Source: Pseudomonadota bacterium (GTDB lineage: Bacteria > Pseudomonadota > Gammaproteobacteria > Burkholderiales > Burkholderiaceae_C). Taken from it: DNA of 64,000 bases. Position numbers and translations under genes: made by a program. Below, piece after piece: positions 1 to 64,000 of this stretch; within the stretch, counting starts at the first letter, position 1, and each line of letters opens with the position of its first letter. The DNA is taken from positions 1-64,000 of the forward strand of contig JAJZVU010000013.1 in NCBI GenBank assembly GCA_021845505.1. The letters run 5' to 3'. The notes beneath the pieces are model-generated. The model did not search any database. It worked only from the letters and a program-made list of their open reading frames with translations, and was not told where the DNA came from.

Positions 1-1287
1 CGCGCTGTCGCTGGCGCGCGGCGCGCGACCGCCGACCAGGTGGCGCACATGCTGCTTGGCCAGTTCGTCCTCGCTGAGGTCCAGCGTGGCATAGCCGGCA
101 CGTCCCAGGTGGCCCGCGATGCGGCGGGCGTCGTCGCGGCTGCTGATGGACATGCCGACGAACACCTGGGCCTGCTGCGGGTCGCCCAGGCGGTAGTTGA
201 ACTCGGTGATCGCGCGCGCGCCCAGCAGCGAGCACAGCTTGCGGAAACTGCCCGGCTGCTCGGGGATGCTCACCGCGAACAGCGCCTCGCGCGCCTCGCC
301 GACCTCGGCGCGCTCGGCGACGAACCGCAGGCGGTCGAAGTTCATGTTGGCGCCACAAGTGATCGCCACCAGGGTCTGCGACTTCAGCTTGTGCGCGATG
401 GCGTACTGCTTGAGCGCCGCGACGGCCATCGCGCCGGAGGGTTCGAGCACGCAGCGCGTGTCCTCGAACACATCCTTGATCGCCGCGCACACCGCGTCGG
501 TATCGACCACCACGTAGTCGTCGACCACTTCGCGCGCCAGCCGGAAGGTTTCCTCGCCGACCCGCTTGACCGCGGTGCCGTCGGCGAACAGCCCGACCTC
601 GGCGAGCTCGACCCGGCGTCCGGCGCGCACGCTGCGCAGCATGGCATCGGAGTCGACCGTCTGCACGCCGATCACCCGCACCTCGGGGCGCACGGCCTTG
701 ATGTAGCAACCCACTCCGGAAATCAGCCCGCCACCGCCGATGGCGCAGAACACCGCATGGATCGGGCCGGGGTGCTGGCGCAGGATTTCCATGCCGATCG
801 TTCCCTGGCCGGCGATCACGTCCGGATCGTCGAAGGGGTGCACGAAGCTCAGGCCGCGCTCGCGCTGCAGCTGCGTCGCGTGGGCGGCGGCGTCGCTGTA
901 GCTCTCGCCTTCGAGCACCACCTCCACCGCCCCGGCGCCGAAGGCGCGCACCGCATCGATCTTGACCTTCGGCGTGGTCGAGGGCATGACGATCACGGCC
1001 CGGCAGCCCAGCTTGCGCGCGGCCAGCGCGACGCCCTGCGCGTGGTTTCCGGCCGACGCGCAGATCACCCCCCGCGCACGCTCCTCGTCGCTCAGGCGCG
1101 ACATCTTGTTGTAGGCGCCCCGCAGCTTGAAACTGAACACCGGCTGCTGGTCCTCGCGCTTGAGGAGCACCGAATTGTGCAAGCGGCGGCTCAGGTTGTG
1201 CGCGGTATCGAGGGCGGTTTCCTGCGCCACGTCGTACACCCGGGCGGTCAGGATGGCTTGCAGGTAATCGGCGGGTTTGCGGGTCAC
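1..1287 (-). CDS. ilvA: Threonine ammonia-lyase, biosynthetic (partial, C-terminus off the left edge)
   Basis: Deaminates L-threonine to 2-oxobutanoate, the first committed step of isoleucine synthesis, in the cytoplasm with PLP. About 429 residues are visible. The PLP lysine lies in SFKLRGAYNK (about K54), followed by the SAGNHAQG phosphate/substrate loop, a GGGGLISG glycine loop near residue 190, and from about residue 330 the start of the C-terminal ACT-type regulatory region (VSIPEQPGSFRKLC). Family members with two ACT domains are about 500-515 aa, so roughly 75-85 residues are missing beyond base 1. The start is GTG at 1287: an in-frame TGA lies six codons upstream, and the nearby ATG is out of frame. 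It is transcribed leftward, with a possible -10 box just upstream and a small RNA gene ending about 70 nt before the start. Confidence 0.95.
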   Translation of the reverse strand, partial: MTRKPADYLQAILTARVYDVAQETALDTAHNLSRRLHNSVLLKREDQQPVFSFKLRGAYNKMSRLSDEERARGVICASAGNHAQGVALAARKLGCRAVIVMPSTTPKVKIDAVRAFGAGAVEVVLEGESYSDAAAHATQLQRERGLSFVHPFDDPDVIAGQGTIGMEILRQHPGPIHAVFCAIGGGGLISGVGCYIKAVRPEVRVIGVQTVDSDAMLRSVRAGRRVELAEVGLFADGTAVKRVGEETFRLAREVVDDYVVVDTDAVCAAIKDVFEDTRCVLEPSGAMAVAALKQYAIAHKLKSQTLVAITCGANMNFDRLRFVAERAEVGEAREALFAVSIPEQPGSFRKLCSLLGARAITEFNYRLGDPQQAQVFVGMSISSRDDARRIAGHLGRAGYATLDLSEDELAKQHVRHLVGGRAPRASDSA

Positions 1288-1313
1288 GGACGGGGCCGGA
1301 GGTCAAAAAACCC

Positions 1314-1319
1314 ATTCTA
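1314..1319 (-). promoter_or_regulatory. Candidate -10 box of ilvA
   Basis: TAGAAT on the minus strand, 26 nt before the ilvA GTG codon. No convincing -35 element accompanies it. It would let ilvA be transcribed independently of the terminator-ended small RNA immediately upstream. Inference only. Confidence 0.35.
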
Positions 1320-1358
1320 CCCAGCGGGGGCCGCGCGCCCGCCGCAGCGGCGGCAGCC

Positions 1359-1387
1359 AAAAAAAAGCCCAGGCTGGGCCTGGGCTT
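1359..1387 (-). terminator. Rho-independent terminator of the small RNA
   Basis: On the minus strand AAGCCCAGG pairs with CCTGGGCTT around a 5-nt loop (1365-1387) and is followed by a run of eight T (1359-1366 as read on the minus strand, partly shared with the stem). The T run is on the minus-strand side only, fixing the direction. Confidence 0.85.
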
Positions 1388-1460
1388 GAATCCACCTATG
1401 GAGGAGGGTGGAGGAGACAAGGGGCGCTGGGACAGCTTGCAACCAAGCTCTCATCAGCAT
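1359..1460 (-). ncRNA. Candidate small RNA with two CUCCUCC anti-Shine-Dalgarno motifs
   Basis: A complete small transcription unit lies between ilvA and the OsmC-family gene. Reading leftward from a predicted start near 1460 there is: a 6-bp hairpin (AGCUUG/CAAGCU, 1434-1449, loop of 4); an unpaired CUCCUCC (1410-1416); a hairpin with stem CCACC/GGUGG (1392-1411) whose 10-nt loop carries a second CUCCUCC; and a 9-bp GC-rich hairpin followed by eight U (1359-1387). Predicted length is about 100 nt. A reading frame through it is leaderless and not rich in Ile/Leu/Val runs, so a peptide attenuator for ilvA is less likely. The design resembles known CUCCUCC-loop stress sRNAs of other proteobacteria, which pair with ribosome-binding sites; membership of any named family is inference. 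Confidence 0.7.
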
Positions 1461-1466
1461 GTCGCT

Positions 1467-1495
1467 ATCTTAGTACAAACCCGAGTGCATGGCAA
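1467..1495 (-). promoter_or_regulatory. Sigma-70 promoter of the small RNA
   Basis: TTGCCA (1490-1495), a 17-bp spacer and TAAGAT (1467-1472), read on the minus strand. This is one of the best matches to the sigma-70 consensus in the window and predicts a transcript start near 1460, immediately before the first hairpin. Confidence 0.75.
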
Positions 1496-1657
1496 AACCC
1501 CTTGCGCTTTGTGGGATAGATTCGTTGCATCATCATGCGCTGATATCGCGCGGCTGCGCGGAGTGCGCCGGGCGCCCCGCGGGGCAGCCGGCGCCGGTGT
1601 CGGACAATGGCGTCCTGCGCGCCGTGCGCGCTGGGCCACAACCAGGAGACCGGATCG

Positions 1658-2104
1658 ATGGAATGCACAGTGCAGTGGATGCAACCCGCTGGCGGGCAGG
1701 GAATGACCTTTGTCGCGGTGACGGGCAGCGGCCATGTGCTCGCGATGGACGGCGCACCCGCCGCGCGCCCGGGCGAGCCGGGAGGGAACAACCTGGCGCC
1801 GCGCCCGATGGAGACGGTGCTCGCCGGCACCGGCGGTTGCACCGCGTACGACCTGGTCTACATCCTGCACAAGAGTCGCCAGGACGTCCGCGGCTGCCAC
1901 GTGCGCCTGCAGGCCGAGCGCGCGACCACCGAACCCAAGGTGTTCACGAGCATCCACATGCATTTCGTCGTGTCCGGCCGCGCGCTGGACCGCGCCAAGG
2001 TCGAGCACGCGGTCGAACTGACCCGGGAGAAGTACTGCTCGGCGATCGCGATGCTCGGCGCCACCGCGACCATCACCACCGACGTCGAGGTGCTCGAGGT
2101 CTGA
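1658..2104 (+). CDS. OsmC/Ohr-family thiol peroxidase-like protein
   Basis: A 148-aa OsmC-fold protein. OsmC/Ohr proteins reduce organic hydroperoxides with two cysteines. Here the pair is C61 (in AGTGGCTAYD) and C127 (in REKYCSAIAML), the spacing expected for the family. The sequence is nearer the YhfA-like OsmC branch than Ohr, so the physiological substrate is uncertain. The start at 1658 is supported by AGGAG ten bases upstream; a longer frame from about 1607 has no such site. GACAAT at 1603-1608 may be the -10 box. The gene stands alone and converges on coq7 23 bp downstream. Confidence 0.88.
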   Translation: MECTVQWMQPAGGQGMTFVAVTGSGHVLAMDGAPAARPGEPGGNNLAPRPMETVLAGTGGCTAYDLVYILHKSRQDVRGCHVRLQAERATTEPKVFTSIHMHFVVSGRALDRAKVEHAVELTREKYCSAIAMLGATATITTDVEVLEV

Positions 2105-2109
2105 AGCGC

Positions 2110-2125
2110 CCGCGGCGCGCCGCGG
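2110..2125. terminator. GC palindrome between convergent genes
   Basis: A perfect 16-bp palindrome (CCGCGGCG and its complement) lies between the stop codons of the OsmC-family gene and coq7. It has no T run on either side, so it is at best a weak bidirectional pause or a rho-assisted end. Confidence 0.35.
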
Positions 2126-2127
2126 CG

Positions 2128-2823
2128 TCAGATCCAGTGCGCGGTGGTGGTCATCACCCGCGCCGCAGCGCGCATCGCCAGGCGCACCGGCGCCGGCAGC
2201 GGCGCGGCGCCCAGTTTCTCGGCCGCGACCGCGTGCTGCACTTCGTCGAACTTCATCTGTTCGACCACCGCGCGCGAGTCCTGGTCATGCTGGGGCAGGC
2301 GCTGCAGGTGCGAGGCCAGGTGCTGCTCGACCTGGTTCTCGGTCTCGACGACGAAACCCAGGCTGAGCCGGCGGCCCAGGCTGCCCGCCAGCGCACCCAG
2401 CGTCAGCGCGCCGGCGTACCACAGCGGGTCGAGCAGGCTGGGGCGCGAGTCGAGTTCGCGCAGCCGCTGGCTGCACCACGCCAGGTGGTCGCATTCGTCG
2501 CGCGCCGCGCGGGTGAAGTGGGCGTGCAGCCCGGGGTCGCGAGTCACCAGCGCCTGGCCCTGGTAGAGCGCCTGGGCGCAGATCTCGCCGACGTGGTTCA
2601 CCCGCATCAGCCGGCCCGACAGGTCGCGTTCGGAGGGCTCGAGCTCCTGGGCTGACTGCGGTTGCAGCGCGGCGGGGGCGCGGGGCATCGCCCGCGACGC
2701 GCGCAGGCCGCCGGCGAGGGTCTTCAGCGCATTGTCGGCGACGCCGAGCAGCCGGTCCTGCAGCGAGGCCGGGATGGCGCCGGCACGGGGGATCGACGGG
2801 GGGACGGGGGATGGCGGGGTCAT
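2128..2823 (-). CDS. coq7: 2-polyprenyl-3-methyl-6-methoxy-1,4-benzoquinol hydroxylase (demethoxyubiquinol hydroxylase)
   Basis: A 231-aa di-iron hydroxylase of ubiquinone biosynthesis that inserts the last ring hydroxyl of demethoxyubiquinol, peripheral to the inner membrane. The di-iron ligands are visible: a Glu in NHVGEICAQ, an ExxH in RDECDHLAW, a Glu in VETENQVEQHL and the final ExxH in MKFDEVQHA. I chose the ATG at 2823; upstream codons in the same frame read into the porin terminator region and are Pro/Arg-rich noise. The N-terminal 60 residues are Pro/Ala-rich and variable, as is common in betaproteobacterial Coq7. It is monocistronic, convergent with the OsmC-family gene and downstream of the porin terminator. 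Confidence 0.92.
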   Translation of the reverse strand: MTPPSPVPPSIPRAGAIPASLQDRLLGVADNALKTLAGGLRASRAMPRAPAALQPQSAQELEPSERDLSGRLMRVNHVGEICAQALYQGQALVTRDPGLHAHFTRAARDECDHLAWCSQRLRELDSRPSLLDPLWYAGALTLGALAGSLGRRLSLGFVVETENQVEQHLASHLQRLPQHDQDSRAVVEQMKFDEVQHAVAAEKLGAAPLPAPVRLAMRAAARVMTTTAHWI

Positions 2824-2931
2824 GGCAGGCGGCACGGGCTCGCGGCCCGCAGGGAACGCGTTCCCGGCATTGTCGCGCAATCGGGACGCCGGGCCACCGG
2901 GCCATCGCGCGCCGACATGCCGGGCTGGAAC

Positions 2932-2984
2932 AAAAAAAGCCGCCCGAAGGCGGCTTGGTCCAGCCGCCGCCCGAAGGCGGCGGC
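2932..2984 (-). terminator. Tandem hairpins with T run ending the porin mRNA
   Basis: On the minus strand two stem-loops follow the porin stop codon: an 8-9 bp stem with a TTCG-containing loop (2963-2984), then GCCGCC-TTCG-GGCGGC (2939-2954) followed directly by seven T (2932-2938). Both stems share the core GCCGCC/GGCGGC, so they may be a local duplication. This is a strong intrinsic terminator, fitting a highly expressed porin. Confidence 0.85.
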
Positions 2985-3012
2985 GAGGAAGCTGCACCGA
3001 TCGATACCCCGA

Positions 3013-4188
3013 TCAGAACATGTGGCGGATGCCCACCGCGAAACCGCTGGAGCTCTGGCCGGTGACACCCGAGAAGGCGTCGGTCGACGAGCCCACGGCC
3101 AGCGCGGTGCCGGTCCGGGTCGCGCTCGCGGCGTCGTTGCTGATGTGCGCGTACGAGGCGTACAGGTCGGTCTGCTTGGACAGGTTGTAGGTATAGCCGA
3201 TCGCGTACTGCTTGGCCGTACCCATGCCGTCGCCGGTGCCGCCGTTGGCGACCAGCGTGTCCTTGTTCTCGCTGAACGAGGCCAGGATCGCGCCGGGGCC
3301 GACCGGGATGGTCGCGCCCAGCATCCAGAACTTGGCGTTGCCGCTGTAGTAGTCCTGGGTCGCGTGCTCGTAGATGCCCGAGATCTTGGCCACGCCGAAG
3401 TCATAGGCGCCGTAGATCTGCCACAGCTTGAGCGCGCCGTCGGCCGCCGCGCCGGTCACGGCCGGGTTGGCGTACAGGTTGGTCGTGCGGGTGTAGTTCA
3501 CGCCGGCGGTGATCGGGCCGTTGCCGTACTGGCCGTTCAGGGTCCAGGCACGCGGAACGTTGCTGCCCGCGCCGCTGACGCTGGGCACGGTGCCCGAGCC
3601 AGCCGCGAACACGTAGGCGACCACGCCAGTGAAGCCCGACAGGTTCGGCGTGACGTAGGCCAGGGTCTGGTCGGCGCGGTACATGCCGTACTGGTGGACC
3701 AGGCCGATGTTGCCGATGTCGCCGTTCAGGCCGAATCCGAACGGATCCATGTTGGCTTCGTTGTCGAACGGAGCGGTGTACTGGCGGCCGCCGGTCACGG
3801 TACCGAAGTTGCCGGTCAGGCCCAACCAGCTCTGGCGCTGCATGAAGCCGCCGCCGGTGCAATAGGTCTGGGCCGTCGCGCCGACGGTCTGCTTGTCCTG
3901 GCTCGTGCCCGAGCCGCAGAAGCCGGTTTCGACGTCGAAGATCGCCGACACGCCGCCGCCGAGGTCTTCGGTGCCCTTCAGGCCGATGCGGTCGCCGGAC
4001 TGCACGCCCGAGCTCAGACCGGTCGAGCTGACGGTCTGGCCGGGGCTGGCGCTGCCCGCCGGCGCGAGGCCGGTGTAGTGGGTGATGCCTTCGTCGATCA
4101 AGCCGTACAGCTGCACGTTGCTGCCGCTAGCCATCGCGACGCCGGAGAAAGCGCCGAGCACGGCCAGCGCGATCAGGGATTTTTTCAT
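3013..4188 (-). CDS. Gram-negative general porin, Burkholderiales type
   Basis: A 391-aa outer-membrane trimeric beta-barrel for passive solute diffusion. The signal peptide is residues 1-20 (MKKSLIALAVLGAFSGVAMA) and the mature protein opens SGSNVQLYGLIDEGI, the typical first strand of Burkholderia/Bordetella porins. It ends in GIRHMF with the C-terminal phenylalanine read by the BAM complex. Two cysteines in the GFCGSG...TYCTGGG region probably close a loop. The start at 4188 has GGAGA about nine bases upstream; a frame opening at 4299 would place about 37 Arg/Pro-rich residues before the signal peptide. It is monocistronic with a strong terminator. No clear promoter consensus could be assigned. 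Confidence 0.93.
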   Translation of the reverse strand: MKKSLIALAVLGAFSGVAMASGSNVQLYGLIDEGITHYTGLAPAGSASPGQTVSSTGLSSGVQSGDRIGLKGTEDLGGGVSAIFDVETGFCGSGTSQDKQTVGATAQTYCTGGGFMQRQSWLGLTGNFGTVTGGRQYTAPFDNEANMDPFGFGLNGDIGNIGLVHQYGMYRADQTLAYVTPNLSGFTGVVAYVFAAGSGTVPSVSGAGSNVPRAWTLNGQYGNGPITAGVNYTRTTNLYANPAVTGAAADGALKLWQIYGAYDFGVAKISGIYEHATQDYYSGNAKFWMLGATIPVGPGAILASFSENKDTLVANGGTGDGMGTAKQYAIGYTYNLSKQTDLYASYAHISNDAASATRTGTALAVGSSTDAFSGVTGQSSSGFAVGIRHMF

Positions 4189-4371
4189 CGTGAACATCTC
4201 CAGAGTTGTGATCCTTAGGGACCGTTTTGATGCTCCAGCCGCCCCCTGGAGGGCGGGCCACTGCCTTGTCCGGCCCGCAGCAGGGCTGGGGACGACCAAT
4301 GCCAGACGTGGTCAATCCTAAGCGCAGACTTCCGGAGAGCACCGTCCCCGGCGTGCGGGCGCCGGGTCTTC

Positions 4372-4387
4372 GTTGCATGGATGCAAC
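4372..4387. promoter_or_regulatory. GTTGCAT inverted repeat between HDOD gene end and porin promoter region
   Basis: A perfect 7-bp inverted repeat, GTTGCAT-gg-ATGCAAC, 22 bp past the HDOD gene stop and about 185 bp before the porin start. It could be a regulator site for the porin or part of an mRNA 3' end. Its half-site resembles that of the palindrome at 39571-39585. Confidence 0.35.
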
Positions 4388-4409
4388 ATCGGCCGGGCAG
4401 CGTCCCGGC

Positions 4410-5822
4410 TCAGGACTTGGCCAGCGACTGCACGATCAACTGCGTCACCCAGACGAAGCGCTGGAAACTCTCGAACTGTCCGGCCCCGAGTTCCCGCGCC
4501 GAAGGTTGGCAGTCGGCGTAGAAGCAACCCAGCCATTGGCCGTCGACCACCAGCGGCGCGACAAAGGCCTCGGCCGCGGCGCTGGCGGCCAGCAGGGCCG
4601 ACGGCCGCCGGGTCTCGGTCGCCTTGCACCATCGTGGCGCGTCAACGCCGGTCTGCAGCTCGCCCGCACTGTCTCCCTCCCATTGCAGGCTGTCCCGCAG
4701 CACCGCGCTGGCCGGCCCGATGGCCATGCGCGCAGCGAGGCGATTGCGTGCCGGGTTGAGCAGGCACAGCACGCAGCGATCGAGGCCGACGCTGCGGTGC
4801 AGGCCCTCCAGGCAGGTTTCGAACAACAGCGGGAGCTCCTTGCGGCTGCGCGCGGCCTGGCCCATTTCGCTGAGCACCCGCAGTTGCTGCTGGGGGTCGG
4901 GTTCGGTGTAGGCCGCCTGCGGGGCCTGGGGTTCGGGCTGTGCCACCGGGCCGCCGGCCGCCGGGATGCTGTCGGCCGCCTCGAGCGCGCCGAGGGCGCG
5001 CGCCAGGCCCATGGCCTCGCCGGCGTTGTCCTGCAGGCGCGCCAGGGTCTCGGCTTCGCCCTGGCCGAGCAGCGTGGCGATCTGCTTCACCGTCTGCGTC
5101 ACCGCAGCGCGCTGCCAGGGCTGGCCGGTGGCGTCCGCGCCGGCCAGTTGTTGGCTCAGGCGGCCGGCCAGAGCGACCTCGCGGCCTTCGCGAAGCACGC
5201 TGTCCAGGTTCCACGCCCGCAGCAGTTCGCGCCCGAAGGACTGCAGGGAAATGCCGAGGATGCGCTGCTGCGCCTGCAGCGCGTCCTCGCCGGCGCGCAG
5301 CGCCTCGTCGAGGGCCTGCGCGTGCGCCCCGCCGAAGCACCAGAAGGCCAGTTCCCCCACATGGCCCAGCAGGGCCTCGACGAAACACTGCTCGGCCGCC
5401 GCCTTGCCCAGGCGCAGCCGCAGCCCGATGTCGCGCGCCTGCACCGCGGCGTGCAGGGCCCGCCCCAGGGTCTGCTGCACGCGGCGGTTCAGCCGCTCGC
5501 CGGCACCCAGGCTTTCCACCGCCAGTGCCGACACGCACAACGAACGGATGGGGTTGAGCCCGAGAACCACCACCGCGCGACTGACGGTGACCACCCGCGC
5601 GCCGCCGGACAGCCCGAAATGGGCGGCGTTGGCGGCGCGCAGCACCCGCGAGGTCAGCGCCGGGTCGCGCAGCACGATGTCGGCGACCTGCTGCCCCGAA
5701 CTGCTGTCGCTGGAAGTGGCTTGCAGCAACTGGCGCAGGCTGAGGCCGAAGGCGGGAAGATCCTGTTCGGCGACGTGCTTGGCAAGCTGCAGGTGGTTCA
5801 GCGGTTCGACGGGACTGCCCAA
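4410..5822 (-). CDS. HDOD domain protein with C-terminal GAF domain
   Basis: A cytoplasmic signalling protein of about 470 aa. Residues ~25-220 form an HDOD domain (DPALTSRVLRAANAAHFGL, VSRAVVVLGLNPIRSL), an HD-superfamily fold that usually lacks hydrolase residues and acts as a protein-interaction module. Residues ~310-470 form a GAF domain (LFETCLEGLHRSVGLDRCVLCLL). The start is uncertain. No ATG is in frame, and TTG at 5822 is preferred because the frame above it crosses the likely promoter and is Arg-rich; the next upstream possibility is TTG at 5960. The gene is divergent from a diguanylate cyclase, suggesting a role in c-di-GMP output or chemosensory control. That is inference; no enzymatic activity is claimed. 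Confidence 0.82.
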   Translation of the reverse strand: MGSPVEPLNHLQLAKHVAEQDLPAFGLSLRQLLQATSSDSSSGQQVADIVLRDPALTSRVLRAANAAHFGLSGGARVVTVSRAVVVLGLNPIRSLCVSALAVESLGAGERLNRRVQQTLGRALHAAVQARDIGLRLRLGKAAAEQCFVEALLGHVGELAFWCFGGAHAQALDEALRAGEDALQAQQRILGISLQSFGRELLRAWNLDSVLREGREVALAGRLSQQLAGADATGQPWQRAAVTQTVKQIATLLGQGEAETLARLQDNAGEAMGLARALGALEAADSIPAAGGPVAQPEPQAPQAAYTEPDPQQQLRVLSEMGQAARSRKELPLLFETCLEGLHRSVGLDRCVLCLLNPARNRLAARMAIGPASAVLRDSLQWEGDSAGELQTGVDAPRWCKATETRRPSALLAASAAAEAFVAPLVVDGQWLGCFYADCQPSARELGAGQFESFQRFVWVTQLIVQSLAKS

Positions 5823-5902
5823 GGTGGTTTCGGCTCGCGGGCCGTCTGGTGGGGGTTTCGGACAGCGCAGCGCGGCACGACCGGGCTGCGAGCATCGGCC
5901 AG

Positions 5903-5930
5903 ATGCTAGTGTGAAGCGGGCAAGGCACAA
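5903..5930 (-). promoter_or_regulatory. Promoter of the HDOD-GAF gene
   Basis: On the minus strand TTGTGC (5925-5930), 16-bp spacer, TAGCAT (5903-5908). TAGCAT recurs as a -10 box before other genes here (8896, 13478, 19698). The predicted transcript begins about 75 nt before the TTG start. Confidence 0.5.
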
Positions 5931-6043
5931 ACGACGGCGGCGCCCGGACCGCCACGACAATCGGGCCGCGGGCGCTGCCGTGCCTCAGGGTTTGTCCGGA
6001 TCGCGGGGGCTGCCGGGCAGTCCGCGCGGACGCGCGCTTGTAT

Positions 6044-6049
6044 GACAAT
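6044..6049 (+). promoter_or_regulatory. -10 box immediately before the diguanylate cyclase start
   Basis: GACAAT ends 8 nt before the ATG at 6058, so the transcript would start about 2 nt before the codon. There is no Shine-Dalgarno sequence. One of several near-leaderless arrangements in the window. Confidence 0.35.
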
Positions 6050-6057
6050 CCGGGCCC

Positions 6058-8430
6058 ATGCAAGACCTTCGCCGCGAATCCGCTTCCGATTCCGCCCGCG
6101 CGATCCAGCCGCCGGAGCTGGCCGACGCGCTGTTCGACGCCCTGGGCGCGGTGGCGCTGGTCATCGACGCGGCCGGGCGCATCGTGCGCATGAACCGCGC
6201 GGCCGAGGAGTTCACCGGATACACCAGCGCCCAGGCATGCGCCGAACCCTATTTCTGGGAACGCTTCCTGCTGCCCGAGGACGTGTCCAGGGTGCGCGGC
6301 TGGTTCGAGGCCATGCACAGCCGCAGCATCCCGGCCGCGGCGACCAATTTCTGGGTCGGCGCCGGTGGCCGCAAGCGCCTGCTGCGCTGGAGCAACGCCA
6401 TCCTCGACGACGCCCAGGGCCGTCCGGCGTATCTGATCGCCGTCGGCACCGACATCAGCGAGCAGGATGAACTGGCGCACCGCAACGCCCGCCTGGCCAG
6501 CTACCGGGCTTTCCTGGCCCAGGCCGGGATGGCGATGGCGCGCGCCGGATCCGATGGGGAGCTGCTGCAGCGGGTGTGCGAGCTCGCGGTGCGGCACGCC
6601 GGGGTGCGCCTGGCCTGGGTCGGCAGTCCCGACGAAGCGCTGCGCGTTCAGGTGGTCGCCCAGGCCGGGCCGGCGCGCGGCTACCTGGAGGACATCGAGG
6701 TCTCGGTCGATCCGGCGTTGCCGACAGGCCAGGGCACGCTGGGGCGTTGCTGGCGCGAAGGGCGGGCGTTTTTCAACGACAGCTTCGCCTGCAGCCCGCG
6801 GCTCGCAGTCTGGCGCGAAAGAGCCGAGCGACACGGACTGCAGGCCAGCGCGGTGCTGCCGATCCGGCGCGGCCAGGCGATGCTGGGCGTGCTGACCTTG
6901 TACAGCGACGAGAGCGGCTTTTTCGACTCCCTGCTGCAGGAGTTGCTGCTGGAGCTGGCCAGCGACATCGAGCAGGGGCTGGACCACCTGCAGCTGCGGC
7001 AGCTGAACAAGGCGCTGGTCGATCACAGCGATGCCGGGGTCGCGGTGGTGGGCGAGCGCCGCTGCGTGTACGCCAACTCGCGCATGGCGCAACTCTTCGG
7101 CTTTGCCGACGCGGGCGAGCTGGTCGGCCTGCACACCCGCGAGATCTTCGCCGACGACAGCGCCTGGGAGCTGCTGGCCCGGCGCTACCCCGATCTGGAG
7201 CGCGGCGGCGAGCTGCGCTTGCCGGCGGTGGCGCTGCGCCGGCGCGACGGCACGCCGATGTGCTGCGACCTCATCGGCGTGCGGCTGGACGCCCGGCGCT
7301 CGGTGTGGACGGTCTACGACGTCACCGCCCAGGAGGCGCAGCGCCGCGAATCGGCGCAGTTGCAGCGCTTGTATCGCGCGCTGCTGACCCAGGGCGACGT
7401 GGTGCTGCGCGCGCGAGACGAGCGCCAGATGCTGCAGCAGACCTGCGAAGGCCTGGTGCAGGACACGCCGTTCCACGCCGTCATGCTGCGCCGGCCCGAC
7501 GCCCAGGGTTGGCTGCAGACCCTGGCGCGCGCAGGGCAGGCCAGCGAGCTGGTCGACCGGCTGCGCGCCCATGTCGACGACCAGCGTTCGCTGGCCGCCA
7601 CGTCCTGGCGCGAGGCTCGCGTGGTGGTGAGCAACGACAACCTGCAGGCCCACGAGGGCACGCAGTGGCTGCAGGCCATGCGCAGCGCCGGCTGGGAGTC
7701 GGTGCTGGCGGTGCCGGTGCGGCGGGCCGGCCAGGTGTGGGCCGTGCTGGTGTTCGTCGCCCCGCAGCGCGATGCCTTCCATGCCCAGACCCTGCAGACC
7801 TGCGAGCAGGTCTGCCAGCTGCTCGGCCACGGCCTCGACGAGTTCGACCTCAAGTTGCGCCTGCGCAGCCTGCAGTCGGAAGAGGCACATCGCGCGCGGC
7901 ATGACGCGCTCACCGGGTTGCCCAACCGCTTCGCGCTGGAGCAGCACCTGCCGCAGGCGATGGCGCGCGCGGCACGCCGCAAGACGATGATCGCGGTGGG
8001 CTTGATGGACCTGGACGACTTCAAGCCGGTGAACGACCTCTTCGGCCATGCCGCGGGCGATCTGCTGCTGCAGCAGCTGGCGCACCGCCTGCGCCGACTG
8101 CTGCGCGCCAGCGACTTCATCGCCCGCCTGGGCGGCGACGAGTTCGTCGTGGTCATCGAGGACCTGGAGGCACAGCAGGCGCCGCTGCAGCTCGACATCG
8201 CGTTGCGCCGGCTGCACCAGGCGGTGGACAGCGACTTCGACCTCGGCCAGCAGCGCATCGGGCGCATCGGCCTGTCGCTGGGGCTGGCATTGCACCCGGG
8301 GCATGGCGACGACGCCGGTGCCCTGCTGCGGCATGCCGACGTGGCGATGTACCAGGTCAAGGCGCGCAAGAACCAGCGCCTGCGCTGGTGGCAGCTGGCG
8401 CAGCCCGGCGCCGTGCGCGCAGCCGACTGA
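6058..8430 (+). CDS. Soluble diguanylate cyclase, PAS-GAF-PAS-GAF-GGDEF
   Basis: 790 aa with no membrane segment. Order: PAS (~20-135, VIDAAGRIVRMNRAAEEF), GAF (~145-310), a second PAS-like domain (~320-440, GVAVVGERRCVYANSRM), GAF (~450-600), GGDEF (~615-780). The catalytic GGDEF is intact at 692-696 and the allosteric inhibition site RxxD (RASD, 683-686) sits exactly five residues before it, so active and product-inhibited c-di-GMP synthesis is expected. The GAF-GGDEF half is clearly paralogous to the cyclase at 14520 (shared LxR.Y.AL...DV.LR..DE and TPFHA stretches). It is divergent from the HDOD-GAF gene. The ligands of the sensory domains cannot be told from sequence. Confidence 0.92.
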   Translation: MQDLRRESASDSARAIQPPELADALFDALGAVALVIDAAGRIVRMNRAAEEFTGYTSAQACAEPYFWERFLLPEDVSRVRGWFEAMHSRSIPAAATNFWVGAGGRKRLLRWSNAILDDAQGRPAYLIAVGTDISEQDELAHRNARLASYRAFLAQAGMAMARAGSDGELLQRVCELAVRHAGVRLAWVGSPDEALRVQVVAQAGPARGYLEDIEVSVDPALPTGQGTLGRCWREGRAFFNDSFACSPRLAVWRERAERHGLQASAVLPIRRGQAMLGVLTLYSDESGFFDSLLQELLLELASDIEQGLDHLQLRQLNKALVDHSDAGVAVVGERRCVYANSRMAQLFGFADAGELVGLHTREIFADDSAWELLARRYPDLERGGELRLPAVALRRRDGTPMCCDLIGVRLDARRSVWTVYDVTAQEAQRRESAQLQRLYRALLTQGDVVLRARDERQMLQQTCEGLVQDTPFHAVMLRRPDAQGWLQTLARAGQASELVDRLRAHVDDQRSLAATSWREARVVVSNDNLQAHEGTQWLQAMRSAGWESVLAVPVRRAGQVWAVLVFVAPQRDAFHAQTLQTCEQVCQLLGHGLDEFDLKLRLRSLQSEEAHRARHDALTGLPNRFALEQHLPQAMARAARRKTMIAVGLMDLDDFKPVNDLFGHAAGDLLLQQLAHRLRRLLRASDFIARLGGDEFVVVIEDLEAQQAPLQLDIALRRLHQAVDSDFDLGQQRIGRIGLSLGLALHPGHGDDAGALLRHADVAMYQVKARKNQRLRWWQLAQPGAVRAAD

Positions 8431-8434
8431 CGCG

Positions 8435-8462
8435 GGCCTGCCGGCGCGGGGTGCGGCAGGCC
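8435..8462. terminator. Hairpin between convergent diguanylate cyclase and Fur-family gene
   Basis: GGCCTGCCG pairs with CGGCAGGCC across a 10-nt loop, just after the cyclase stop and touching the Fur-family stop codon. There is no long T run. It probably serves both directions. Confidence 0.5.
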
Positions 8463-8463
8463 T

Positions 8464-8865
8464 TCAGTCCTCGCCGGCGCGCTGGCGCTGGCGGCACGCC
8501 GGGCACAGGCCGTCGAGCACCACCCGGTGGGCCAGGATCGACCAGCCGCTGGCGCGTTCGGCGGCGCGCAGGTCCGGCTCGTGCACCAGGCAGTCCAGCG
8601 CGGCCAGCGCCTGGCAGCGCACGCAGCGCACGTGGTCGTGGTGCTGGCCGGCCAGTTCGTACTGGGTGGTGCCGTCGCCCAGCGCGACCCGCTCGAGGCA
8701 CTGCTCGCGCAGCAGCCGCTCGACCGCGCGGTACACCGAGGAGAAATCCGCCTGCCTGCCGGCTTGCTGCAGTCCGGCGCAGATCTGCTCCATGGTCCAG
8801 GCGTGCCGAGTCCCCTGCCTGAGGAGATCGAGCACCTGGTCGGGGACGCGGGCGGGGCGGGGCAT
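8464..8865 (-). CDS. Fur-family metalloregulator
   Basis: 133 aa. N-terminal winged helix (residues ~1-75, SSVYRAVERLL recognition-helix region) and a C-terminal metal/dimer domain with HHDH, CVRC (CxxC) and CPAC (CxxC), the four structural-zinc cysteines of Fur/Zur/PerR proteins. The sequence is short and the C-terminus ends soon after the second CxxC, which resembles Zur more than Fur, but sensing-site residues are not diagnostic. The start ATG at 8865 is the only good one. A -10 box TAGCAT (8896-8901, minus strand) lies about 30 bp upstream. The target metal is unresolved. Confidence 0.85.
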   Translation of the reverse strand: MPRPARVPDQVLDLLRQGTRHAWTMEQICAGLQQAGRQADFSSVYRAVERLLREQCLERVALGDGTTQYELAGQHHDHVRCVRCQALAALDCLVHEPDLRAAERASGWSILAHRVVLDGLCPACRQRQRAGED

Positions 8866-8895
8866 GGCGTGACGCTGGCCGGAAGGTTCGGCCCG

Positions 8896-8901
8896 ATGCT
8901 A
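8896..8901 (-). promoter_or_regulatory. -10 box of the Fur-family gene
   Basis: TAGCAT on the minus strand, 30 nt before the start codon, with no clear -35. It is the same -10 sequence as at 5903, 13478 and 19698. Confidence 0.4.
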
Positions 8902-9018
8902 ACCCGCGCCGGCCCGCATCCGCTGGCGCACAGGGCCGACGCCGGCCGGCGCTTGCGGCTACGATGCGGATGAGCCCCATCACCCTGCCTGCGCCGGGTG
9001 GCTCGCCATCCATCGCGC

Positions 9019-10218
9019 ATGTCTATATCCGTTGAGCCCTGGATGCAGCGCCTGCGCTGCTGGTTGCCGCTGGCCGCCGCTGCCAGCCTGGCGCTTCCGG
9101 TGGCGATCTCCTCGGCGGCGCTGGTGGCGGTGGGCGGGTGGTTCGTGCTCAGCGGGGATTACCGCGACAAGTGGCGGCGCATCCGCGGCAGCCGGACCTC
9201 GCTGGCGGCGTTGCTGTTCCTCGCGGTGTGCCTGCTCGGCGTCGCGCACGGCAGCGCCGACTGGGCTTCGGCGCTGGAGCGACTGCAGAAATACTCCAAG
9301 CTGCTGTTCGTGCCGATGTTGGTCACGATGGTCGACGATACCGTCGAGCAGCGCCGCGCGCTCGACGCGGTGCTGCTCGGGGCGCTGCTCGCGCTGGCGG
9401 TGTCGTACCTGCGGCTGTTCGGGGTGCTCAAACCCTATTTCATCGGCGAGGAGTACAGCGCCTTCCACGACCGCATCGGTTTCGGGGTCATCGAGGCCTT
9501 CGCCACCTACGTCATGGCCGCCCGCGCTTGGCGCCAGCGCAGCGTCGGCTGGGGCATCGGCGCGGCGCTGGCCGCGGTCGACGTGCTGATGGTCAACACC
9601 GGGCGCACCGGATGGGTGGTGCTGTTCGCGCTGCTGGCGTTGCTGTGGTGGCAACGCCGCGGCTGGCGCGGCCTGCTGGTCGCCGGCGTGGTGCTGAGCC
9701 TGCTGGGCGGGCTGGCGTTCGCGCTGTCCGGGGTCACCCGCCTGCGGGTGCGCGAATCGGTGCAGAACCTGGTCGCCTACTCCCACGGCAGCGACCATAC
9801 CTCGGTGGGCGAGAGGCTGAATTTCGACCGCTCCGGGCTGCGCTTCTTCCTGCGCCACCCGCTGCTGGGCAGCGGGACCGGAAGCTATGCCTTCGACTAC
9901 CGCGCGGCTGCCGGCGGGGGCTATGGCCCGCCCACCGACAATCCCCACGACAGCTACGTGCTGGTGGCGGCCGAGCAGGGGGTGGTCGGGCTGTTGGCGC
10001 TGCTGTCGGTGTATGCGGTCGCCTGGCGCGGAAGCCTGTCGCTCGGCGGCGAGCCGCGCGAGGTGCTGCAGGCGCTGGTCGTGACCCTGCTGGTCAGTGG
10101 GCTTTTCAATTCCTCGCTGCTCGACGCCGCCAGCGGCAGGCTGTTCGTGGTGGTCGCGGGCATCCTGCTCGCGTTGGCGGCACCCGGCGGCGCGGGGGCG
10201 GGCGCGCAGCGCGGCTGA
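9019..10218 (+). CDS. O-antigen ligase / Wzy-type polymerase family membrane protein
   Basis: About 399 aa and strongly hydrophobic, with 9-11 predicted inner-membrane segments. The Wzy_C signature is present: HPLLGSGTGSYAFDY followed by TDNPHDSYVLVAAEQGVVGLL, the periplasmic loop conserved in O-antigen ligases (WaaL) and polymerases. The likely role is transfer or polymerisation of an undecaprenyl-linked glycan; ligase versus polymerase cannot be decided. The start is ATG 9019; a GTG at 8998 in the same frame is possible, and neither has a good ribosome-binding site. TACGAT at 8960-8965 may be the -10 box. There are no glycosyltransferase neighbours, which favours a stand-alone ligase. Confidence 0.82.
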   Translation: MSISVEPWMQRLRCWLPLAAAASLALPVAISSAALVAVGGWFVLSGDYRDKWRRIRGSRTSLAALLFLAVCLLGVAHGSADWASALERLQKYSKLLFVPMLVTMVDDTVEQRRALDAVLLGALLALAVSYLRLFGVLKPYFIGEEYSAFHDRIGFGVIEAFATYVMAARAWRQRSVGWGIGAALAAVDVLMVNTGRTGWVVLFALLALLWWQRRGWRGLLVAGVVLSLLGGLAFALSGVTRLRVRESVQNLVAYSHGSDHTSVGERLNFDRSGLRFFLRHPLLGSGTGSYAFDYRAAAGGGYGPPTDNPHDSYVLVAAEQGVVGLLALLSVYAVAWRGSLSLGGEPREVLQALVVTLLVSGLFNSSLLDAASGRLFVVVAGILLALAAPGGAGAGAQRG

Positions 10219-10236
10219 AGCGCCGGGCGCGCCAGC

Positions 10237-10260
10237 GGGCTTGTCAACGGGCTTGTCAAC
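10237..10260. repeat. 12-bp tandem duplication at the 3' end of the DMT gene
   Basis: Two exact copies of GGGCTTGTCAAC. The right copy contains the minus-strand stop codon of the transporter gene, and the left copy places a second TGA 12 bp further on in the same frame. It probably arose by replication slippage. Confidence 0.8.
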
Positions 10261-11128
10261 GGGCGAGCGCCAGCAGCACGACTCCGCCGAGCATCGACGC
10301 GGTCGCCAGCGCGCGCGACGCCGAAAACCCTTCGTGCAGCAGCCTGACGCTGAGCACCAGTCCGACGAGCATCGACAACTCGCGTGCCGGGGCCACGTAG
10401 GCCAGGGGGGCCAGGGTCATCGCGTACAGCACCAGCAGGTAGGCCAGCGGGGACAGGATGCCGATGGCGACGATTCGCCGGCCGTCGCGTCGCCACGGGC
10501 CGCGCAGACCCGCCGGGTCGCGCCACGCCAGCGGCGCCAGCAGCAGCGCGCGCAGCGCCACCCCCAGGCCGTAGTACAGCACCGGCGCCACCGCCAGCGT
10601 GGAGACCGCCCAGCCGTCGATCACCGTGTAGGCGGCGATGCACAGGCCTGTCGCGGCGCCCCACAGCACCGCGCGTGGCGCGCTGCCGGGCGCCGCCGGG
10701 GCGGCGCGGCGCGCTGTCGAGGACAACAGCACGATGCCCGCCAGGATGGCCGCGATGCCGGCCCAGCCGGCGGGCGACGGGCGCTCGTGCAGCAGCGCCA
10801 CCGCGGCGAGCACCGCGAACAGGGGTCCGGTGCCGCGCGCGACAGGGTAGACCAGCGAAAAGTCGCCGCTGCGGTAGGCCCTCTGCAGCACCAGACCGTA
10901 GGCCAGGTGGGCCACGCCGCTGCAGGCCGCCGCGAACCAGACCGCGGTGCCCGGTGGCTGGCCGCTGCCCCGCCACGCCAGCGCCGCGGCGGGCAGCACA
11001 GCCAGCAGGCTGACCGCGCTGTACGACCAGACCAGCGCCGCGCCGCCGCGCGACTGCTTGGCCAGCAGGTTCCAGGTCGCGTGCAGGCACGCGGCGCACA
11101 GCACCAGCGCCAGCGCCAGCGGGCTCAT
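10256..11128 (-). CDS. DMT-superfamily (EamA) transporter
   Basis: 290 aa, ten hydrophobic segments arranged as two EamA repeats (~1-135 and ~150-290), with the repeat hallmark VYPVARGTGPLFAVL in the first half and APARELSMLVGLVLSV in the second. EamA proteins export amino acids or other small metabolites; the substrate is unknown. The start codon ATG (11126-11128) overlaps the stop of the TRIC gene in an ATGA, so the two genes are translationally coupled and probably co-transcribed. Confidence 0.88.
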   Translation of the reverse strand: MSPLALALVLCAACLHATWNLLAKQSRGGAALVWSYSAVSLLAVLPAAALAWRGSGQPPGTAVWFAAACSGVAHLAYGLVLQRAYRSGDFSLVYPVARGTGPLFAVLAAVALLHERPSPAGWAGIAAILAGIVLLSSTARRAAPAAPGSAPRAVLWGAATGLCIAAYTVIDGWAVSTLAVAPVLYYGLGVALRALLLAPLAWRDPAGLRGPWRRDGRRIVAIGILSPLAYLLVLYAMTLAPLAYVAPARELSMLVGLVLSVRLLHEGFSASRALATASMLGGVVLLALAR

Positions 11129-11775
11129 CGCGCGGGCGGCGGCGCGGCGGAGTCGGCCTGCGCCGCGCGGCGCGACATCGGCAGGCGCCAGCCCAGGCGC
11201 ATCGACAGGAAGCGGATCAGCGCGCACAGGAAGGCCCCGAGCCACGGGGTCAGCCGTGCATCCCAGCCGAAGGCCTGCCCGGCCACCTGCACGCAGGCTC
11301 CGGCCAGCGCCGCCAGCGCGTAGATCTCCCGCTGCAGGATCACCGGGACGCGGTTGAGCACGACGTCGCGCAGCACCCCGCCTCCGACCGCGGTGGCCAC
11401 GCCCAGCAGCACGGCCACCTCGGCGTTGCCGCTCAGCAACCACGCCTTGTGGGCTCCGGCCACGGCGAAAAAGCCCAGCCCGATGGCGTCGAAGAACAGC
11501 ACCGGGTGTCGCAGTCGGCGCGCCAGGCCTTGCATCCAGATGGCCATCGCCGCGGCCACCAGCGTGACGGCCGCGTAGCGCCACTGGGCGATGCCGGCCG
11601 GAGGCAGCGCGCCCAGGCAGAGGTCGCGCACGATGCCGCCGCCGCAGGCCGTCAGGTAGGCGACCACCGCGACCCCGAACAGGTCGAGGCGGCGCTCGAT
11701 CGAGGCCATCGCGCCGCTCAGCGCGAAAGCGAAGGTGCCCAGCAGGTCGACCAGCACGAACCAGCCGTGGTTCAT
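11125..11775 (-). CDS. TRIC-family (UPF0126/YadS-like) cation channel
   Basis: 216 aa, about seven membrane segments, with the two inverted-repeat signatures GGGIVRD (near residue 50) and GGGVLRD (near residue 140) that line the pore of prokaryotic trimeric intracellular cation channels. A monovalent cation (potassium) channel role is known for the family. Start ATG 11775 has GGAG eight bases upstream; the in-frame ATG nine codons earlier lacks one. The divergent upstream region toward 12005 carries an FNR-like box. The C-terminus after ~195 is hydrophilic and overlaps the DMT start. Confidence 0.88.
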   Translation of the reverse strand: MNHGWFVLVDLLGTFAFALSGAMASIERRLDLFGVAVVAYLTACGGGIVRDLCLGALPPAGIAQWRYAAVTLVAAAMAIWMQGLARRLRHPVLFFDAIGLGFFAVAGAHKAWLLSGNAEVAVLLGVATAVGGGVLRDVVLNRVPVILQREIYALAALAGACVQVAGQAFGWDARLTPWLGAFLCALIRFLSMRLGWRLPMSRRAAQADSAAPPPAR

Positions 11776-11885
11776 CGCCCATTCTCCCGACTCCGATCCC
11801 ACATGATCGCAAGTTTCCGCGGTCGCGTGGTCTCGGAGGGCATGCGCGGCGGCCCGGCGGCTCGCGCCGCGTCTGCCCGCAGCGT

Positions 11886-11899
11886 TTGATCCAGATCAT
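11886..11899. promoter_or_regulatory. FNR/DNR-like binding site
   Basis: TTGAT-CCAG-ATCAT, nine of ten consensus positions of TTGATnnnnATCAA. It lies between the divergent TRIC gene (start 11775) and the Crp/Fnr gene (start 12005). If it activates rightward at the class II position (-41.5) the transcript would begin near 11934. That distance is inference. Confidence 0.6.
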
Positions 11900-12004
11900 C
11901 CCCCGGCAAATCAGTATGCAAAATACTTGTAAGGTGGCCGCGGTTTGCAGCCGGCGCGGGCACGCCGGAAAGCGGCATCGGCAGGCTGTCGTGGAGGTGA
12001 GGAG

Positions 12005-12646
12005 ATGGGGTCGGTCCACAGCGCCGGCCGCGCGGGTTCGCGCGGGTCGGGGGAGCGGGCGCGGCGGGTGCCGGCGCAGGCCAGGCAGGTCGCGGCGGGG
12101 ACGCTGCTGTTCCGGCGCGGCGATGCGCTGCGCGAGGTCTACGCGGTCGAAGCGGGCGTGGTGCAGGTGTCGCGCAGGGTCGACCCGCGCCGCTGCCGGA
12201 TCATCGGCCTCGCGTTGGCCGGCGACGTCGTCGGTTGCGAGGCCCTGTCCGGCGGGGTGTACGGCGGTGACGCGGTGGTCGCGAGGGATGCGCGCATTCG
12301 CGCCATCGATCCGTGGCGCTGGTCGCGCGCGGCCAGCGGATCGGCGTTGGCGCAGCTGCTCGGGCTGGCCGACGTGCAGATGGTGCGCATGGTGCGCCAG
12401 GCGGCCAGGCTGCGGCTGGCCGGACGCGAGCGGGTCGCCGATTTCCTGCTGCAGCTGGCCGAGCGCGCCGGTGGCGTGGAGATCGAGCTGCCGCTGGAGG
12501 GCAAGGCCGTCGCCGACTACCTGGGGCTGCGCCCGGAGAGCCTGAGCCGCATCCTGCGCCGGCTCGCCGAGGCGCGCTGCCTGCGGCGTGCCGGGCCGAT
12601 GCGCTTCGAACTCGATGTCGACGGCTTGCGCCGTCTCAGCGCTTGA
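12005..12646 (+). CDS. Crp/Fnr-family regulator without an N-terminal iron-sulfur cysteine cluster (DNR-like)
   Basis: 213 aa. Residues ~30-140 form a cyclic-nucleotide-binding fold (GTLLFRRGDALREVYAVEAGVVQV) and ~160-213 a winged helix. The recognition helix RPESLSRILRRL carries the E..SR spacing that reads TTGAT half-sites in FNR. There is no N-terminal cysteine set, so it cannot carry the FNR [4Fe-4S] cluster; NO- or redox-sensing DNR/Nnr-type behaviour is possible. Start ATG 12005 has GGAGGT six bases upstream. An FNR-like box upstream suggests autoregulation or control by a second Fnr. Its 3' end overlaps that of the convergent DUF2249 gene by 11 bp. Confidence 0.88.
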   Translation: MGSVHSAGRAGSRGSGERARRVPAQARQVAAGTLLFRRGDALREVYAVEAGVVQVSRRVDPRRCRIIGLALAGDVVGCEALSGGVYGGDAVVARDARIRAIDPWRWSRAASGSALAQLLGLADVQMVRMVRQAARLRLAGRERVADFLLQLAERAGGVEIELPLEGKAVADYLGLRPESLSRILRRLAEARCLRRAGPMRFELDVDGLRRLSA

Positions 12647-12893
12647 CGAAGTCGATCACGATCGCGCCCGGATCGCGCTGGCGGTACTCGATCGACACCT
12701 GCTCGCCGTAGCGCTGGCCGAACTGCTGCAGCAGCGGCAGCGGGTCGTGGTCGTTGACAAAGCGCATGGTCTCGCCTGGCGCCAGCGCGTCGAAGGCGCC
12801 GAAGATCGCCGCATGGCGGAAGCGCTTGGCGATGCCGCGGGCGTCGAAGGGATAGACGGCGTCGACCGACAGGTGCAGATGGGGCTGGGACAT
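12636..12893 (-). CDS. DUF2249 protein
   Basis: 85 aa, soluble, a whole DUF2249 domain (LDARGIAKRFRHAAIFGAF-like centre, RFVNDHDPLPLL, then EYRQRDPGAIVIDFVKR). In many bacteria this domain is found alone or fused to hemerythrin-like domains and sits among NO/nitrite-reduction genes; its biochemical activity is not established. Start ATG 12893. The upstream region carries a near-consensus NsrR operator, so NO-induced expression is a reasonable inference. It is convergent with the Crp/Fnr gene (11-bp overlap) and downstream of the HIT gene, but with its own regulatory region. Confidence 0.85.
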   Translation of the reverse strand: MSQPHLHLSVDAVYPFDARGIAKRFRHAAIFGAFDALAPGETMRFVNDHDPLPLLQQFGQRYGEQVSIEYRQRDPGAIVIDFVKR

Positions 12894-12940
12894 GGCTGGG
12901 GCTTGCTGGAAGAGGCGGGCGCGCTGCCGGATCGCATCGG

Positions 12941-12975
12941 CCCTATAACATGCATCAAGAATGAATGTTATAGGG
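12941..12975. promoter_or_regulatory. NsrR-like operator, 35-bp inverted repeat
   Basis: Outer arms CCCTATAACAT (12941-12951) and ATGTTATAGGG (12965-12975) are perfectly complementary. The inner 23 bp (12947-12969), AACATGCATCA + AGAATGAATGTT, match the NsrR pattern AAnATGCATTTnAAATGCATnTT at nearly all defined positions. The site is centred 65 bp before the DUF2249 start. TATAGG at the proximal end could be the -10 box, so binding would occlude it. Confidence 0.65.
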
Positions 12976-13017
12976 AACGCCCGCCGCGTACAAGTCGTGC
13001 GGACACGTTGGATCCGT

Positions 13018-13449
13018 TCACGGCTTCGTCTCGCCGAGGCGCTCGCGGATGCGCCGGGCGATCGCCTCCAGCTTGGCCGGATCGGCCATTTCGCGCGCGT
13101 GCAGTCGCAGGTCCACGCCCTGGTGGCGGGGGATGACGTGGAAATGCACGTGCGGCACCGTCTGCCCTGCGGCGGCGCCGTTGAACTGGCCGATGAACAT
13201 GCCGTCGGGCGACAGCGCCTCGCGCACCGCCACGGCCAGGCGCCGGGTCATGCGCATCGCGGCGACCAGCGCGTCGTCGGGCAGGTCGAAAATCAGTTCG
13301 CAGCGGGCCTTGGGGATCACCAGCACGTGGCCGTCGGCCTGCGGCATGATGTCCATGATGGCCAGCGCGGCCTCGTCCTCGGCGAGCTGGATGCTGGGAA
13401 GTTCCCCGCGCAGGATGCGGGCGAAGGGGTTGTTCGGGTCGTAGGCCAT
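13018..13449 (-). CDS. HIT-family nucleotide hydrolase
   Basis: 143 aa with the histidine triad HVHFHVIP near residues 99-106, the catalytic nucleophile loop of HIT proteins (Hint-like purine nucleoside phosphoramidases or Fhit-like hydrolases). The N-terminus NPFARILRGELPSIQLAEDE and GHVLVIPKA are typical of the bacterial branch. Start ATG 13449 has GGAG eight bases upstream. The minus-strand TAGCAT box at 13478-13483 is a likely -10. The cellular substrate is unknown. Confidence 0.9.
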   Translation of the reverse strand: MAYDPNNPFARILRGELPSIQLAEDEAALAIMDIMPQADGHVLVIPKARCELIFDLPDDALVAAMRMTRRLAVAVREALSPDGMFIGQFNGAAAGQTVPHVHFHVIPRHQGVDLRLHAREMADPAKLEAIARRIRERLGETKP

Positions 13450-13477
13450 CGCGGACTCCGGTGAGTGGGCTGGACCG

Positions 13478-13483
13478 ATGCTA
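13478..13483 (-). promoter_or_regulatory. -10 box of the HIT gene
   Basis: TAGCAT on the minus strand, 28 nt before the start codon. No clear -35 element. Confidence 0.4.
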
Positions 13484-13645
13484 GCGTTCCCGCGCGCGGG
13501 CGGGGCGCGCCCCTGAAGGGTTCCTTGCCGATAGACTGGCTGCGTCGGCCGCGCCAACGCGTGGCGCCCGGTCCCCAGCCCGCATGACCACCGCCCAGCC
13601 CCGAACCACCAGCCGCCGCCGGCAGCTCGCGCGGCCGGGTGTCGC

Positions 13646-14281
13646 ATGACCGCGCCGCGCGCGCGCAGCGCCGCCGCGCTGCCCAGGAGCGCGTTGTGGA
13701 CCCATGCGACGGTGCTGGCGATGCTGGGCTTGCTGGTGCTGCTGCTGGCTGCCGCGTGGCGCCTGGGGGAACTGCGGCGGGCGTGGCCGCTGCTGCTGCT
13801 GCCGGTCGCGCTGGCGCCCTTCGTCGAGTTCGGGCTGCACCGCTGGGTGCTGCACGCCAGGCTGCCGTCACGCGACGGGCTGCGACGACGCCTGCAGGTG
13901 GCGTTGCACCATGCCCACCACGCCGAGCCGCGGCGCATCGACCGCTTGTTCTGGCCGGCGTGGGCGCTGTTGCTGCTCGGACCCGCGGTCTATTGCGGCT
14001 ACGCGCTGGTGTTCGGCGCCACGCGCGCGCTGGTGCCGATGGCCGGCAGCGTGGCCTACTTCGTGTTCTACGAGTGGATGCATTTTTCGCACCACGATCC
14101 GGGGTACCTGCCCCGCACGCGCTACGGCAGGGTGCTGCGCAGATCGCATATGCACCACCACTACCACGACGCCGAGCGCTGGTGGGGAATCACCAACGAC
14201 CTCGCCGACCGGCTGTTGCGCACCGGCGGCGCCCGCGACCCCGCGCGACCGCCGCGCAGCGATCCTCGACAACTGCGGTGA
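13646..14281 (+). CDS. Fatty acid hydroxylase-superfamily membrane protein
   Basis: 211 aa with four membrane segments and the histidine boxes that hold a non-haem di-iron centre: HRWVLH, LHHAHH, EWMHFSHH and HMHHHYH. This is the fatty-acid hydroxylase/sterol desaturase/carotenoid hydroxylase fold, so an inner-membrane oxygenase acting on a lipid is expected. The substrate cannot be told; no carotenoid or hopanoid genes are nearby. The C-terminal ~20 residues are Pro/Arg-rich. Start ATG 13646 follows a short intergenic region after the divergent HIT gene. Confidence 0.85.
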   Translation: MTAPRARSAAALPRSALWTHATVLAMLGLLVLLLAAAWRLGELRRAWPLLLLPVALAPFVEFGLHRWVLHARLPSRDGLRRRLQVALHHAHHAEPRRIDRLFWPAWALLLLGPAVYCGYALVFGATRALVPMAGSVAYFVFYEWMHFSHHDPGYLPRTRYGRVLRRSHMHHHYHDAERWWGITNDLADRLLRTGGARDPARPPRSDPRQLR

Positions 14282-14473
14282 ACGCACGGCGGGCGCCTTG
14301 GCGATCGGCCGCGCACTGCCTACACTGCCTGGTGCGTGATGGGCGTCGCGGGTACGCAGCGAAGGGCAGGCGCCCTGCGGATGTCGTACTCCGAGGTGCG
14401 CTTGCGCCCGCATCGAGATCGAATGACCTCCCGTAGCATGTTGATCCATTAGCCGACCGGCGGACGAATCGAC

Positions 14474-14494
14474 CGTATCGCGTATCGCGTATCG
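14474..14494. repeat. Three exact tandem copies of CGTATCG
   Basis: A 7-bp unit repeated three times in the 238-bp gap before the second diguanylate cyclase, ending 25 bp before its start. It is a possible slippage site that could alter promoter or leader spacing. I see no other element in this gap. Confidence 0.75.
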
Positions 14495-14519
14495 AGCGAC
14501 CCCCCATTCCCTGCGTCCG

Positions 14520-17033
14520 ATGCCGCGCAGCCGCCTCTGCCTGTCACCCGGCGCCAAGCGCGCCGCGCGGGTGCTGGTGCTCGCGTTGCCCGTGGTGCTC
14601 ACGCTGCTGTGGAGCGCCTGGATCGAGCGCGCCGAGTATGTGCAGGCGCGCGAGAGGGTCGAACAGCGTGCCGGGCGGGCCGCCGCCAGCCTGGCCGCGC
14701 TGATCGCCGATCGGCTGGATACCCAGTTCACCGAACTGCAGTTCGCCGCCGTGGCCGTGCTCGGGTCGCAGCGCGACCCGGCGCGCCCCGATGCCAGGGC
14801 AGCGCAGATGCTCAGGCGCTTCACTGCGGTGCATCGCGACCTGTACGCCTTCAATATCCAGTCGGCCGACGGCAACGCCATCCTGTGGTCGACCAGGCGG
14901 CAGGCCGGCAGGCCCATCGTCCGCGGCGACCGTTTCACTCCCGTCGCGGGGCATCCGGGCTTTCTGCTCGGCGCCGCGCGCTATGCGGCGCGAGTCGGCA
15001 CGAAGGTGCTGACCATGCGGGTGCGCGTGCCCGGACCGCATGGCGGCCCCGGCTATCTGGTGGGAACCCCCTACCGCCTGGATCACCTGCTTCGCCTGCC
15101 CGAGGCGCTGGCGCATCGCTCGCCCTGGACGCTGGTCGTCAGCGACCTGCGCGATGGCAGTGTGCTCGGCACCCTGGTGCGGGGCCGTGTCCGGCTGGCC
15201 GTCGCGCGGCCGCCCGGCGCGCGCGTGCGCGCCGCGGTTCCGGGCTTTCCGCTGGCCGTGCAGGCCGCCTGGCCCGCCGCGCTGCCGGGTGCGATCTACC
15301 GCGACTCGGCCAGGGGCCGCTGGGCCCTGGAGTTCGCCAGCGCAGTGCTGCTGGCGCTCGCGGCATGGAGTCTGGCGGCCCTGCTGGAGCGGCGCGGCCG
15401 CGACGCGGACCGCCTTCGCCGGGTGGCGCGCTTCAGCGCCTTGCGCGCCGAAGTCATCCGCGCTGCGCAAGTCGCCGGGGAGGAGCGGACGTTCTTCGAC
15501 GCGGCGTGTCGCTGCGGCGTGGAACTCGCCGCGCTGCGCCTGATGTGGATCGGCAGCCCCGATGGTTCGCATCGGGCCTTCGAGGTCCTCGCCGCAGCCG
15601 GTGCCACCGAGTACCTGAGCCGCGTTCCGATCTCGCCCGACCCCGCGCTGCCGGGCGGAGCGGGCCCGACGGGCAAGGCCTGGCGCGACGACCGTGCGGT
15701 GTTCGTCCAACGCCACGGCTCGCCGCGGGTGGCGGAGCCCTGGGCCAGTGAGGGCGCGCGCCATGGCCTCGGCGCCTTCGCCGCGCTGCCGCTGCACGAG
15801 CACGGCAGGGTGCGCGCAGTGGCCACGCTGTACTGCGAGGACATCGCCGTATGGGACGAGGAGTCGCGCAGCCTGATGCTCGACCTGGCCGCGCAGATCG
15901 AGCAGGGGCTGGACGCCATCCGCCGACGCCAGCAGGTGGCCAACCTCGAGCGCGTCTACCACGCGCTGGCGCAGGCCGCCGACGTGCTGCTGCGCGGGCA
16001 CGACGAGGCCGAGATGCTGCGGCAGGCCTGCGAGAAGCTGATTTCGGGCACGCCGTTCCATGCCGCGTGGATCGGCAAGCCCGACGAGTCCGGCATCTTC
16101 CGCGTGCTGTCGCAGGCCGGGCGCGGCGCGCAGGACCTGCCGGAGATCCATGTGTCGCAGCGCGACGGCGAACACGGGCCGCTGATCGTGCGCGCCTGGG
16201 CCACCCGGCGCATCGCCTTCAACAACGATCACCCGGCCGACTCGCAGCTGGCGCCGTGGCGGGACTTCCTGCTGCGCCACGCGTGGCACGCGGCACTGGC
16301 GGCGCCGGTGTTCCGCGGGCAGGAGCTGTGGGCGGTGCTGGTGTTCGTTTCGCCGCAGCGCGGAATCTTCGACACCAAGACGGTCGCGCTGTGCGAGAGG
16401 GTCAGCGAGCTGCTCGGGCGCGGCCTGGACGAGCTCGACATCAAGCGCCAGCTCTCCACGCTGCAACTCGAGGCGTCCTACCAGGCACGCCACGACCCGC
16501 TGACCGGACTGCCCAACCGCGTTGCGCTGGAACAGCACGTGCGCAGGGCCCTCGCGGTGGCGCGTCGGCAGGGAACCGTGCTGGCGCTGGGCATGATCGA
16601 CCTCGACCGCTTCAAGCTGGTCAACGACCGCTTCGGCCATGCCGCGGGGGATCGGCTGCTGCAGAGCCTGGTCGCCCGTTTGCGCCAGGAACTGCGCGAG
16701 ACCGATTTCCTCGGCCGGCTCGGCGGCGATGAATTCGTGGTCGTGCTCGAGGGCTTCGGCCCATCGGCTGCGCCGCAGCAGCTGCGCGCCGTGCTCGAGC
16801 GCCTGCATCGCGCGGTGCAGACGCCGTTCGACCTCGGGCAGCAGCAGGTGGAAATCGGCATGGCCATGGGCCTGTCGCTGTATCCCGGAGACGGCGAGGA
16901 TTTCGCCACGCTGCTGGCTCGCGCCGATGCGGCCATGTACCAGGCCAAGGCGCGCGAGCTCGGGAGCGAACCCTGGTGGCGGCTGGCCACAGCGCCGGCA
17001 GGCGCCGCCCAGGCAGGGACGGACAGCGGGTGA
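14520..17033 (+). CDS. Membrane-bound diguanylate cyclase with periplasmic sensor, GAF-GAF-GGDEF
   Basis: 837 aa. TM1 at ~17-33 and TM2 at ~272-292 enclose a ~240-residue periplasmic sensor of dCACHE type. Then come two GAF domains (~310-475 and ~485-640) and a GGDEF domain (~660-825). GGDEF is intact at 735-739 with an RxxD inhibition site (RETD, 726-729) five residues before. The cytoplasmic half is paralogous to the cyclase at 6058, so the pair probably arose by duplication followed by exchange of input domain. It makes c-di-GMP in response to an unknown external ligand. The start at 14520 is the first ATG in frame. Confidence 0.92.
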   Translation: MPRSRLCLSPGAKRAARVLVLALPVVLTLLWSAWIERAEYVQARERVEQRAGRAAASLAALIADRLDTQFTELQFAAVAVLGSQRDPARPDARAAQMLRRFTAVHRDLYAFNIQSADGNAILWSTRRQAGRPIVRGDRFTPVAGHPGFLLGAARYAARVGTKVLTMRVRVPGPHGGPGYLVGTPYRLDHLLRLPEALAHRSPWTLVVSDLRDGSVLGTLVRGRVRLAVARPPGARVRAAVPGFPLAVQAAWPAALPGAIYRDSARGRWALEFASAVLLALAAWSLAALLERRGRDADRLRRVARFSALRAEVIRAAQVAGEERTFFDAACRCGVELAALRLMWIGSPDGSHRAFEVLAAAGATEYLSRVPISPDPALPGGAGPTGKAWRDDRAVFVQRHGSPRVAEPWASEGARHGLGAFAALPLHEHGRVRAVATLYCEDIAVWDEESRSLMLDLAAQIEQGLDAIRRRQQVANLERVYHALAQAADVLLRGHDEAEMLRQACEKLISGTPFHAAWIGKPDESGIFRVLSQAGRGAQDLPEIHVSQRDGEHGPLIVRAWATRRIAFNNDHPADSQLAPWRDFLLRHAWHAALAAPVFRGQELWAVLVFVSPQRGIFDTKTVALCERVSELLGRGLDELDIKRQLSTLQLEASYQARHDPLTGLPNRVALEQHVRRALAVARRQGTVLALGMIDLDRFKLVNDRFGHAAGDRLLQSLVARLRQELRETDFLGRLGGDEFVVVLEGFGPSAAPQQLRAVLERLHRAVQTPFDLGQQQVEIGMAMGLSLYPGDGEDFATLLARADAAMYQAKARELGSEPWWRLATAPAGAAQAGTDSG

Positions 17034-17089
17034 GCCGGCCTGCGCGGCCGCGAGCCCCGGCGCGACCGCCGGCGGCACCCCCGCCACGC

Positions 17090-17578
17090 TCAGCCGTCGT
17101 AGGGCCTGCCGTCCTTGTGCAGGTACCGCCACGTGCCGTCGTCGCCGCGCACGGCCTGCAGATCGTCATCCGGATAGCTGACACGGTCGCCCGCGCTGCG
17201 ATCGCCGACCTCCAGGTAGACCGCGGCGCCGCGGCTGCGATTGATCAGGTGATGGCCGTTGGCGCTGCCGGCCGGGAAGCCGGCGCACATCCCCGCGCGC
17301 AGCGGCTGCTCCCCGGCGTCGGTCGCCAGCGTGAGCTCGCCTTCGAGGACATAGACGAATTCGTCCTGCGACCGGTGCGCGTGACGCAGCGCCGACTGCG
17401 CACCCGGCTCCAGGCGGGTCAGATTGACTCCGAAGTTGCGCAAGCCGAAGAGTTCGCCCAGCGGGCGCTTGATGCGTCCCGCCATGCGTGCGGCGAATTC
17501 GGCGGGGTAGGTCGACGGCGTCCGGCGAGGCGGCGCCTCGGCAGCGACGACGGCCACGGCTGCGTTCTCGGCGGGCAT
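17090..17578 (-). CDS. Cupin-domain protein
   Basis: 162 aa, a single small cupin (residues ~50-130): LRHAHRSQDEFVYVLEGELTLATDAG supplies the metal-ligand H.H...E motif, and GHHLINRS the second motif. The C-terminus WRYLHKDGRPYDG resembles cupins annotated as small-molecule-binding or dioxygenase-like proteins of Burkholderiales. The reaction is unknown. Start ATG 17578 has GGGAGA seven bases upstream. It is convergent with the diguanylate cyclase. TAGTGT about 35 bp upstream on the minus strand may be a -10 box. Confidence 0.85.
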   Translation of the reverse strand: MPAENAAVAVVAAEAPPRRTPSTYPAEFAARMAGRIKRPLGELFGLRNFGVNLTRLEPGAQSALRHAHRSQDEFVYVLEGELTLATDAGEQPLRAGMCAGFPAGSANGHHLINRSRGAAVYLEVGDRSAGDRVSYPDDDLQAVRGDDGTWRYLHKDGRPYDG

Positions 17579-17917
17579 GGCGTTCTCCCTGGATTCGATG
17601 GCGGGACAGCACACTAGCATGGAGCGAGGCTCGCCGCGCAAGCCGGCGGGAGCGGGACATGGACGATGCGCGCCGCATGGCCTGCGCGGCGGGCACGGCT
17701 GCTCCGGCTGGGCGCCGGCTGAAGCGCCCGCGGCATGCCCGCCGGCCGCGCAAGGCACCGCTTCAGGTCAAACCCCAGTTGCCGCGGGCCGCGGGCGCGC
17801 ATCTCATCGTGCGGGTCCGCCGGGTCGGGGCATGCCCCGACCCGGCGGTGGAGGCGCGCGCGCAGATCGGTCGCCGGCCGGCGCTTCCCCTGCCCGGGCG
17901 GCCCTGGAGCGTGATCG
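17579..17917. other. 339-bp intergenic region without a convincing gene
   Basis: The region contains the cupin upstream signals, an open frame from 17659 (92 codons, Arg/Pro-rich, no known domain, compositional noise in my reading) and a perfect 32-bp palindrome at 17817-17848. GGAG at about 17905 serves the next gene. Confidence 0.5.
17817..17848. promoter_or_regulatory. Perfect 32-bp palindrome upstream of the helical-protein gene
   Basis: Left half CCGCCGGGTCGGGGCA, right half its exact reverse complement, with no spacer. It ends 69 bp before the start at 17918. It has no T run, so an intrinsic terminator is unlikely. An operator, a cruciform-prone site or an mRNA 5' hairpin are possible. 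Confidence 0.6.
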
Positions 17918-18274
17918 ATGGCCGAGTCGCTGCATGACATCTGGAAGGGCTACAAGGACGCCTGCCTCAAGGTCGGCGAGAAAATCTCCGATCCCGACAT
18001 GCGCAAGGAGGTGGTGAAGAAGATGAGCGAGGTCCTGAAGACCTTCGGCGAGGGCTTCGGCCCGACACTGGACAAGTTCGAGAAGGCGCAGGCCGAGGTC
18101 GCCAAGCTGGAAAAGGCCAAGGAGGAGATGCACGCGCTGCAGACCAAGCTGCACGGCATCATCGCGACCTACCAGGCGACCTCCACGAAGGTGTTCAAGG
18201 TCGGAGGCAAGGATGCCGTGACCCGGCAACTGCAGAAGTTCAAGGACGAGATCGACAAGCGCATGACGAGCTAG
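17918..18274 (+). CDS. Unrecognised small Lys-rich helical protein
   Basis: 118 aa. I do not recognise a family. It is rich in Lys and Glu, with no cysteine other than C16, no signal peptide and no membrane segment. Residues ~50-75 (KFEKAQAEVAKLEKAKEEM) have heptad character and predict a coiled coil, flanked by amphipathic helices (VVKKMSEVLKTFGEGFG; VTRQLQKFKDEIDKRM). Coding is convincing: GGAG eight bases before ATG 17918, GC-biased third positions and a frame distinct from its GC-rich surroundings. The stop TAG (18272-18274) overlaps the convergent aminotransferase stop in CTAG. A scaffold, chaperone-like or nucleic-acid-associated role are guesses. Confidence 0.75.
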   Translation: MAESLHDIWKGYKDACLKVGEKISDPDMRKEVVKKMSEVLKTFGEGFGPTLDKFEKAQAEVAKLEKAKEEMHALQTKLHGIIATYQATSTKVFKVGGKDAVTRQLQKFKDEIDKRMTS

Positions 18275-19620
18275 CTGCCCGGTCCGAGGCGCGTGACGCC
18301 ACCGACTGCTTCGTCGGCGCTTGCCTGGGCTGGCGCCGGGCTGGGCGGCACCGCAGCGCATGCCGCCCGTGCACGGCCGACGCGCGCCAGCGCGCCCGGG
18401 CCTTCGGGATCCGCCGCATCCGCCGCTGCCAGCGCGTCGCGCACCAGCTCGGCCAGCGTCGCCAGCCCGGTCTCGACCTGCGTTTCGTCGGCGTGGCTGA
18501 AATTCAACCGCAGCGAGCCGCTGGCCTCGATTCGCTGCGGATAGAAGGGCTCGCCCGGCATGAACGCGACCGAGCGCTCGATGGCAGCCGGCAGCAGGCG
18601 GCGGGTGTCGATCGGCCGGCGCAACTGCAGCCAGAAGAACAGGCCCCCCGGCGGAGTGTTCCAGTCGGCGAGACCGGAGAAATGGCGCTGCAACGCCGCC
18701 GCGAAGCCATCGCGCTTGCGCCGGTACGACGCTGCCAGCCGTTCGCGGCGCTGCGCCCGGGCCGGATCGCGCAGGCTCTGCAGCACCAGCCACTGGCTGA
18801 TGCGGTTGCTGTGCAGATCCGCCGCCTGCTTCAGGCGTACCAGATGCGCCAGCAACTCGGGCGACGCGGCGACAAAGCCCAGGCGCAAGCCGGGAGCGAG
18901 GCTCTTCGAGAACGATCCCTGGTAGACCCACGGGGCCCGCCGCAGGCGGGCGCACACCGGGGTGCGCTCGCCGGGGTCGTAGGCCAGATCGCGATAGGGA
19001 TCGTCCTCGAACAGCGGGACCTGCGCCGCGTCGCAGGCCGCCGCGAGTCGGGCGCGCTCGTCCGCGTCGTAGCTGTGTCCGGTCGGATTCTGGAAGGTCG
19101 GGATCGCGTAGACAAAGGCCGGTCGCTCGGCCGGTGCCTCGCCGCCCAGCGCCCGCGCCGGACATTCCCGGTGCAACGCAACGAATTCGGCGCCGAACAT
19201 CCGGAATGCCTGGAGCGCCGCCAGGTACGTCGGGGTCTCGACCGCCACGCGCGTTGCGCGCTCGATGAACAGCTTGGCGACGAGGTCGATTCCCTGCTGC
19301 GAACCCGACACGATCAGCACCTGTTGCGGCGAGCAGTCCAGGCCGATCGCGCGCAAGGACCCGGCGATCGCCTGGCGCAATTCCGGCTCGCCCTCGGAGG
19401 CGCCGTATTGCAGCCACTGCTGCGGCATCGCCGACACGTCGAAGCGCGGGAAGGTCTCGGCCGCAGGCAAGCCTCCTGCAAAGGAAATCATTCCGGGGCG
19501 TTCGATGACCGAAAGAATCTCGCGGATCGGAGAGGGTTCGAGGCGGCCGATGCGGCTGGCGAAGCGGCTGGCGATGCGGCTGCCGAAGCGCGCTTGCGCA
19601 TGCATGGGGTCAGGGTTCAT
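18271..19620 (-). CDS. PLP-dependent class I aminotransferase (2-aminoadipate aminotransferase-like)
   Basis: 449 aa, fold-type I. The PLP lysine is K239 in GSFSKSLAPGLRLGF; YAIPTFQNPTGHSY (~171-184) and FEDDPYRDL (~204-212) are the cofactor Asn/Asp/Tyr motifs; LRLNFSHA near 395 holds the carboxylate-binding Arg. The closest known type is LysN/aromatic aminotransferases lacking the GntR domain. The C-terminal ~45 residues are Ala/Pro-rich low complexity beyond the usual fold. ATG 19620 has GGAG nine bases upstream. It is divergent from a MarR gene, with overlapping promoters and two related operator sites, so repression by that MarR protein is likely. The amino-acid substrate is unresolved. 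Confidence 0.88.
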   Translation of the reverse strand: MNPDPMHAQARFGSRIASRFASRIGRLEPSPIREILSVIERPGMISFAGGLPAAETFPRFDVSAMPQQWLQYGASEGEPELRQAIAGSLRAIGLDCSPQQVLIVSGSQQGIDLVAKLFIERATRVAVETPTYLAALQAFRMFGAEFVALHRECPARALGGEAPAERPAFVYAIPTFQNPTGHSYDADERARLAAACDAAQVPLFEDDPYRDLAYDPGERTPVCARLRRAPWVYQGSFSKSLAPGLRLGFVAASPELLAHLVRLKQAADLHSNRISQWLVLQSLRDPARAQRRERLAASYRRKRDGFAAALQRHFSGLADWNTPPGGLFFWLQLRRPIDTRRLLPAAIERSVAFMPGEPFYPQRIEASGSLRLNFSHADETQVETGLATLAELVRDALAAADAADPEGPGALARVGRARAACAAVPPSPAPAQASADEAVGGVTRLGPGS

Positions 19621-19655
19621 CTGCGGCGGCTCCAGGTCAGGACTGCGGTCAAACA

Positions 19656-19670
19656 GGTCAATGTGGTGGA
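19656..19670. promoter_or_regulatory. MarR operator O1 (imperfect), at the aminotransferase transcript start
   Basis: GTCAAT-GTG-GTGGAC, an imperfect copy of the perfect repeat at 19704-19718; the two centres are 48 bp apart. It lies at about +2 to +16 of the predicted aminotransferase transcript, a position suited to blocking elongation or looping. Confidence 0.5.
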
Positions 19671-19674
19671 CCTA

Positions 19675-19703
19675 TCGACAGGCTAGGGTCTGGCGTCTAG
19701 CAT
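19675..19703 (+). promoter_or_regulatory. Promoter of the marR-type gene
   Basis: TCGACA (19675-19680), 17-bp spacer, TAGCAT (19698-19703). The predicted start is at 19710, the A of the start codon, and there is no ribosome-binding site, implying a leaderless mRNA. Confidence 0.65.
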
Positions 19704-19708
19704 GTCAA
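19680..19708 (-). promoter_or_regulatory. Promoter of the aminotransferase gene
   Basis: On the minus strand TTGACA (19703-19708), 17-bp spacer, TAGCCT (19680-19685). It overlaps the divergent MarR promoter almost completely, and its -35 overlaps operator O2, so one bound dimer could switch both directions. Confidence 0.65.
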
Positions 19709-19718
19709 CATGGTTGAC
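19704..19718. promoter_or_regulatory. MarR operator O2 (perfect) containing the marR start codon
   Basis: GTCAAC-ATG-GTTGAC: perfect 6-bp arms whose 3-bp centre is the ATG of the MarR gene. It covers the predicted transcript start of that gene and the -35 box of the divergent aminotransferase. Confidence 0.65.
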
Positions 19719-20189
19719 CCAAATGCCGCACCCGAGTTGCTGCAGTCGATCGAGGCGCTGTACTTCGGCTACCGCGCCTTCACTTCGCGTCCCGATCACA
19801 TCCTGCGGCGGCGCGGGCTGGGCCGTGTGCACCACCGCATCCTCTATTTCATCGGTCGCAACCCGTCGATCACCATCCAGTCGCTGCTGGCGATCCTGGA
19901 CGTCAGCAAGCAGGCGCTCAACGCTCCGCTGCGCCAGTTGCTGGCGATGGGCCTGGTGAGCGTGGCGGTCGCGCCGCACGACCGGCGCATGAAGCAACTC
20001 ACCCTGTCGGCCGAGGGGCGGCAACTGGAGTCGCAACTGACCGCCACGCAGGCCACGCACCTGGCCGCGGCCTTCACGGCCGCGGGGCCCGAGGCCGCCA
20101 AAGGCTGGCGGGAGGTGATGCGGACGATTGTCGAAGTCCACGGCCGCGCCTGCGGCCGGCCATCGGCCGCTTCCCCCTCGGCCGGCTAA
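19710..20189 (+). CDS. MarR-family transcriptional regulator
   Basis: 159 aa, a compact MarR winged helix: LGRVHHRILYFIGRNPSITIQSLLAILDVSKQALNAPLRQLLAMGLV (helix-turn-helix ~35-85), then the wing with PHDRRMKQLTLSAEGR, matching the conserved D.R...L.LT..G motif. It is probably a dimeric repressor that releases DNA on binding a small ligand. The ATG at 19710 lies inside its own presumed operator. The divergent neighbour is an aminotransferase, so the ligand may be an amino acid or aromatic acid; that is inference. Confidence 0.9.
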   Translation: MVDPNAAPELLQSIEALYFGYRAFTSRPDHILRRRGLGRVHHRILYFIGRNPSITIQSLLAILDVSKQALNAPLRQLLAMGLVSVAVAPHDRRMKQLTLSAEGRQLESQLTATQATHLAAAFTAAGPEAAKGWREVMRTIVEVHGRACGRPSAASPSAG

Positions 20190-20252
20190 GGGGTTTGCGC
20201 CCGGCGTCGCCACGGGCGCCGGTGTCGGAAGGGGCGCCCGGCATGCGGCCAC

Positions 20253-20280
20253 TTGAATTCCTGCGTTCCACCCCTACAAT
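20253..20280 (+). promoter_or_regulatory. Promoter of groES-groEL
   Basis: TTGAAT (20253-20258), 16-bp spacer, TACAAT (20275-20280), abutting the CIRCE element. A vegetative sigma-70 promoter under HrcA control is the standard reading. Confidence 0.75.
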
Positions 20281-20306
20281 TAGCACTCGCAACAGATGAG
20301 TGCTAA
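20280..20306. promoter_or_regulatory. CIRCE element (HrcA operator)
   Basis: Perfect match to TTAGCACTC-N9-GAGTGCTAA (arms 20280-20288 and 20298-20306). It sits at the transcript start of groESL, so HrcA represses chaperonin synthesis until heat shock titrates GroEL away. hrcA itself is not in the window. Confidence 0.97.
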
Positions 20307-20424
20307 CGATCGCCGCGGCCTGGCCCGCGGCCGCAGGCCTCGTCGGCCGCGCCTGGGACACCGGCGCGGCCTGCGTTGAACACCTTGCTTGAACATTCCG
20401 AATACCTCCTCAGGAGCCACTTTC

Positions 20425-22399
<1,975 letters not shown>

Positions 22400-22455
22400 G
22401 GTCCGACGCGGGCCCCGGGATCGCCTCCCGGGCCTGCGGTCGTCTGGCGTTGCCG

Positions 22456-22480
22456 GGCCCGCGCAGTGCGCGGGCCTTTT
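22456..22480 (+). terminator. Rho-independent terminator of groESL
   Basis: GGCCCGCGC pairs with GCGCGGGCC around an AGT loop and is followed by TTTT. It lies between the convergent groEL and engB genes. Confidence 0.85.
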
Positions 22481-22520
22481 GTTTGCGCGGTTTGCGCGGT
22501 TGGCGCGCCGCGCAGCCGTC

Positions 22521-23204
22521 TCAGCCGGCGGCCGCCGGGTGCCGGCCCAGCCATTCCTCGAGCAGCGCCGAGGCCTGCTGCAGTCCGATGCGTGCGGTGG
22601 CCGAGAACACCTGCACCGATGTCGGGGCGACGAGGCCGGCGCGCGCGCCGTTGCGCTGCAGGTCGTCGCGCACCACCTGCGCCTGGCGCATCTGCTGGTT
22701 GCGCGACAGCTTGTCGGCCTTGGTCAACAGCACGTGCACCGGCAGCCCGGCCGGGGCGAAGTACTGCAGCAGTTCCCAGTCCAGGCCGGTGAGGCCGTGG
22801 CGGATGTCGGCGATGAGGATCAGCCCGACGAGCTGCTCGCGCTCGGCCAGGTAATGGGCGATGAAGCGTTGCCAGCGCTGCTTGGTCGCCAGCGGCACCG
22901 AGGCATAGCCGTAGCCCGGCAGGTCGGCCAGCACCGCCTGCTCGGCACCGCCCAGGCCGACGGTGAACAGGTTGATGTGCTGGGTGCGCCCGGGCGTGCG
23001 CGACGCGAAGGCCAGCCGGCGCTGGCCGCACAGCACATTGATCGCGCTGGACTTGCCGGCGTTGGATCGGCCCACGAAGGCCACCTCGGGCAGCCCGTGC
23101 TCGGGAAGCTGGCGCCATTCGGCGGCCGTGGTCAGGAACCTGGCCGACTGCAGCAGCGCGCTGGTGTCGGCAGCCTGGCTGCTGGAATTCCCGATATTCG
23201 TCAT
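22521..23204 (-). CDS. engB: Ribosome biogenesis GTP-binding protein YsxC/EngB
   Basis: 227 aa, a TRAFAC GTPase needed for 50S subunit assembly. G1 loop GRSNAGKSS (~45-53), switch region SRTPGRTQ, G3 DLPG (~94-97) and G4 TKAD (~162-165) are all present. ATG 23204 has no ribosome-binding site, and a -10-like TATATA ends 4 nt before it, so a leaderless mRNA is possible. The family's usual length is ~200-220 aa. Convergent with groEL. Confidence 0.95.
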   Translation of the reverse strand: MTNIGNSSSQAADTSALLQSARFLTTAAEWRQLPEHGLPEVAFVGRSNAGKSSAINVLCGQRRLAFASRTPGRTQHINLFTVGLGGAEQAVLADLPGYGYASVPLATKQRWQRFIAHYLAEREQLVGLILIADIRHGLTGLDWELLQYFAPAGLPVHVLLTKADKLSRNQQMRQAQVVRDDLQRNGARAGLVAPTSVQVFSATARIGLQQASALLEEWLGRHPAAAG

Positions 23205-23633
23205 GACTTATATATTGCTATCATCCGGGCATGTTAGTGCCGCACCGCCTGGCCGGGTCTCCGGCGAACCTGGCTCCTCGTCCTTCCTGCAGGCCGGAAC
23301 GCCGTCTGTCGGGCGGTCGCGGGGTGCCATCCGGGGTGCCATCCGGGGGGCCTGCAAAGACCTTGTTGCGTCTGAGGCATTCGTTACCATCTCGTGAGTG
23401 CGCCTTTGCTATATTGCTCGGGTCGGGGTTCGCGGCCACAGTCCGTCCCGGATGCCGGCGAATGAACCTTCGCGCGACCACCGGGCGCCCGGCTGCAGGG
23501 GCGCCTTGGGCCCGGTTCCTGCCGCAGGCCGCGCGGTGCTCCTCCCGCCCCGACCCCTCGGGCCCGCGCTACCGCGGCCCGATCGCGTCCGCCGCGCGTC
23601 GCCTGCCCGCAACCGGGCTTTAGCTGGACATCG
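23205..23633. other. 429-bp intergenic region between engB and resB
   Basis: I see no gene. The left part (23205-23240) holds engB upstream signals (CTAACA-17-TATATA, minus strand). At 23321-23348 are 2.3 tandem copies of a 12-bp unit (GGGGTGCCATCC). TATATT at 23410-23415 could be the -10 of the resB operon, giving a leader of about 210 nt that is GC-rich and potentially structured. In several relatives a cytochrome c gene occupies this position; no remnant of one is recognisable here. Confidence 0.5.
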
Positions 23634-25802
23634 ATGTCTTCCACCTTCACCACCCTGAGCACCTCCGGTCTGCAACTGCGTCGCGGTTCGCGCGCGTGGC
23701 GCAGCGGGGTGGAACTGCTGTCGTCGATGCGCTTCGCCATCGCCCTGCTGGTGGTGGTGGCGATCGCCAGCATCATCGGCACCGTGCTGCAGCAGGGCGA
23801 GCCGCTGAACAACTACGTCGACCAGTTCGGGCCCTTCTGGACGGCCGTGTTCCACCGCCTGGACCTGTTCAACGTCTACAGCTCGTGGTGGTTCCTGCTG
23901 ATCATGGGCGTGCTGGTGGTGTCGACCACCTTGTGCCTGGTGCGCAACACGCCGAAGATCCTGGCCGACCTGAAGAGCTACAAGACCCATGTGCGCGAGC
24001 AGGCGCTGCGCTCGCTGCCCGATCGCGCCGAAGCCACGCTGGCGCTGCCGCGCGAGCGCATGGTGCAGCAGGTGCAGGCCGGGCTGCGCAGCCGCGGCTG
24101 GCGCATGCGGGTGCAGGAAACCCCGGGCGGCACGCTGGTCGCGGCCAAGACCGGCGGCCTCAACCGCCTGGGATACATCCTGGCGCACAGCGCCTTCGTG
24201 CTCATCTGCATCGGCGGGCTGCTGGACGGCGACATGATGATCCGGTTGCAGATGCTGCTGACCGGCAAGAAGCTGCTGACCAGCAACATGCAGATCGCCC
24301 AGGTGCCTCCGCAGTACGTGCTGTCGGTGCACAACCCCAGCTTCCGCGGCAACCTGCAGATCCCGGAAGGCGGCAAGTCCAATACCGCGGTGCTGACCAT
24401 CGGCGACGGCTCGGTGCTGCAGCCGCTGCCGTTCACCATCGCGCTGAAGAAATTCCGCGTCGACTACTACTCCACCGGCATGCCGCGGCTGTTCAAGAGC
24501 GACGTGCTGATCACCGACTCGCGTACCGGCAAGACCTTCCCCGCGGTGGTCAAGGTCAATGCCCCGCTGACCTACGATGGCGTGACCATCTTCCAGTCGG
24601 GGTTCCAGGACGGCGGGTCGCACCTGCAGCTCAAGGCGTGGCCGATGCGGGGTGCCGGCGACAAGCCCTTCGACCTGCGGGGCGATGTCGGCTCGTCGCG
24701 CCAGCTCAGCGACGGCCAGCAGTCGCTGACCCTGCAGTTGACCGGCTTCCGGGCGATCAACGTGGAAAACCTGCACGGCGCGCAACAGGCCCGCAAGCCG
24801 GCTTCCCGCGGGCTGCTGGCCACGCTGGAGCACCACATGGGCGCCGCGGTGAGCGAGAACCCCAGCGACCGCCCGACCAACGTCGGCCCGGCGGTGATCT
24901 ACAAGCTGCGCAACTCCGCCGGGCAGGCCGACGAATTCTTCAACTACATGCTGCCGATGCAGCTCGGCGGCATGTCGATGTTCGTCGCCGGAGAACGCAG
25001 CGAAGTGGGCGGGCAGTACCGCTACCTGCGCATCCCGGCCGATTCGCAAGGCCGCATCGACGGCTGGATGCGCCTGCGCGGCGCGCTGCAGGATCCGAAG
25101 CTGCGTGCCGAGGCCGTCGACGCCTACGTGCGCGACGCGCTGCCTGCCGGCGTTTCGCCGACCCTGGCGCAGCAACTGCGCGAGACGGCCGGGCGCACGC
25201 TGGACGTGTTCGCCGGCGACATTCCCCGCGATCCGCGCACCGGCAAGCCCATGCTGAGCTCGCCCGGCGGCCTGCCGGCGCTGGCCGAATTCCTCCAGCA
25301 CAACGTTCCCAAGGCCCAGCTCACCAAGGCGTCGAAGGTGTTCATCGAGGTGCTCAACGGCACGCTGTGGCAGCTCTGGCAGGTCGCGCGCCAGCAGGCC
25401 GGGCAGCCGCCGGCGAAGGCCGATGCAGCCGACCAGCGTTTTTTCAACGCCGCGGTGCTGGCGCTGTCCGACTCGATGTTCTACCCGGCGCCGCTGTACA
25501 TGCAGCTGACCGGTTTCAAGCAGGTCGAGGCCAGCGTGTTCCAGGTGGCGCGCGCTCCGGGCAAGGTCATCGTGTACTTCGGCGCCGGGCTGCTCATCCT
25601 GGGCGTGTTCACCATGCTCTACATCCGCGAGCGCCGGGCCTGGTTCCTGGTCAAGGACGACCCGGAGCAGGGCAGCCAGACCCTGATGGCAATGAGTACG
25701 AATCGACGGACAATCGATTTCGAGCGTGAATTCGGCGCTCTGCGGGACGCCCTCCTGCAGTCCCCGGGCGGCAAGCCCGGGGGCGGCGCCGACCCAACCT
25801 GA
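23634..25802 (+). CDS. resB: Cytochrome c biogenesis protein ResB (Ccs1)
   Basis: 722 aa, one half of the system II haem exporter/ligase for periplasmic cytochromes c. Three N-terminal membrane segments (~30-50, ~80-100, ~170-190), a large periplasmic domain (~200-630) with the ResB core VDYYSTGMPRLFKSDVLITDSRTGK, and a final membrane segment (~640-660) followed by YIRERRAWFLV. It extends into a charged cytoplasmic tail. Immediately upstream of its partner ccsA (14-bp gap), so the complex is made from one mRNA. Confidence 0.95.
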   Translation: MSSTFTTLSTSGLQLRRGSRAWRSGVELLSSMRFAIALLVVVAIASIIGTVLQQGEPLNNYVDQFGPFWTAVFHRLDLFNVYSSWWFLLIMGVLVVSTTLCLVRNTPKILADLKSYKTHVREQALRSLPDRAEATLALPRERMVQQVQAGLRSRGWRMRVQETPGGTLVAAKTGGLNRLGYILAHSAFVLICIGGLLDGDMMIRLQMLLTGKKLLTSNMQIAQVPPQYVLSVHNPSFRGNLQIPEGGKSNTAVLTIGDGSVLQPLPFTIALKKFRVDYYSTGMPRLFKSDVLITDSRTGKTFPAVVKVNAPLTYDGVTIFQSGFQDGGSHLQLKAWPMRGAGDKPFDLRGDVGSSRQLSDGQQSLTLQLTGFRAINVENLHGAQQARKPASRGLLATLEHHMGAAVSENPSDRPTNVGPAVIYKLRNSAGQADEFFNYMLPMQLGGMSMFVAGERSEVGGQYRYLRIPADSQGRIDGWMRLRGALQDPKLRAEAVDAYVRDALPAGVSPTLAQQLRETAGRTLDVFAGDIPRDPRTGKPMLSSPGGLPALAEFLQHNVPKAQLTKASKVFIEVLNGTLWQLWQVARQQAGQPPAKADAADQRFFNAAVLALSDSMFYPAPLYMQLTGFKQVEASVFQVARAPGKVIVYFGAGLLILGVFTMLYIRERRAWFLVKDDPEQGSQTLMAMSTNRRTIDFEREFGALRDALLQSPGGKPGGGADPT

Positions 25803-25816
25803 GAAGGACCCGAGCG

Positions 25817-27229
25817 ATGGAACTGACAAGCAAGCACCCGGTCATCGACCTCGATGGCGTCAAGCCCGAGCCCACGCAGTCCGGCCCGCTGGCCTACCTG
25901 CGCCGCCGTAGCGTCTACGACTGGGTCTACCTGGCCTTGATCGCAGGCGGAGACGGCTACGTGCTGCACCGCTTCGGCGCGTCGATGGGCTACTGGGTGC
26001 AACTCATCCTGCTCGGCGCCACCACGGCCTTGCTGCTGCTGGGCTGGGGCTGGGGGGCGATCCGCAACCTGGCGGTCGCGGTGGCCGCGCTGTCGCTGCT
26101 GGGAATCAGCCAGTACTACGGCCCCGGCGGGGTCGCGGTGCTGGCGCGTGGCGACCAGAATTTCCTGCTCAAGTTCTTCCTGTCCAGCCAGACCGCGATC
26201 CTCTGGATGGCCCTGCTGATCTTCCTGTCGACCGCGAGCTACTGGGTGGGCATGTTCAGCAAGGCCGGCGCTTCCACCGATGGCACGATGGTGCGCGATG
26301 CCTCGGGCTGGCAGTCGAACTTCCCGCAGTACTTCGGGTCGCGGCTGGCGTGGGTCGCGGTGACCATGGCGCTGACCGGCACGATGATGCGCTGGTTCGA
26401 GAGCTACCTGGTCGGCCCCGACGTCGGGCACATCCCGCTGTCGAACCTGTACGAAGTGTTCGTGCTGTTCTCCTGGCTGACCACCACCCTGTACCTGTAT
26501 TTCGAGCACAAGTACCGCACCCGTTCGATGGGCGCCTTCGCGATGCTGATCGTCAGCGCCGCGGTGGGCTTCCTGCTGTGGTTCAGCCTGGTGCAGGGGC
26601 AGTCGCAGATCGAGCCGCTGGTTCCCGCGCTGCAGAGCTGGTGGATGAAGCTCCACGTTCCGGCGAACTTCGTCGGCTACGGCTGTTTTTCGATCGCCGC
26701 GATGATCGGCTTCGCGTACCTGGTGAAAGTCAACGGCCAGGAAAGCTCGTGGTGGAAGCTGGCTCCCCTGTGGTTGCTGGGCTTCGTGATGTTCTTCGAG
26801 CCGCTGGTGTTCCGCCAGGGCGGGATTTCCGAATACTGGGGCGTGTTCGCCGGAGTCTCCGCGCTGGCCGTGGGGGGGATCCTGTACGGCCGTCGCCGCA
26901 TCGCCGCCCACCTGCCTGCGCTCGACGTCATGGACGACGTGATGTACAAGGCGATCGCCATCGGATTCACCTTCTTCACCATCGCGACCATCCTGGGAGC
27001 GCTGTGGGCGGCGCAGGCCTGGGGCGGCTACTGGAGCTGGGACCCGAAGGAAACCTGGGCGCTGATCGTCTGGCTGAACTACGCGGCCTGGCTGCACCTG
27101 CGGCTGATGAAGGGACTGCGCGGCCAGGTCGCCGCCTGGTGGGCGCTGACCGGGCTGCTGGTCACGACCTTCGCCTTCCTCGGCGTGAACATGTTCCTCT
27201 CCGGCCTGCATTCCTACGGCAAGCTCTGA
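25817..27229 (+). CDS. ccsA: Cytochrome c biogenesis protein CcsA (ResC), haem-handling
   Basis: 470 aa, polytopic. It contains the WWD-type haem-handling motif WGGYWSWDPKETWALIVWLNYAAW near residue 400 and flanking histidines (MKLHVPANFVGYG, AAWLHLRLMKG) used to present haem at the periplasmic face. Together with ResB it attaches haem to CxxCH sites of apocytochromes c. The start is ATG 25817 with GAGAAGG upstream; the N-terminal ~20 residues are cytoplasmic. It ends 40 bp before a strong terminator. Confidence 0.95.
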   Translation: MELTSKHPVIDLDGVKPEPTQSGPLAYLRRRSVYDWVYLALIAGGDGYVLHRFGASMGYWVQLILLGATTALLLLGWGWGAIRNLAVAVAALSLLGISQYYGPGGVAVLARGDQNFLLKFFLSSQTAILWMALLIFLSTASYWVGMFSKAGASTDGTMVRDASGWQSNFPQYFGSRLAWVAVTMALTGTMMRWFESYLVGPDVGHIPLSNLYEVFVLFSWLTTTLYLYFEHKYRTRSMGAFAMLIVSAAVGFLLWFSLVQGQSQIEPLVPALQSWWMKLHVPANFVGYGCFSIAAMIGFAYLVKVNGQESSWWKLAPLWLLGFVMFFEPLVFRQGGISEYWGVFAGVSALAVGGILYGRRRIAAHLPALDVMDDVMYKAIAIGFTFFTIATILGALWAAQAWGGYWSWDPKETWALIVWLNYAAWLHLRLMKGLRGQVAAWWALTGLLVTTFAFLGVNMFLSGLHSYGKL

Positions 27230-27268
27230 CGCGGGACGGGGCTCGGCCCCGGGCTGTCGCAACCCCGA

Positions 27269-27294
27269 AGGCCCGCGCGTGCGCGGGCCTTTGT
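27269..27294 (+). terminator. Rho-independent terminator of resB-ccsA
   Basis: AGGCCCGCGC pairs with GCGCGGGCCT (27269-27290), then TTGT. The stem nearly equals that of the groESL terminator. The T run doubles as the start of a possible promoter for msrPQ. Confidence 0.8.
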
Positions 27295-27318
27295 ACTGGG
27301 CGCGGGGCCTAATACTTA
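27291..27318 (+). promoter_or_regulatory. Candidate promoter of msrPQ
   Basis: TTGTAC (27291-27296), 16-bp spacer, TACTTA (27313-27318), overlapping the preceding terminator's T run. It gives a leader of ~110 nt. Moderate match only; an alternative sigma factor is possible. Confidence 0.4.
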
Positions 27319-27436
27319 TGCTGGCTGTAGGGTTGAAATCCCGACGCTAAGGTTCCAGCGCGACGACCGGGCCGGCCGGCACGCCGGCCTGGCGGCGGCA
27401 TCCGGCAGCGCCGGGCACGCTCGAGGAGCACAGGTC

Positions 27437-28420
27437 ATGAACAAGTGGCAACAGCAGGGTTTCGAACATCCGGTGCCGTCGGACATCACCCCGCAGACGG
27501 TGTACCGCGCGCGCCGCGCGCTGCTCGGCGCGGCCGGCGCGGGCGCGCTGGCCGCGATGCTGCCGCAGGCGCGGGCGCTGGAAGTGGCGCCGCAGGGCCG
27601 GCTGCCGCGCCTGGCAGCCGAGCGCAACGCCGAGTACTCGACTTCGGAAAAGCGCACTCCGTACGACGACGTCACCACCTACAACAACTTTTACGAATTC
27701 GGCACCAGCAAGAGCGCCCCGGCGCGCAATTCCGGCAGCCTGCGCACCCGGCCGTGGAGCGTGGTCGTCGAAGGCGAGGTGCAGCGCCCGCGCACGTTTT
27801 CGATCGAGGAACTGCTGCGCCTGGCGCCGATGCAGGAGCGCATCTATCGCCACCGCTGTGTCGAAGGCTGGTCGATGGTGATCCCCTGGATCGGCTATCC
27901 GCTGTCGGCGCTGCTGGAGCGGGTGCAGCCGACCTCGGCTGCGCGCTTCGTCGAGTTCATCACCCTGCACGATCCGGCGCAGATGCCGGGCCAGAACTCG
28001 TCGATCCTGCAGTGGCCCTACCTGGAGGGCTTGCGGATCGACGAGGCGATGCATCCGCTGACCCTGCTGAGCTTCGGGCTGTACGGCGAAGTGCTGCCGA
28101 ACCAGGACGGCGCCCCGCTGCGCATGGTGATCCCGTGGAAATACGGCTTCAAGGGAGGCAAGTCCATCGTGCGCATCCGTCTGGTGCGCAAGCAGCCGCT
28201 GACCTCGTGGATGCGCGCCGCGCCCAACTGGTACGGCTTCTATTCCAATGTCAATCCCGAGGTCAGTCCGCAGGACTGGAGCCAGGCCTACGAGCGGCGC
28301 ATCGGCCAGGGCTCGTTCGGCGGGTTGTTCACTCCGCGCATCCCGACCCGGCTGTTCAACGGCTACGGCGAACAGGTGGCGTACCTGTACAAGGGCATGA
28401 ACCTGGTGAAGGACTTCTGA
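27437..28420 (+). CDS. msrP: Periplasmic methionine sulfoxide reductase catalytic subunit MsrP (YedY)
   Basis: 327 aa molybdopterin enzyme that repairs oxidised methionines in envelope proteins. A Tat signal is seen (RARRALLGAAGAGALAAML, twin Arg at R26-R27, cleavage near ARA-LEV). The Mo-ligating cysteine is C141 in YRHRCVEGWSMVIPW, and GFKGGKSIVRIRLV near 240 is the cofactor-binding region. Exported folded through Tat. It is followed one base later by msrQ, its haem-b quinol-oxidising membrane partner, forming a complete system. Confidence 0.96.
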   Translation: MNKWQQQGFEHPVPSDITPQTVYRARRALLGAAGAGALAAMLPQARALEVAPQGRLPRLAAERNAEYSTSEKRTPYDDVTTYNNFYEFGTSKSAPARNSGSLRTRPWSVVVEGEVQRPRTFSIEELLRLAPMQERIYRHRCVEGWSMVIPWIGYPLSALLERVQPTSAARFVEFITLHDPAQMPGQNSSILQWPYLEGLRIDEAMHPLTLLSFGLYGEVLPNQDGAPLRMVIPWKYGFKGGKSIVRIRLVRKQPLTSWMRAAPNWYGFYSNVNPEVSPQDWSQAYERRIGQGSFGGLFTPRIPTRLFNGYGEQVAYLYKGMNLVKDF

Positions 28421-28421
28421 C

Positions 28422-29102
28422 ATGAACGCGCCGGCCCGCGGCGCCGCGGCGCGCGCGTCGCAGCGGCCGCTGGCTCCGGCCGCGCGGCTGCGCCGCGCGT
28501 TGCTGGCGTCGCCGGCGAGCAAGCCGGTGGTGTTCGTGCTGGCGCTGACTCCGCTGGGCGTGCTGGTCTGGCGCGGGCTGAGCATGCGCCTGGGCGCCAA
28601 CCCGGAGCAGGCGGTGATCTGGACCACCGGGCTGTGGGCGTTGCGCCTGCTGATGCTCACGCTGGCGGTCACCCCGTTGCGCCAGCTCAGCGGGTGGAGC
28701 GAACTGGCACGCTTTCGCCGCATGTTGGGGTTGTTCGCGCTGTTCTACGTGCTGTTGCACTTTTTCTGCTATTTCGCGCTGGTCAACGACTTCAGCTGGC
28801 GCCGGGTGCTGCAGGACGCCGCGATCCACCCCTTCGTGCTGGCCGGCTTCAGCGCGCTGCTGCTGTTGCTGCCTCTGGCGGCCACCTCGACCCAAGGCAT
28901 GATCCGTCGCCTGGGCGCGGCGCGCTGGCGGGCGCTGCACCGGCTGGTCTACCTGGTCGGGGTGCTGGCGGTGTTCCACTACTGGTGGGGCAAGCTGGCG
29001 AAGAACAACACCGCCGACCCCAAGGGCTACGCGCTGCTGCTGGCGCTGTTGCTGGGCTGGCGGCTGGCCTACGCGCTGCGGCGGCGGCTGCGGCGCGGCT
29101 GA
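28422..29102 (+). CDS. msrQ: Haem-binding membrane subunit MsrQ (YedZ)
   Basis: 226 aa, inner-membrane haem b protein passing electrons from quinols or flavin reductase to MsrP. Six membrane segments of the ferric-reductase-like fold. Haem-ligand histidines are in YVLLHFFCYF (~110), HPFVLAGF (~135) and RALHRLVYL...VFHYWW (~170-190). The start ATG follows the msrP stop by a single base. An N-terminal ~30-residue Ala/Arg-rich extension precedes the first membrane segment. Confidence 0.95.
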   Translation: MNAPARGAAARASQRPLAPAARLRRALLASPASKPVVFVLALTPLGVLVWRGLSMRLGANPEQAVIWTTGLWALRLLMLTLAVTPLRQLSGWSELARFRRMLGLFALFYVLLHFFCYFALVNDFSWRRVLQDAAIHPFVLAGFSALLLLLPLAATSTQGMIRRLGAARWRALHRLVYLVGVLAVFHYWWGKLAKNNTADPKGYALLLALLLGWRLAYALRRRLRRG

Positions 29103-29132
29103 CGCGGCGCCCCGCGATCGATCCAGCGCCTG

Positions 29133-30434
29133 TCAGTCGGCCGGCAGGCCGCGTTCGCAGCGCAGCAGGTCGTCCAGGGTTTCGCGCTCGCGCACCAGGT
29201 GGGCCTGCCCGCCGTCGACCAGCACCTCGGCGGCACGCCCTCGGGTGTTGTAGTTGGAGGCCATCGCCATGCCGTAGGCGCCGGCCGACAGGATGGCCAG
29301 CACGTCGCCTTCGCGCAGGTCGAGCATGCGCTCGCGCCCCAGCCAGTCGCCCGATTCGCACACCGGGCCGACGATGTCGTAGCGCAGCGCATGGCCGGCT
29401 TCGCGCAGCACCGCCGGCTCGATGGCCTGCCAGGCCTCGTACAGCGCCGGGCGCATCAGGTCGTTCATCGCCGCGTCGACCACCGCGAAATGGCGCTCCA
29501 GCGTGCTCTTGAGGGTGATCGCGCGGCACAGCAGCACCCCGGAATTGCCCACCACCGAGCGCCCGGGCTCCACCAGCAGCGCGCGGTGCCCCTGGCCACG
29601 CGCGCGAAGGCGCTCGCTCAGCGCGGCGATCCACTCCCCGGGGGCGGGCGGGCTCTCGCCGGCGTAGCGGATGCCCAGTCCTCCGCCGAGGTCCAGATGG
29701 TGCAGCCGGATGCCGTCGTGCTCGATTTCGCGCACCAGTTCGAGCACCCGGTCCAGCGCGTCCAGGTAGGGATCGAGGGTGGTGATCTGCGAGCCGATGT
29801 GCACATCGATCCCCAGCACCCGCAGGTTGCGCAGTTGCGCGCAGCGGGCGTAGGCCTGGCGTGCCTGCGCCTGATCGATGCCGAACTTGCTGGTGCGCAG
29901 CCCGGTCGAAATGTAGGGATGGGTGCGCGGGTCGACGTCGGGGTTGACCCGCAGGCTGATCGGCGCCTGCACGCCGAGGCCTTCGGCCAGACGGTCGATG
30001 CGCTCGAGTTCGCTGGTCGACTCGACGTTGATGCACTGCACCCCGGCGCGCAGCGCGGCGAGGAGTTCGGCGTCGGTCTTGCCGACTCCCGAGAACACCA
30101 CCTTGTCGGCCGAACCCCCGGCGTCCAGTACCCGCGCGAGTTCACCGCCGGACACCACGTCGAAGCCCCAGCCGCGACGCTGCAGCAGTTGCAGGATGGC
30201 CTTGCTCGAGTTGGCCTTCACCGAATAGCGCAGCGCCAGCGGGTGGTCGCGCGCGGCGTCCTCGTATTGCCGCGCCGCCTGCTCGATGGCGGCGCGCGAA
30301 TACACATACAGCGGCGTGCCGAAACGCCGGGCCAGTTCGTCGGCGCGCAGCGCCTCGATCATCAGGGTGTCGCCGCGGCGGACGATGTGCGGATGCCCGG
30401 GCAGGGCGTCGACTGGGCGGGAAGGGTCGGACAT
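29133..30434 (-). CDS. lysA: Diaminopimelate decarboxylase
   Basis: 433 aa, fold-type III PLP enzyme performing the last step of lysine synthesis. PLP lysine K73 in YSVKANSS, HIGSQI (~205), glycine loop DLGGGLGIRY (~240), and the active-site cysteine in VGPVCESGDWLG (~355) from the partner subunit. ATG 30434 (MSDPSRP) is chosen because the longer frame to 30632 is Ala/Arg-rich noise overlapping lptM. It probably shares a transcript with lptM, 74 bp upstream. Confidence 0.96.
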   Translation of the reverse strand: MSDPSRPVDALPGHPHIVRRGDTLMIEALRADELARRFGTPLYVYSRAAIEQAARQYEDAARDHPLALRYSVKANSSKAILQLLQRRGWGFDVVSGGELARVLDAGGSADKVVFSGVGKTDAELLAALRAGVQCINVESTSELERIDRLAEGLGVQAPISLRVNPDVDPRTHPYISTGLRTSKFGIDQAQARQAYARCAQLRNLRVLGIDVHIGSQITTLDPYLDALDRVLELVREIEHDGIRLHHLDLGGGLGIRYAGESPPAPGEWIAALSERLRARGQGHRALLVEPGRSVVGNSGVLLCRAITLKSTLERHFAVVDAAMNDLMRPALYEAWQAIEPAVLREAGHALRYDIVGPVCESGDWLGRERMLDLREGDVLAILSAGAYGMAMASNYNTRGRAAEVLVDGGQAHLVRERETLDDLLRCERGLPAD

Positions 30435-30508
30435 GGAGGCGGGGAGCGGGAAAACGGGACTGGATCGGGCGCCGGCGCCGCGCTGCCGGGATGCCGCAGC
30501 GCGCTCGC

Positions 30509-30721
30509 TCAGCGCCCGCCGAGCCGGGGCGACTCGGGCTGCGCGGGTGTTGCGGGAGAGGCCGCGCTGGCCGGCCGTGCCGGCTTGGCTTGCGGCGGCA
30601 GATACAGCGGACCAGGCTGGCCGCAGCCGCACAGCGCGACGGTTGCGGCCAGCGCGGCCAAGCCAGCAGCCGCATGCCGCACAGGGCCGCGTCGGGCTCC
30701 TAGAATGCGCTGATCCGACAT
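30509..30721 (-). CDS. lptM: LptM-like small lipoprotein (YifL family)
   Basis: 70 aa. Signal peptide with lipobox LCGC (lipidated C33; C31 is an alternative), then QPGPLYLPP, the conserved GPLYLP motif of LptM, which helps mature the LptD/LptE LPS translocon by mimicking LPS. The tail is Ala/Pro-rich. Its position between lysA and cyaY matches betaproteobacteria and E. coli. TACACT (30729-30734, minus strand) ends 7 nt before the ATG, so the mRNA may be almost leaderless. Confidence 0.9.
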   Translation of the reverse strand: MSDQRILGARRGPVRHAAAGLAALAATVALCGCGQPGPLYLPPQAKPARPASAASPATPAQPESPRLGGR

Positions 30722-30793
30722 ATTTTCCAGTGTAGCAAGCGGGACCGTCGACGGGCCCCGCGACCCGATCGGGTCGATCACCCGGACTCGCCC

Positions 30794-31123
30794 ATGGACC
30801 ACCTTTCGCAATCGCAGTATCTGGATCTGGCCGAGCAGGCGCTGCGCGCGGTGGAAAGCGCCGCCGACGAGGCCGATGTCGATTCGCGGCGCGAAGGCTC
30901 GGTGCTGACCCTCGAACTCGACAATGCGGCGCAGGTGATCATCAACCTGCAGCCTCCGGTACAGGAGTTGTGGCTGGCGAGCAAGTCGGGGGCTTTCCAT
31001 TTTCGGTACAGCCAGGGCCGTTGGCTGGATACCCGCGAAGGCCGCAGTTTTGCCGAACTGCTGCAGCAGGCGATCGGCGACCAGGGCGGGCCGCGGCTGG
31101 TGCTGGCGGGGCTGGCTGGCTGA
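30794..31123 (+). CDS. cyaY: Iron-sulfur cluster assembly modulator CyaY (frataxin)
   Basis: 109 aa, the usual CyaY length. The acidic N-terminal helix (LAEQALRAVESAADEADVDSRREG) binds iron; the beta-sheet contains VIINLQPPVQELWLASKSGAFHF and the conserved W/G signature. It regulates IscS-IscU cluster assembly. Divergent from lptM across 72 bp. Confidence 0.95.
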   Translation: MDHLSQSQYLDLAEQALRAVESAADEADVDSRREGSVLTLELDNAAQVIINLQPPVQELWLASKSGAFHFRYSQGRWLDTREGRSFAELLQQAIGDQGGPRLVLAGLAG

Positions 31124-31399
31124 GGCCGGCGGGCCGCGCTGGCCCCCATCGACGCTGCGCTGCAGCGTGCGACTTGGGTATTTTGTAGGGGTTTTTCCGC
31201 TGTCAGCGGCGTATCCCCCCCCTGATTGCGTGGGTGATTTGCAACGAAAGCGCCCCGCAGGCCGGAAAAGTTCACGGTCTGCAAAATGGTTGTTGCTACG
31301 ATCTGGAACAAACGCCGGTTTTTAGGATGAGGCGCATTCCCGGGTCGCGGCGCGCACTTAGGGGCCAAAGCGGATGTTCTGGATCAACAGGGGGGCGAG
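31124..31399. other. 276-bp intergenic region between cyaY and pilM
   Basis: Visibly less GC-rich than its surroundings, with runs of T and C. No gene is seen. In Burkholderia and relatives ponA (penicillin-binding protein 1A) lies here, and no remnant is recognisable. TACGAT near 31298 might be the -10 of the pil operon, without a good -35. No sigma-54 -24/-12 pair is evident. Confidence 0.45.
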
Positions 31400-32479
31400 T
31401 TGTCCATCTTCAGCAGCTTATTCCGCAAGCGCTATGCGCCGCTGATGGGTTTGGACGTCAGCAGCTCCAGCGTGAAGTTGGTGGAGTTGGATCTCGACCA
31501 ACAGGGGCGCTATACCCTGGTGCGGGCGGCCATCGAGCCGCTGGAAAAAGGGGCGATCGTCGACGGCAACGTCGAGAAGCCCGATGACGTCGCCGATGCG
31601 GTGCGCCGGCTGATCAAGCGCAGCGGCACGCGTACCCGCGATGTCGCGCTGGCGCTGCCGTCGTCGGCGGTGATCAGCAAGAAGATCATCCTGCCCGGCG
31701 ATTTGCGCGACGAGGAGATCGAGGTCCAGGTCGAGAGCGAGGCCAACCAGTACATTCCGTTCGCGATCGAGGACGTGGCGCTGGACTTCTGCGTGCTGGG
31801 CCCCAGCCTGGGCTCGCCGGGAGACCAGGAGGTGCTGATCGCCGCGTCGCGCCGCGACAAGGTGCTCGAGCGCCAGGCCATCGCCGAAGCGGCCGGACTG
31901 AAACCCCAGATCCTCGACATCGACGCCTTCGCGTCGCGGCTGGCGGCCGGCCGGCTGATCGAGCGCCTGCCGCGAGGCGGCCACGACCTGCTGGTCGCGA
32001 TGTTCGAGATCGGCGCCTCCAGCACTTCGATGCAGGTGCTGCGCAACGGCGAGACCCTGTACGACCGCGACCAGACCTTCGGCGGCCAGCAACTCACCCA
32101 GGCGATCGCCCGGCACTACGGCTTCTCCCAGGAGGAGGCCGAGGCGAAGAAGCGCAATGCCGACCTGCCCGACGACTACAACGCCCAGGTGCTCGAGCCC
32201 TTCGTCGCGGGCATGGCGCAGGAAGTCACCCGCGCGCTGCAGTTCTTCTTCCGCGCCACGCCCAACAGCAAGGTCGACTACATCCTGCTGGCCGGCGGAA
32301 CCGCGGCATTGGCCGGCCTGGTCGAGCGCATCACCGAATTGACCTCGACCGCCTGCCTGGTCCTCAACCCCTTCGAGGGCATGGCGATAGGTTCCGAGGT
32401 GCGGGAGAAGAAGCTGCGGCTGCAGGCCCCCAGCTACCTCACCAGTTGCGGTCTGGCCATGCGCAGGTTCCTGCAATGA
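31400..32479 (+). CDS. pilM: Type IV pilus inner-membrane platform protein PilM
   Basis: 359 aa, actin-like cytoplasmic ATPase fold that binds the PilN N-terminus. Conserved opening FRKRYAPLMGLDVSSSSVKLVEL and the phosphate-binding DG-type loops (EIGASSTSMQVL; LAGGTAALAGL). The start codon is TTG 31400 with a GGGGGCG ribosome-binding site just upstream; no ATG fits. First gene of pilMNOPQ; its stop overlaps the pilN ATG. Confidence 0.95.
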   Translation: MSIFSSLFRKRYAPLMGLDVSSSSVKLVELDLDQQGRYTLVRAAIEPLEKGAIVDGNVEKPDDVADAVRRLIKRSGTRTRDVALALPSSAVISKKIILPGDLRDEEIEVQVESEANQYIPFAIEDVALDFCVLGPSLGSPGDQEVLIAASRRDKVLERQAIAEAAGLKPQILDIDAFASRLAAGRLIERLPRGGHDLLVAMFEIGASSTSMQVLRNGETLYDRDQTFGGQQLTQAIARHYGFSQEEAEAKKRNADLPDDYNAQVLEPFVAGMAQEVTRALQFFFRATPNSKVDYILLAGGTAALAGLVERITELTSTACLVLNPFEGMAIGSEVREKKLRLQAPSYLTSCGLAMRRFLQ

Positions 32480-33066
32480 ACATCGTCCTGATCAACCTGT
32501 TGCCCCACCGCGAGGCGCGGCGCAAGAAGCGTCGCGACGCCTTCTACATCGGCGCGGCGGTCACGTTGGTGCTCGGAGGCCTGCTGCTCGTGCTGGGCGA
32601 CGGAGTGCTGGGGGCGATGATCGATTCCCAGCAGTCGCGCAACGCCTTCCTGCAGTCGCAGATCGCCATCCTCGACCACCAGATCCGCGACATCGCCACG
32701 CTGCGCCAGCAGATCGAAAGCCTGCGCGCGCGCGAGAAGGCGGTCGAGGACCTGCAGTCGGCGCGCAACCTGCCCGTCTATCTGTTCGAGGACCTGACCC
32801 GCAAGACTCCGTCCGGGGTGCAACTGGGCGGTGTGAACCAGCAGGGCCTGACGGTGCTGATCCAGGGCACCGCGCTGAGCCAGCAGCGGGTGGCCGACTT
32901 CCTGCGCAACCTGTCCGACGGCCACGGCTGGCTGCAACAGCCGCAACTGATCGAAATCCACTCGGTGCGCGGGCCCGGCGGACAGCCGGAGTCGGCATTC
33001 CAGTTGCGCGCCACCTTGAGGCTGCCGGGCGCGCCCGTGGCCCAGAAGAAGCCGCCGGCACACTGA
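32476..33066 (+). CDS. pilN: Type IV pilus assembly protein PilN
   Basis: 196 aa, bitopic. The N-terminal INLLPHRE motif (residues 4-11) docks into PilM; the membrane segment is ~22-45, followed by a periplasmic coiled coil and ferredoxin-like fold that pairs with PilO. The ATG overlaps the pilM stop in ATGA. Confidence 0.95.
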   Translation: MNIVLINLLPHREARRKKRRDAFYIGAAVTLVLGGLLLVLGDGVLGAMIDSQQSRNAFLQSQIAILDHQIRDIATLRQQIESLRAREKAVEDLQSARNLPVYLFEDLTRKTPSGVQLGGVNQQGLTVLIQGTALSQQRVADFLRNLSDGHGWLQQPQLIEIHSVRGPGGQPESAFQLRATLRLPGAPVAQKKPPAH

Positions 33067-33082
33067 TCGGGAACATTCCAGC

Positions 33083-33757
33083 ATGGCCAACCCCTTGTCG
33101 ATGCGGATTGACTTCGCCACGCTGCAGGAGCGCGTGGCCGGGCAGTTCCGCGGACTGAACCAGAACGACCCCGGCACCTGGCCGCCGCTGCCGCGCTATA
33201 CGGTGTACGCGTTGCTGCTCGCGGTGGTGCTGGCGGTGGGCTGGTATTTCTGGCTGTCGGGCGTCAAGACCCAGCTGAGCAATGCCCGCCAGCAGGAAAT
33301 CCAGTTGCGCGGGACCTACAAGGCCAAGCTCGCGCAGGCGGTGAGCCTGGACCTGCTGAAGGCGCAGAAGGCGCAGGTGGAGCAGTACGTGCTGGTGCTG
33401 GAAAAGCAGTTGCCCGGCAAGGCCGAGATGGACGCACTGCTGTCGGACATCAACCAGGCCGGGATCGGGCGCGGCCTGCAGTTCGACCTGTTCCGCCCGG
33501 GCCAGGTCGACGTGCGCAACTACTACGCCGACCTGCCGATCGCCATCGAGGTGCAGGGCAGCTACAACGACCTGGCCTCGTTCACCTCCGACATCGCCAA
33601 GCTGTCGCGCATCGTGACCATCAACAACGTGAGCATCGGCCAGGGAACGCAGGGACGGCTGCGCATGGATGCGACCGCGATGACCTACCGCTACCTGGAC
33701 GCCGATGAAATCGCCGCCCAGCAAGGGCGGGCCAAGCCGCCGGGAGGACGCAAATGA
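33083..33757 (+). CDS. pilO: Type IV pilus assembly protein PilO
   Basis: 224 aa, bitopic. Membrane segment ~38-58 (YALLLAVVLAVGWYFWLSG), coiled coil ~60-110, then a periplasmic ferredoxin-like domain containing the PilO signature PIAIEVQGSYNDLASFTSDIAKLSRIV. Forms heterodimers with PilN in the alignment complex. The stop overlaps the pilP start. Confidence 0.95.
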   Translation: MANPLSMRIDFATLQERVAGQFRGLNQNDPGTWPPLPRYTVYALLLAVVLAVGWYFWLSGVKTQLSNARQQEIQLRGTYKAKLAQAVSLDLLKAQKAQVEQYVLVLEKQLPGKAEMDALLSDINQAGIGRGLQFDLFRPGQVDVRNYYADLPIAIEVQGSYNDLASFTSDIAKLSRIVTINNVSIGQGTQGRLRMDATAMTYRYLDADEIAAQQGRAKPPGGRK

Positions 33758-34320
33758 CCGGGTCGCAGCGGCGGGGCAAGGATCTGCGCGCTCGGGCCGG
33801 GCTGGCCTGCGCGGCGCTGCTGGCCGCATTGCTGGCGGGCTGCGGGGGCAACCGGCACGAGGACCTGCGCGCCTGGATGGCGCGCCAGCGCGCGCAGCTG
33901 CACCCCCAGGTCAAGCCGATCGAGCCGCCCAAGCCCTATGTGGCCGCCAGCTACAGCCTGTCCGAGGCGGTCAGCCCGTTTTCCGGCGCCAAGCTGCAGA
34001 CCGGGGTGCGCCAGGAGATGAGCCAGTTGAGCCCGGCGCTGCTGGCCCAGATGAACCGACCCAAGCAGCCGCTGGAAGCCTATTCGCTGGACCAGATCCA
34101 GATGGTCGGAAGCCTGACCATCGGCGGCACCCGCTACGCGCTGCTCAAGGCCGGCAACCTGCTGTTCCGCGTGCACGTCGGCGAGTACGCGGGCCAGCAT
34201 TACGGGCGCATTACCCAGATCGATGAAAACCAGGTGGTGTTGCAGGAATTGGTGCAGGACGCCACGGGCGACTGGGTGCACCACACCGCAACCCTTCAAT
34301 TGCAGGAGAGCAGCAAATGA
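33754..34320 (+). CDS. pilP: Type IV pilus lipoprotein PilP
   Basis: 188 aa. Lipobox LLAGC with lipidated C30, an unstructured linker with the PKPYVAASY region, then the beta-sandwich domain (YSLDQIQMVGSLTIGGTRYALLKAG...GRITQIDENQVVLQE). Bridges PilN/PilO to the PilQ secretin. ATGA overlaps at both ends (33754 and 34317). Confidence 0.95.
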   Translation: MTGSQRRGKDLRARAGLACAALLAALLAGCGGNRHEDLRAWMARQRAQLHPQVKPIEPPKPYVAASYSLSEAVSPFSGAKLQTGVRQEMSQLSPALLAQMNRPKQPLEAYSLDQIQMVGSLTIGGTRYALLKAGNLLFRVHVGEYAGQHYGRITQIDENQVVLQELVQDATGDWVHHTATLQLQESSK

Positions 34321-36551
34321 TGTCCCTTCGGCCTGAACGTGCGAGCGTGGCCCGATGCCTGGCCGGCGCGGCGCTGCTGTGGGGGCTGGCCTGCGCTGCC
34401 GCTGCGCAGGCCGCCAATGTGCTGCAAAGCATCAACGCCAGCACGCAGGGCGGGCAGGTGGTCGTCGACATGCAGTTCGCCCAGCCGTTGCAGGCCGCTC
34501 CGGTCGGGTTCACCATCGATCGGCCCGCCGCGGTGGTGCTGGACTTCCCCGGGGTCAGTTCGCCGCTGGGCCTGGACGCCATCAAGTCCACCCAGGGCAA
34601 CCTGCGTTCGGCCGATGTGGTGCAGGCGCAGGGACGCGCCCGCGTGGTGCTGAACCTGCGCCGCAGCACCCCCTACACCACCCGCGTCGAGGGCCGGCAG
34701 CTGCTGGTGACCATGCAGGCGCCGCAGAGCGCGCCGGCCAATCCCAGCGCCAGCGCCACCCCGGTGGGCGAGACGGTGCATTTCGCCAAGTCGCGCAACA
34801 CCCTGCAGCTGGCGCTGCGCAGCGTCGACTTCCACCGCACCAGCGACGGCTCCGGGCGTATTGTCGTCGGCCTGCCGAACACCCAGGTGGGTGTGGACAT
34901 CCACCAGCAGGGGCAGAACATCGTCGTCGACTTCCTCAACACCAGCCTGCCTTCGGACCTGCGCAGGCGCATGCTGGTGGGGGACTTCGCGACTCCGGTG
35001 AAGACGATCACCACCTTCCAGATGGGCGACAACGTGCGCATGGTGGTGCAACCCACCGGCGCCTACGAGCAAAGCGCCTACCAGGCCAACAACCAGTTCG
35101 TGCTCGAGGTGCACCCGCAGGTTCCCAACCCCCGCCAGCTGGTGGCGGGCAGCGGCCCGGGCTACCACGGGCGCAAGCTGTCGCTGGACTTCCAGAACAT
35201 CGATGTCCGCTCGCTGCTGCAGGTGTTCGCCGACTTCACCGGGCTGAACGTGGTGGTCAGCGATTCGGTCAGCGGCAACCTCACCTTGCGGCTGAAGGAC
35301 GTGCCGTGGGACCAGGCGCTGCACATCATCCTGCAGGCCAAGGGACTGGGCGAGCGCAAGGAAGGCAACGTGCTGTGGATCGCGCCGCGCCAGGAGATCA
35401 TCGCGCGTGAGCGCACCGAGCTGCAGGCGGCCAAGTCGCGCGAAGCGCTGGAGCCGCTGAAGACCGAGACCTTCCAGCTCAACTACCAGAAGGCCGCCGC
35501 GGTGGTCGCGCTGCTGACCGGCGCCACCAGCGGGGTGCAGCAGGGCGCGCCGAACACCGCGCCGATCCCCTACCCGGTGCTGTCCAGCGCCAACACCGCA
35601 GCGTCCAACACCTCGCGCATCCTGTCGTCGCGCGGAACGGTGATCGCCGATCCGCGCACCAACCAGATTTTCGTCACCGACATTCCGTCCAAGCTGCGGG
35701 AGATCGCGGAGTTCATCCACAAGATCGACAAGCCGGTGCGGCAGGTGCTGATCGAGGCGCGCATCGTCGAGGCCACCGACCAGTTCGGTCGCTCGCTGGG
35801 CGCCAAGCTGGGCTACTGGAACAACAACCTGCCGGGAACCGGGGGCAACAACCCGGGTGCCGCGGTGGGCGGTGACTACCTGGGCGTCGGGCAGGCCACC
35901 GGGCAGACCCTGGCCACCGGCGCGACGCTGACCGACAGCCAGTTCGTCAACCTGCCGGCGACGACCATCGCGAACACCGTGCTGGCCGGGGTCAACCCCG
36001 GTACGCTGGCGATCAGCCTGTTCAACGCGGGCGCCAACCGGTTCATCAACCTGGAACTGTCGGCTCTCGAGGCCGATGGCCAGGGCAAGGTGATCTCGGC
36101 GCCGCGGGTGATCACCGCCGACATGCAGCAGGCCCATATCGAGCAGGGCACCGAGATCCCCTACCAGCAGGCGACCTCCAGCGGCGCCACCGCGGTGCAG
36201 TTCGCCAAGGCCGTGCTCAGCCTGGACGTCACGCCGCAGATCACCCCGGATGGCAACGTGATCATGAACGTCGCGGTGCACAAGGACAGCGTCGGTCAGA
36301 ACACCAACAACGGCCCGGCGATCAACACCAACACCGTCAGCACCCAGGTGCAGGTGGAGAACGGCGGCACCGTGGTGCTCGGGGGCATCTACACCTCGCA
36401 GGAGTCCGATCAGACCGACAAGGTGCCGCTGCTGGGCGACATCCCGGTTCTGGGCTACCTGTTCAAGACCAAGAGCAAGAGCATGCAGAAGGACGAGTTG
36501 ATGATCTTTCTGACCCCGCGCATCGTCAACAACGCCGACCTCACCCACTGA
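34317..36551 (+). CDS. pilQ: Type IV pilus secretin PilQ
   Basis: 744 aa outer-membrane secretin. Signal peptide with cleavage near AQAA; two AMIN domains (~35-140 and ~160-270) that bind peptidoglycan; an N0/STN domain from ~285 ([30 protein letters not shown]); an N1 domain; and a C-terminal secretin domain (~470-744) ending with the [15 protein letters not shown] signature and RIVNNADL. A Gly/Asn-rich insertion (~505-520) sits in the secretin domain. The start could be either of two adjacent ATGs. Confidence 0.96.
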
Positions 36552-36600
36552 GCCGGGGCGCGGCGGCGCGAGCCCGCCGCGGCTGCCGACGGGGAAGACC

Positions 36601-37152
36601 GTGAGTGCTTCGCCACGCATTTTCCTCGTCGGCCTGATGGGTGCGGGCAAGACCACGGTCGGCCGCTCGCTGGCACAGCGCACCGGCCTGTCCTTCGTCG
36701 ACAGCGACCAGGAGATCGAGCGCCGCTGCTCGATGACCGTCAGCGAGGTGTTCGCCGCCGAGGGCGAGGCGGGATTCCGCGACCGCGAGCAGCAGGTGAT
36801 CGACGAGCTGACCCGGCAGGACGGAGTGGTGCTGGCCACCGGCGGCGGCGCCGTGCTGCGCGAGGCGAACCGACGCGCTCTGCACGAGCGCGGCACCGTG
36901 GTCTACCTGCGCGCGGCTCCCGACGAACTGGCCCACCGCATGCGCAACGACCGCGTGCGGCCCTTGCTGCGCGGGGTCGATCCGCGCACCCGCCTGCGCG
37001 AGTTGTACCGCCAACGCGATCCGCTGTATCGCGAAGTCGCGCATTTTGTGATCGAGACCGGAAGGCCCTCGCCGGCGATGCTCAGCCAGCTGGTGCTGGC
37101 GCAGCTCGAGCTGGCCGGGGTGGTCGTCGGCCGCGCCGTGCCGCAACGCTGA
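36601..37152 (+). CDS. aroK: Shikimate kinase
   Basis: 183 aa, P-loop kinase phosphorylating shikimate. Walker [17 protein letters not shown] (~9-24), DSD.EIE shikimate-binding (~32-38), GGGAVL (~81-86) and the lid [13 protein letters not shown] (~120-132). GTG start at 36601, 49 bp after pilQ, probably the same transcript. The pilQ-aroK-aroB order is conserved in proteobacteria. Confidence 0.96.
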
Positions 37153-37174
37153 CGCGCCGACGCGGCCGCGCTCC

Positions 37175-37180
37175 TACAAT
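37175..37180 (+). promoter_or_regulatory. Internal -10 box before aroB
   Basis: TACAAT, giving a ~35-nt leader before aroB. No clear -35. It may provide pilus-independent expression of aroB-dgt. Confidence 0.4.
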
Positions 37181-37221
37181 GGCGGGCTTTCCATGCCACA
37201 GCCCGCGCGAGGGCCGCTCCC

Positions 37222-38331
37222 ATGAGCAGTGTCCGGGTCGAACTCGGTTCGCGTTCGTATGACATCGTGATCGGCGGCGGCCTGCTGCGCCGGCCGCAGA
37301 GCTTCGCCGCGGTGGCCAGCCCGCGCGCCAGCGCGCTGGTGGTCAGCAACACCACGGTGGCGCCGCTGTACGCCCAGGCGCTCCACGACAGCCTGCTGCC
37401 GCATTTCGCGCGGGTGCTGCGGTGCGTGCTTCCCGACGGCGAGCAGTACAAGGACTGGCAGACCCTGAACCAGGTGTTCGACACCCTGCTCGAACAGCAT
37501 TGCGACCGCCGCAGCGTGCTGTTCGCTCTCGGCGGCGGGGTGATCGGCGACACCACCGGCTTCGCCGCCGCCTGCTACATGCGGGGGGTGGACTTCGTGC
37601 AGGTCCCCACGACGCTGCTGGCGCAGGTCGACTCGTCGGTCGGCGGCAAGACCGGAATCAACCATCCGGCGGGCAAGAACATGATCGGCGCCTTCCACCA
37701 GCCGCGGCTCGTGGTGGCCGACACCGACACCCTGCGCAGCCTGCCGCGGCGCGAGCTCCAGGCCGGGCTGGCCGAGGTGATCAAGCACGGCGCGATCGCC
37801 GACTCCGGGTTCTTCGAGTGGCTCGAGGGGCATGTCGAGGCGCTGCTCGAACTCGACCCCCAGGCCGTCGAACACGCGGTGCGGCGCTGCTGCGAGATCA
37901 AGGCCGCGGTCGTCGCGCGCGACGAGACCGAGAGCGGCACCCGCGCGCTGCTCAACTTCGGCCACACCTTCGGCCACGCGATCGAGGCCGCGATGGGCTG
38001 GGGCAGCTGGCTGCACGGCGAGGCGGTCGCGGCCGGAATGGTCGTGGCCGCCGAGCTGTCGGTGGCGCTGGGGTCGCTGGGGCGCGAGCCGCAGCAGCGG
38101 CTGCTCGACTTGCTGCGCCGGGCCGGCTTGCCGGTCGAGGTGCCCGCGTTGCCGGTCTCGCGCTACCTCGAGCTCATGCGGGTGGACAAGAAGGCCGAAG
38201 CCGGGGCCGTGCGCTACGTGCTGCTCGAAGGACTGGGAGCGGCGCGGCTGGGCCCGGCCAGCGACGAGCAGGCCGCGCGCGCGCTGCTCGCGCACGGCGC
38301 GCAGGCCCCGCAGGCGCTCGCCGGCGCCTGA
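37222..38331 (+). CDS. aroB: 3-dehydroquinate synthase
   Basis: 369 aa. The second shikimate-pathway enzyme (NAD and Zn dependent). NAD-binding [12 protein letters not shown] and [39 protein letters not shown], and Zn ligands in the Glu of LAEVIKHG and the histidines of [11 protein letters not shown] and [11 protein letters not shown]. Full length. ATG 37222; dgt begins right after its stop. Confidence 0.97.
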
Positions 38332-39492
38332 GTGACCGTGTCGTCGGACAGCGCAATCCCCGCGGCGCCGGCGAAGGCGCGTTATGCCAGCGATGCGCGG
38401 CGCTCGCGCGGGCGCCGGCATGCCGAGCCGCCGCCGCGCGACCGCAACGACTACCAGCGCGATCGCGACCGCATCGTGCATTGCGGCGCCTTCAGGCGGC
38501 TGGAATACAAGACCCAGGTCTTCCTCAACCACGAAGGCGACCTGTTCCGCACCCGCCTGACCCACAGCCTGGAGGTCGCGCAGATCGCCCGCTCGATGGC
38601 CCGCGCGCTCGGGCTCGACGAAGACCTGACCGAGGCGATCGCGCTGGCCCACGATCTCGGCCATACCCCTTTCGGCCACGCCGGCCAGGACGCGCTGGCC
38701 GGCTGCATGCGCAGCCGCGAACCGGCCGGCGGAGGTTTCGAGCACAACCTGCAGAGCCTGCGGGTGGTCGACCGGCTGGAGGAGCGCTACGCGGCCTTCG
38801 ACGGGCTGAACCTGTGCTTCGAGACCCGCGAAGGCGTGCTCAAGCATTGTTCGCGGCGCAACGCCGAGCGTCTGGGCGACGTGGGCGAGCGCTTCCTGCT
38901 GGGGCGCCAACCCAGCCTGGAGGCCCAGGTCGCGAACCTGGCCGACGAGATCGCCTACAACAACCACGACATCGACGACGGCATCCGCTCCGGCCTGCTG
39001 AGCCTGGAGCAGCTCGAGGAGGTGCCGTTCTTCGGCGGCCACCTGCACGCGGTGCGCGCCGCCTACCCCGGGCTGGGCGCCAAGCGGGTGCTGGCGGAGA
39101 CCATCCGGCGCATGATTTCGGCCCTGATCGCCGACATGGTCGAGCAGACCGCCTGGCGCATACGCGACAGCGCCGTCGCGAGTCCCGAGGAGGTGCGCGC
39201 GGCCCCGGCGCTGGCCGCGTTCAGCGCGCCGGTGCGCGAACAGCTGCGGCAGTTGCAGCAGTTGCTGTACCGCCAGCTGTACCGCCACCCCCAGGTGCTG
39301 CGCTCGACCACCAAGGCGTCGCGGGTGCTGCGCGAGTTGTTCGACGCCTACGCCGACGACCCCCGCCTGCTGCCGGTCGAATACCAGCGCAGTCAGCGCC
39401 AGTTGCGTTCGATCGCCGACTACATCGCCGGCATGACCGATCGCTACGCCATCCGCGAGCACCGCAAGCTGTTCTCGGTGCACGACTGGTAG
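38332..39492 (+). CDS. dgt: Deoxyguanosinetriphosphate triphosphohydrolase-like protein
   Basis: 386 aa, HD-domain dNTP triphosphohydrolase. The HD metal site is seen as [18 protein letters not shown] (~78-95) and [19 protein letters not shown] (~108-126); the C-terminal NHDIDDGIR region completes the family pattern. GTG start 38332 follows the aroB stop directly (TGAGTG). It controls dGTP pools; short clade members may prefer other dNTPs. Confidence 0.93.
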
Positions 39493-39570
39493 CCGCCGCG
39501 CCAGCGCCGCGGGCGTTGCGCGGCGCGTCGGAATAAAACCACACAGATACCATGGGCACTATGTCTGCGT

Positions 39571-39585
39571 ATGCAAAGTTTGCAT
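39571..39585. promoter_or_regulatory. Inverted repeat ATGCAAA-g-TTTGCAT upstream of the efflux regulator
   Basis: A perfect 7-bp inverted repeat just before the MarR-type gene, overlapping the -35 position of a promoter whose -10 would be TATTAT at 39593-39598. A likely auto-operator. An upstream candidate start codon (39584) lies within it. Confidence 0.6.
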
Positions 39586-39592
39586 GGGCAAA

Positions 39593-39598
39593 TATTAT
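39593..39598 (+). promoter_or_regulatory. -10 box of the marR-efflux operon
   Basis: TATTAT ends 6 nt before the ATG at 39605, putting the transcript start on the start codon. No ribosome-binding site precedes it, so a leaderless mRNA is predicted. Confidence 0.45.
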
Positions 39599-39604
39599 GG
39601 CGTC

Positions 39605-40153
39605 ATGGAAAACCCGGACGACCCTGGAGACTCCCCGGCTGCGCAGCCGCAGCGCGAGGACTACTACCAGGTTGCGAACTATTCCAGCGACCAGTCGGTG
39701 GGTTACTGGATCAAGCACGCCTACATGACCCTGCAGCGCCAGCTCGACCTGGACATGCAGGAACTCGACCTCACCGGCATGCAATGGGGTCCGCTGTGGC
39801 TGATCCGGCGCTGCCGCGCCGACACCGTGGCCGCCTGCGCCCGCGAGGCGGGGATCGACACCGGCGCGATGACCCGCATGCTCGACCGGCTGGAGGCCAA
39901 GGGCCTGCTCGAGCGTACCCGCAGCGTGCAGGACCGACGGGTGGTGCATGTGCACCTGACCGAGCGTGGGCGCGACGTCGCCGACCGCATCCCGGCTTGC
40001 GTCGTGCGGGTGCTGAACCGCCAGTTGCGGGGTTTCAGCCACGACGAGGTCCGTCAACTGCTGGACTTGTTGCAACGATTCGTACGCAACGGCGCAGCCG
40101 CGGGCTGCGCCGACTCAGCTTGCGGAGCGCATTCCGACCCTCCCCGACCATGA
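39605..40153 (+). CDS. MarR-family regulator of the efflux operon (EmrR-like)
   Basis: 182 aa. Winged helix ~70-130: MQWGPLWLIRRCRADTVAACAREAGIDTGAMTRMLDRLEAKGLLERTRSVQDRRVVHVHLTERG includes the DxRxxxxxLTxxG wing. An N-terminal ~35-residue acidic/Gln-rich arm precedes it. ATG 39605 is preferred (a -10 box ends six bases upstream); ATG 39584 would add seven residues. The stop overlaps the next gene in ATGA, so the regulator and pump share an mRNA. It probably represses until a toxic substrate binds. Confidence 0.88.
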   Translation: MENPDDPGDSPAAQPQREDYYQVANYSSDQSVGYWIKHAYMTLQRQLDLDMQELDLTGMQWGPLWLIRRCRADTVAACAREAGIDTGAMTRMLDRLEAKGLLERTRSVQDRRVVHVHLTERGRDVADRIPACVVRVLNRQLRGFSHDEVRQLLDLLQRFVRNGAAAGCADSACGAHSDPPRP

Positions 40154-41640
40154 ACCCCTTGCAATTGTTTCGCCCCCCCGCGCGGCCGGCACCGGGGCCG
40201 CAGCGTACGGCCTGGCGCCTGGCCGCCTGGGCCGTCGCCGCGGCAAGCCTCGGCGGCTGCGCCTGGCCGGGCGCCAGCGCGCCACGCGCGCGGCTGGTGC
40301 AGCCCGCGCAGCTCGGACTGGGTCCCAGCGCCACGGTGTTTCCCGCCGAGCAGTGGTGGAAGCGCTTTGGCGACCCCCGGCTCGACCACCTGGAGCGACT
40401 CGCGCTGCAGGGCAACCCCGGGTTGCAGCAGGCGCAGGCGCGCGAGCGCCAGGCGCGGGCGGCCACCGGGTTGGCGCGCAGCGCGCTGCTGCCGCAAGTC
40501 AACGCGGCGCTGTCGTCCACCCGCGAGCGCTTCAGCCAGAACGACATCTATCCGCCGCCGCTCGGAGGCAGTGTCTACACCGAGAACCAGCTCGCGTTGC
40601 AGGGTCGCTACGACTTCGACTTCTTCGGCCGCAATCGCGCCCGCCTGCAGGCCGCGATCGGCCAGGCGCGCGCCGCCCAGGCGCAAACCCAGGCAGCCCG
40701 AGTGCTCATCACCTCCGACGTGGCCGCCGCGTACTTCCGCCTGGCCGGGCTGGTCGCCCAGGGGCGGGTGATCGAGCGCAGCCTGCGCCAGCGCCAGGCC
40801 ATCGCCCGCCTGGTCGGCGAGCGCGCCCGCGCCGGGCTGGACAACACCCTGCAGCAGCGCGAGGCGCAGGCGCAGATTCCCCAGTTGCAGCTCAAGGTCG
40901 AGGCCAATCGCGAGGCCCAGCAACAGGCGCGCGATGCGCTGGCGGCGCTGATCGGGCGCGGCCCGCAGGCGACCGCGGCGCTGCATCCGCGGCTGCGGCA
41001 GGTTCCGCTGCCGCAACTGCCGCGGCAATTGCCGGCCAGCCTGATCGGCCGCCGCCCGGACGTGGTGGCCGCGCGCTGGCAGGTGCAAAGCGCGCTGGCC
41101 TCGGTGCGCGAGGCGCGCGCCAGTTTCTACCCCGACATCAACCTCAGCGCCTTCGTGGGGTTCCAGGCCCTGGGGTTCAGCCAGTTCCTGGCGGCCGGCA
41201 GCCGCGCCTGGGGCGTGGGTCCGGCGCTGGACCTGCCGATCTTCGAGGGCGGCGCGCTGCGCGCCCAACTGCGCGCCAGCGATGCCGCGGCCGACGCTGC
41301 GATCGACCAGTACAACGCCACGCTGGTGGGCGCGGTGCGCGAGGTCGCCGACGCCGTCGCGCAGCGCCGTTCGGTGCAGCTGCAGATGCGCCAGCAGCGG
41401 CGCGCGCTGCTGCTGGCCAGCCAGGCGCACGCACTCGCGCGCGGGCGCTACCGGGCCGGCCTGGGCAACGAACTGATGGTGTTGCAGGCGCAGGAGCCGG
41501 TGCTGCAACTGCAGCAGCTCGGCGCGGAGCTCAAGACCCAGGCCCTGCTCGACGACGTGGCGCTGACCCGGGCGCTGGGCGGCGGCTACGCCGGCGCACC
41601 CCCGGCGGCCGTGGCCGCAGCGCCCGGCGGCGCCCGCTGA
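40150..41640 (+). CDS. RND/EmrAB-type outer-membrane efflux lipoprotein (NodT family)
   Basis: 496 aa, TolC-like trimeric channel. Lipobox SLGGC with lipidated C37; two outer-membrane efflux repeats (~80-270 and ~290-475) of long helices and beta-strands, with RRPDVVAARWQVQSALASVREARASFYPDINL as the hallmark. The Ala/Pro-rich tail is variable. Coupled to the upstream regulator by an ATGA overlap, 55 bp before the periplasmic adaptor. Confidence 0.92.
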   Translation: MNPLQLFRPPARPAPGPQRTAWRLAAWAVAAASLGGCAWPGASAPRARLVQPAQLGLGPSATVFPAEQWWKRFGDPRLDHLERLALQGNPGLQQAQARERQARAATGLARSALLPQVNAALSSTRERFSQNDIYPPPLGGSVYTENQLALQGRYDFDFFGRNRARLQAAIGQARAAQAQTQAARVLITSDVAAAYFRLAGLVAQGRVIERSLRQRQAIARLVGERARAGLDNTLQQREAQAQIPQLQLKVEANREAQQQARDALAALIGRGPQATAALHPRLRQVPLPQLPRQLPASLIGRRPDVVAARWQVQSALASVREARASFYPDINLSAFVGFQALGFSQFLAAGSRAWGVGPALDLPIFEGGALRAQLRASDAAADAAIDQYNATLVGAVREVADAVAQRRSVQLQMRQQRRALLLASQAHALARGRYRAGLGNELMVLQAQEPVLQLQQLGAELKTQALLDDVALTRALGGGYAGAPPAAVAAAPGGAR

Positions 41641-41695
41641 GTCCGCTGCCTGCACCGAACGAACAAGAACACACTCGCATGATCCGGAGCTTCGC

Positions 41696-42982
41696 ATGAG
41701 CGCCCAATTGCCAGACCAGAACCCACAAGCCACCGCCGAGGCGGATGCCCGCGCCGCGCGGCGTCGCAAGCTGATGCTCGGCGCGATCGGCACCTTCATC
41801 GTCATCGGCCTGATCTACGGCGGCTACGAATACTGGCTGTCGCAGCGCGAGGTCAACACCGACGACGCCTACGTCGGCGGCGACCTGGTGCAGGTCACCC
41901 CGCAGGTGGGAGGTACCGTGACTTCGATCGACGCCGACGACACCCAGGTGGTGCATGCCGGCCAGACCCTGGTGCGCCTGGACGGCGCCGACGCGCGCGT
42001 CGCGCTGCAGCAGGCCGAGGCACAGCTCGGCCAGGCGGTGCGGGGAATCCGCGTCACCTATGCGCAGACCGCCGCATTGCGTTCGCAGGTCGAGGTGCGC
42101 CAGACCGACGTCGCCACGGCCCGCGCCAACCTGGCCAAGGCCGAGGACGCGCTGCGCCGCCGGCGCGCGCTGCAAGGCACCGGCGCGGTCGGCGCCGAGG
42201 AGTTGCGCCAGGCGCAGATCGCCGTGCAGGCCGCGCAAAGCGCGGTGCGCACCGCGCAAAGCGCCGTGCAGGCGGCGCGCGCCGCGGTGGCCGCCAACGA
42301 GGCGCAGACCGCCGGCAGCGTGCTGGCGCGCAATCCGACGGTACGGCTGGCCGCCGCGCGGGTGCGCGAGGCGTACCTGGCGCTGGAGCGCACCCGCATC
42401 GTGGCTCCGGTCAGCGGGGTGGTCGCGCGGCGCAGCGTGCAACTGGGCCAGCGCGTCGGGCCCGGCATGCCGCTGATGACCGTGGTGCCGCTGGACCACG
42501 TCTGGGTGGATGCGAATTTCAAGGAGACCCAGTTGCGCAACCTGCGCATCGGCCAGAAGGCCAGCGTGGTCGCCGACATCTACGGCAGCCACGTGGTGTA
42601 CAAGGGCCGGGTGGTGGGAATTTCCGCCGGCAGCGGATCGGCCTTCGCGCTGTTGCCCGCGCAAAACGCCACAGGCAACTGGATCAAGGTCGTGCAGCGC
42701 CTGCCGGTGCGCATCCGCCTGCAGTCGGCGCAGTTGCGCGCCCATCCGCTGCGCGTGGGGCTGTCGACCGAGGTCACGGTGGACATCCGCGACCATTCGG
42801 GCACCCCGGTGGTCGGCCTGGCGCCGAGCAAGCCGGTGGCCAGCACCGACATGTACGCGGCCAACTGGGCCAAGGCCGACGCGCTGGTGGCGCGCATCAT
42901 CGCCGCCAATGTCGGCGGCATGCCGGCGGCCGAGGTCGGCCTGCACCGCGCCGCGCCGCGTCGCGCGGCGGCCCGGCGCTGA
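41696..42982 (+). CDS. emrA: EmrA-like periplasmic adaptor (HlyD family)
   Basis: 428 aa. One N-terminal membrane anchor (~27-45, LMLGAIGTFIVIGLIYGGY), then a lipoyl/barrel-sandwich hybrid split by a long coiled coil (~100-210), and a beta-barrel (~250-370). NTDDAYVGGDLVQVTPQVGGTV is the EmrA signature. It links the inner-membrane pump to the outer channel. GGAG eight bases before ATG 41696. Confidence 0.92.
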   Translation: MSAQLPDQNPQATAEADARAARRRKLMLGAIGTFIVIGLIYGGYEYWLSQREVNTDDAYVGGDLVQVTPQVGGTVTSIDADDTQVVHAGQTLVRLDGADARVALQQAEAQLGQAVRGIRVTYAQTAALRSQVEVRQTDVATARANLAKAEDALRRRRALQGTGAVGAEELRQAQIAVQAAQSAVRTAQSAVQAARAAVAANEAQTAGSVLARNPTVRLAAARVREAYLALERTRIVAPVSGVVARRSVQLGQRVGPGMPLMTVVPLDHVWVDANFKETQLRNLRIGQKASVVADIYGSHVVYKGRVVGISAGSGSAFALLPAQNATGNWIKVVQRLPVRIRLQSAQLRAHPLRVGLSTEVTVDIRDHSGTPVVGLAPSKPVASTDMYAANWAKADALVARIIAANVGGMPAAEVGLHRAAPRRAAARR

Positions 42983-43006
42983 GCCCGCGGCAGCCAGGGA
43001 GCGATC

Positions 43007-44605
43007 ATGACCGACACGGTGGTCGTCGAGGAAGCCGCGGCGGGGGCCACTCCGCAGCCCGACCAGCCGGTGCACCTGCGCCCGCTGGCGGGCAGCGCGC
43101 TGGTGCTCGGAACCCTCGCGCTGAGCCTGGCCACCTTCATGAACGTGCTGGACACCTCGATCGCCAATGTGTCGCTGCCGGCGATCGCCGGCGACCTCGG
43201 GGTGAGTTCCTCGCAGGGGACCTGGGTCATCACCTCCTTCGGCGTGGCCAACGCCATCGCGGTGCCGCTGACCGGTTTCGTGACCCAGCGCTTCGGCGCG
43301 GTGAAGGTGTTCATCACCAGCATCCTGCTGTTCACCCTGTTTTCCTTTCTCTGCGGGCAGGCGCCGAGCCTTTCGGTGCTCATCCTGTTCCGCGTGCTGC
43401 AAGGGGCGTCGGCCGGCCCGATGATCCCGTTGTCGCAGACCCTGCTGCTGTCGAGCTATCCGCAGCAGCGTTCGGGCACCGCGCTGGCGATGTGGTCGAT
43501 GACCACCCTGGTGGCGCCGATCACCGGGCCGCTGCTCGGCGGCTGGATCACCGACAACATTTCCTGGCCCTGGATCTTCTACATCAACGTGCCGGTGGGC
43601 ATCATCTGCGCGGCGATCACCTCGAGCATCTACCGCGAGCGCGAGACGCCGACGCGCAAGCTGCCGATCGACTGGACCGGCTTGGGCCTGCTGGTGATCT
43701 GGGTCGGCTCGCTGCAGGTCATGCTGGACAAGGGCCAGGAACTCGACTGGTTCGGCTCCAAGGTCATCCTCGGCCTGGCGGTCACCGCCTTCATCGGATT
43801 CGTGCTGTTCCTGATCTGGGAATTGCACGATGACCATCCGGTGGTCGACCTCAGCCTGTTCAGGATCCCCACCTTCACGCTGGGGACGATCATGCTGGCG
43901 CTGGCCTACGCGATGTTCTTCGGCTCGCTGGTGCTGCTGCCGCTGTGGCTGCAGGAATTCGTCGGCTACACGGCGACCAACGCCGGCGAGGTACTGGCCT
44001 GGGTGGGGTTGTTCGCCCTCGCGCTGTCGCCCTTCGTCGGCCGCTACGTGCATCGGGTCGACACCCGCTGGCTGACCACCGTGTCGTTCGCGGTGTTCTC
44101 CCTGGTGTTCTACATGCGCTCGCGCTTCACGCTGGGCGACACCTACTGGCAGTACGCGATGCCCACGCTGGTGCAGGGCATCGCCACCGCGCTGTTCTTC
44201 ATCCCGCTGCTGGCCATCGTGCTCGGCGGCCTGCCGCCGCAGCGCATCGCCGCGGCTTCGGGACTGTCCAACTTCGCCCGCATCACCGCGGGCTCGTTCG
44301 GCACCTCGATCTACACCACCTGGTGGGTCAACCGGGCGATCCTGCACCATTCCCAGCTGGCCGAGAGGATCTACCAGGGCAACCCGGTGGCCGACTCGAC
44401 GCTGGCGCTGGCGCAGCGCCTGGGACTGGGGCACCAGCAGGCGCTGGGGCTGATCGACGGACTGATCCAGGGCCAGGCCTACACCATCGCGGTCGACGAG
44501 ATGTTCCGCCTCAGCGCCTGGGCCTTCCTCGGCATGATCGTGCTGGTGTGGCTGATCAAGCCGGTGCGCAACGGTGCCGCGGTCGACGCCGGCGGCGCGC
44601 ACTGA
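43007..44605 (+). CDS. emrB: EmrB-like MFS drug efflux transporter (DHA2)
   Basis: 532 aa, 14 membrane segments. Motif LDTSIANVSLPAIAGDLG (TM1), the antiporter motif C region MWSMTTLVAPITGPLLGGWI (TM5), and FYINVPVG. Proton-driven export of hydrophobic toxins or fatty acids through the adaptor and outer channel encoded just upstream. AGGGAG precedes ATG 43007. Substrate unknown. Confidence 0.94.
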   Translation: MTDTVVVEEAAAGATPQPDQPVHLRPLAGSALVLGTLALSLATFMNVLDTSIANVSLPAIAGDLGVSSSQGTWVITSFGVANAIAVPLTGFVTQRFGAVKVFITSILLFTLFSFLCGQAPSLSVLILFRVLQGASAGPMIPLSQTLLLSSYPQQRSGTALAMWSMTTLVAPITGPLLGGWITDNISWPWIFYINVPVGIICAAITSSIYRERETPTRKLPIDWTGLGLLVIWVGSLQVMLDKGQELDWFGSKVILGLAVTAFIGFVLFLIWELHDDHPVVDLSLFRIPTFTLGTIMLALAYAMFFGSLVLLPLWLQEFVGYTATNAGEVLAWVGLFALALSPFVGRYVHRVDTRWLTTVSFAVFSLVFYMRSRFTLGDTYWQYAMPTLVQGIATALFFIPLLAIVLGGLPPQRIAAASGLSNFARITAGSFGTSIYTTWWVNRAILHHSQLAERIYQGNPVADSTLALAQRLGLGHQQALGLIDGLIQGQAYTIAVDEMFRLSAWAFLGMIVLVWLIKPVRNGAAVDAGGAH

Positions 44606-44627
44606 GGGCCGCCGCGCGGCGCTGCCG

Positions 44628-45275
44628 ATGCTGCACGACCAGGCGACCCTGCTGCTGTGCGTGCGCCATGGCGAGACCGCGTGGAACGCCCTGCAGCGCA
44701 TCCAGGGCCATACCGACATCGGCCTCAACGAGCGCGGCCTGGCGCAGGCGGCCGCGCTGGCCGCGGCCCTCGCCGGGCAGGAACTCCAGGCGGTCTACGC
44801 CAGCGACTTGCAGCGTGCCAGGCAGACCGCGGCCGAACTCGCCCGCCAGCGCGGCCTGCCGCTGCGCACCGATGCGCGGCTGCGCGAGCGCGCCTTCGGC
44901 GACTTCGAGGGCCACAGCTTCGCCGAATTGCAGGCGCTGCACCCGCTGGACTGCGAGCGCTGGCGCCGGCGCGACCCCCGGTGGGCGGCTCCCGGCGGCG
45001 GCGAGGCGCTGGAGCAGGTGCAAGGCCGGGTCGTCGCCGCGCTGCGCGACATCGCGTCGCGCCATCGCGGGCACAGCGTGGCGCTGGTCAGCCACGGCGG
45101 GGTGCTCGATTGCCTGTATCGGCTGGCCACCGGCCAGGCGATACAGGCGCCTCGCAGCTGGGAGCTGCGCAACGCCGCGATCAACCGCCTGCTGCTCAGC
45201 GAGGACCGCGTCAGCCTGGTCGGCTGGAACGACTGCAGCCATCTCGACGCGGCCGCGGACGAGGCGGCCGGCTGA
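44628..45275 (+). CDS. Histidine phosphatase / phosphoglycerate mutase-like protein
   Basis: 215 aa. Catalytic RHGETAWN (H near residue 15), the second histidine in LVSHGGVLDCL (~150), and ERAFGDFEGHSF. This is the GpmB/CobC-like branch, so a small-molecule phosphatase is more likely than a glycolytic mutase. ATG 44628, 22 bp after emrB and probably co-transcribed; functional linkage to the pump is doubtful. Confidence 0.88.
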   Translation: MLHDQATLLLCVRHGETAWNALQRIQGHTDIGLNERGLAQAAALAAALAGQELQAVYASDLQRARQTAAELARQRGLPLRTDARLRERAFGDFEGHSFAELQALHPLDCERWRRRDPRWAAPGGGEALEQVQGRVVAALRDIASRHRGHSVALVSHGGVLDCLYRLATGQAIQAPRSWELRNAAINRLLLSEDRVSLVGWNDCSHLDAAADEAAG

Positions 45276-45332
45276 GCCGTCGAAGGGCCGCCGCGCGGGC
45301 CTTGCCGGCAGGCCGCGGCCGCGCGAGCGGGC

Positions 45333-46382
45333 TCAGCCGCCGAACAGCTCGCCGGCCGCGCGCGGAGCGGCCAGCCCCAGGTGGGCGTAGGTCGCCGCGG
45401 TGGCGATGCGCCCGCGCGGGGTGCGCTGGACGTAGCCGTGCTGGATCAGGAAGGGCTCGATGACATCCTCGATGGTGTCGCGCTCCTCGCCGATGGCCGC
45501 CGCCAGGTTGTCCAGGCCCACCGGGCCGCCGCCGAAGCGGTGGACGATGGCCTCGAGCAGCTTGCGGTCCATGATGTCGAAGCCCAGCGGATCGACATCC
45601 AGCAGGCGCAGCCCCTGGTCGGCGACCTCGAGCCCGATGCGGCCGTCGGCGCGCACCTGGGCGTAGTCGCGCACCCGGCGCAGCAGCCGGTTGGCGATGC
45701 GCGGGGTGCCGCGCGAGCGGCGGGCGATTTCACGCGCGCCCTGGGTGTCGATCTGCGCCTGCAGCAGCTGCGCCGAGCGCTCGACAATGGTCGTCAGCTC
45801 GTCGGCGGTGTAGAACTCCAGCCGGGAGACGATCCCGAAGCGGTCGCGCAGCGGGTTGGTCAGCATGCCGGCGCGGGTGGTCGCGCCCACCAGCGTGAAG
45901 GGCTGCAGGTCGATCTTCACGCTGCGCGCCCCCGGGCCTTCGCCGATCATGATGTCGATCTGGTAGTCCTCCAGGGCCGGGTAGAGGATTTCCTCGACCA
46001 CCGGCGACAGCCTGTGGATCTCGTCGATGAACAGGACGTCGTTGCGCTCCAGGTTGGTCAACAGCGCGGCCAGATCGCCCGCGCGCTCGAGCACCGGGCC
46101 GGAGGTCGAGCGCAGGTTCACCCCCATCTCGCGGGCGATGATGTGCGCCAGCGTGGTCTTGCCCAGCCCCGGCGGGCCGAACAGCAGCACGTGGTCCAGC
46201 GCCTCGCCGCGCCGGCGCGCGGCTCCCATGAAGATGTCCAGCTGCTCGCGCACCCTGGCCTGGCCGATGTAGTCGGCCAGGCGCTGCGGGCGCAGCGCGC
46301 GCTCGGCTGCCTCCTCCTGCGGCGAGGCCGCGGCCGGCGCGACCACCCGCGCCGGCTGCAGCCTGTCGGGCTGGATGGTCAT
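45333..46382 (-). CDS. ruvB: Holliday junction branch migration ATPase RuvB
   Basis: 349 aa, hexameric AAA+ motor. Walker [14 protein letters not shown] (~65-77), Walker [11 protein letters not shown] (~116-125), sensor GATTRAGML (~165), the arginine finger region, and a C-terminal winged helix ending QRTPRGR. It follows ruvA by 7 bp. Confidence 0.98.
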
Positions 46383-46389
46383 CGCGCCC

Positions 46390-46962
46390 TCACGCCCTGG
46401 CCAGCGCCTTGAGCGCCTGGCGTATGCCGTCGTCGACCCCGAGCTCGGGAGCCAGCTTGCCCACCGCGGCCGAGGCCTCGCGCTCCGAGTAGCCCAGCGC
46501 CAGCAGCGCCTGCAGCACGTCGCCGTGGGAGGCGGCCGCGCCTGGCGGACGCGCGAGGTCGGCGCCGAGCTTGCCGCGCAGCTCCAGCAGCAGCCTCTCG
46601 GCGGTCTTCTTGCCGATGCCCGGCACCCGGGTCAGGCGCGCGCCGTCCTGGGTGCTCACGGCCTGCGCGAGTTCACCCACGCTCAGCCCCGACAGCACGG
46701 CCAGCGCGATGCGCGCGCCGACTCCGGTGATGCGGATCAGCGCGCGGAACGCCTGGCGCTCGGCCGCGGTCGCGAAGCCGTAGAGCTGGTGGGCGTCCTC
46801 GCGCACCAGCAGGTGGGTGAGCAGCGTGACCGGCTGCCCGGCCGCGGGCAGTCCGTACAGGGTGCTCATCGGCACGTCGATCTCGTAGCCCACGCCGGCG
46901 CAGTCGACCAGGACCTGCGGCGGGGTCTTGTCGAGCAGGGTGCCGTGGATGCGTCCGATCAT
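46390..46962 (-). CDS. ruvA: Holliday junction binding protein RuvA
   Basis: 190 aa. OB-fold domain [28 protein letters not shown], two helix-hairpin-helix motifs ([37 protein letters not shown]) that bind the four-way junction, and the C-terminal domain III that contacts RuvB. ruvC is about 2.7 kb away, next to purH. Confidence 0.97.
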
Positions 46963-47007
46963 GGACGGCACTGTAGCAGGCCGGCCCGGCCGCCGGCGCA
47001 GCGCCGC

Positions 47008-47013
47008 TACACT
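47008..47013 (+). promoter_or_regulatory. -10 box of fabA
   Basis: TACACT, placing the transcript start near 47020 and a leader of ~18 nt. No good -35; the region is divergent from ruvA. Confidence 0.45.
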
Positions 47014-47037
47014 GTCGGGCGCACCCACAGGCGCCCC

Positions 47038-47553
47038 ATGAAAGCCCAATCCTCGTATTCCCATGAAGAGCTCGTGGCCTGCGGCCACGGCCAGTTGTTC
47101 GGACCCGGCAACGCACAGCTTCCGCTGGGGCAGATGCTGATGATGGACCGCATCACCCGCATCGCCGACCATGGCGGCAAGTACGGCAAGGGAGAAATGC
47201 GGGCCGAGCTCGACATCCGCCCCGACCTGTGGTTCTTCGGCTGCCATTTCGAGAACGATCCGGTGATGCCCGGTTGCCTGGGGCTGGACGCCATGTGGCA
47301 GCTGGTCGGGTTCTACCTGGGCTGGATGGGAGCGCCCGGGCGCGGCCGCGCGCTGGGGGTCGGCGAGGTCAAGTTCACCGGGCAGGTGCTGCCCACGGCG
47401 CGGCTGGTCAGCTACCAGATCGACCTCAAGCGGGTCATCAACCATCGCCTGGTCATGGGGATCGGCGACGGGGTGATGTGCGTCGACGGCCGCGAGATCT
47501 ACAGCGCCAAGGACCTGCGGGTCGGGCTGTTCACGTCGACCGAAGGCTTCTGA
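47038..47553 (+). CDS. fabA: 3-hydroxydecanoyl-ACP dehydratase/isomerase FabA
   Basis: 171 aa, the typical FabA length. Catalytic H70 ([14 protein letters not shown]) and D84 ([11 protein letters not shown]) match the E. coli H70/D84 pair; the [15 protein letters not shown] stretch is the FabA-specific tunnel lining. It dehydrates and isomerises the C10 intermediate to start unsaturated fatty acids. fabB, its usual neighbour, is not in the window. Confidence 0.95.
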
Positions 47554-47559
47554 ACGCAG

Positions 47560-47579
47560 GCTCGCGGGCCCCCGCGAGC
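47560..47579. terminator. Hairpin between convergent fabA and leuA
   Basis: GCTCGCGG pairs with CCGCGAGC across a GCCC loop. No T run. It probably helps end both transcripts. Confidence 0.5.
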
Positions 47580-47599
47580 GGGGACCCGCGCGGCCGCCG

Positions 47600-49312
47600 T
47601 CAGGCCACGGCCTTGAGCTTGGCCTGGATCGCCTTGAGCAGTTGCGCGCGCTCGGCGTCGTCCACGCGCGCCAGCAGCCGGTTGGCACCGGACACGATGG
47701 CGCGGATCGACGCGGTCACGATGTTCGGGTCGATGCCGACCCCGAAGGTGGTCGCGGTCGTGCCTTCGAGGGCCATTTCGACCATCGCCACCGCCCGCGC
47801 GTTGGCCCCGAGCCCGAGCGCCCGCTCCTCGTAGCTGTGCACCACCAGCGGCAGGTGCAGCGCATGCACCGCCGCGTCGATCGGGCCGTTGCCCTCGCCG
47901 CGCAGGCTCAGGCCGCGTCCGTCGACCTCGAGCTCCAGCCGGATGCCCTGTTCCTGGCCGTGTTCGTTCAGGTGGTGGGCGAGGTAGCGCAGCGGCTCTT
48001 CGGCCGCGGTGTATTCCTCGTTGAACATGCTCCACAGCTGCTGCGCGGTGACCTCGCTGCCCGAGGCGTCGGTGTAGCGCTGCACCACGCCGCTGAACTC
48101 CACCTGCATGCGCCGGGGCATCACCAGGCCGTAGCTCGATTCCAGCAGGTAGGCGATGCCTCCCTTGCCCGACTGGCTGTTGACCCGGATCACCGAGTCG
48201 TAGGTGCGGCCGAGGTCGGCCGGATCCACCGGCAGGTACGGCACCTCCCAGATCGCCGTGGCCTTCTGCACCGCCAGGCCCTTCTTGATCGCGTCCTGGT
48301 GCGAGCCGGAGAACGCGGTGAACACCAGGTCGCCGACGTAGGGGTGGCGGGGATGGATCGGCAGCTGGTTGCAGTCCTCGACCGTGCGCGCGATGGCGTT
48401 GATGTTGGAAAAATCCAGCCCGGGGTCGACGCCTTGCGAGTACAGGTTCAACGCCAGGGTCACCAGGTCGACGTTGCCGGTGCGCTCGCCGTTGCCGAAC
48501 AGGCAGCCCTCGACGCGGTCGGCTCCGGCCATCACCGCCAGCTCGGCCGCCGCCACCGCGCAGCCGCGGTCGTTGTGGGGGTGCACCGACAGCACGACGC
48601 CGTCGCGCCGCTCGAGATGGCGGTGCATCCACTCGATCTGGTCGGCGTAGATGTTCGGGGTGCTCATTTCCACCGTCGCCGGCAGGTTGTAGATCACCTT
48701 GCGCTGCGGCGTCGGCTGCCACACCTCGGACACCGCGTTGCACACCTGCACCGCCACCTCGAGCTCGGTTCCGCTGAACACCTCGGGGCTGTACTGGAAG
48801 GTCCACTCGGTCTGCGGCCGCTCGGCGGCCAGTTCGCGGATCAGCGTCGCGGCCTCGACCGCGATGCGCTGGCAGCCGGCCACGTCGACGTTGAAGACGA
48901 TTCGCCGGAAATTCGGCGCGGTTGCGTTGTACACATGGACGATCGCCCGCCTGGCGCCCTCGAGCGAGTCGAAGGTGCGGCGGATCAGGTCCTCCCGCGC
49001 CTGGGTCAGCACTTCGATCGTGACGTCGTCGGGGATGTGCCCGCCCTCGATCAGCTGGCGCACGAAATCGAAGTCGGTCTGCGACGCCGACGGGAACGCG
49101 ACCTCGATCTGCTTGATGCCGATGGCGCACAGCGTCTGGAACATGCGCATCTTGCGCGACGCGTCCATCGGCTCGAACAGCGCCTGGTTGCCGTCGCGCA
49201 GGTCGGTGCTCATCCAGATCGGCGGGTGGGTGATCACCCGGTCGGGCCAGGTGCGGTCCTTCAGGCCCACCGGGGGCATCGATCGGTATTTGGTCTGGGG
49301 GTTTTTCAACAT
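47600..49312 (-). CDS. leuA: 2-isopropylmalate synthase
   Basis: 570 aa, the long LeuA type. Catalytic [13 protein letters not shown] (~37-49), the metal-binding HPHNDRG (~245-251), [26 protein letters not shown], and the C-terminal LeuA dimer/leucine-feedback domain with [30 protein letters not shown]. Commits 2-oxoisovalerate to leucine. ATG 49312. A ~295-nt leader with a candidate leader peptide lies upstream. Convergent with fabA. Confidence 0.97.
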
Positions 49313-49413
49313 GGCGGCAATCTCCGGCGATTCGGGTGTTCGGGGGTTCGGCAACGCTGCCGCGGCCGTTGCGGCCAGGCGCCGCGGGCGCGGCGGCATC
49401 GGCAGGGTCGGTT

Positions 49414-49452
49414 GCTGGCACCGGCCAGCGCGGGCTGCCGGGAGCGGCAGCC
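49414..49452 (-). promoter_or_regulatory. Hairpins in the leuA leader
   Basis: On the minus strand, just past the leader-peptide stop: GGCTGCCG-CTCC-CGGCAGCC (49433-49452), then GCTGGC-CGGT-GCCAGC (49414-49429). Neither is followed by a T run, so attenuation, if any, would act through rho or translation rather than a classical terminator. Confidence 0.45.
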
Positions 49453-49467
49453 GGGGGCGAGGGGAGG

Positions 49468-49605
49468 TCAGCTGCGCGCCGGGCGCAGTCGCCGCTCGAC
49501 GTCGACGCGCAGCAGTCGCAGCATCAGGCCGCGCTGCCAGGCCGCAAGCGCCCCGGCCGAAGTCTGGCGGCAGGAGCCATGCACGCTTGTCGGGTTCCGA
49601 ACCAT
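49468..49605 (-). CDS. Candidate leuA leader peptide
   Basis: A 45-codon frame starting at ATG 49605, about 3 nt after the predicted leuA transcript start, so nearly leaderless. It opens [10 protein letters not shown] and near its end has [15 protein letters not shown], with four Leu codons in 12. It stops 155 nt before leuA. Hairpins follow within 40 nt. Leucine-rich leader peptides control leuA in gamma-proteobacteria by ribosome-mediated attenuation. But all its Leu codons here are CTG or CTT, common codons in such a genome, so the stalling power is doubtful. Confidence 0.4.
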
Positions 49606-49614
49606 GGTCCGCCA

Positions 49615-49643
49615 ACAGTAGCAAAAAGCCGCCGCGCAGTCAA
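49615..49643 (-). promoter_or_regulatory. Promoter of leuA
   Basis: On the minus strand TTGACT (49638-49643), 17-bp spacer, TACTGT (49615-49620). A near-consensus sigma-70 promoter lying in the 30-80 bp after ruvC, giving leuA its own long-leader transcript. Confidence 0.7.
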
Positions 49644-49673
49644 TCGGCCGCGCCGGGCGCCGGGCGCCGGGTA

Positions 49674-50270
49674 TCAGCCCAGCAGCCGGCCGCGGCGAAC
49701 CCGCATGGAGCGCAAATCCCCGGCGCTCAGGCTGCCCGCGGCGCGGCCCCGGTGCGCCGCGGCGGGGTCGGCCGGCAGCGCCTGGCCGCGCTGCCAGGCG
49801 CTGGCCGTGGCATGGTTCTGGGCGTGGCAGATGGCCAGGCCGAGGGCGTCGGCGGCATCCGGGCCGGGCTCGCCGGGCAGTCCCAGCAGGCGCGTGACCA
49901 TTTGCTGCATCTGGGCCTTGGTCGCGCGGCCATGGCCGACCACGGCCTTCTTCAGTTGCAGCGCGGTGTATTCGGCCACCGGCAGGCCGCAGGCCACCAG
50001 CGCGGCGATCGCCGCGCCACGCGCCTGTCCGAGCAGCAGCGTGGACTGCGGGTTGACGTTGACGAACACGATCTCCACCACCGCGATGTCGGCGGCGGCC
50101 TCGCGCGCCACCGTGCTCACGCCCTCGAACAGGCTGCGCAGGCGCTCGGGCAGCGCGCCGCCGGCGACCCGGATGGCGCCGCTGGCCTCGTAGTGCAGCC
50201 GCTGCCCCTGCGCCTGCAGCACGCCGTAGCCGGTGACGTTCAGCCCGGGGTCGATGCCGAGGATGCGCAT
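49674..50270 (-). CDS. ruvC: Crossover junction endodeoxyribonuclease RuvC
   Basis: 198 aa. RNase H fold resolvase. Acidic residues D7 (ILGIDPGL), E66 (VVEIVFVN), D138 and D141 ([14 protein letters not shown]). A Gly/Arg-rich C-terminal extension beyond ~170 is unlike E. coli RuvC. ATG 50270, 23 bp after purH, so the last gene of dusB-fis-purH-ruvC. Confidence 0.96.
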
Positions 50271-50293
50271 GCTGGCGCCGGCCGTGCCGCGGC

Positions 50294-51862
50294 TCAGTGG
50301 CGGAAGTGCCGCATGCCGGTGAACACCATCGCCAGGCCATGCTCGTCGGCGGCGGCGATGACCTCGGCGTCGCGCACCGAGCCGCCGGGCTGGATCACCG
50401 CCCGCGCGCCGGCCTGCGCCAGCACGTCGACTCCGTCGCGGAAGGGGAAGAAGGCGTCGGAGGCGACCACGCTGCCGGCCACCTGCAGGCCGGCGTTGGC
50501 CGCCTTGATGGTCGCGATGCGGGTGGAGTCGACCCGGCTCATCTGGCCGGCTCCGACCCCCACGGTGCGCCCGCCGGCGGCGAACACGATGGCGTTGGAC
50601 TTGGTGAACTTGGCGACCTTCCACGCGAAATGCAGGTCGGCCATTTCGGCGTCGCCGGGAGCGCGCCGGGTCACCACCTTCAGTGCCGCCTCGTCGAGCA
50701 GCGCGTCGTCGGCGGTCTGCAGCAGCCAGCCCGAGTTCACCCGCTTGGCGTCCAGCCTGGCCGCGGGCGCGGCAGGGCCGGGGTCGATGGTCAGCACCCG
50801 CAGGTTGGTCTTGGCGCCCAGCACGGCCAGCGCCTGCGCGGTGTAGCCAGGGGCGATCAGCACCTCGACGAACTGCCCGCTGACCGCCCGCGCTGCCGCC
50901 TCGTCGACCTCGCGGTTGAACGCGATGATGCCGCCGAAGGCCGAGGTCGGGTCGGTCGCGAACGCCGCGCGATACGCGGCCTGCGGGTCGGCGCCCAGCG
51001 CCGCGCCGCAGGGGTTGGCGTGCTTGACGATCACGCAGGCGCAGGTGTCGAAGGCGCGCACGCATTCCCACGCCGCGTCGGCGTCGGCGATGTTGTTGTA
51101 GGAAAGCTCCTTGCCCTGGACCTGGCGCGCCAGCGCCAGCGAACCGGGGGCCGGCTGCAGGTCGCGGTAGAACGCGGCGTCCTGGTGCGGGTTCTCGCCG
51201 TAGCGCAGGTCCTGCAGCTTGACCAGGCTGAGGTTGAACTGCTGCGGCCAGCGCCGCGCCTGGGGTTGCGCCCGGTCGTCCTGCCACTGCAGCGCCGACA
51301 GGTGGTTGGAAATCGCCGCGTCGTACTGGGCGACACGGTTGAAGGCGGCCACCGCCAGCGCGAAGCGGGTGGCGCGCGACACCTCGCCGGCGGACTCGAA
51401 CTCGGCCAGCACCGGCTCGTACTGCGACGCGTCGGTGAGCACGCTCACGCCCTGCCAGTTCTTCGCCGCCGAGCGCACCATCGCCGGGCCGCCGATGTCG
51501 ATGTTCTCGATCGCCTCCTCGAGCGTGCAGCCGGGGCGCGCCACCGTCGCCTCGAAGGGGTAGAGGTTGACCACCAGCCAGTCGATCGGCGCGATGCCGT
51601 GGCGGGCCAGCGCCGCCATGTGCTCGTCCAGGTCGCGCCGCGCCAGCAGTCCGCCGTGCACCTTCGGGTGCAGGGTCTTGACCCTGCCGTCGAGCATCTC
51701 CTCGGAACCGGTATGGGCCGCGACCTCGGTCACCGGAAGTCCGGCCTGCGCCAGCAGCCGCGCGGTGCCGCCGGTGGACAGCAGGTGCACCCCGCGCAGG
51801 TGCAGGCGGCGGGCGAGATCGACCACTCCGGTCTTGTCGGAAACGGACAGCAGGGCGTACAT
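50294..51862 (-). CDS. purH: Bifunctional AICAR formyltransferase/IMP cyclohydrolase
   Basis: 522 aa. Final two steps of IMP synthesis. The IMP cyclohydrolase domain (~1-200) has STGGTARLL and [15 protein letters not shown]; the AICAR formyltransferase domain (~215-522) has [24 protein letters not shown] and [12 protein letters not shown]. Full length. Within the dusB-fis-purH-ruvC run. Confidence 0.98.
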
Positions 51863-51933
51863 GGCTGGGGGAGGGAGGTTGCGGGAGGGGCTTGCAGCGG
51901 GAACGGCGGCCGCCCGCGCGCGGGCGGCCGGGC

Positions 51934-52173
51934 TCACTTGATCAGCTTGTGGTCCTTGAGCTTCTTGCGCAGGGTGTTGCGGTTGATGCCCAGCCACTGC
52001 GCGGCCACCGACTGGTTGTCGCCGGCGCGTCGCATCACCGTCTGCAGCAGGGGCTTTTCCACGGTCTGCATGACCATGCCGTGGATGCCGTGGGGCTCGG
52101 TCCCGTTGAGGTCGCGGAAATACGCCTCCAGGCTGTCGATCACGCACTGCTCGAGCGGCGAGCGCGCATTCAT
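51934..52173 (-). CDS. fis: Nucleoid-associated protein Fis
   Basis: 79 aa. The C-terminal helix-turn-helix [28 protein letters not shown] is nearly identical to family Fis. The N-terminus is shorter than the 98-aa E. coli protein, as is usual in betaproteobacteria. Downstream of dusB as in E. coli, and upstream of purH. Confidence 0.96.
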
Positions 52174-52252
52174 GGCCGGGCTCCTGCAAAAGGGTTGGAT
52201 GGACTCGCGCGGCGCTGCGGCGCCGCGGCGCGATCGGACTGGCGCGGCCGCG

Positions 52253-53320
52253 TCATGTCGGCTGCGCCGCCATCGCGTGCTGCAGGCTGTCGAAGTACCC
52301 GGCGACGGCGTCGAGCTGGGCCTGCGGGTCGAGCAAGGTGTTGAAGCGGGCGCGCAACTGCGCGCCGCCGGGCAGCGCGGCCACCGCCCAGCCCACGTGC
52401 TTGCGCGCGCTGGCGATGCCGGCCGCGCCGTAGTGGGCATGGTGCTCCCGCAGGTGTTCGAGCAGCCAGCGGCCCTGTTCGGCCAGCGTGGGCAGGCGCT
52501 GCGCGCCGCCGTCGCGCAGCGCCTGCGCGATGGCTCCCGGCAGCCACGGGCGGCCGAGCGCGGCGCGACCGATCATCACCGCGTCGGCGCCGGTGGCGGC
52601 CAGCACCTGGCGCGCCTTGTCGGCCGAATCGATGTCCCCGTTGGCCACGACGGGGATGCGCAGCCGCGACTTGATCGCCGCGATGGTCTCGTATTCGGCC
52701 TGGCCGCCGTAACCCTGCTCGCGGCTGCGCCCGTGCACCGTCACCAGCGCCACCCCGGCCTCCTGCGCCGCGTGCGCCAGCCGCGGCGCATTGCGCTGTT
52801 CGCGGCTCCAGCCGGTGCGCATCTTCAGCGTCACCGGAACGCCCAGCGGCAGCATCGCCCGCACCACCGCGTCGACGATGCGCAGCGCCAGATCCTCGTC
52901 CTGCATCAGGGCCGAGCCGGCCCAGCGGTTGCAGACCTTCTTCGCCGGGCAGCCCATGTTGATGTCGATGATCTGCGCTCCGGCGCGCACGTTGGCCAGC
53001 GCCGCGTCGGCCATCTCGGCCGCGTCGACTCCCAGCAGTTGCGCGGCCACCGGCCCCGGCTCGCCGGCGTGGCTCATGCGCAGCGCGCTCTTGCGCGAGC
53101 CGCGCAGCTCGGCGCGCGACGCGACCATCTCGCTGACGCAGTGCCCCGCGCCCAGGCGGCGCGCCAGGCGCCGCCACGGCAGGTCGGTGACCCCGGCCAT
53201 CGGCGCGGAGAACACCCGGTTGGGCAGCTCGTAGGGCCCGATGCGCAGCGCCGGCTGCGGTATCGCGGCGCGCTCCGGCGTGGCGCGGGGAAGGCAACGG
53301 GCGGCGGAAGGGGCGGACAT
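52253..53320 (-). CDS. dusB: tRNA-dihydrouridine synthase B
   Basis: 355 aa. FMN TIM barrel that reduces U to dihydrouridine in tRNA. SAPMAGVTDLPWRRLARRLG, the catalytic cysteine in DINMGCPAKKVCNRWAGSAL, VTLKMRTGW, TVHGRSREQGY and VANGDIDSADKA are all present. Start ATG 53320; the first ~20 residues are a variable extension. It heads the dusB-fis-purH-ruvC cluster. Confidence 0.95.
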   Translation of the reverse strand: MSAPSAARCLPRATPERAAIPQPALRIGPYELPNRVFSAPMAGVTDLPWRRLARRLGAGHCVSEMVASRAELRGSRKSALRMSHAGEPGPVAAQLLGVDAAEMADAALANVRAGAQIIDINMGCPAKKVCNRWAGSALMQDEDLALRIVDAVVRAMLPLGVPVTLKMRTGWSREQRNAPRLAHAAQEAGVALVTVHGRSREQGYGGQAEYETIAAIKSRLRIPVVANGDIDSADKARQVLAATGADAVMIGRAALGRPWLPGAIAQALRDGGAQRLPTLAEQGRWLLEHLREHHAHYGAAGIASARKHVGWAVAALPGGAQLRARFNTLLDPQAQLDAVAGYFDSLQHAMAAQPT

Positions 53321-53399
53321 GGTGCGAAGGGCATCCCCCTGGCGGGGCGGAGCTGCCCCCCGGCCCGGCGGGCGGCCGGCGAGGCGCAGGGGGCGAATT

Positions 53400-54359
53400 C
53401 TAGTGCGCCCCGGCCGTCTCGCAGCCCGCGGCGCCTCGCGCGGCCAGCAGCGCGCGCGCCGCGCGGCTGGAATTGGCGCGCCCGAGCGCACCGCTGATGA
53501 AGTCTCCGCAGTCGACCACCGCCTGCAGGTCGACGCCGGTGCGCAGGCCCAGCCCGTGCAGCAGGTACAGCAGGTCCTCGGTCGCCAGGTTGCCGGTGGC
53601 ACCGCGCGCGTAAGGGCAGCCGCCGAGGCCCGCCACCGAGGCATGGAAGCTGCGCACCCCGATCTGCAGCGCCGCCAGCACGTTGGCCAGCGCCTGGCCG
53701 TAGGTGTCGTGGAAATGCCCCGCCAGCCGGGCCAGCGGCAGCACCCGCGACGCGGCCTCGAACACCTGCTGCACCGCGCCCGCGGTGCCCACGCCGATGG
53801 TGTCGGCGATGTCCACGCTGTGGCAGCCCAGGTCGGCCATGCGCTGCACCACCGCGACCACCGCGGAGGCCGGCACCGCGCCCTCGTAGGGGCAGCCCAG
53901 AGCGCAGGAAATGCTTCCGCGCAGCCGCACGCCGGCTTCGCGCGCCATCGCCGCCACCGGCTCGAAGCGCTGGATCGACTCGGCGATGCCGCAGTTGATG
54001 TTGCGTCGGGCGAAGGACTCGCTGGCCGCCGAGAACACCACCACCTCGTCGACCCCGGCCGCCAGCGCCGCCTCCATGCCGCGCACATTGGGAACCAGCG
54101 CCGAGTACACCACCCCGGGGCGGCGCCGGATCGACGCCATCACCTGCGCGCCGTCGGCCATCTGCGGCACCCAGCGCGGGGAGACGAACGCGGCCGCCTC
54201 GATCGCCGGCAGGCCCGCGGCGGCCAGGCGGTCGACCAGCTCGACCTTGACCTGCGCCGGCAGCGGCGTCGATTCGTTCTGCAGGCCGTCGCGCGGCCCG
54301 ACCTCGACCACCTCGACCGACTCGATGTTGCGGGCGAGCCCGGACAACAAGGTACTCAT
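53400..54359 (-). CDS. Hydroxymethylglutaryl-CoA lyase
   Basis: 319 aa, HMGL/DRE-TIM barrel. VGPRDGLQNE (catalytic Arg-Asp, ~20-29), AAAFVSPRWVPQMAD, AGHFHDTYGQALAN with metal His pair (~236-249), and GLGGCPYARGATGNLATED with the active-site cysteine (~265-283). Cleaves HMG-CoA to acetoacetate and acetyl-CoA in leucine catabolism. ATG 54359. Upstream in the same direction are a dehydrogenase and an acyl-CoA synthetase. Confidence 0.92.
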   Translation of the reverse strand: MSTLLSGLARNIESVEVVEVGPRDGLQNESTPLPAQVKVELVDRLAAAGLPAIEAAAFVSPRWVPQMADGAQVMASIRRRPGVVYSALVPNVRGMEAALAAGVDEVVVFSAASESFARRNINCGIAESIQRFEPVAAMAREAGVRLRGSISCALGCPYEGAVPASAVVAVVQRMADLGCHSVDIADTIGVGTAGAVQQVFEAASRVLPLARLAGHFHDTYGQALANVLAALQIGVRSFHASVAGLGGCPYARGATGNLATEDLLYLLHGLGLRTGVDLQAVVDCGDFISGALGRANSSRAARALLAARGAAGCETAGAH

Positions 54360-54392
54360 CTGCGCTACTCCTTCGTCGATGCGGCGGGGGCC

Positions 54393-55337
54393 TCAATACC
54401 CCAGCCAGGGGTCGACCACGCCGCCGGGGGTCTCGCCGCGCTCCAGCGCGGCGATCTTGCGCATCACCTGCGCCGCCGACGGCCCGACCAGGGTCTGCGC
54501 CGCCACGTGGGGGGTGACGCGCACCCGCGGATGGCGCCACAACCCGTCCTCGGGCGGCAGCGGCTCGGTGTCGAACACATCCAGCGTAGCGCCGCCGAGA
54601 TGGCCCTGCTCGACCAGATCCAGCAGGTCGCCGGCGCGCAGCACCGCGCCGCGCCCGGCGTTGACCACGTAGGCGCCGCGGGGCAACTGGCCGAGCGCCG
54701 CGTAGTCGAGCAGCCCGTGGGTCGCCTCGGTCAGCGGCAGCAGCACCACCAGCACGCGGCAGGCGGCGAGGAATTCGTACAGCCGGTCGGTCGAGTACAC
54801 CGGGAAGTCGCAGCCGGCGGGGGCGACGCCGCTGCGGGTGCAGCCACGCAGCGGGAATTCCATCGCCTGCAGCCGGCGCGCCGCCGCCATGCCGAGCTGG
54901 CCCAGGCCGAGCAGACCGACGTGGAAGCTGCCGCGCGGCGCCAGCACCAGCGGCTCCCAGGTGGCGCGCGACTGCAGCGCGGCGTAGTCGTCCATGCGGC
55001 GGTAGGCGTGCAGCACCGCCTCGGCGACGTAGTCGGCCATCTGGCGCCCCATCCCGGCGTCCTGCAGGCGGATCAGCGGGACCTCCGGCAGGTGGGAGCG
55101 CATCAGCGGCAGCAAGGCGTCGACCCCGGCGCCGAGGTTGAACACCGCGCGCAGTTGCTGCTGGCCGGCCAGCCATTCCTGCGGCGGCTTCCACACCAGC
55201 GCGAAGTCGGCCTGGGCGTCGGGCTCGGCGGCGGCGTCGACCACCTGCACCGAAAGCCTCAGCTCGGCGGCGTGCTGCGCCAAGGCGTCGCGCCAGCGGC
55301 GAAACGGCTGGTCCTCGTCCCACACCGCGAGCCTCAT
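54393..55337 (-). CDS. ghrA: D-2-hydroxyacid dehydrogenase, glyoxylate/hydroxypyruvate reductase A type
   Basis: 314 aa. Rossmann motif GLLGLGQLGMAAARRL (~140-155), catalytic Arg in NAGRGAVL (~226), Glu in DVFDTEPLP and His in TPHVAAQT (~280). The substrate-domain LVWKPPQEWL region is typical of the GhrA branch, which reduces glyoxylate and hydroxypyruvate with NADPH. It starts 11 bp after the acyl-CoA synthetase stop. Its fit with acyl-CoA catabolism is unclear; a glyoxylate link to aceK is possible. Confidence 0.85.
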   Translation of the reverse strand: MRLAVWDEDQPFRRWRDALAQHAAELRLSVQVVDAAAEPDAQADFALVWKPPQEWLAGQQQLRAVFNLGAGVDALLPLMRSHLPEVPLIRLQDAGMGRQMADYVAEAVLHAYRRMDDYAALQSRATWEPLVLAPRGSFHVGLLGLGQLGMAAARRLQAMEFPLRGCTRSGVAPAGCDFPVYSTDRLYEFLAACRVLVVLLPLTEATHGLLDYAALGQLPRGAYVVNAGRGAVLRAGDLLDLVEQGHLGGATLDVFDTEPLPPEDGLWRHPRVRVTPHVAAQTLVGPSAAQVMRKIAALERGETPGGVVDPWLGY

Positions 55338-55348
55338 GCCGGCCCCCT

Positions 55349-57040
55349 TCAGGCGGTGCGCTGGTCGCGCACCCCGAGTTCGTCCTGCATGGCTTCGCGG
55401 ATCTTGAACTTCTGCACCTTGCCGGTGATGGTCAGCGGGAAGGCCTTGACGAAGCGCACGTAACGCGGGATCTTGTAGTGGGCGATCTGCCCCTTGCAGA
55501 ACTCGCGGATGTCCTGCTCGGTGGGCTGACTGCCGGCGCGCGGGATGATCCATGCGCACAGCTCCTCGCCGTACCTGGCGTCGGGCACCCCGACCACCTG
55601 CACGTCCTGCACCATCGGGTGGCGGTAGAGGAACTCCTCGATCTCCCGCGGATAGATGTTCTCCCCGCCGCGGATGACCATGTCCTTGATGCGGCCGACG
55701 ATGTTCACGTAGCCCTCGGCGTCCATGGTCGCCAGGTCGCCGGTATGCATCCACCCCTCGGGGTCGATGGCCTCGCGGGTGCGCTCCTCGTCGCCCCAGT
55801 AGCCGTGCATCACCGAGTAGCCGCGGGTGCACAGCTCGCCGGCGGTCCCCGGCGGCACGGTGGCGCCGCTGGCCGGGTCGACGATCTTCACCTCCAGGTG
55901 CGGCTGCACCAGGCCGACCGTGCTGACCCGCCTGTCCAGCGGGGTGTCGGTGGAGCTCTGGCAGCTCACCGGCGAGGTCTCGGTCATGCCGTAGGCGATG
56001 GTGATCTGCGACAGGTGCATGTCGTCGACCACCCGCTTCATCACCTCCACCGGGCAGGGGCTGCCGGCCATGATCCCGGTGCGCAGGGTCGACAGGTCGA
56101 ATTCGGCGAAGCGCGGCTGGTCGAGCATCGCGATGAACATGGTCGGAACGCCGTGCAGCCCGGTGCAGCGCTCGGTCTGCACGGCCTGCAGCGTGAGCAG
56201 CGGGTCGAAGGCCGAATTCGGGTAGACGATGGTCGCGCCGTGGGTGATGCAGGCCAGGTTGCCCAGCACCATGCCGAAGCAGTGGTACAGCGGGACGGGT
56301 ATGCAAAGCCTGTCGTGCGGCTGCAGCTTCATCGCCTCGCCGATGAAATACCCGTTGTTCAGGATGTTGCTGTGGGTGAGTGTCGCGCCCTTCGGGAAAC
56401 CGGTGGTGCCGCTGGTGAACTGGATGTTGACCGGATCGTGGCAGTCCAGCCCGCGCGCCACGCGGGCCACCTCGGGGTCGCCGGCGCGCCCGCGGCCGAG
56501 CCACTGCGCGAAGCCCAGCATGCCCGGCTCGTCGCGCTCGCCCAGCTGCACGACCAGCCGCAGCCCCGGCAGGCGCGCCGCGCGCAGCTCGCCGGGTGCG
56601 CAATGCGCCAGTTCCGGGGCGAGTTCGCGCATCATCGCCAGGTAGTCGCTGGTGCGGAACTCGGGCATCAGCACCAGCGCCTGGCAGCCCACCTTGTTCA
56701 GCGCGTACTCGACCTCGGCGACGCGGTACGCGGGGTTGATGTTGACCAGCACGATGCCGACCTTGGCGGTGGCCAGTTGCATCAACACCCACTCCACGCA
56801 GTTGTGGGCCCAGATTCCCACGCGGTCGCCGCGCTGCAGCCCGCTGGCCAGCATCGCGCTGGCCAGGGTGTCGACCTCGCGCGCCAGCTGCGTCCAGCTC
56901 AGCCGGCGCTGCTGGTGCAGGCTGACCAGCGCGTCGCGCTCGCCCTGGCGCGCCGCCATGTCGTCGAAGAATTCCCCCAGCGTGCGGGTGATCAGCGGCT
57001 GCGCGGTGCTGCCGCAGGCGTAACTGGTGGTCAGTGTCAT
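55349..57040 (-). CDS. AMP-binding acyl-CoA synthetase (medium/long-chain type)
   Basis: 563 aa, ANL superfamily. P-loop [22 protein letters not shown] (~193-213), [11 protein letters not shown] adenine motif (~338), [37 protein letters not shown] hinge (~440-475), catalytic lysine in [14 protein letters not shown] (~540). Activates a carboxylic acid to its CoA thioester. Substrate not determinable. GGAGGAG precedes ATG 57040. Confidence 0.92.
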
Positions 57041-57111
57041 GGTCGTCTCCTCCGACTCGTCGTGCGGCTGCGTCGCTCGCGCATCGGCGCGCGGGCGGCG
57101 CGGCCCGGGTT

Positions 57112-57714
57112 TCAAAAGCGCGCCTGCAGCCAGCGCTCGATCTGCGGCAGGCGGTCGACCCCCCAGAAGGGCTCGTCGTCCACCACGAAATACGGCGCCC
57201 CGCACATTCCGGCGGCCAGCGCCCGCTGGCCGTTGGCGCGCAGTCTTTCCTTGAGTTCGGGCTCGGCGCACCAGGCGTCGAGCTGCTCGGGCGGCAGCCG
57301 CAGCCCGCGCCCCACCGCGTGCAGCACCGGCATGCCCGAGATGTCCTGCCCGTCGACGAAGTAGGCCTCGAACACCCGGTGGATCCAGTCCACCGCCAGC
57401 GGCGAGCGCGCCCGCTGCAGCGCCAGCAGCACCCGAGCCGCCTGCTGGGTGGCCACCGGGAAGGGCTGGGGATGGTGGTAGGTCACCCCGAGAAAGCGCG
57501 CCGAGCGCGACAGGTCGCGCGCCATGTACTCGGCCTTCAGCGGCTGTTGCGAAGGCGGGCGCGCACCGGTGGCCTCGAACACCGGACCGAGCAGCACCGG
57601 CACCCACTCCACGCTGCGCCCGTGGCGCGCGGCCAGCGGCTCGACGAGCACGCTGGCCAGGTAGGAGTAGGGCGAGGTGAAGTCGAAGAACAGGATGATC
57701 GGCGACACGGGCAT
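57112..57714 (-). CDS. 2-hydroxychromene-2-carboxylate isomerase / DsbA-family protein
   Basis: 200 aa, thioredoxin-fold kappa-GST-like protein. The active-site opening [14 protein letters not shown] has Ser in place of the DsbA cysteine, which is the glutathione-dependent isomerase signature; [20 protein letters not shown] is the conserved C-terminal cis-Pro region. In catabolic clusters it is often of unclear role. Lies between thiolase and acyl-CoA synthetase. Confidence 0.88.
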
Positions 57715-57831
57715 CGAGGGCTCCTGCGGCCGCCGGCGGCCTTCGCGGCGCCGGCGCTGGGCCTGGGTTCAGGCCATTCGGGGTTCAGGCCGTTCGGGGT
57801 CAGACCATGCGGGCCTCGGTCCGTTCGCGCC

Positions 57832-59013
57832 TCAGGCCATCTCCACCGTCATCGCGGTGGCCTCGCCGCCGCCGATGCACAGTGCGGCCACGCCGCGCCG
57901 CAGCCCGCGCTTGCGCAGCGCGCCGAGCAGCGTGACGACAATGCGCGCCCCGCTGGCGCCGATCGGGTGGCCCAGCGCGACCGCGCCGCCGTGCACGTTG
58001 ACCACATCGTGCGACAGGCCGAACTCATGCATCGCCGCCATGGTCACGGTGGCGAAGGCCTCGTTGACCTCCCACAGCTGCACGTCGTCCTTGGTCCAGC
58101 CGGCGCGCTGCAGCGCCTTGTCGATGGCTCCCGCGGGAGCGGTGGTGAACCATTCGGGCGCCTGCGCGTGCACCGCGTGGGAGTGGATGCGCGCCAGCAC
58201 CTGGCAGCCCAGCCGGCGGGCGGTGGACTCGCGCATCAGCACCAGCGCAGCCGCGCCGTCGGAAATGCTCGACGAGGTGGCCGCGGTGATGGTGCCGTCC
58301 TTGCGGAACGCCGGCTTGAGCGTGGGGATCTTGTCCGGACGCGCCTTGAAGGGCTGCTCGTCGCGGGCGATGCGCTGCTCGCCGCCGCGCCCGGAGAGCA
58401 CCACCGGGGTGATCTCCCAGTCGAAGCTGCCGTCCTCGTTGGCCCGCTTGGCGCGCGCGGTCGACTCCAGCGCGAAGGCATCCATCGCCTCGCGGCTGAA
58501 GCCGTAGCGCTCGACGCAGCGCTCGGCGAACACCCCCATCGCCTTGCCGCGCTCGTAGGCGTCCTCCAGGCCGTCGAGGGCCATGTGGTCGTAGAACTCG
58601 GTCAGGCCGTACTTGACTCCCTTGCGCACAAAGGCCAGGTGGGGGGCGTTGGTCATGCTTTCCATGCCGCCCGCGACCATCACCTCGGCGGTTCCGGCCA
58701 GCAGCATGTCGTGGGCGAACATCATCGCGCGCATGCCCGAGCCGCACATCTTCGACAGCGTCACGGCGCCCGCCGACAGCGGCAGCCCGGCCTTGAGCGC
58801 CGCCTGGCGCGCCGGCGCCTGGCCCTGGCCGGCGAGCAGGCAGTTGCCCATCAGCACTTCGTCGACCGCCTCCCTGGCGATCCCGGCGCGCTCGACCGCG
58901 CCGGCGATCGCGGTGGCGCCCAGCTCCCATGCCGCGACGCCGGCCAGATCGCCGAGCAGGCCGCCGATGGGAGTGCGGGCGGCGGATACGATGACCACGG
59001 GATCGGAATTCAT
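57832..59013 (-). CDS. Acetyl-CoA C-acetyltransferase (thiolase)
   Basis: 393 aa. Nucleophile C90 in [13 protein letters not shown], then [29 protein letters not shown] with the catalytic histidine (~350), and the second cysteine in [12 protein letters not shown] (~382). Interconverts acetoacetyl-CoA and two acetyl-CoA, or cleaves longer 3-ketoacyl-CoA. The start ATG overlaps the aceK stop (ATGA), so translation is coupled. Confidence 0.93.
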
Positions 59014-60815
59014 GACATCTCCATCAGGTTGGGCGCCGCATCCGCGGGGGCGGGCGCGGCGTTCCGGCGGGCGAAGCGCCTGGCCGGGTCGTAGGGGAAC
59101 ACATCGATCAGCTGGCCGTCGCGGATGCGGCGCTGCTGCGCCTGCCAGAAGGCGGGATCGAGCAGATCGGCGTGGTGGCGCAGGAAGACCTCGCGCACCT
59201 GCGGGTCGCCCAGCAGGAAGCGGCCGAAGGTCTCGGGGAACACGTCGTGCGGGCCCACCGGATACCAGGGCTCGGCGGCGAGCTCGTCGTCCTCGTTGCG
59301 CGCCTCGGGCACGCGCCGGAACCGGCAGTCGGTGATGTACTCGATTTCATCGTAGTCGTAGAACACCACCTTGCCGTGGCGGGTGACTCCGAAGTTCTTC
59401 CACAGCATGTCGCCGGGAAAGATGTTGGCCGCGACCAGGTCCTTGATCGCGTTGCCGTAGTCGACCACCGCAGCTTCCAGCTGCTCGGGAGTCGCCTCGC
59501 GCAGGTAGATGTTCAGCGGGATCATCCGGCGCTCGATGTAGCAGTGTCGGATCACCAGCAGGTCGCCGTCCTCCTCGAGCTGCGACGAGCAGGTGGCCTT
59601 GAGCTCCTCGACCAGCGCCGGGTCGAAGCGCTCGCGCGGAAAGGCCACGTTGGAGTATTCCAGGGTGTCGGCCATGCGGCCGACGCGGTCGTGGCGCTTG
59701 ACCAGCAGGTACTTGGCCTTGACCTGCTCGCGGGTGGTGTCCTTGGGCGGCGGGTAGAAGTCGCGGATGACCTTGAACACGAAGGGGAAGGAAGGCAGCG
59801 TGAACACCAGCATCACCATGCCGCGGATCCCCGGCGCCGTCGTGAAGTTGTCGCTCGAGTGCCTCAGGTGGTAGAGGAAATCGCGATAGAACAGCGTCTT
59901 GCCCTGCTTGGCCAGCCCGAGGGCGCTGTACAGCTCGGAGCGCGGCTTGCGCGGCATCAGCGCGCGCAGGAACTGCACGTAGGCCGAAGGCACCGCCATG
60001 TCGACCATGAAGTACGCGCGGGCGAAGGAAAACAGCAGCAGCAGGTCGTCCTCGTCGAGCAGCACGGTGTCGATGACCAGGCGGCCATCGGGGTCGTGCA
60101 GGATCGGCAGCGCCAGCGGGGTCTCCCAGTAGCCGTTGATCACCCGACCGACCAGGTACGCCCCCTTGTTGCGGTAGAACAGCGAGGACAGCACCTGGAT
60201 CTGGAAATTGCTGCGCAGCCGCATGCCCTGCAGGCGGCGCTCGAGCACCTCGGCCACCCGCGCGACGTCGCCGTCGAGGTCGGCGAAGGGGCGTTGCAAC
60301 TGGTAGTTGTGGACGATGCGCACCAGGGTCTGCGCCAGGTTGTCGCGGCTCGGGTAGTAGGCGCGGAAGGTCGGCTGCGCGGCCGGTTCGTCGTATTCGA
60401 TGTATTCGGTGGAAATCGCCGGCCGCACGAACAGGATGTCGTTGTGGAAGTGCCGGCGATGCAGCATCTTGGTGGTCACCGAGTTGAAGAAGGTCTCCGC
60501 CAGCTCGGGCTGCAGGTGGTTGGTGAGCAGGCCGATGTAGTGCAGCTTGGCCTGGTGCCAGACCTGGGTGTCGAGCAGCGAGGCGCCGAACTCGGCCTGC
60601 AGGTGCTCGATCGCCTCGTCGACCCGGGTGTCGTAGAAGGCGATGCGCTCGCGTTGCGCGCGCTGCTGCCCGGCCCAGTCGCCGGCCTCGAAGCGCGACT
60701 TGGCCTCGCGGCTGACCTGGCGGAACAGCCGGAAGTGCTTGTTGAAGCCCTCGAGCATCGCCCGCGCGATGGCGAACGCCACCTGCGAATCCAGCCGGGT
60801 CGGGAATTGGTTCAT
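59010..60815 (-). CDS. aceK: Isocitrate dehydrogenase kinase/phosphatase
   Basis: 601 aa. Switches isocitrate dehydrogenase off by phosphorylation so isocitrate enters the glyoxylate bypass, and reverses it. The kinase-like C-terminal half has the ATP loop region ([28 protein letters not shown], ~320), the [28 protein letters not shown] stretch and [23 protein letters not shown] (metal-binding DYDE, ~475). Full length. aceA and aceB are not adjacent. It heads a leftward operon with thiolase. Confidence 0.96.
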
Positions 60816-60878
60816 GCGCGGCCTGTCGTGTCCCCTGGTGTGCGCTGCGCCGCCCCGCGCGGGCGGGGTCCGAGGTGC

Positions 60879-60908
60879 AATGTAACCGCCCGCAAGCGCG
60901 CCATACAA
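60879..60908 (-). promoter_or_regulatory. Candidate promoter of aceK-thiolase operon
   Basis: On the minus strand TTGTAT (60903-60908), 18-bp spacer, TACATT (60879-60884); transcript start near 60872, leaving a ~57-nt leader. Moderate match. Confidence 0.45.
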
Positions 60909-60944
60909 GTGCCGAACGGTCGGACCCTTTGCCCCAGGTCATGC

Positions 60945-60950
60945 TAGGCT
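60945..60950 (+). promoter_or_regulatory. Candidate -10 box of the class V aminotransferase gene
   Basis: TAGGCT preceded by TGC (extended -10), giving a ~58-nt leader. No clear -35. Divergent from aceK. Confidence 0.35.
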
Positions 60951-61015
60951 TTTCCGGATGCCCGCAAAAGGCAGGCAGGGCTTGCGCCCTGGCCGAAACG
61001 ACAGGAGAACTTGCG

Positions 61016-62167
61016 ATGCCTGCACTGCGCCCCGACGTCGACCCCGACGGATTGCTGGAATATTCGGTCGTCTACACCGACCGCGCGCTCAACCACATGT
61101 CGCAGCGCTTTCGCAAGGCGCTCGGCGACATCTCGTCGATGCTGCGCCAGGCCTACGCGGCCGACGCCGCGGTGGTCGTTCCGGGCAGCGGCACCTTCGC
61201 GATGGAAGCGGTGGCGCGCCAGTTCGTCGGCAGCGACGAGGGCTGTGCGGCGCTGGTGCTGCGCAACGGCTGGTTCAGCTATCGCTGGTCGCAGATCCTC
61301 GAGGCCGCGCGTCCGCGGGCGCGCGTGGGCGTGCTCAAGGCGCGCGCGACCTCGGCGTCGCCGCAGGCGGCCTTCGCTCCGCCCGCGGCAGGCGAGGTCG
61401 CGCAGGCCATCCGCAGCCAGCGCCCGTCGGTGGTGTTCGTCCCCCATGTGGAAACCTCGGCCGGGATCCTGCTGCCCGACGAATACATCGGCGAGCTGGC
61501 TGCCGCCGCGCACGAAGTCGACGCGCTGCTCGTGCTCGACTGCATCGCCTCCGGGGCGATCTGGGTCGACATGCGCGCCCTCGGCGTCGACGTGCTGGTG
61601 AGCGCGCCGCAGAAGGGCTGGAGCGGGCCGCCCTGCGCCGGTTTCGCGATGCTTTCGCAGCGCGCGCTGCAGCGGATCGAGTCGACCCGCAGCGACAGCT
61701 TCGCGTGCGACCTGGCCGCGTGGCTGAAGATCATGCGGGCCTACGAAGGCGGCGGCCATGCCTACCACGCGACCATGCCCACCGATTCGCTGCTGCGCGT
61801 GCGCGACGTGATGCGCGAGGCCTTCGACATCGGGCTGCCGCGGCTCAAGCAGGCGCAAGTCGAACTCGGCTCGCGGGTGCGCGAAGCCCTGCGGCGCCGC
61901 GGCGTCGCCGACGTCGCCGCGACCGGTTACCAGGCGCCCGGGGTGGTGGTCAGCCACACCGGCGACCCGGCGATCCACAACGCCCAGGCCTTCGCTGCCG
62001 CGGGCGTGCAGATCGCCGCCGGCGTGCCGCTGGCCTGCGACGAACCGAAGGACTTCCGCACCTTCCGCATCGGCCTGTTCGGCCTGGACAAGCTGCTCGA
62101 CGTGCCCGCCGCGGCGCAGCGCCTCGAAGCCGCCTTCGACGCGGTCGGCCTGCGCCAGGCGGCCTGA
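61016..62167 (+). CDS. Class V aminotransferase (serine/alanine-glyoxylate type)
   Basis: 383 aa, fold-type I PLP enzyme. PLP lysine K200 in SAPQKGWSGPPCAGF; VVVPGSGTFAMEAVARQF (~52-70) holds the phosphate loop; LLVLDCIASGAIWVDMRALGVD carries the cofactor Asp. Closest to alanine-glyoxylate/serine-glyoxylate or 2-aminoethylphosphonate aminotransferases; the amino donor is uncertain. AGGAG eight bases before ATG 61016. With ghrA and aceK nearby, a glyoxylate-handling role is attractive but inferred. Confidence 0.88.
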   Translation: MPALRPDVDPDGLLEYSVVYTDRALNHMSQRFRKALGDISSMLRQAYAADAAVVVPGSGTFAMEAVARQFVGSDEGCAALVLRNGWFSYRWSQILEAARPRARVGVLKARATSASPQAAFAPPAAGEVAQAIRSQRPSVVFVPHVETSAGILLPDEYIGELAAAAHEVDALLVLDCIASGAIWVDMRALGVDVLVSAPQKGWSGPPCAGFAMLSQRALQRIESTRSDSFACDLAAWLKIMRAYEGGGHAYHATMPTDSLLRVRDVMREAFDIGLPRLKQAQVELGSRVREALRRRGVADVAATGYQAPGVVVSHTGDPAIHNAQAFAAAGVQIAAGVPLACDEPKDFRTFRIGLFGLDKLLDVPAAAQRLEAAFDAVGLRQAA

Positions 62168-62296
62168 AGCGCGCGCCGGGCCGACGCCCGAGGGCGTCGG
62201 CTGTAGCCGGCGCGCGACTGTCAGGGCCTGTGCCGCGGGGCTCGCTCCGGCGAGCGCGCCGCAGCGCGGCCGCGACAAGGCACAATTCCTGGGCCC

Positions 62297-64000
62297 ATGG
62301 ACCCACGCCCGCCTTCCTCGCGCTCGTCCGGCGCCCGCCCCTACCGGGCGGGCGCGATGCCGCGCTGGCTGCCGTGGCTGGCCGTGCTGGCGGTGGCGCT
62401 GGTGGGCTGGCTGGTCTACATGCCGGGCTTGCACGGCGGCTTCGTGTTCGACGACTTCGGCAACATCGTGCAACAGCCCGCGTTCGCCCCGCAGGCGCTG
62501 CGCCAGCATTTCTGGGCCGCGGTGTGGGCCGGGCGCGCCGGGCCGCTGAGCCGGGCGTTGTCGATGCTCAGCTTCGCCTGGCAGGCCCGGGTGTGGGGCA
62601 TGCAGCCGCAGCCGATGAAGGTGTTCAACGTCCTGCTGCACCTGGGCAACGGCGCGCTGGTGGCCGCGCTGTCGCTGCGCGTCGTGGCCTGGGTGCGCGC
62701 CCGCCAGGTCGAGCAGCGCGGCGCCTCCGACTGGGTCCTGCCGGCGCCGCTGCTGGCGCTGTTCGTGGCCGCGGCGTGGACGCTGGCGCCCATCCAGCTG
62801 ACCGCGGTGCTGTACGTGGTGCAGCGCGAGGAATCGCTGGCCGCGGGGCTGGTGCTGCTGGGCCTGCTCGGCTACTGGCACGGGCGCATGCGCCTGCGGC
62901 GGGCGGTCCAGAGCGGCTCGTCGCGTGTCGGGGCCTGGGCCTGGATCTGGGGAAGCCTGGCCGGCGGCACCGCGCTGGCCGCGCTGGCCAAGGAGACCGG
63001 TGTGCTGCTGCCCGCCTATGCCGCCTTGCTGGAATGGGTGGTGCTGCGGGGCGACTGCGGGGCGCAGCCGGGCAGCCGCACCCAGCGCGACCTGCGCTGC
63101 GCGCTGGGCGGGGTGTACGGGGTGGTCCTGCTGCTGCCCGGGGTGCTCGGACTGGCCTGGCTGCTGCCGGGAATCCTGCATGGCGGCTACTCCCAGCGGC
63201 CCTTCACCCTCGGCCAGCGGCTGCTCACCGAAGGCCGCGTGATGGTCGACTACCTGCACTGGATCCTGCTGCCCACCCCCGACCGCCTCAGCCTCTATCA
63301 CGACGACATCGCGGTCTCGACATCCTGGCTGCGGCCGTGGACGACCGCGGCGTGCTGGGCACTGCTCGCGCTGCTGCTGCTGGCCGGCCTGGCGCTGCGC
63401 AAGCGCGCCCCGCTGGTCTGCCTGGGCATCCTGTGGTTTTTCGTCGGCCAGTCGCCGGTGTCGACCATCGTTCCGCTGGACCTGGCGTACGAGCACCGCA
63501 ACTACCTTCCCAGCTGGGGCGTGCTGCTCGCCGCCTTCGGCCTGCTCGCCGCGTGGAGTCCGCGCCGCCGCGGCAGCTGGCCGGTGTTCGCCGGCACGCT
63601 GTGCGCCGCGCTGGTCGCGCTGTACGCGGGCTTCACCGCACTGCGCGCGCAGGTGTGGGGCAACCCCTACCGGCTGGCCTACTTCGAGGCCACGACCCAT
63701 CCGCGCTCGCCTCGCGCGGCCTACGACCTCGGCCGCGTGCTCTACCTGATGGCACCGGGAGCGCAAAGCCCGCTGTTCCAGCTGGCGACGCGGCAGATGC
63801 TCGATGCCGCCCGGCTGCCCGGCTCCGACATGGAGCCGATGCAGGCGCTGGTGTTCATGCACGCCAAGCTCGGCCTGCCGCTGGCGCCGGGCTGGTGGGC
63901 CGCGCTGCGCGAGGACCTGCGCACCCAGCACCTGGGCCCGGAGAACGTCGGCGCGCTGTACAGCCTGGTGCAATGCGCGGTCGACAAGACCTGCCGCTAC
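62297..64000 (+). CDS. Large polytopic membrane protein, O-mannosyltransferase/TMTC-like (partial, runs off the right edge)
   Basis: 568 residues visible and still open at base 64000. About eleven membrane segments in the first ~460 residues. The N-terminal periplasmic loop contains GFVFDDFGNIVQQ, the DD motif placed as in GT-C glycosyltransferase-like proteins (TMTC/PMT families), and LDLAYEHRNYLPSWG is the conserved ExRxxYLP-type loop seen in these proteins. The hydrophilic part after ~480 (NPYRLAYFEATTHPRSPRAAYDLGRVLYL) looks like the start of TPR-type repeats. Probably glycan or protein glycosylation; the substrate is unknown. A -10-like CACAAT (62281-62286) ends 10 nt before the ATG. Confidence 0.75.
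   Translation, partial: MDPRPPSSRSSGARPYRAGAMPRWLPWLAVLAVALVGWLVYMPGLHGGFVFDDFGNIVQQPAFAPQALRQHFWAAVWAGRAGPLSRALSMLSFAWQARVWGMQPQPMKVFNVLLHLGNGALVAALSLRVVAWVRARQVEQRGASDWVLPAPLLALFVAAAWTLAPIQLTAVLYVVQREESLAAGLVLLGLLGYWHGRMRLRRAVQSGSSRVGAWAWIWGSLAGGTALAALAKETGVLLPAYAALLEWVVLRGDCGAQPGSRTQRDLRCALGGVYGVVLLLPGVLGLAWLLPGILHGGYSQRPFTLGQRLLTEGRVMVDYLHWILLPTPDRLSLYHDDIAVSTSWLRPWTTAACWALLALLLLAGLALRKRAPLVCLGILWFFVGQSPVSTIVPLDLAYEHRNYLPSWGVLLAAFGLLAAWSPRRRGSWPVFAGTLCAALVALYAGFTALRAQVWGNPYRLAYFEATTHPRSPRAAYDLGRVLYLMAPGAQSPLFQLATRQMLDAARLPGSDMEPMQALVFMHAKLGLPLAPGWWAALREDLRTQHLGPENVGALYSLVQCAVDKTCRY

Follow-up and report, generated by a model that had tools for sequence, protein, structure and literature searches.

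Small RNAs with CU-rich anti-RBS stretches, which silence transport and catabolic genes by masking ribosome-binding sites, make up the curated Rfam family RF02278 ('Betaproteobacteria_toxic_sRNA'), whose experimentally studied members include S17 of Bordetella pertussis and NcS27 of Burkholderia cenocepacia. RNase E shortens the long form of S17, S17L (190 nt), to S17S, of about 67 nt, which associates with Hfq, and S17 represses BP2158 via its 5′UTR/ribosome-binding region, where pairing of Site 1 has been proven by compensatory mutations (PMC11722255). NcS27 is a 92-nt RNA with a short processed form and with predicted targets in transport and catabolism (PMC5688073); its overexpression slows growth, and its proposed role is metabolic shutdown upon nutrient deprivation (PMC5688073, PMC10987360). 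B. cenocepacia has four RF02278 copies, NcS27 and the double-hairpin RNAs ncS03, ncS05 and ncS62 (PMC5688073), and Herbaspirillum seropedicae likewise has four (Hsnc059, Hsnc063, Hsnc086 and Hsnc107), without established function (PMC7011215).

The original prediction for the locus described here proposed an independent small RNA with paired anti-Shine-Dalgarno loops next to ilvA; it noted that CUCCUCC-bearing sRNAs in other proteobacteria act on ribosome-binding sites in stress responses, and overlooked that the family is already known. We find that the sRNA gene is real and conserved and that it is an ordinary member of RF02278. What is new is only the orthologue in this genus, apparently Thiomonas, together with a computed list of targets; a literature search on Thiomonas sRNAs found no paper with either term in its title or abstract.

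The RNA is a member of RF02278

A scan of the whole window (the 64,000-nt stretch of DNA that was analysed) gave a single Rfam match, to RF02278, at 1359-1419 on the minus strand. It spans positions 1-64 of the 64-position model and scores 69 bits against a gathering threshold of 50, so that covariance searching of the 1359-1495 region, suggested as a check when the locus was first noted, came out in favour of the RNA. Since E = 7.9e-12 in 64 kb, the match is not a chance one. As in the rest of the family, and as in NcS27, ncS03, ncS05 and ncS62, there are two terminal hairpins with two CU-rich anti-RBS stretches, and the RNA finishes in an intrinsic terminator. The Herbaspirillum RNAs share with it a 5′ extension before the core; the window's genome has a single copy, compared with four in that species and four in B. 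cenocepacia.

At the sRNA locus the anti-hemB, suhB/mmgR and SorY models scored far under their gathering thresholds. Burkholderia anti-hemB RNA (RF02837) does resemble the window RNA in having a CCUCC loop followed by a terminator, but the match is weak (28.9 bits, gathering threshold 49.5) and the window RNA is not a member. The NmsR RNAs of Neisseria also have two unpaired CU-rich stretches that pair with ribosome-binding sites, a likeness of analogy only; they differ in their tandem arrangement and TCA-cycle targets (PMC5688073), and gave no Rfam match in the window.

Promoter, fold and terminator

The features of the sRNA gene are as follows.

1467-1495, minus strand: sigma-70-type promoter, with -35 TTGCCA at 1495-1490, a 17-nt spacer and -10 TAAGAT at 1472-1467
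1359-1462, minus strand: predicted primary transcript of about 102-104 nt, the start taken from the promoter and the end from the terminator
1426-1458, minus strand: hairpin I, in the 5′ part beyond the Rfam model, with variable sequence and conserved pairing
1359-1420, minus strand: conserved core, including the RF02278 match at 1419-1359; probably the processed form of about 62 nt, by comparison with S17S (PMC11722255)
1410-1416, minus strand: first CUCCUCC (Site 1 region), with UUGUCUCC free and UCC paired
1391-1412, minus strand: hairpin II, from the fold, pairing UCCACC (1412-1407) with GGUGGA (1396-1391)
1400-1406, minus strand: second CUCCUCC (Site 2 region), wholly within the loop of hairpin II and filling most of it
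1359-1387, minus strand: intrinsic terminator, made up of a 10-bp stem (1387-1365) and a U8 run whose last base is 1359

The near-consensus promoter TTGCCA-17-TAAGAT, the length of about 100 nt with three hairpins, and the terminator with eight U residues had all been proposed from the outset and were borne out. The promoter is the sole promoter-like site in positions 1-4000 of the window, where 0.2 would be expected from shuffled sequence. In 23/23 aligned genus loci the core is preceded, at a distance of 33-49 nt, by a promoter-like pair (TTGCNN-17/18-TANNAT), the -35-like box containing TTGC in 22 of them and reading TTCCTG in one, and the terminator was found in all aligned relatives. The sRNA is predicted to be a transcription unit in itself, with a sigma-70 promoter and a terminator of its own. 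A start near A1462 or A1460 would give a transcript of about 102-104 nt, compared with the 190 nt of S17L (PMC11722255).

Further upstream, at approximately 1514-1546, there is a box resembling ATATCAG-N-GCAT ... AAAT, some 20-50 nt before the -35 element and partly conserved at most genus loci; it may be a site for a regulator of the sRNA or a part of the osmC promoter. Between coq7 and a porin-like gene, at 2937-2956 on the minus strand, another strong hairpin with a T run resembles a terminator.

The RNA folds with z = -4.3 over 104 nt and -4.8 over its last 62 nt, and in neither case was any of 200 shuffles as stable. In a 17-sequence alignment five of the seven consensus pairs of hairpin I show compensatory changes on both sides, and the CU-rich core is mostly invariant; the six pairs of hairpin II never vary, and covariation therefore gives no support for or against its pairing. 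For the structure as a whole the covariation score was 0.176, compared with 0.103 for shuffled alignments (0/500 shuffles reached it) and with 0.012-0.089 when the structure was slid along the alignment, a control that weighs more than the shuffles because related sequences can exceed shuffles.

The CUCCUCC at 1406-1400 falls wholly in the hairpin II loop, just as had been claimed. The other had been described as single-stranded, and this holds for its CUCC, but the following UCC (1412-1410) is paired as the 5′ arm of hairpin II. This first CUCCUCC is invariant in the genus alignment, as is the sequence where an RNase E cut would be expected.

The long transcript might additionally encode a small protein, making it a dual-function RNA of the kind suggested for S17L on account of a 32-residue frame, and a 47-codon frame beginning with the ATG at 1460 does run through the RNA. 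However, most aligned members of the genus have lost this start codon, and the core is read in a frame that varies between species, so that we reject a conserved small protein encoded in the 5′ region and regard a dual function as extremely improbable.

Genomic neighbourhood and relation to ilvA

Synteny was assessed at named loci collected by an exact search for the 22-nt core, which matches at least 120 of them; 119 of the matches listed could be oriented. The sample is skewed both by requiring an exact pattern and by being confined to the matches listed. Among the matches listed, osmC (opposite strand) and/or coq7 (same strand) lie upstream in 83 of the 88 named loci having at least 1.7 kb of upstream sequence. 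In two Bordetella loci (L052, one of these 83, and L063) coq7 adjoins the RNA, matching the published position of S17. One locus labelled as a Chloroflexi MAG (L140) has the betaproteobacterial-type order coq7-osmC-sRNA, and its contig is probably misassigned.

Because coq7 adjoins the RNA in Bordetella loci too, we conclude that the window RNA is very probably the orthologue of S17 in particular, rather than simply any member of the family. The two also share the conserved core, a sigma-70-type promoter, a terminator, an unpaired 5′ Site 1 and a Site 2 displayed in a loop (PMC11722255), although their loops differ, with CUCCUCCUUU in the Bordetella loci and CUCCUCCAUA in the window.

On the downstream side, ilvA (PF00291 and PF00585) starts with GTG at 1287 on the same strand, 72 nt past the terminator, in agreement with the distance of about 70 nt first given. 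One further element lies between the two.

1313-1319, minus strand: TAGAATG, a conserved -10-like box upstream of ilvA and probably part of a separate ilvA promoter

It had been considered that the RNA could act as a 5′ leader or attenuator, occasional read-through of the terminator allowing it to control ilvA, and the close spacing on one strand is seen both in the window and at the aligned genus loci. However, ilvA was detected downstream in only 5/119 orientable named loci among the matches listed, that is, in a minority of lineages, and osmC/coq7 is the conserved neighbour, upstream. Moreover, a box reading TANAATG or TANACTG follows the terminator by 13-51 nt in 23/23 genus loci, and GGAGGAG, with which the RNA could pair, is absent from the region around the start of ilvA. 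Given the rarity of the linkage and the conserved -10-like box, we reject the leader, which we judge to be very unlikely; an independent anti-Shine-Dalgarno regulator is supported instead, by the RF02278 match and by osmC/coq7 rather than ilvA as its conserved neighbour.

Distribution and copy number

RF02278 RNAs were found in all 28 genomes searched in the genus and in 51/61 relatives. Across the order, 188 of 300 sampled genomes gave matches, 114 of them above the cut-off, and in a class-wide sample three genomes exceeded it, all in the window's own family. Outside the order, sub-threshold matches of 44-49 bits (in G468, G390 and G391, among others) could be distant relatives or chance.

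Copy number per genome ranges from one to nine. Four genomes of one family in the order (G043, G092, G214 and G305; family f8) each have seven to nine matches, some of which are a few hundred bases apart, and 8-kb stretches from Zoogloea sp. (L078) and Cognatazoarcus halotolerans (L107) each hold two cores, 1.45 kb and 0.33 kb apart, respectively.

Candidate targets

Target prediction against ribosome-binding sites gave 19 sites in the genome reading GGAGGAGA-N(3-12)-ATG, 16 of which start frames of at least 100 aa. By Pfam, seven of these 16 are MFS transporters or substrate-binding proteins. The others include two molybdopterin oxidoreductases (one SoxC-like), a Rieske protein, a rhodanese, an acyl-CoA synthetase, a BoxA-like protein, a response regulator, an OtsA-like glycosyltransferase and a P-type ATPase fragment whose ATG may be internal; the labels SoxC-like, BoxA-like and LivK-like are our reading of sequence and Pfam together. 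Two sites were as follows.

57038-57053, minus strand: candidate pairing site GGAGGAGAC-GACC-ATG at the start of a gene resembling acyl-CoA synthetases (AMP-binding, PF00501), complementary to Site 1 over 9 nt
LivK-like gene: candidate site GGAGGAGACC

For comparison we took the first 30 CAGGAGA-N-ATG loci in contig order. In this control one of 22 starts belonged to a transport component (20 of the 22 were Pfam-scanned), and the enrichment of transporters, 7/16 against 1/22, gives a Fisher p of about 0.005, with small sets and a non-random control. TAAGGAG-N-ATG as a control pattern yielded two sites only and was uninformative.

Conservation of these sites in the genus is uneven. The LivK-like gene has the 9-nt GGAGGAGAC before it in 9/15 sequences and AGGAGAC in 15/15, whereas the SoxC-like and BoxA-like genes keep the full site only in the closest relative, the others having AGGAGAC or GGAGAC, apart from some BoxA-like genes that depart from this. 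Since ribosome-binding sites here commonly read AGGAGA(C), many of the matches may be incidental and the LivK-like case alone is reasonable support.

Discussion

We consider it likely that the window RNA is a trans-acting RF02278 sRNA that would repress uptake and catabolic genes as S17 and NcS27 do. By analogy with those two RNAs, the transcript of about 103 nt is probably trimmed to about 62 nt, RNase E perhaps cutting near UUGU (1420-1417). Its free 5′ end (UUGUCUCC), together with the CUCCUCC loop, would base-pair with GGAGGAGA(C) sequences located at start codons, presumably with the assistance of Hfq. Such pairing would most likely block ribosome binding and so repress uptake and catabolic genes, the computed candidates being transporters, periplasmic binding proteins and the SoxC-like and BoxA-like oxidoreductases. 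The outcome could be metabolic shutdown or an ordering of carbon sources.

A different view would be that the RNA is toxic, a general inhibitor of translation that titrates ribosome-binding sites or ribosomes and is not a specific regulator. The family owes its name to growth inhibition of E. coli when cloned, an effect reported for some of its members, and overexpressed NcS27 slows B. cenocepacia (PMC5688073); however, overexpression of S17S left exponential growth of E. coli BL21 unimpaired and S17 has a proven specific target (PMC11722255), and the conserved core is longer than a minimal anti-Shine-Dalgarno sequence. We therefore think general inhibition improbable and retain specific repression in trans. 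It is conceivable, although doubtful, that in this sulfur-oxidising genus an S17/NcS27-type RNA has been wired for a switch between inorganic and organic energy, co-repressing SoxC-like, sulfite-oxidase-like, Rieske, BoxA-like and substrate-binding genes.

The window sRNA leaves the known mechanism of the family unchanged. Its value is that it gives an environmental genus a single-copy orthologue of a betaproteobacterial regulator that is widespread, and supplies a short list of testable candidate targets, and that the osmC/coq7 neighbourhood, as the conserved home of the gene, makes it easier to distinguish the orthologue from duplicates where a genome has several copies.
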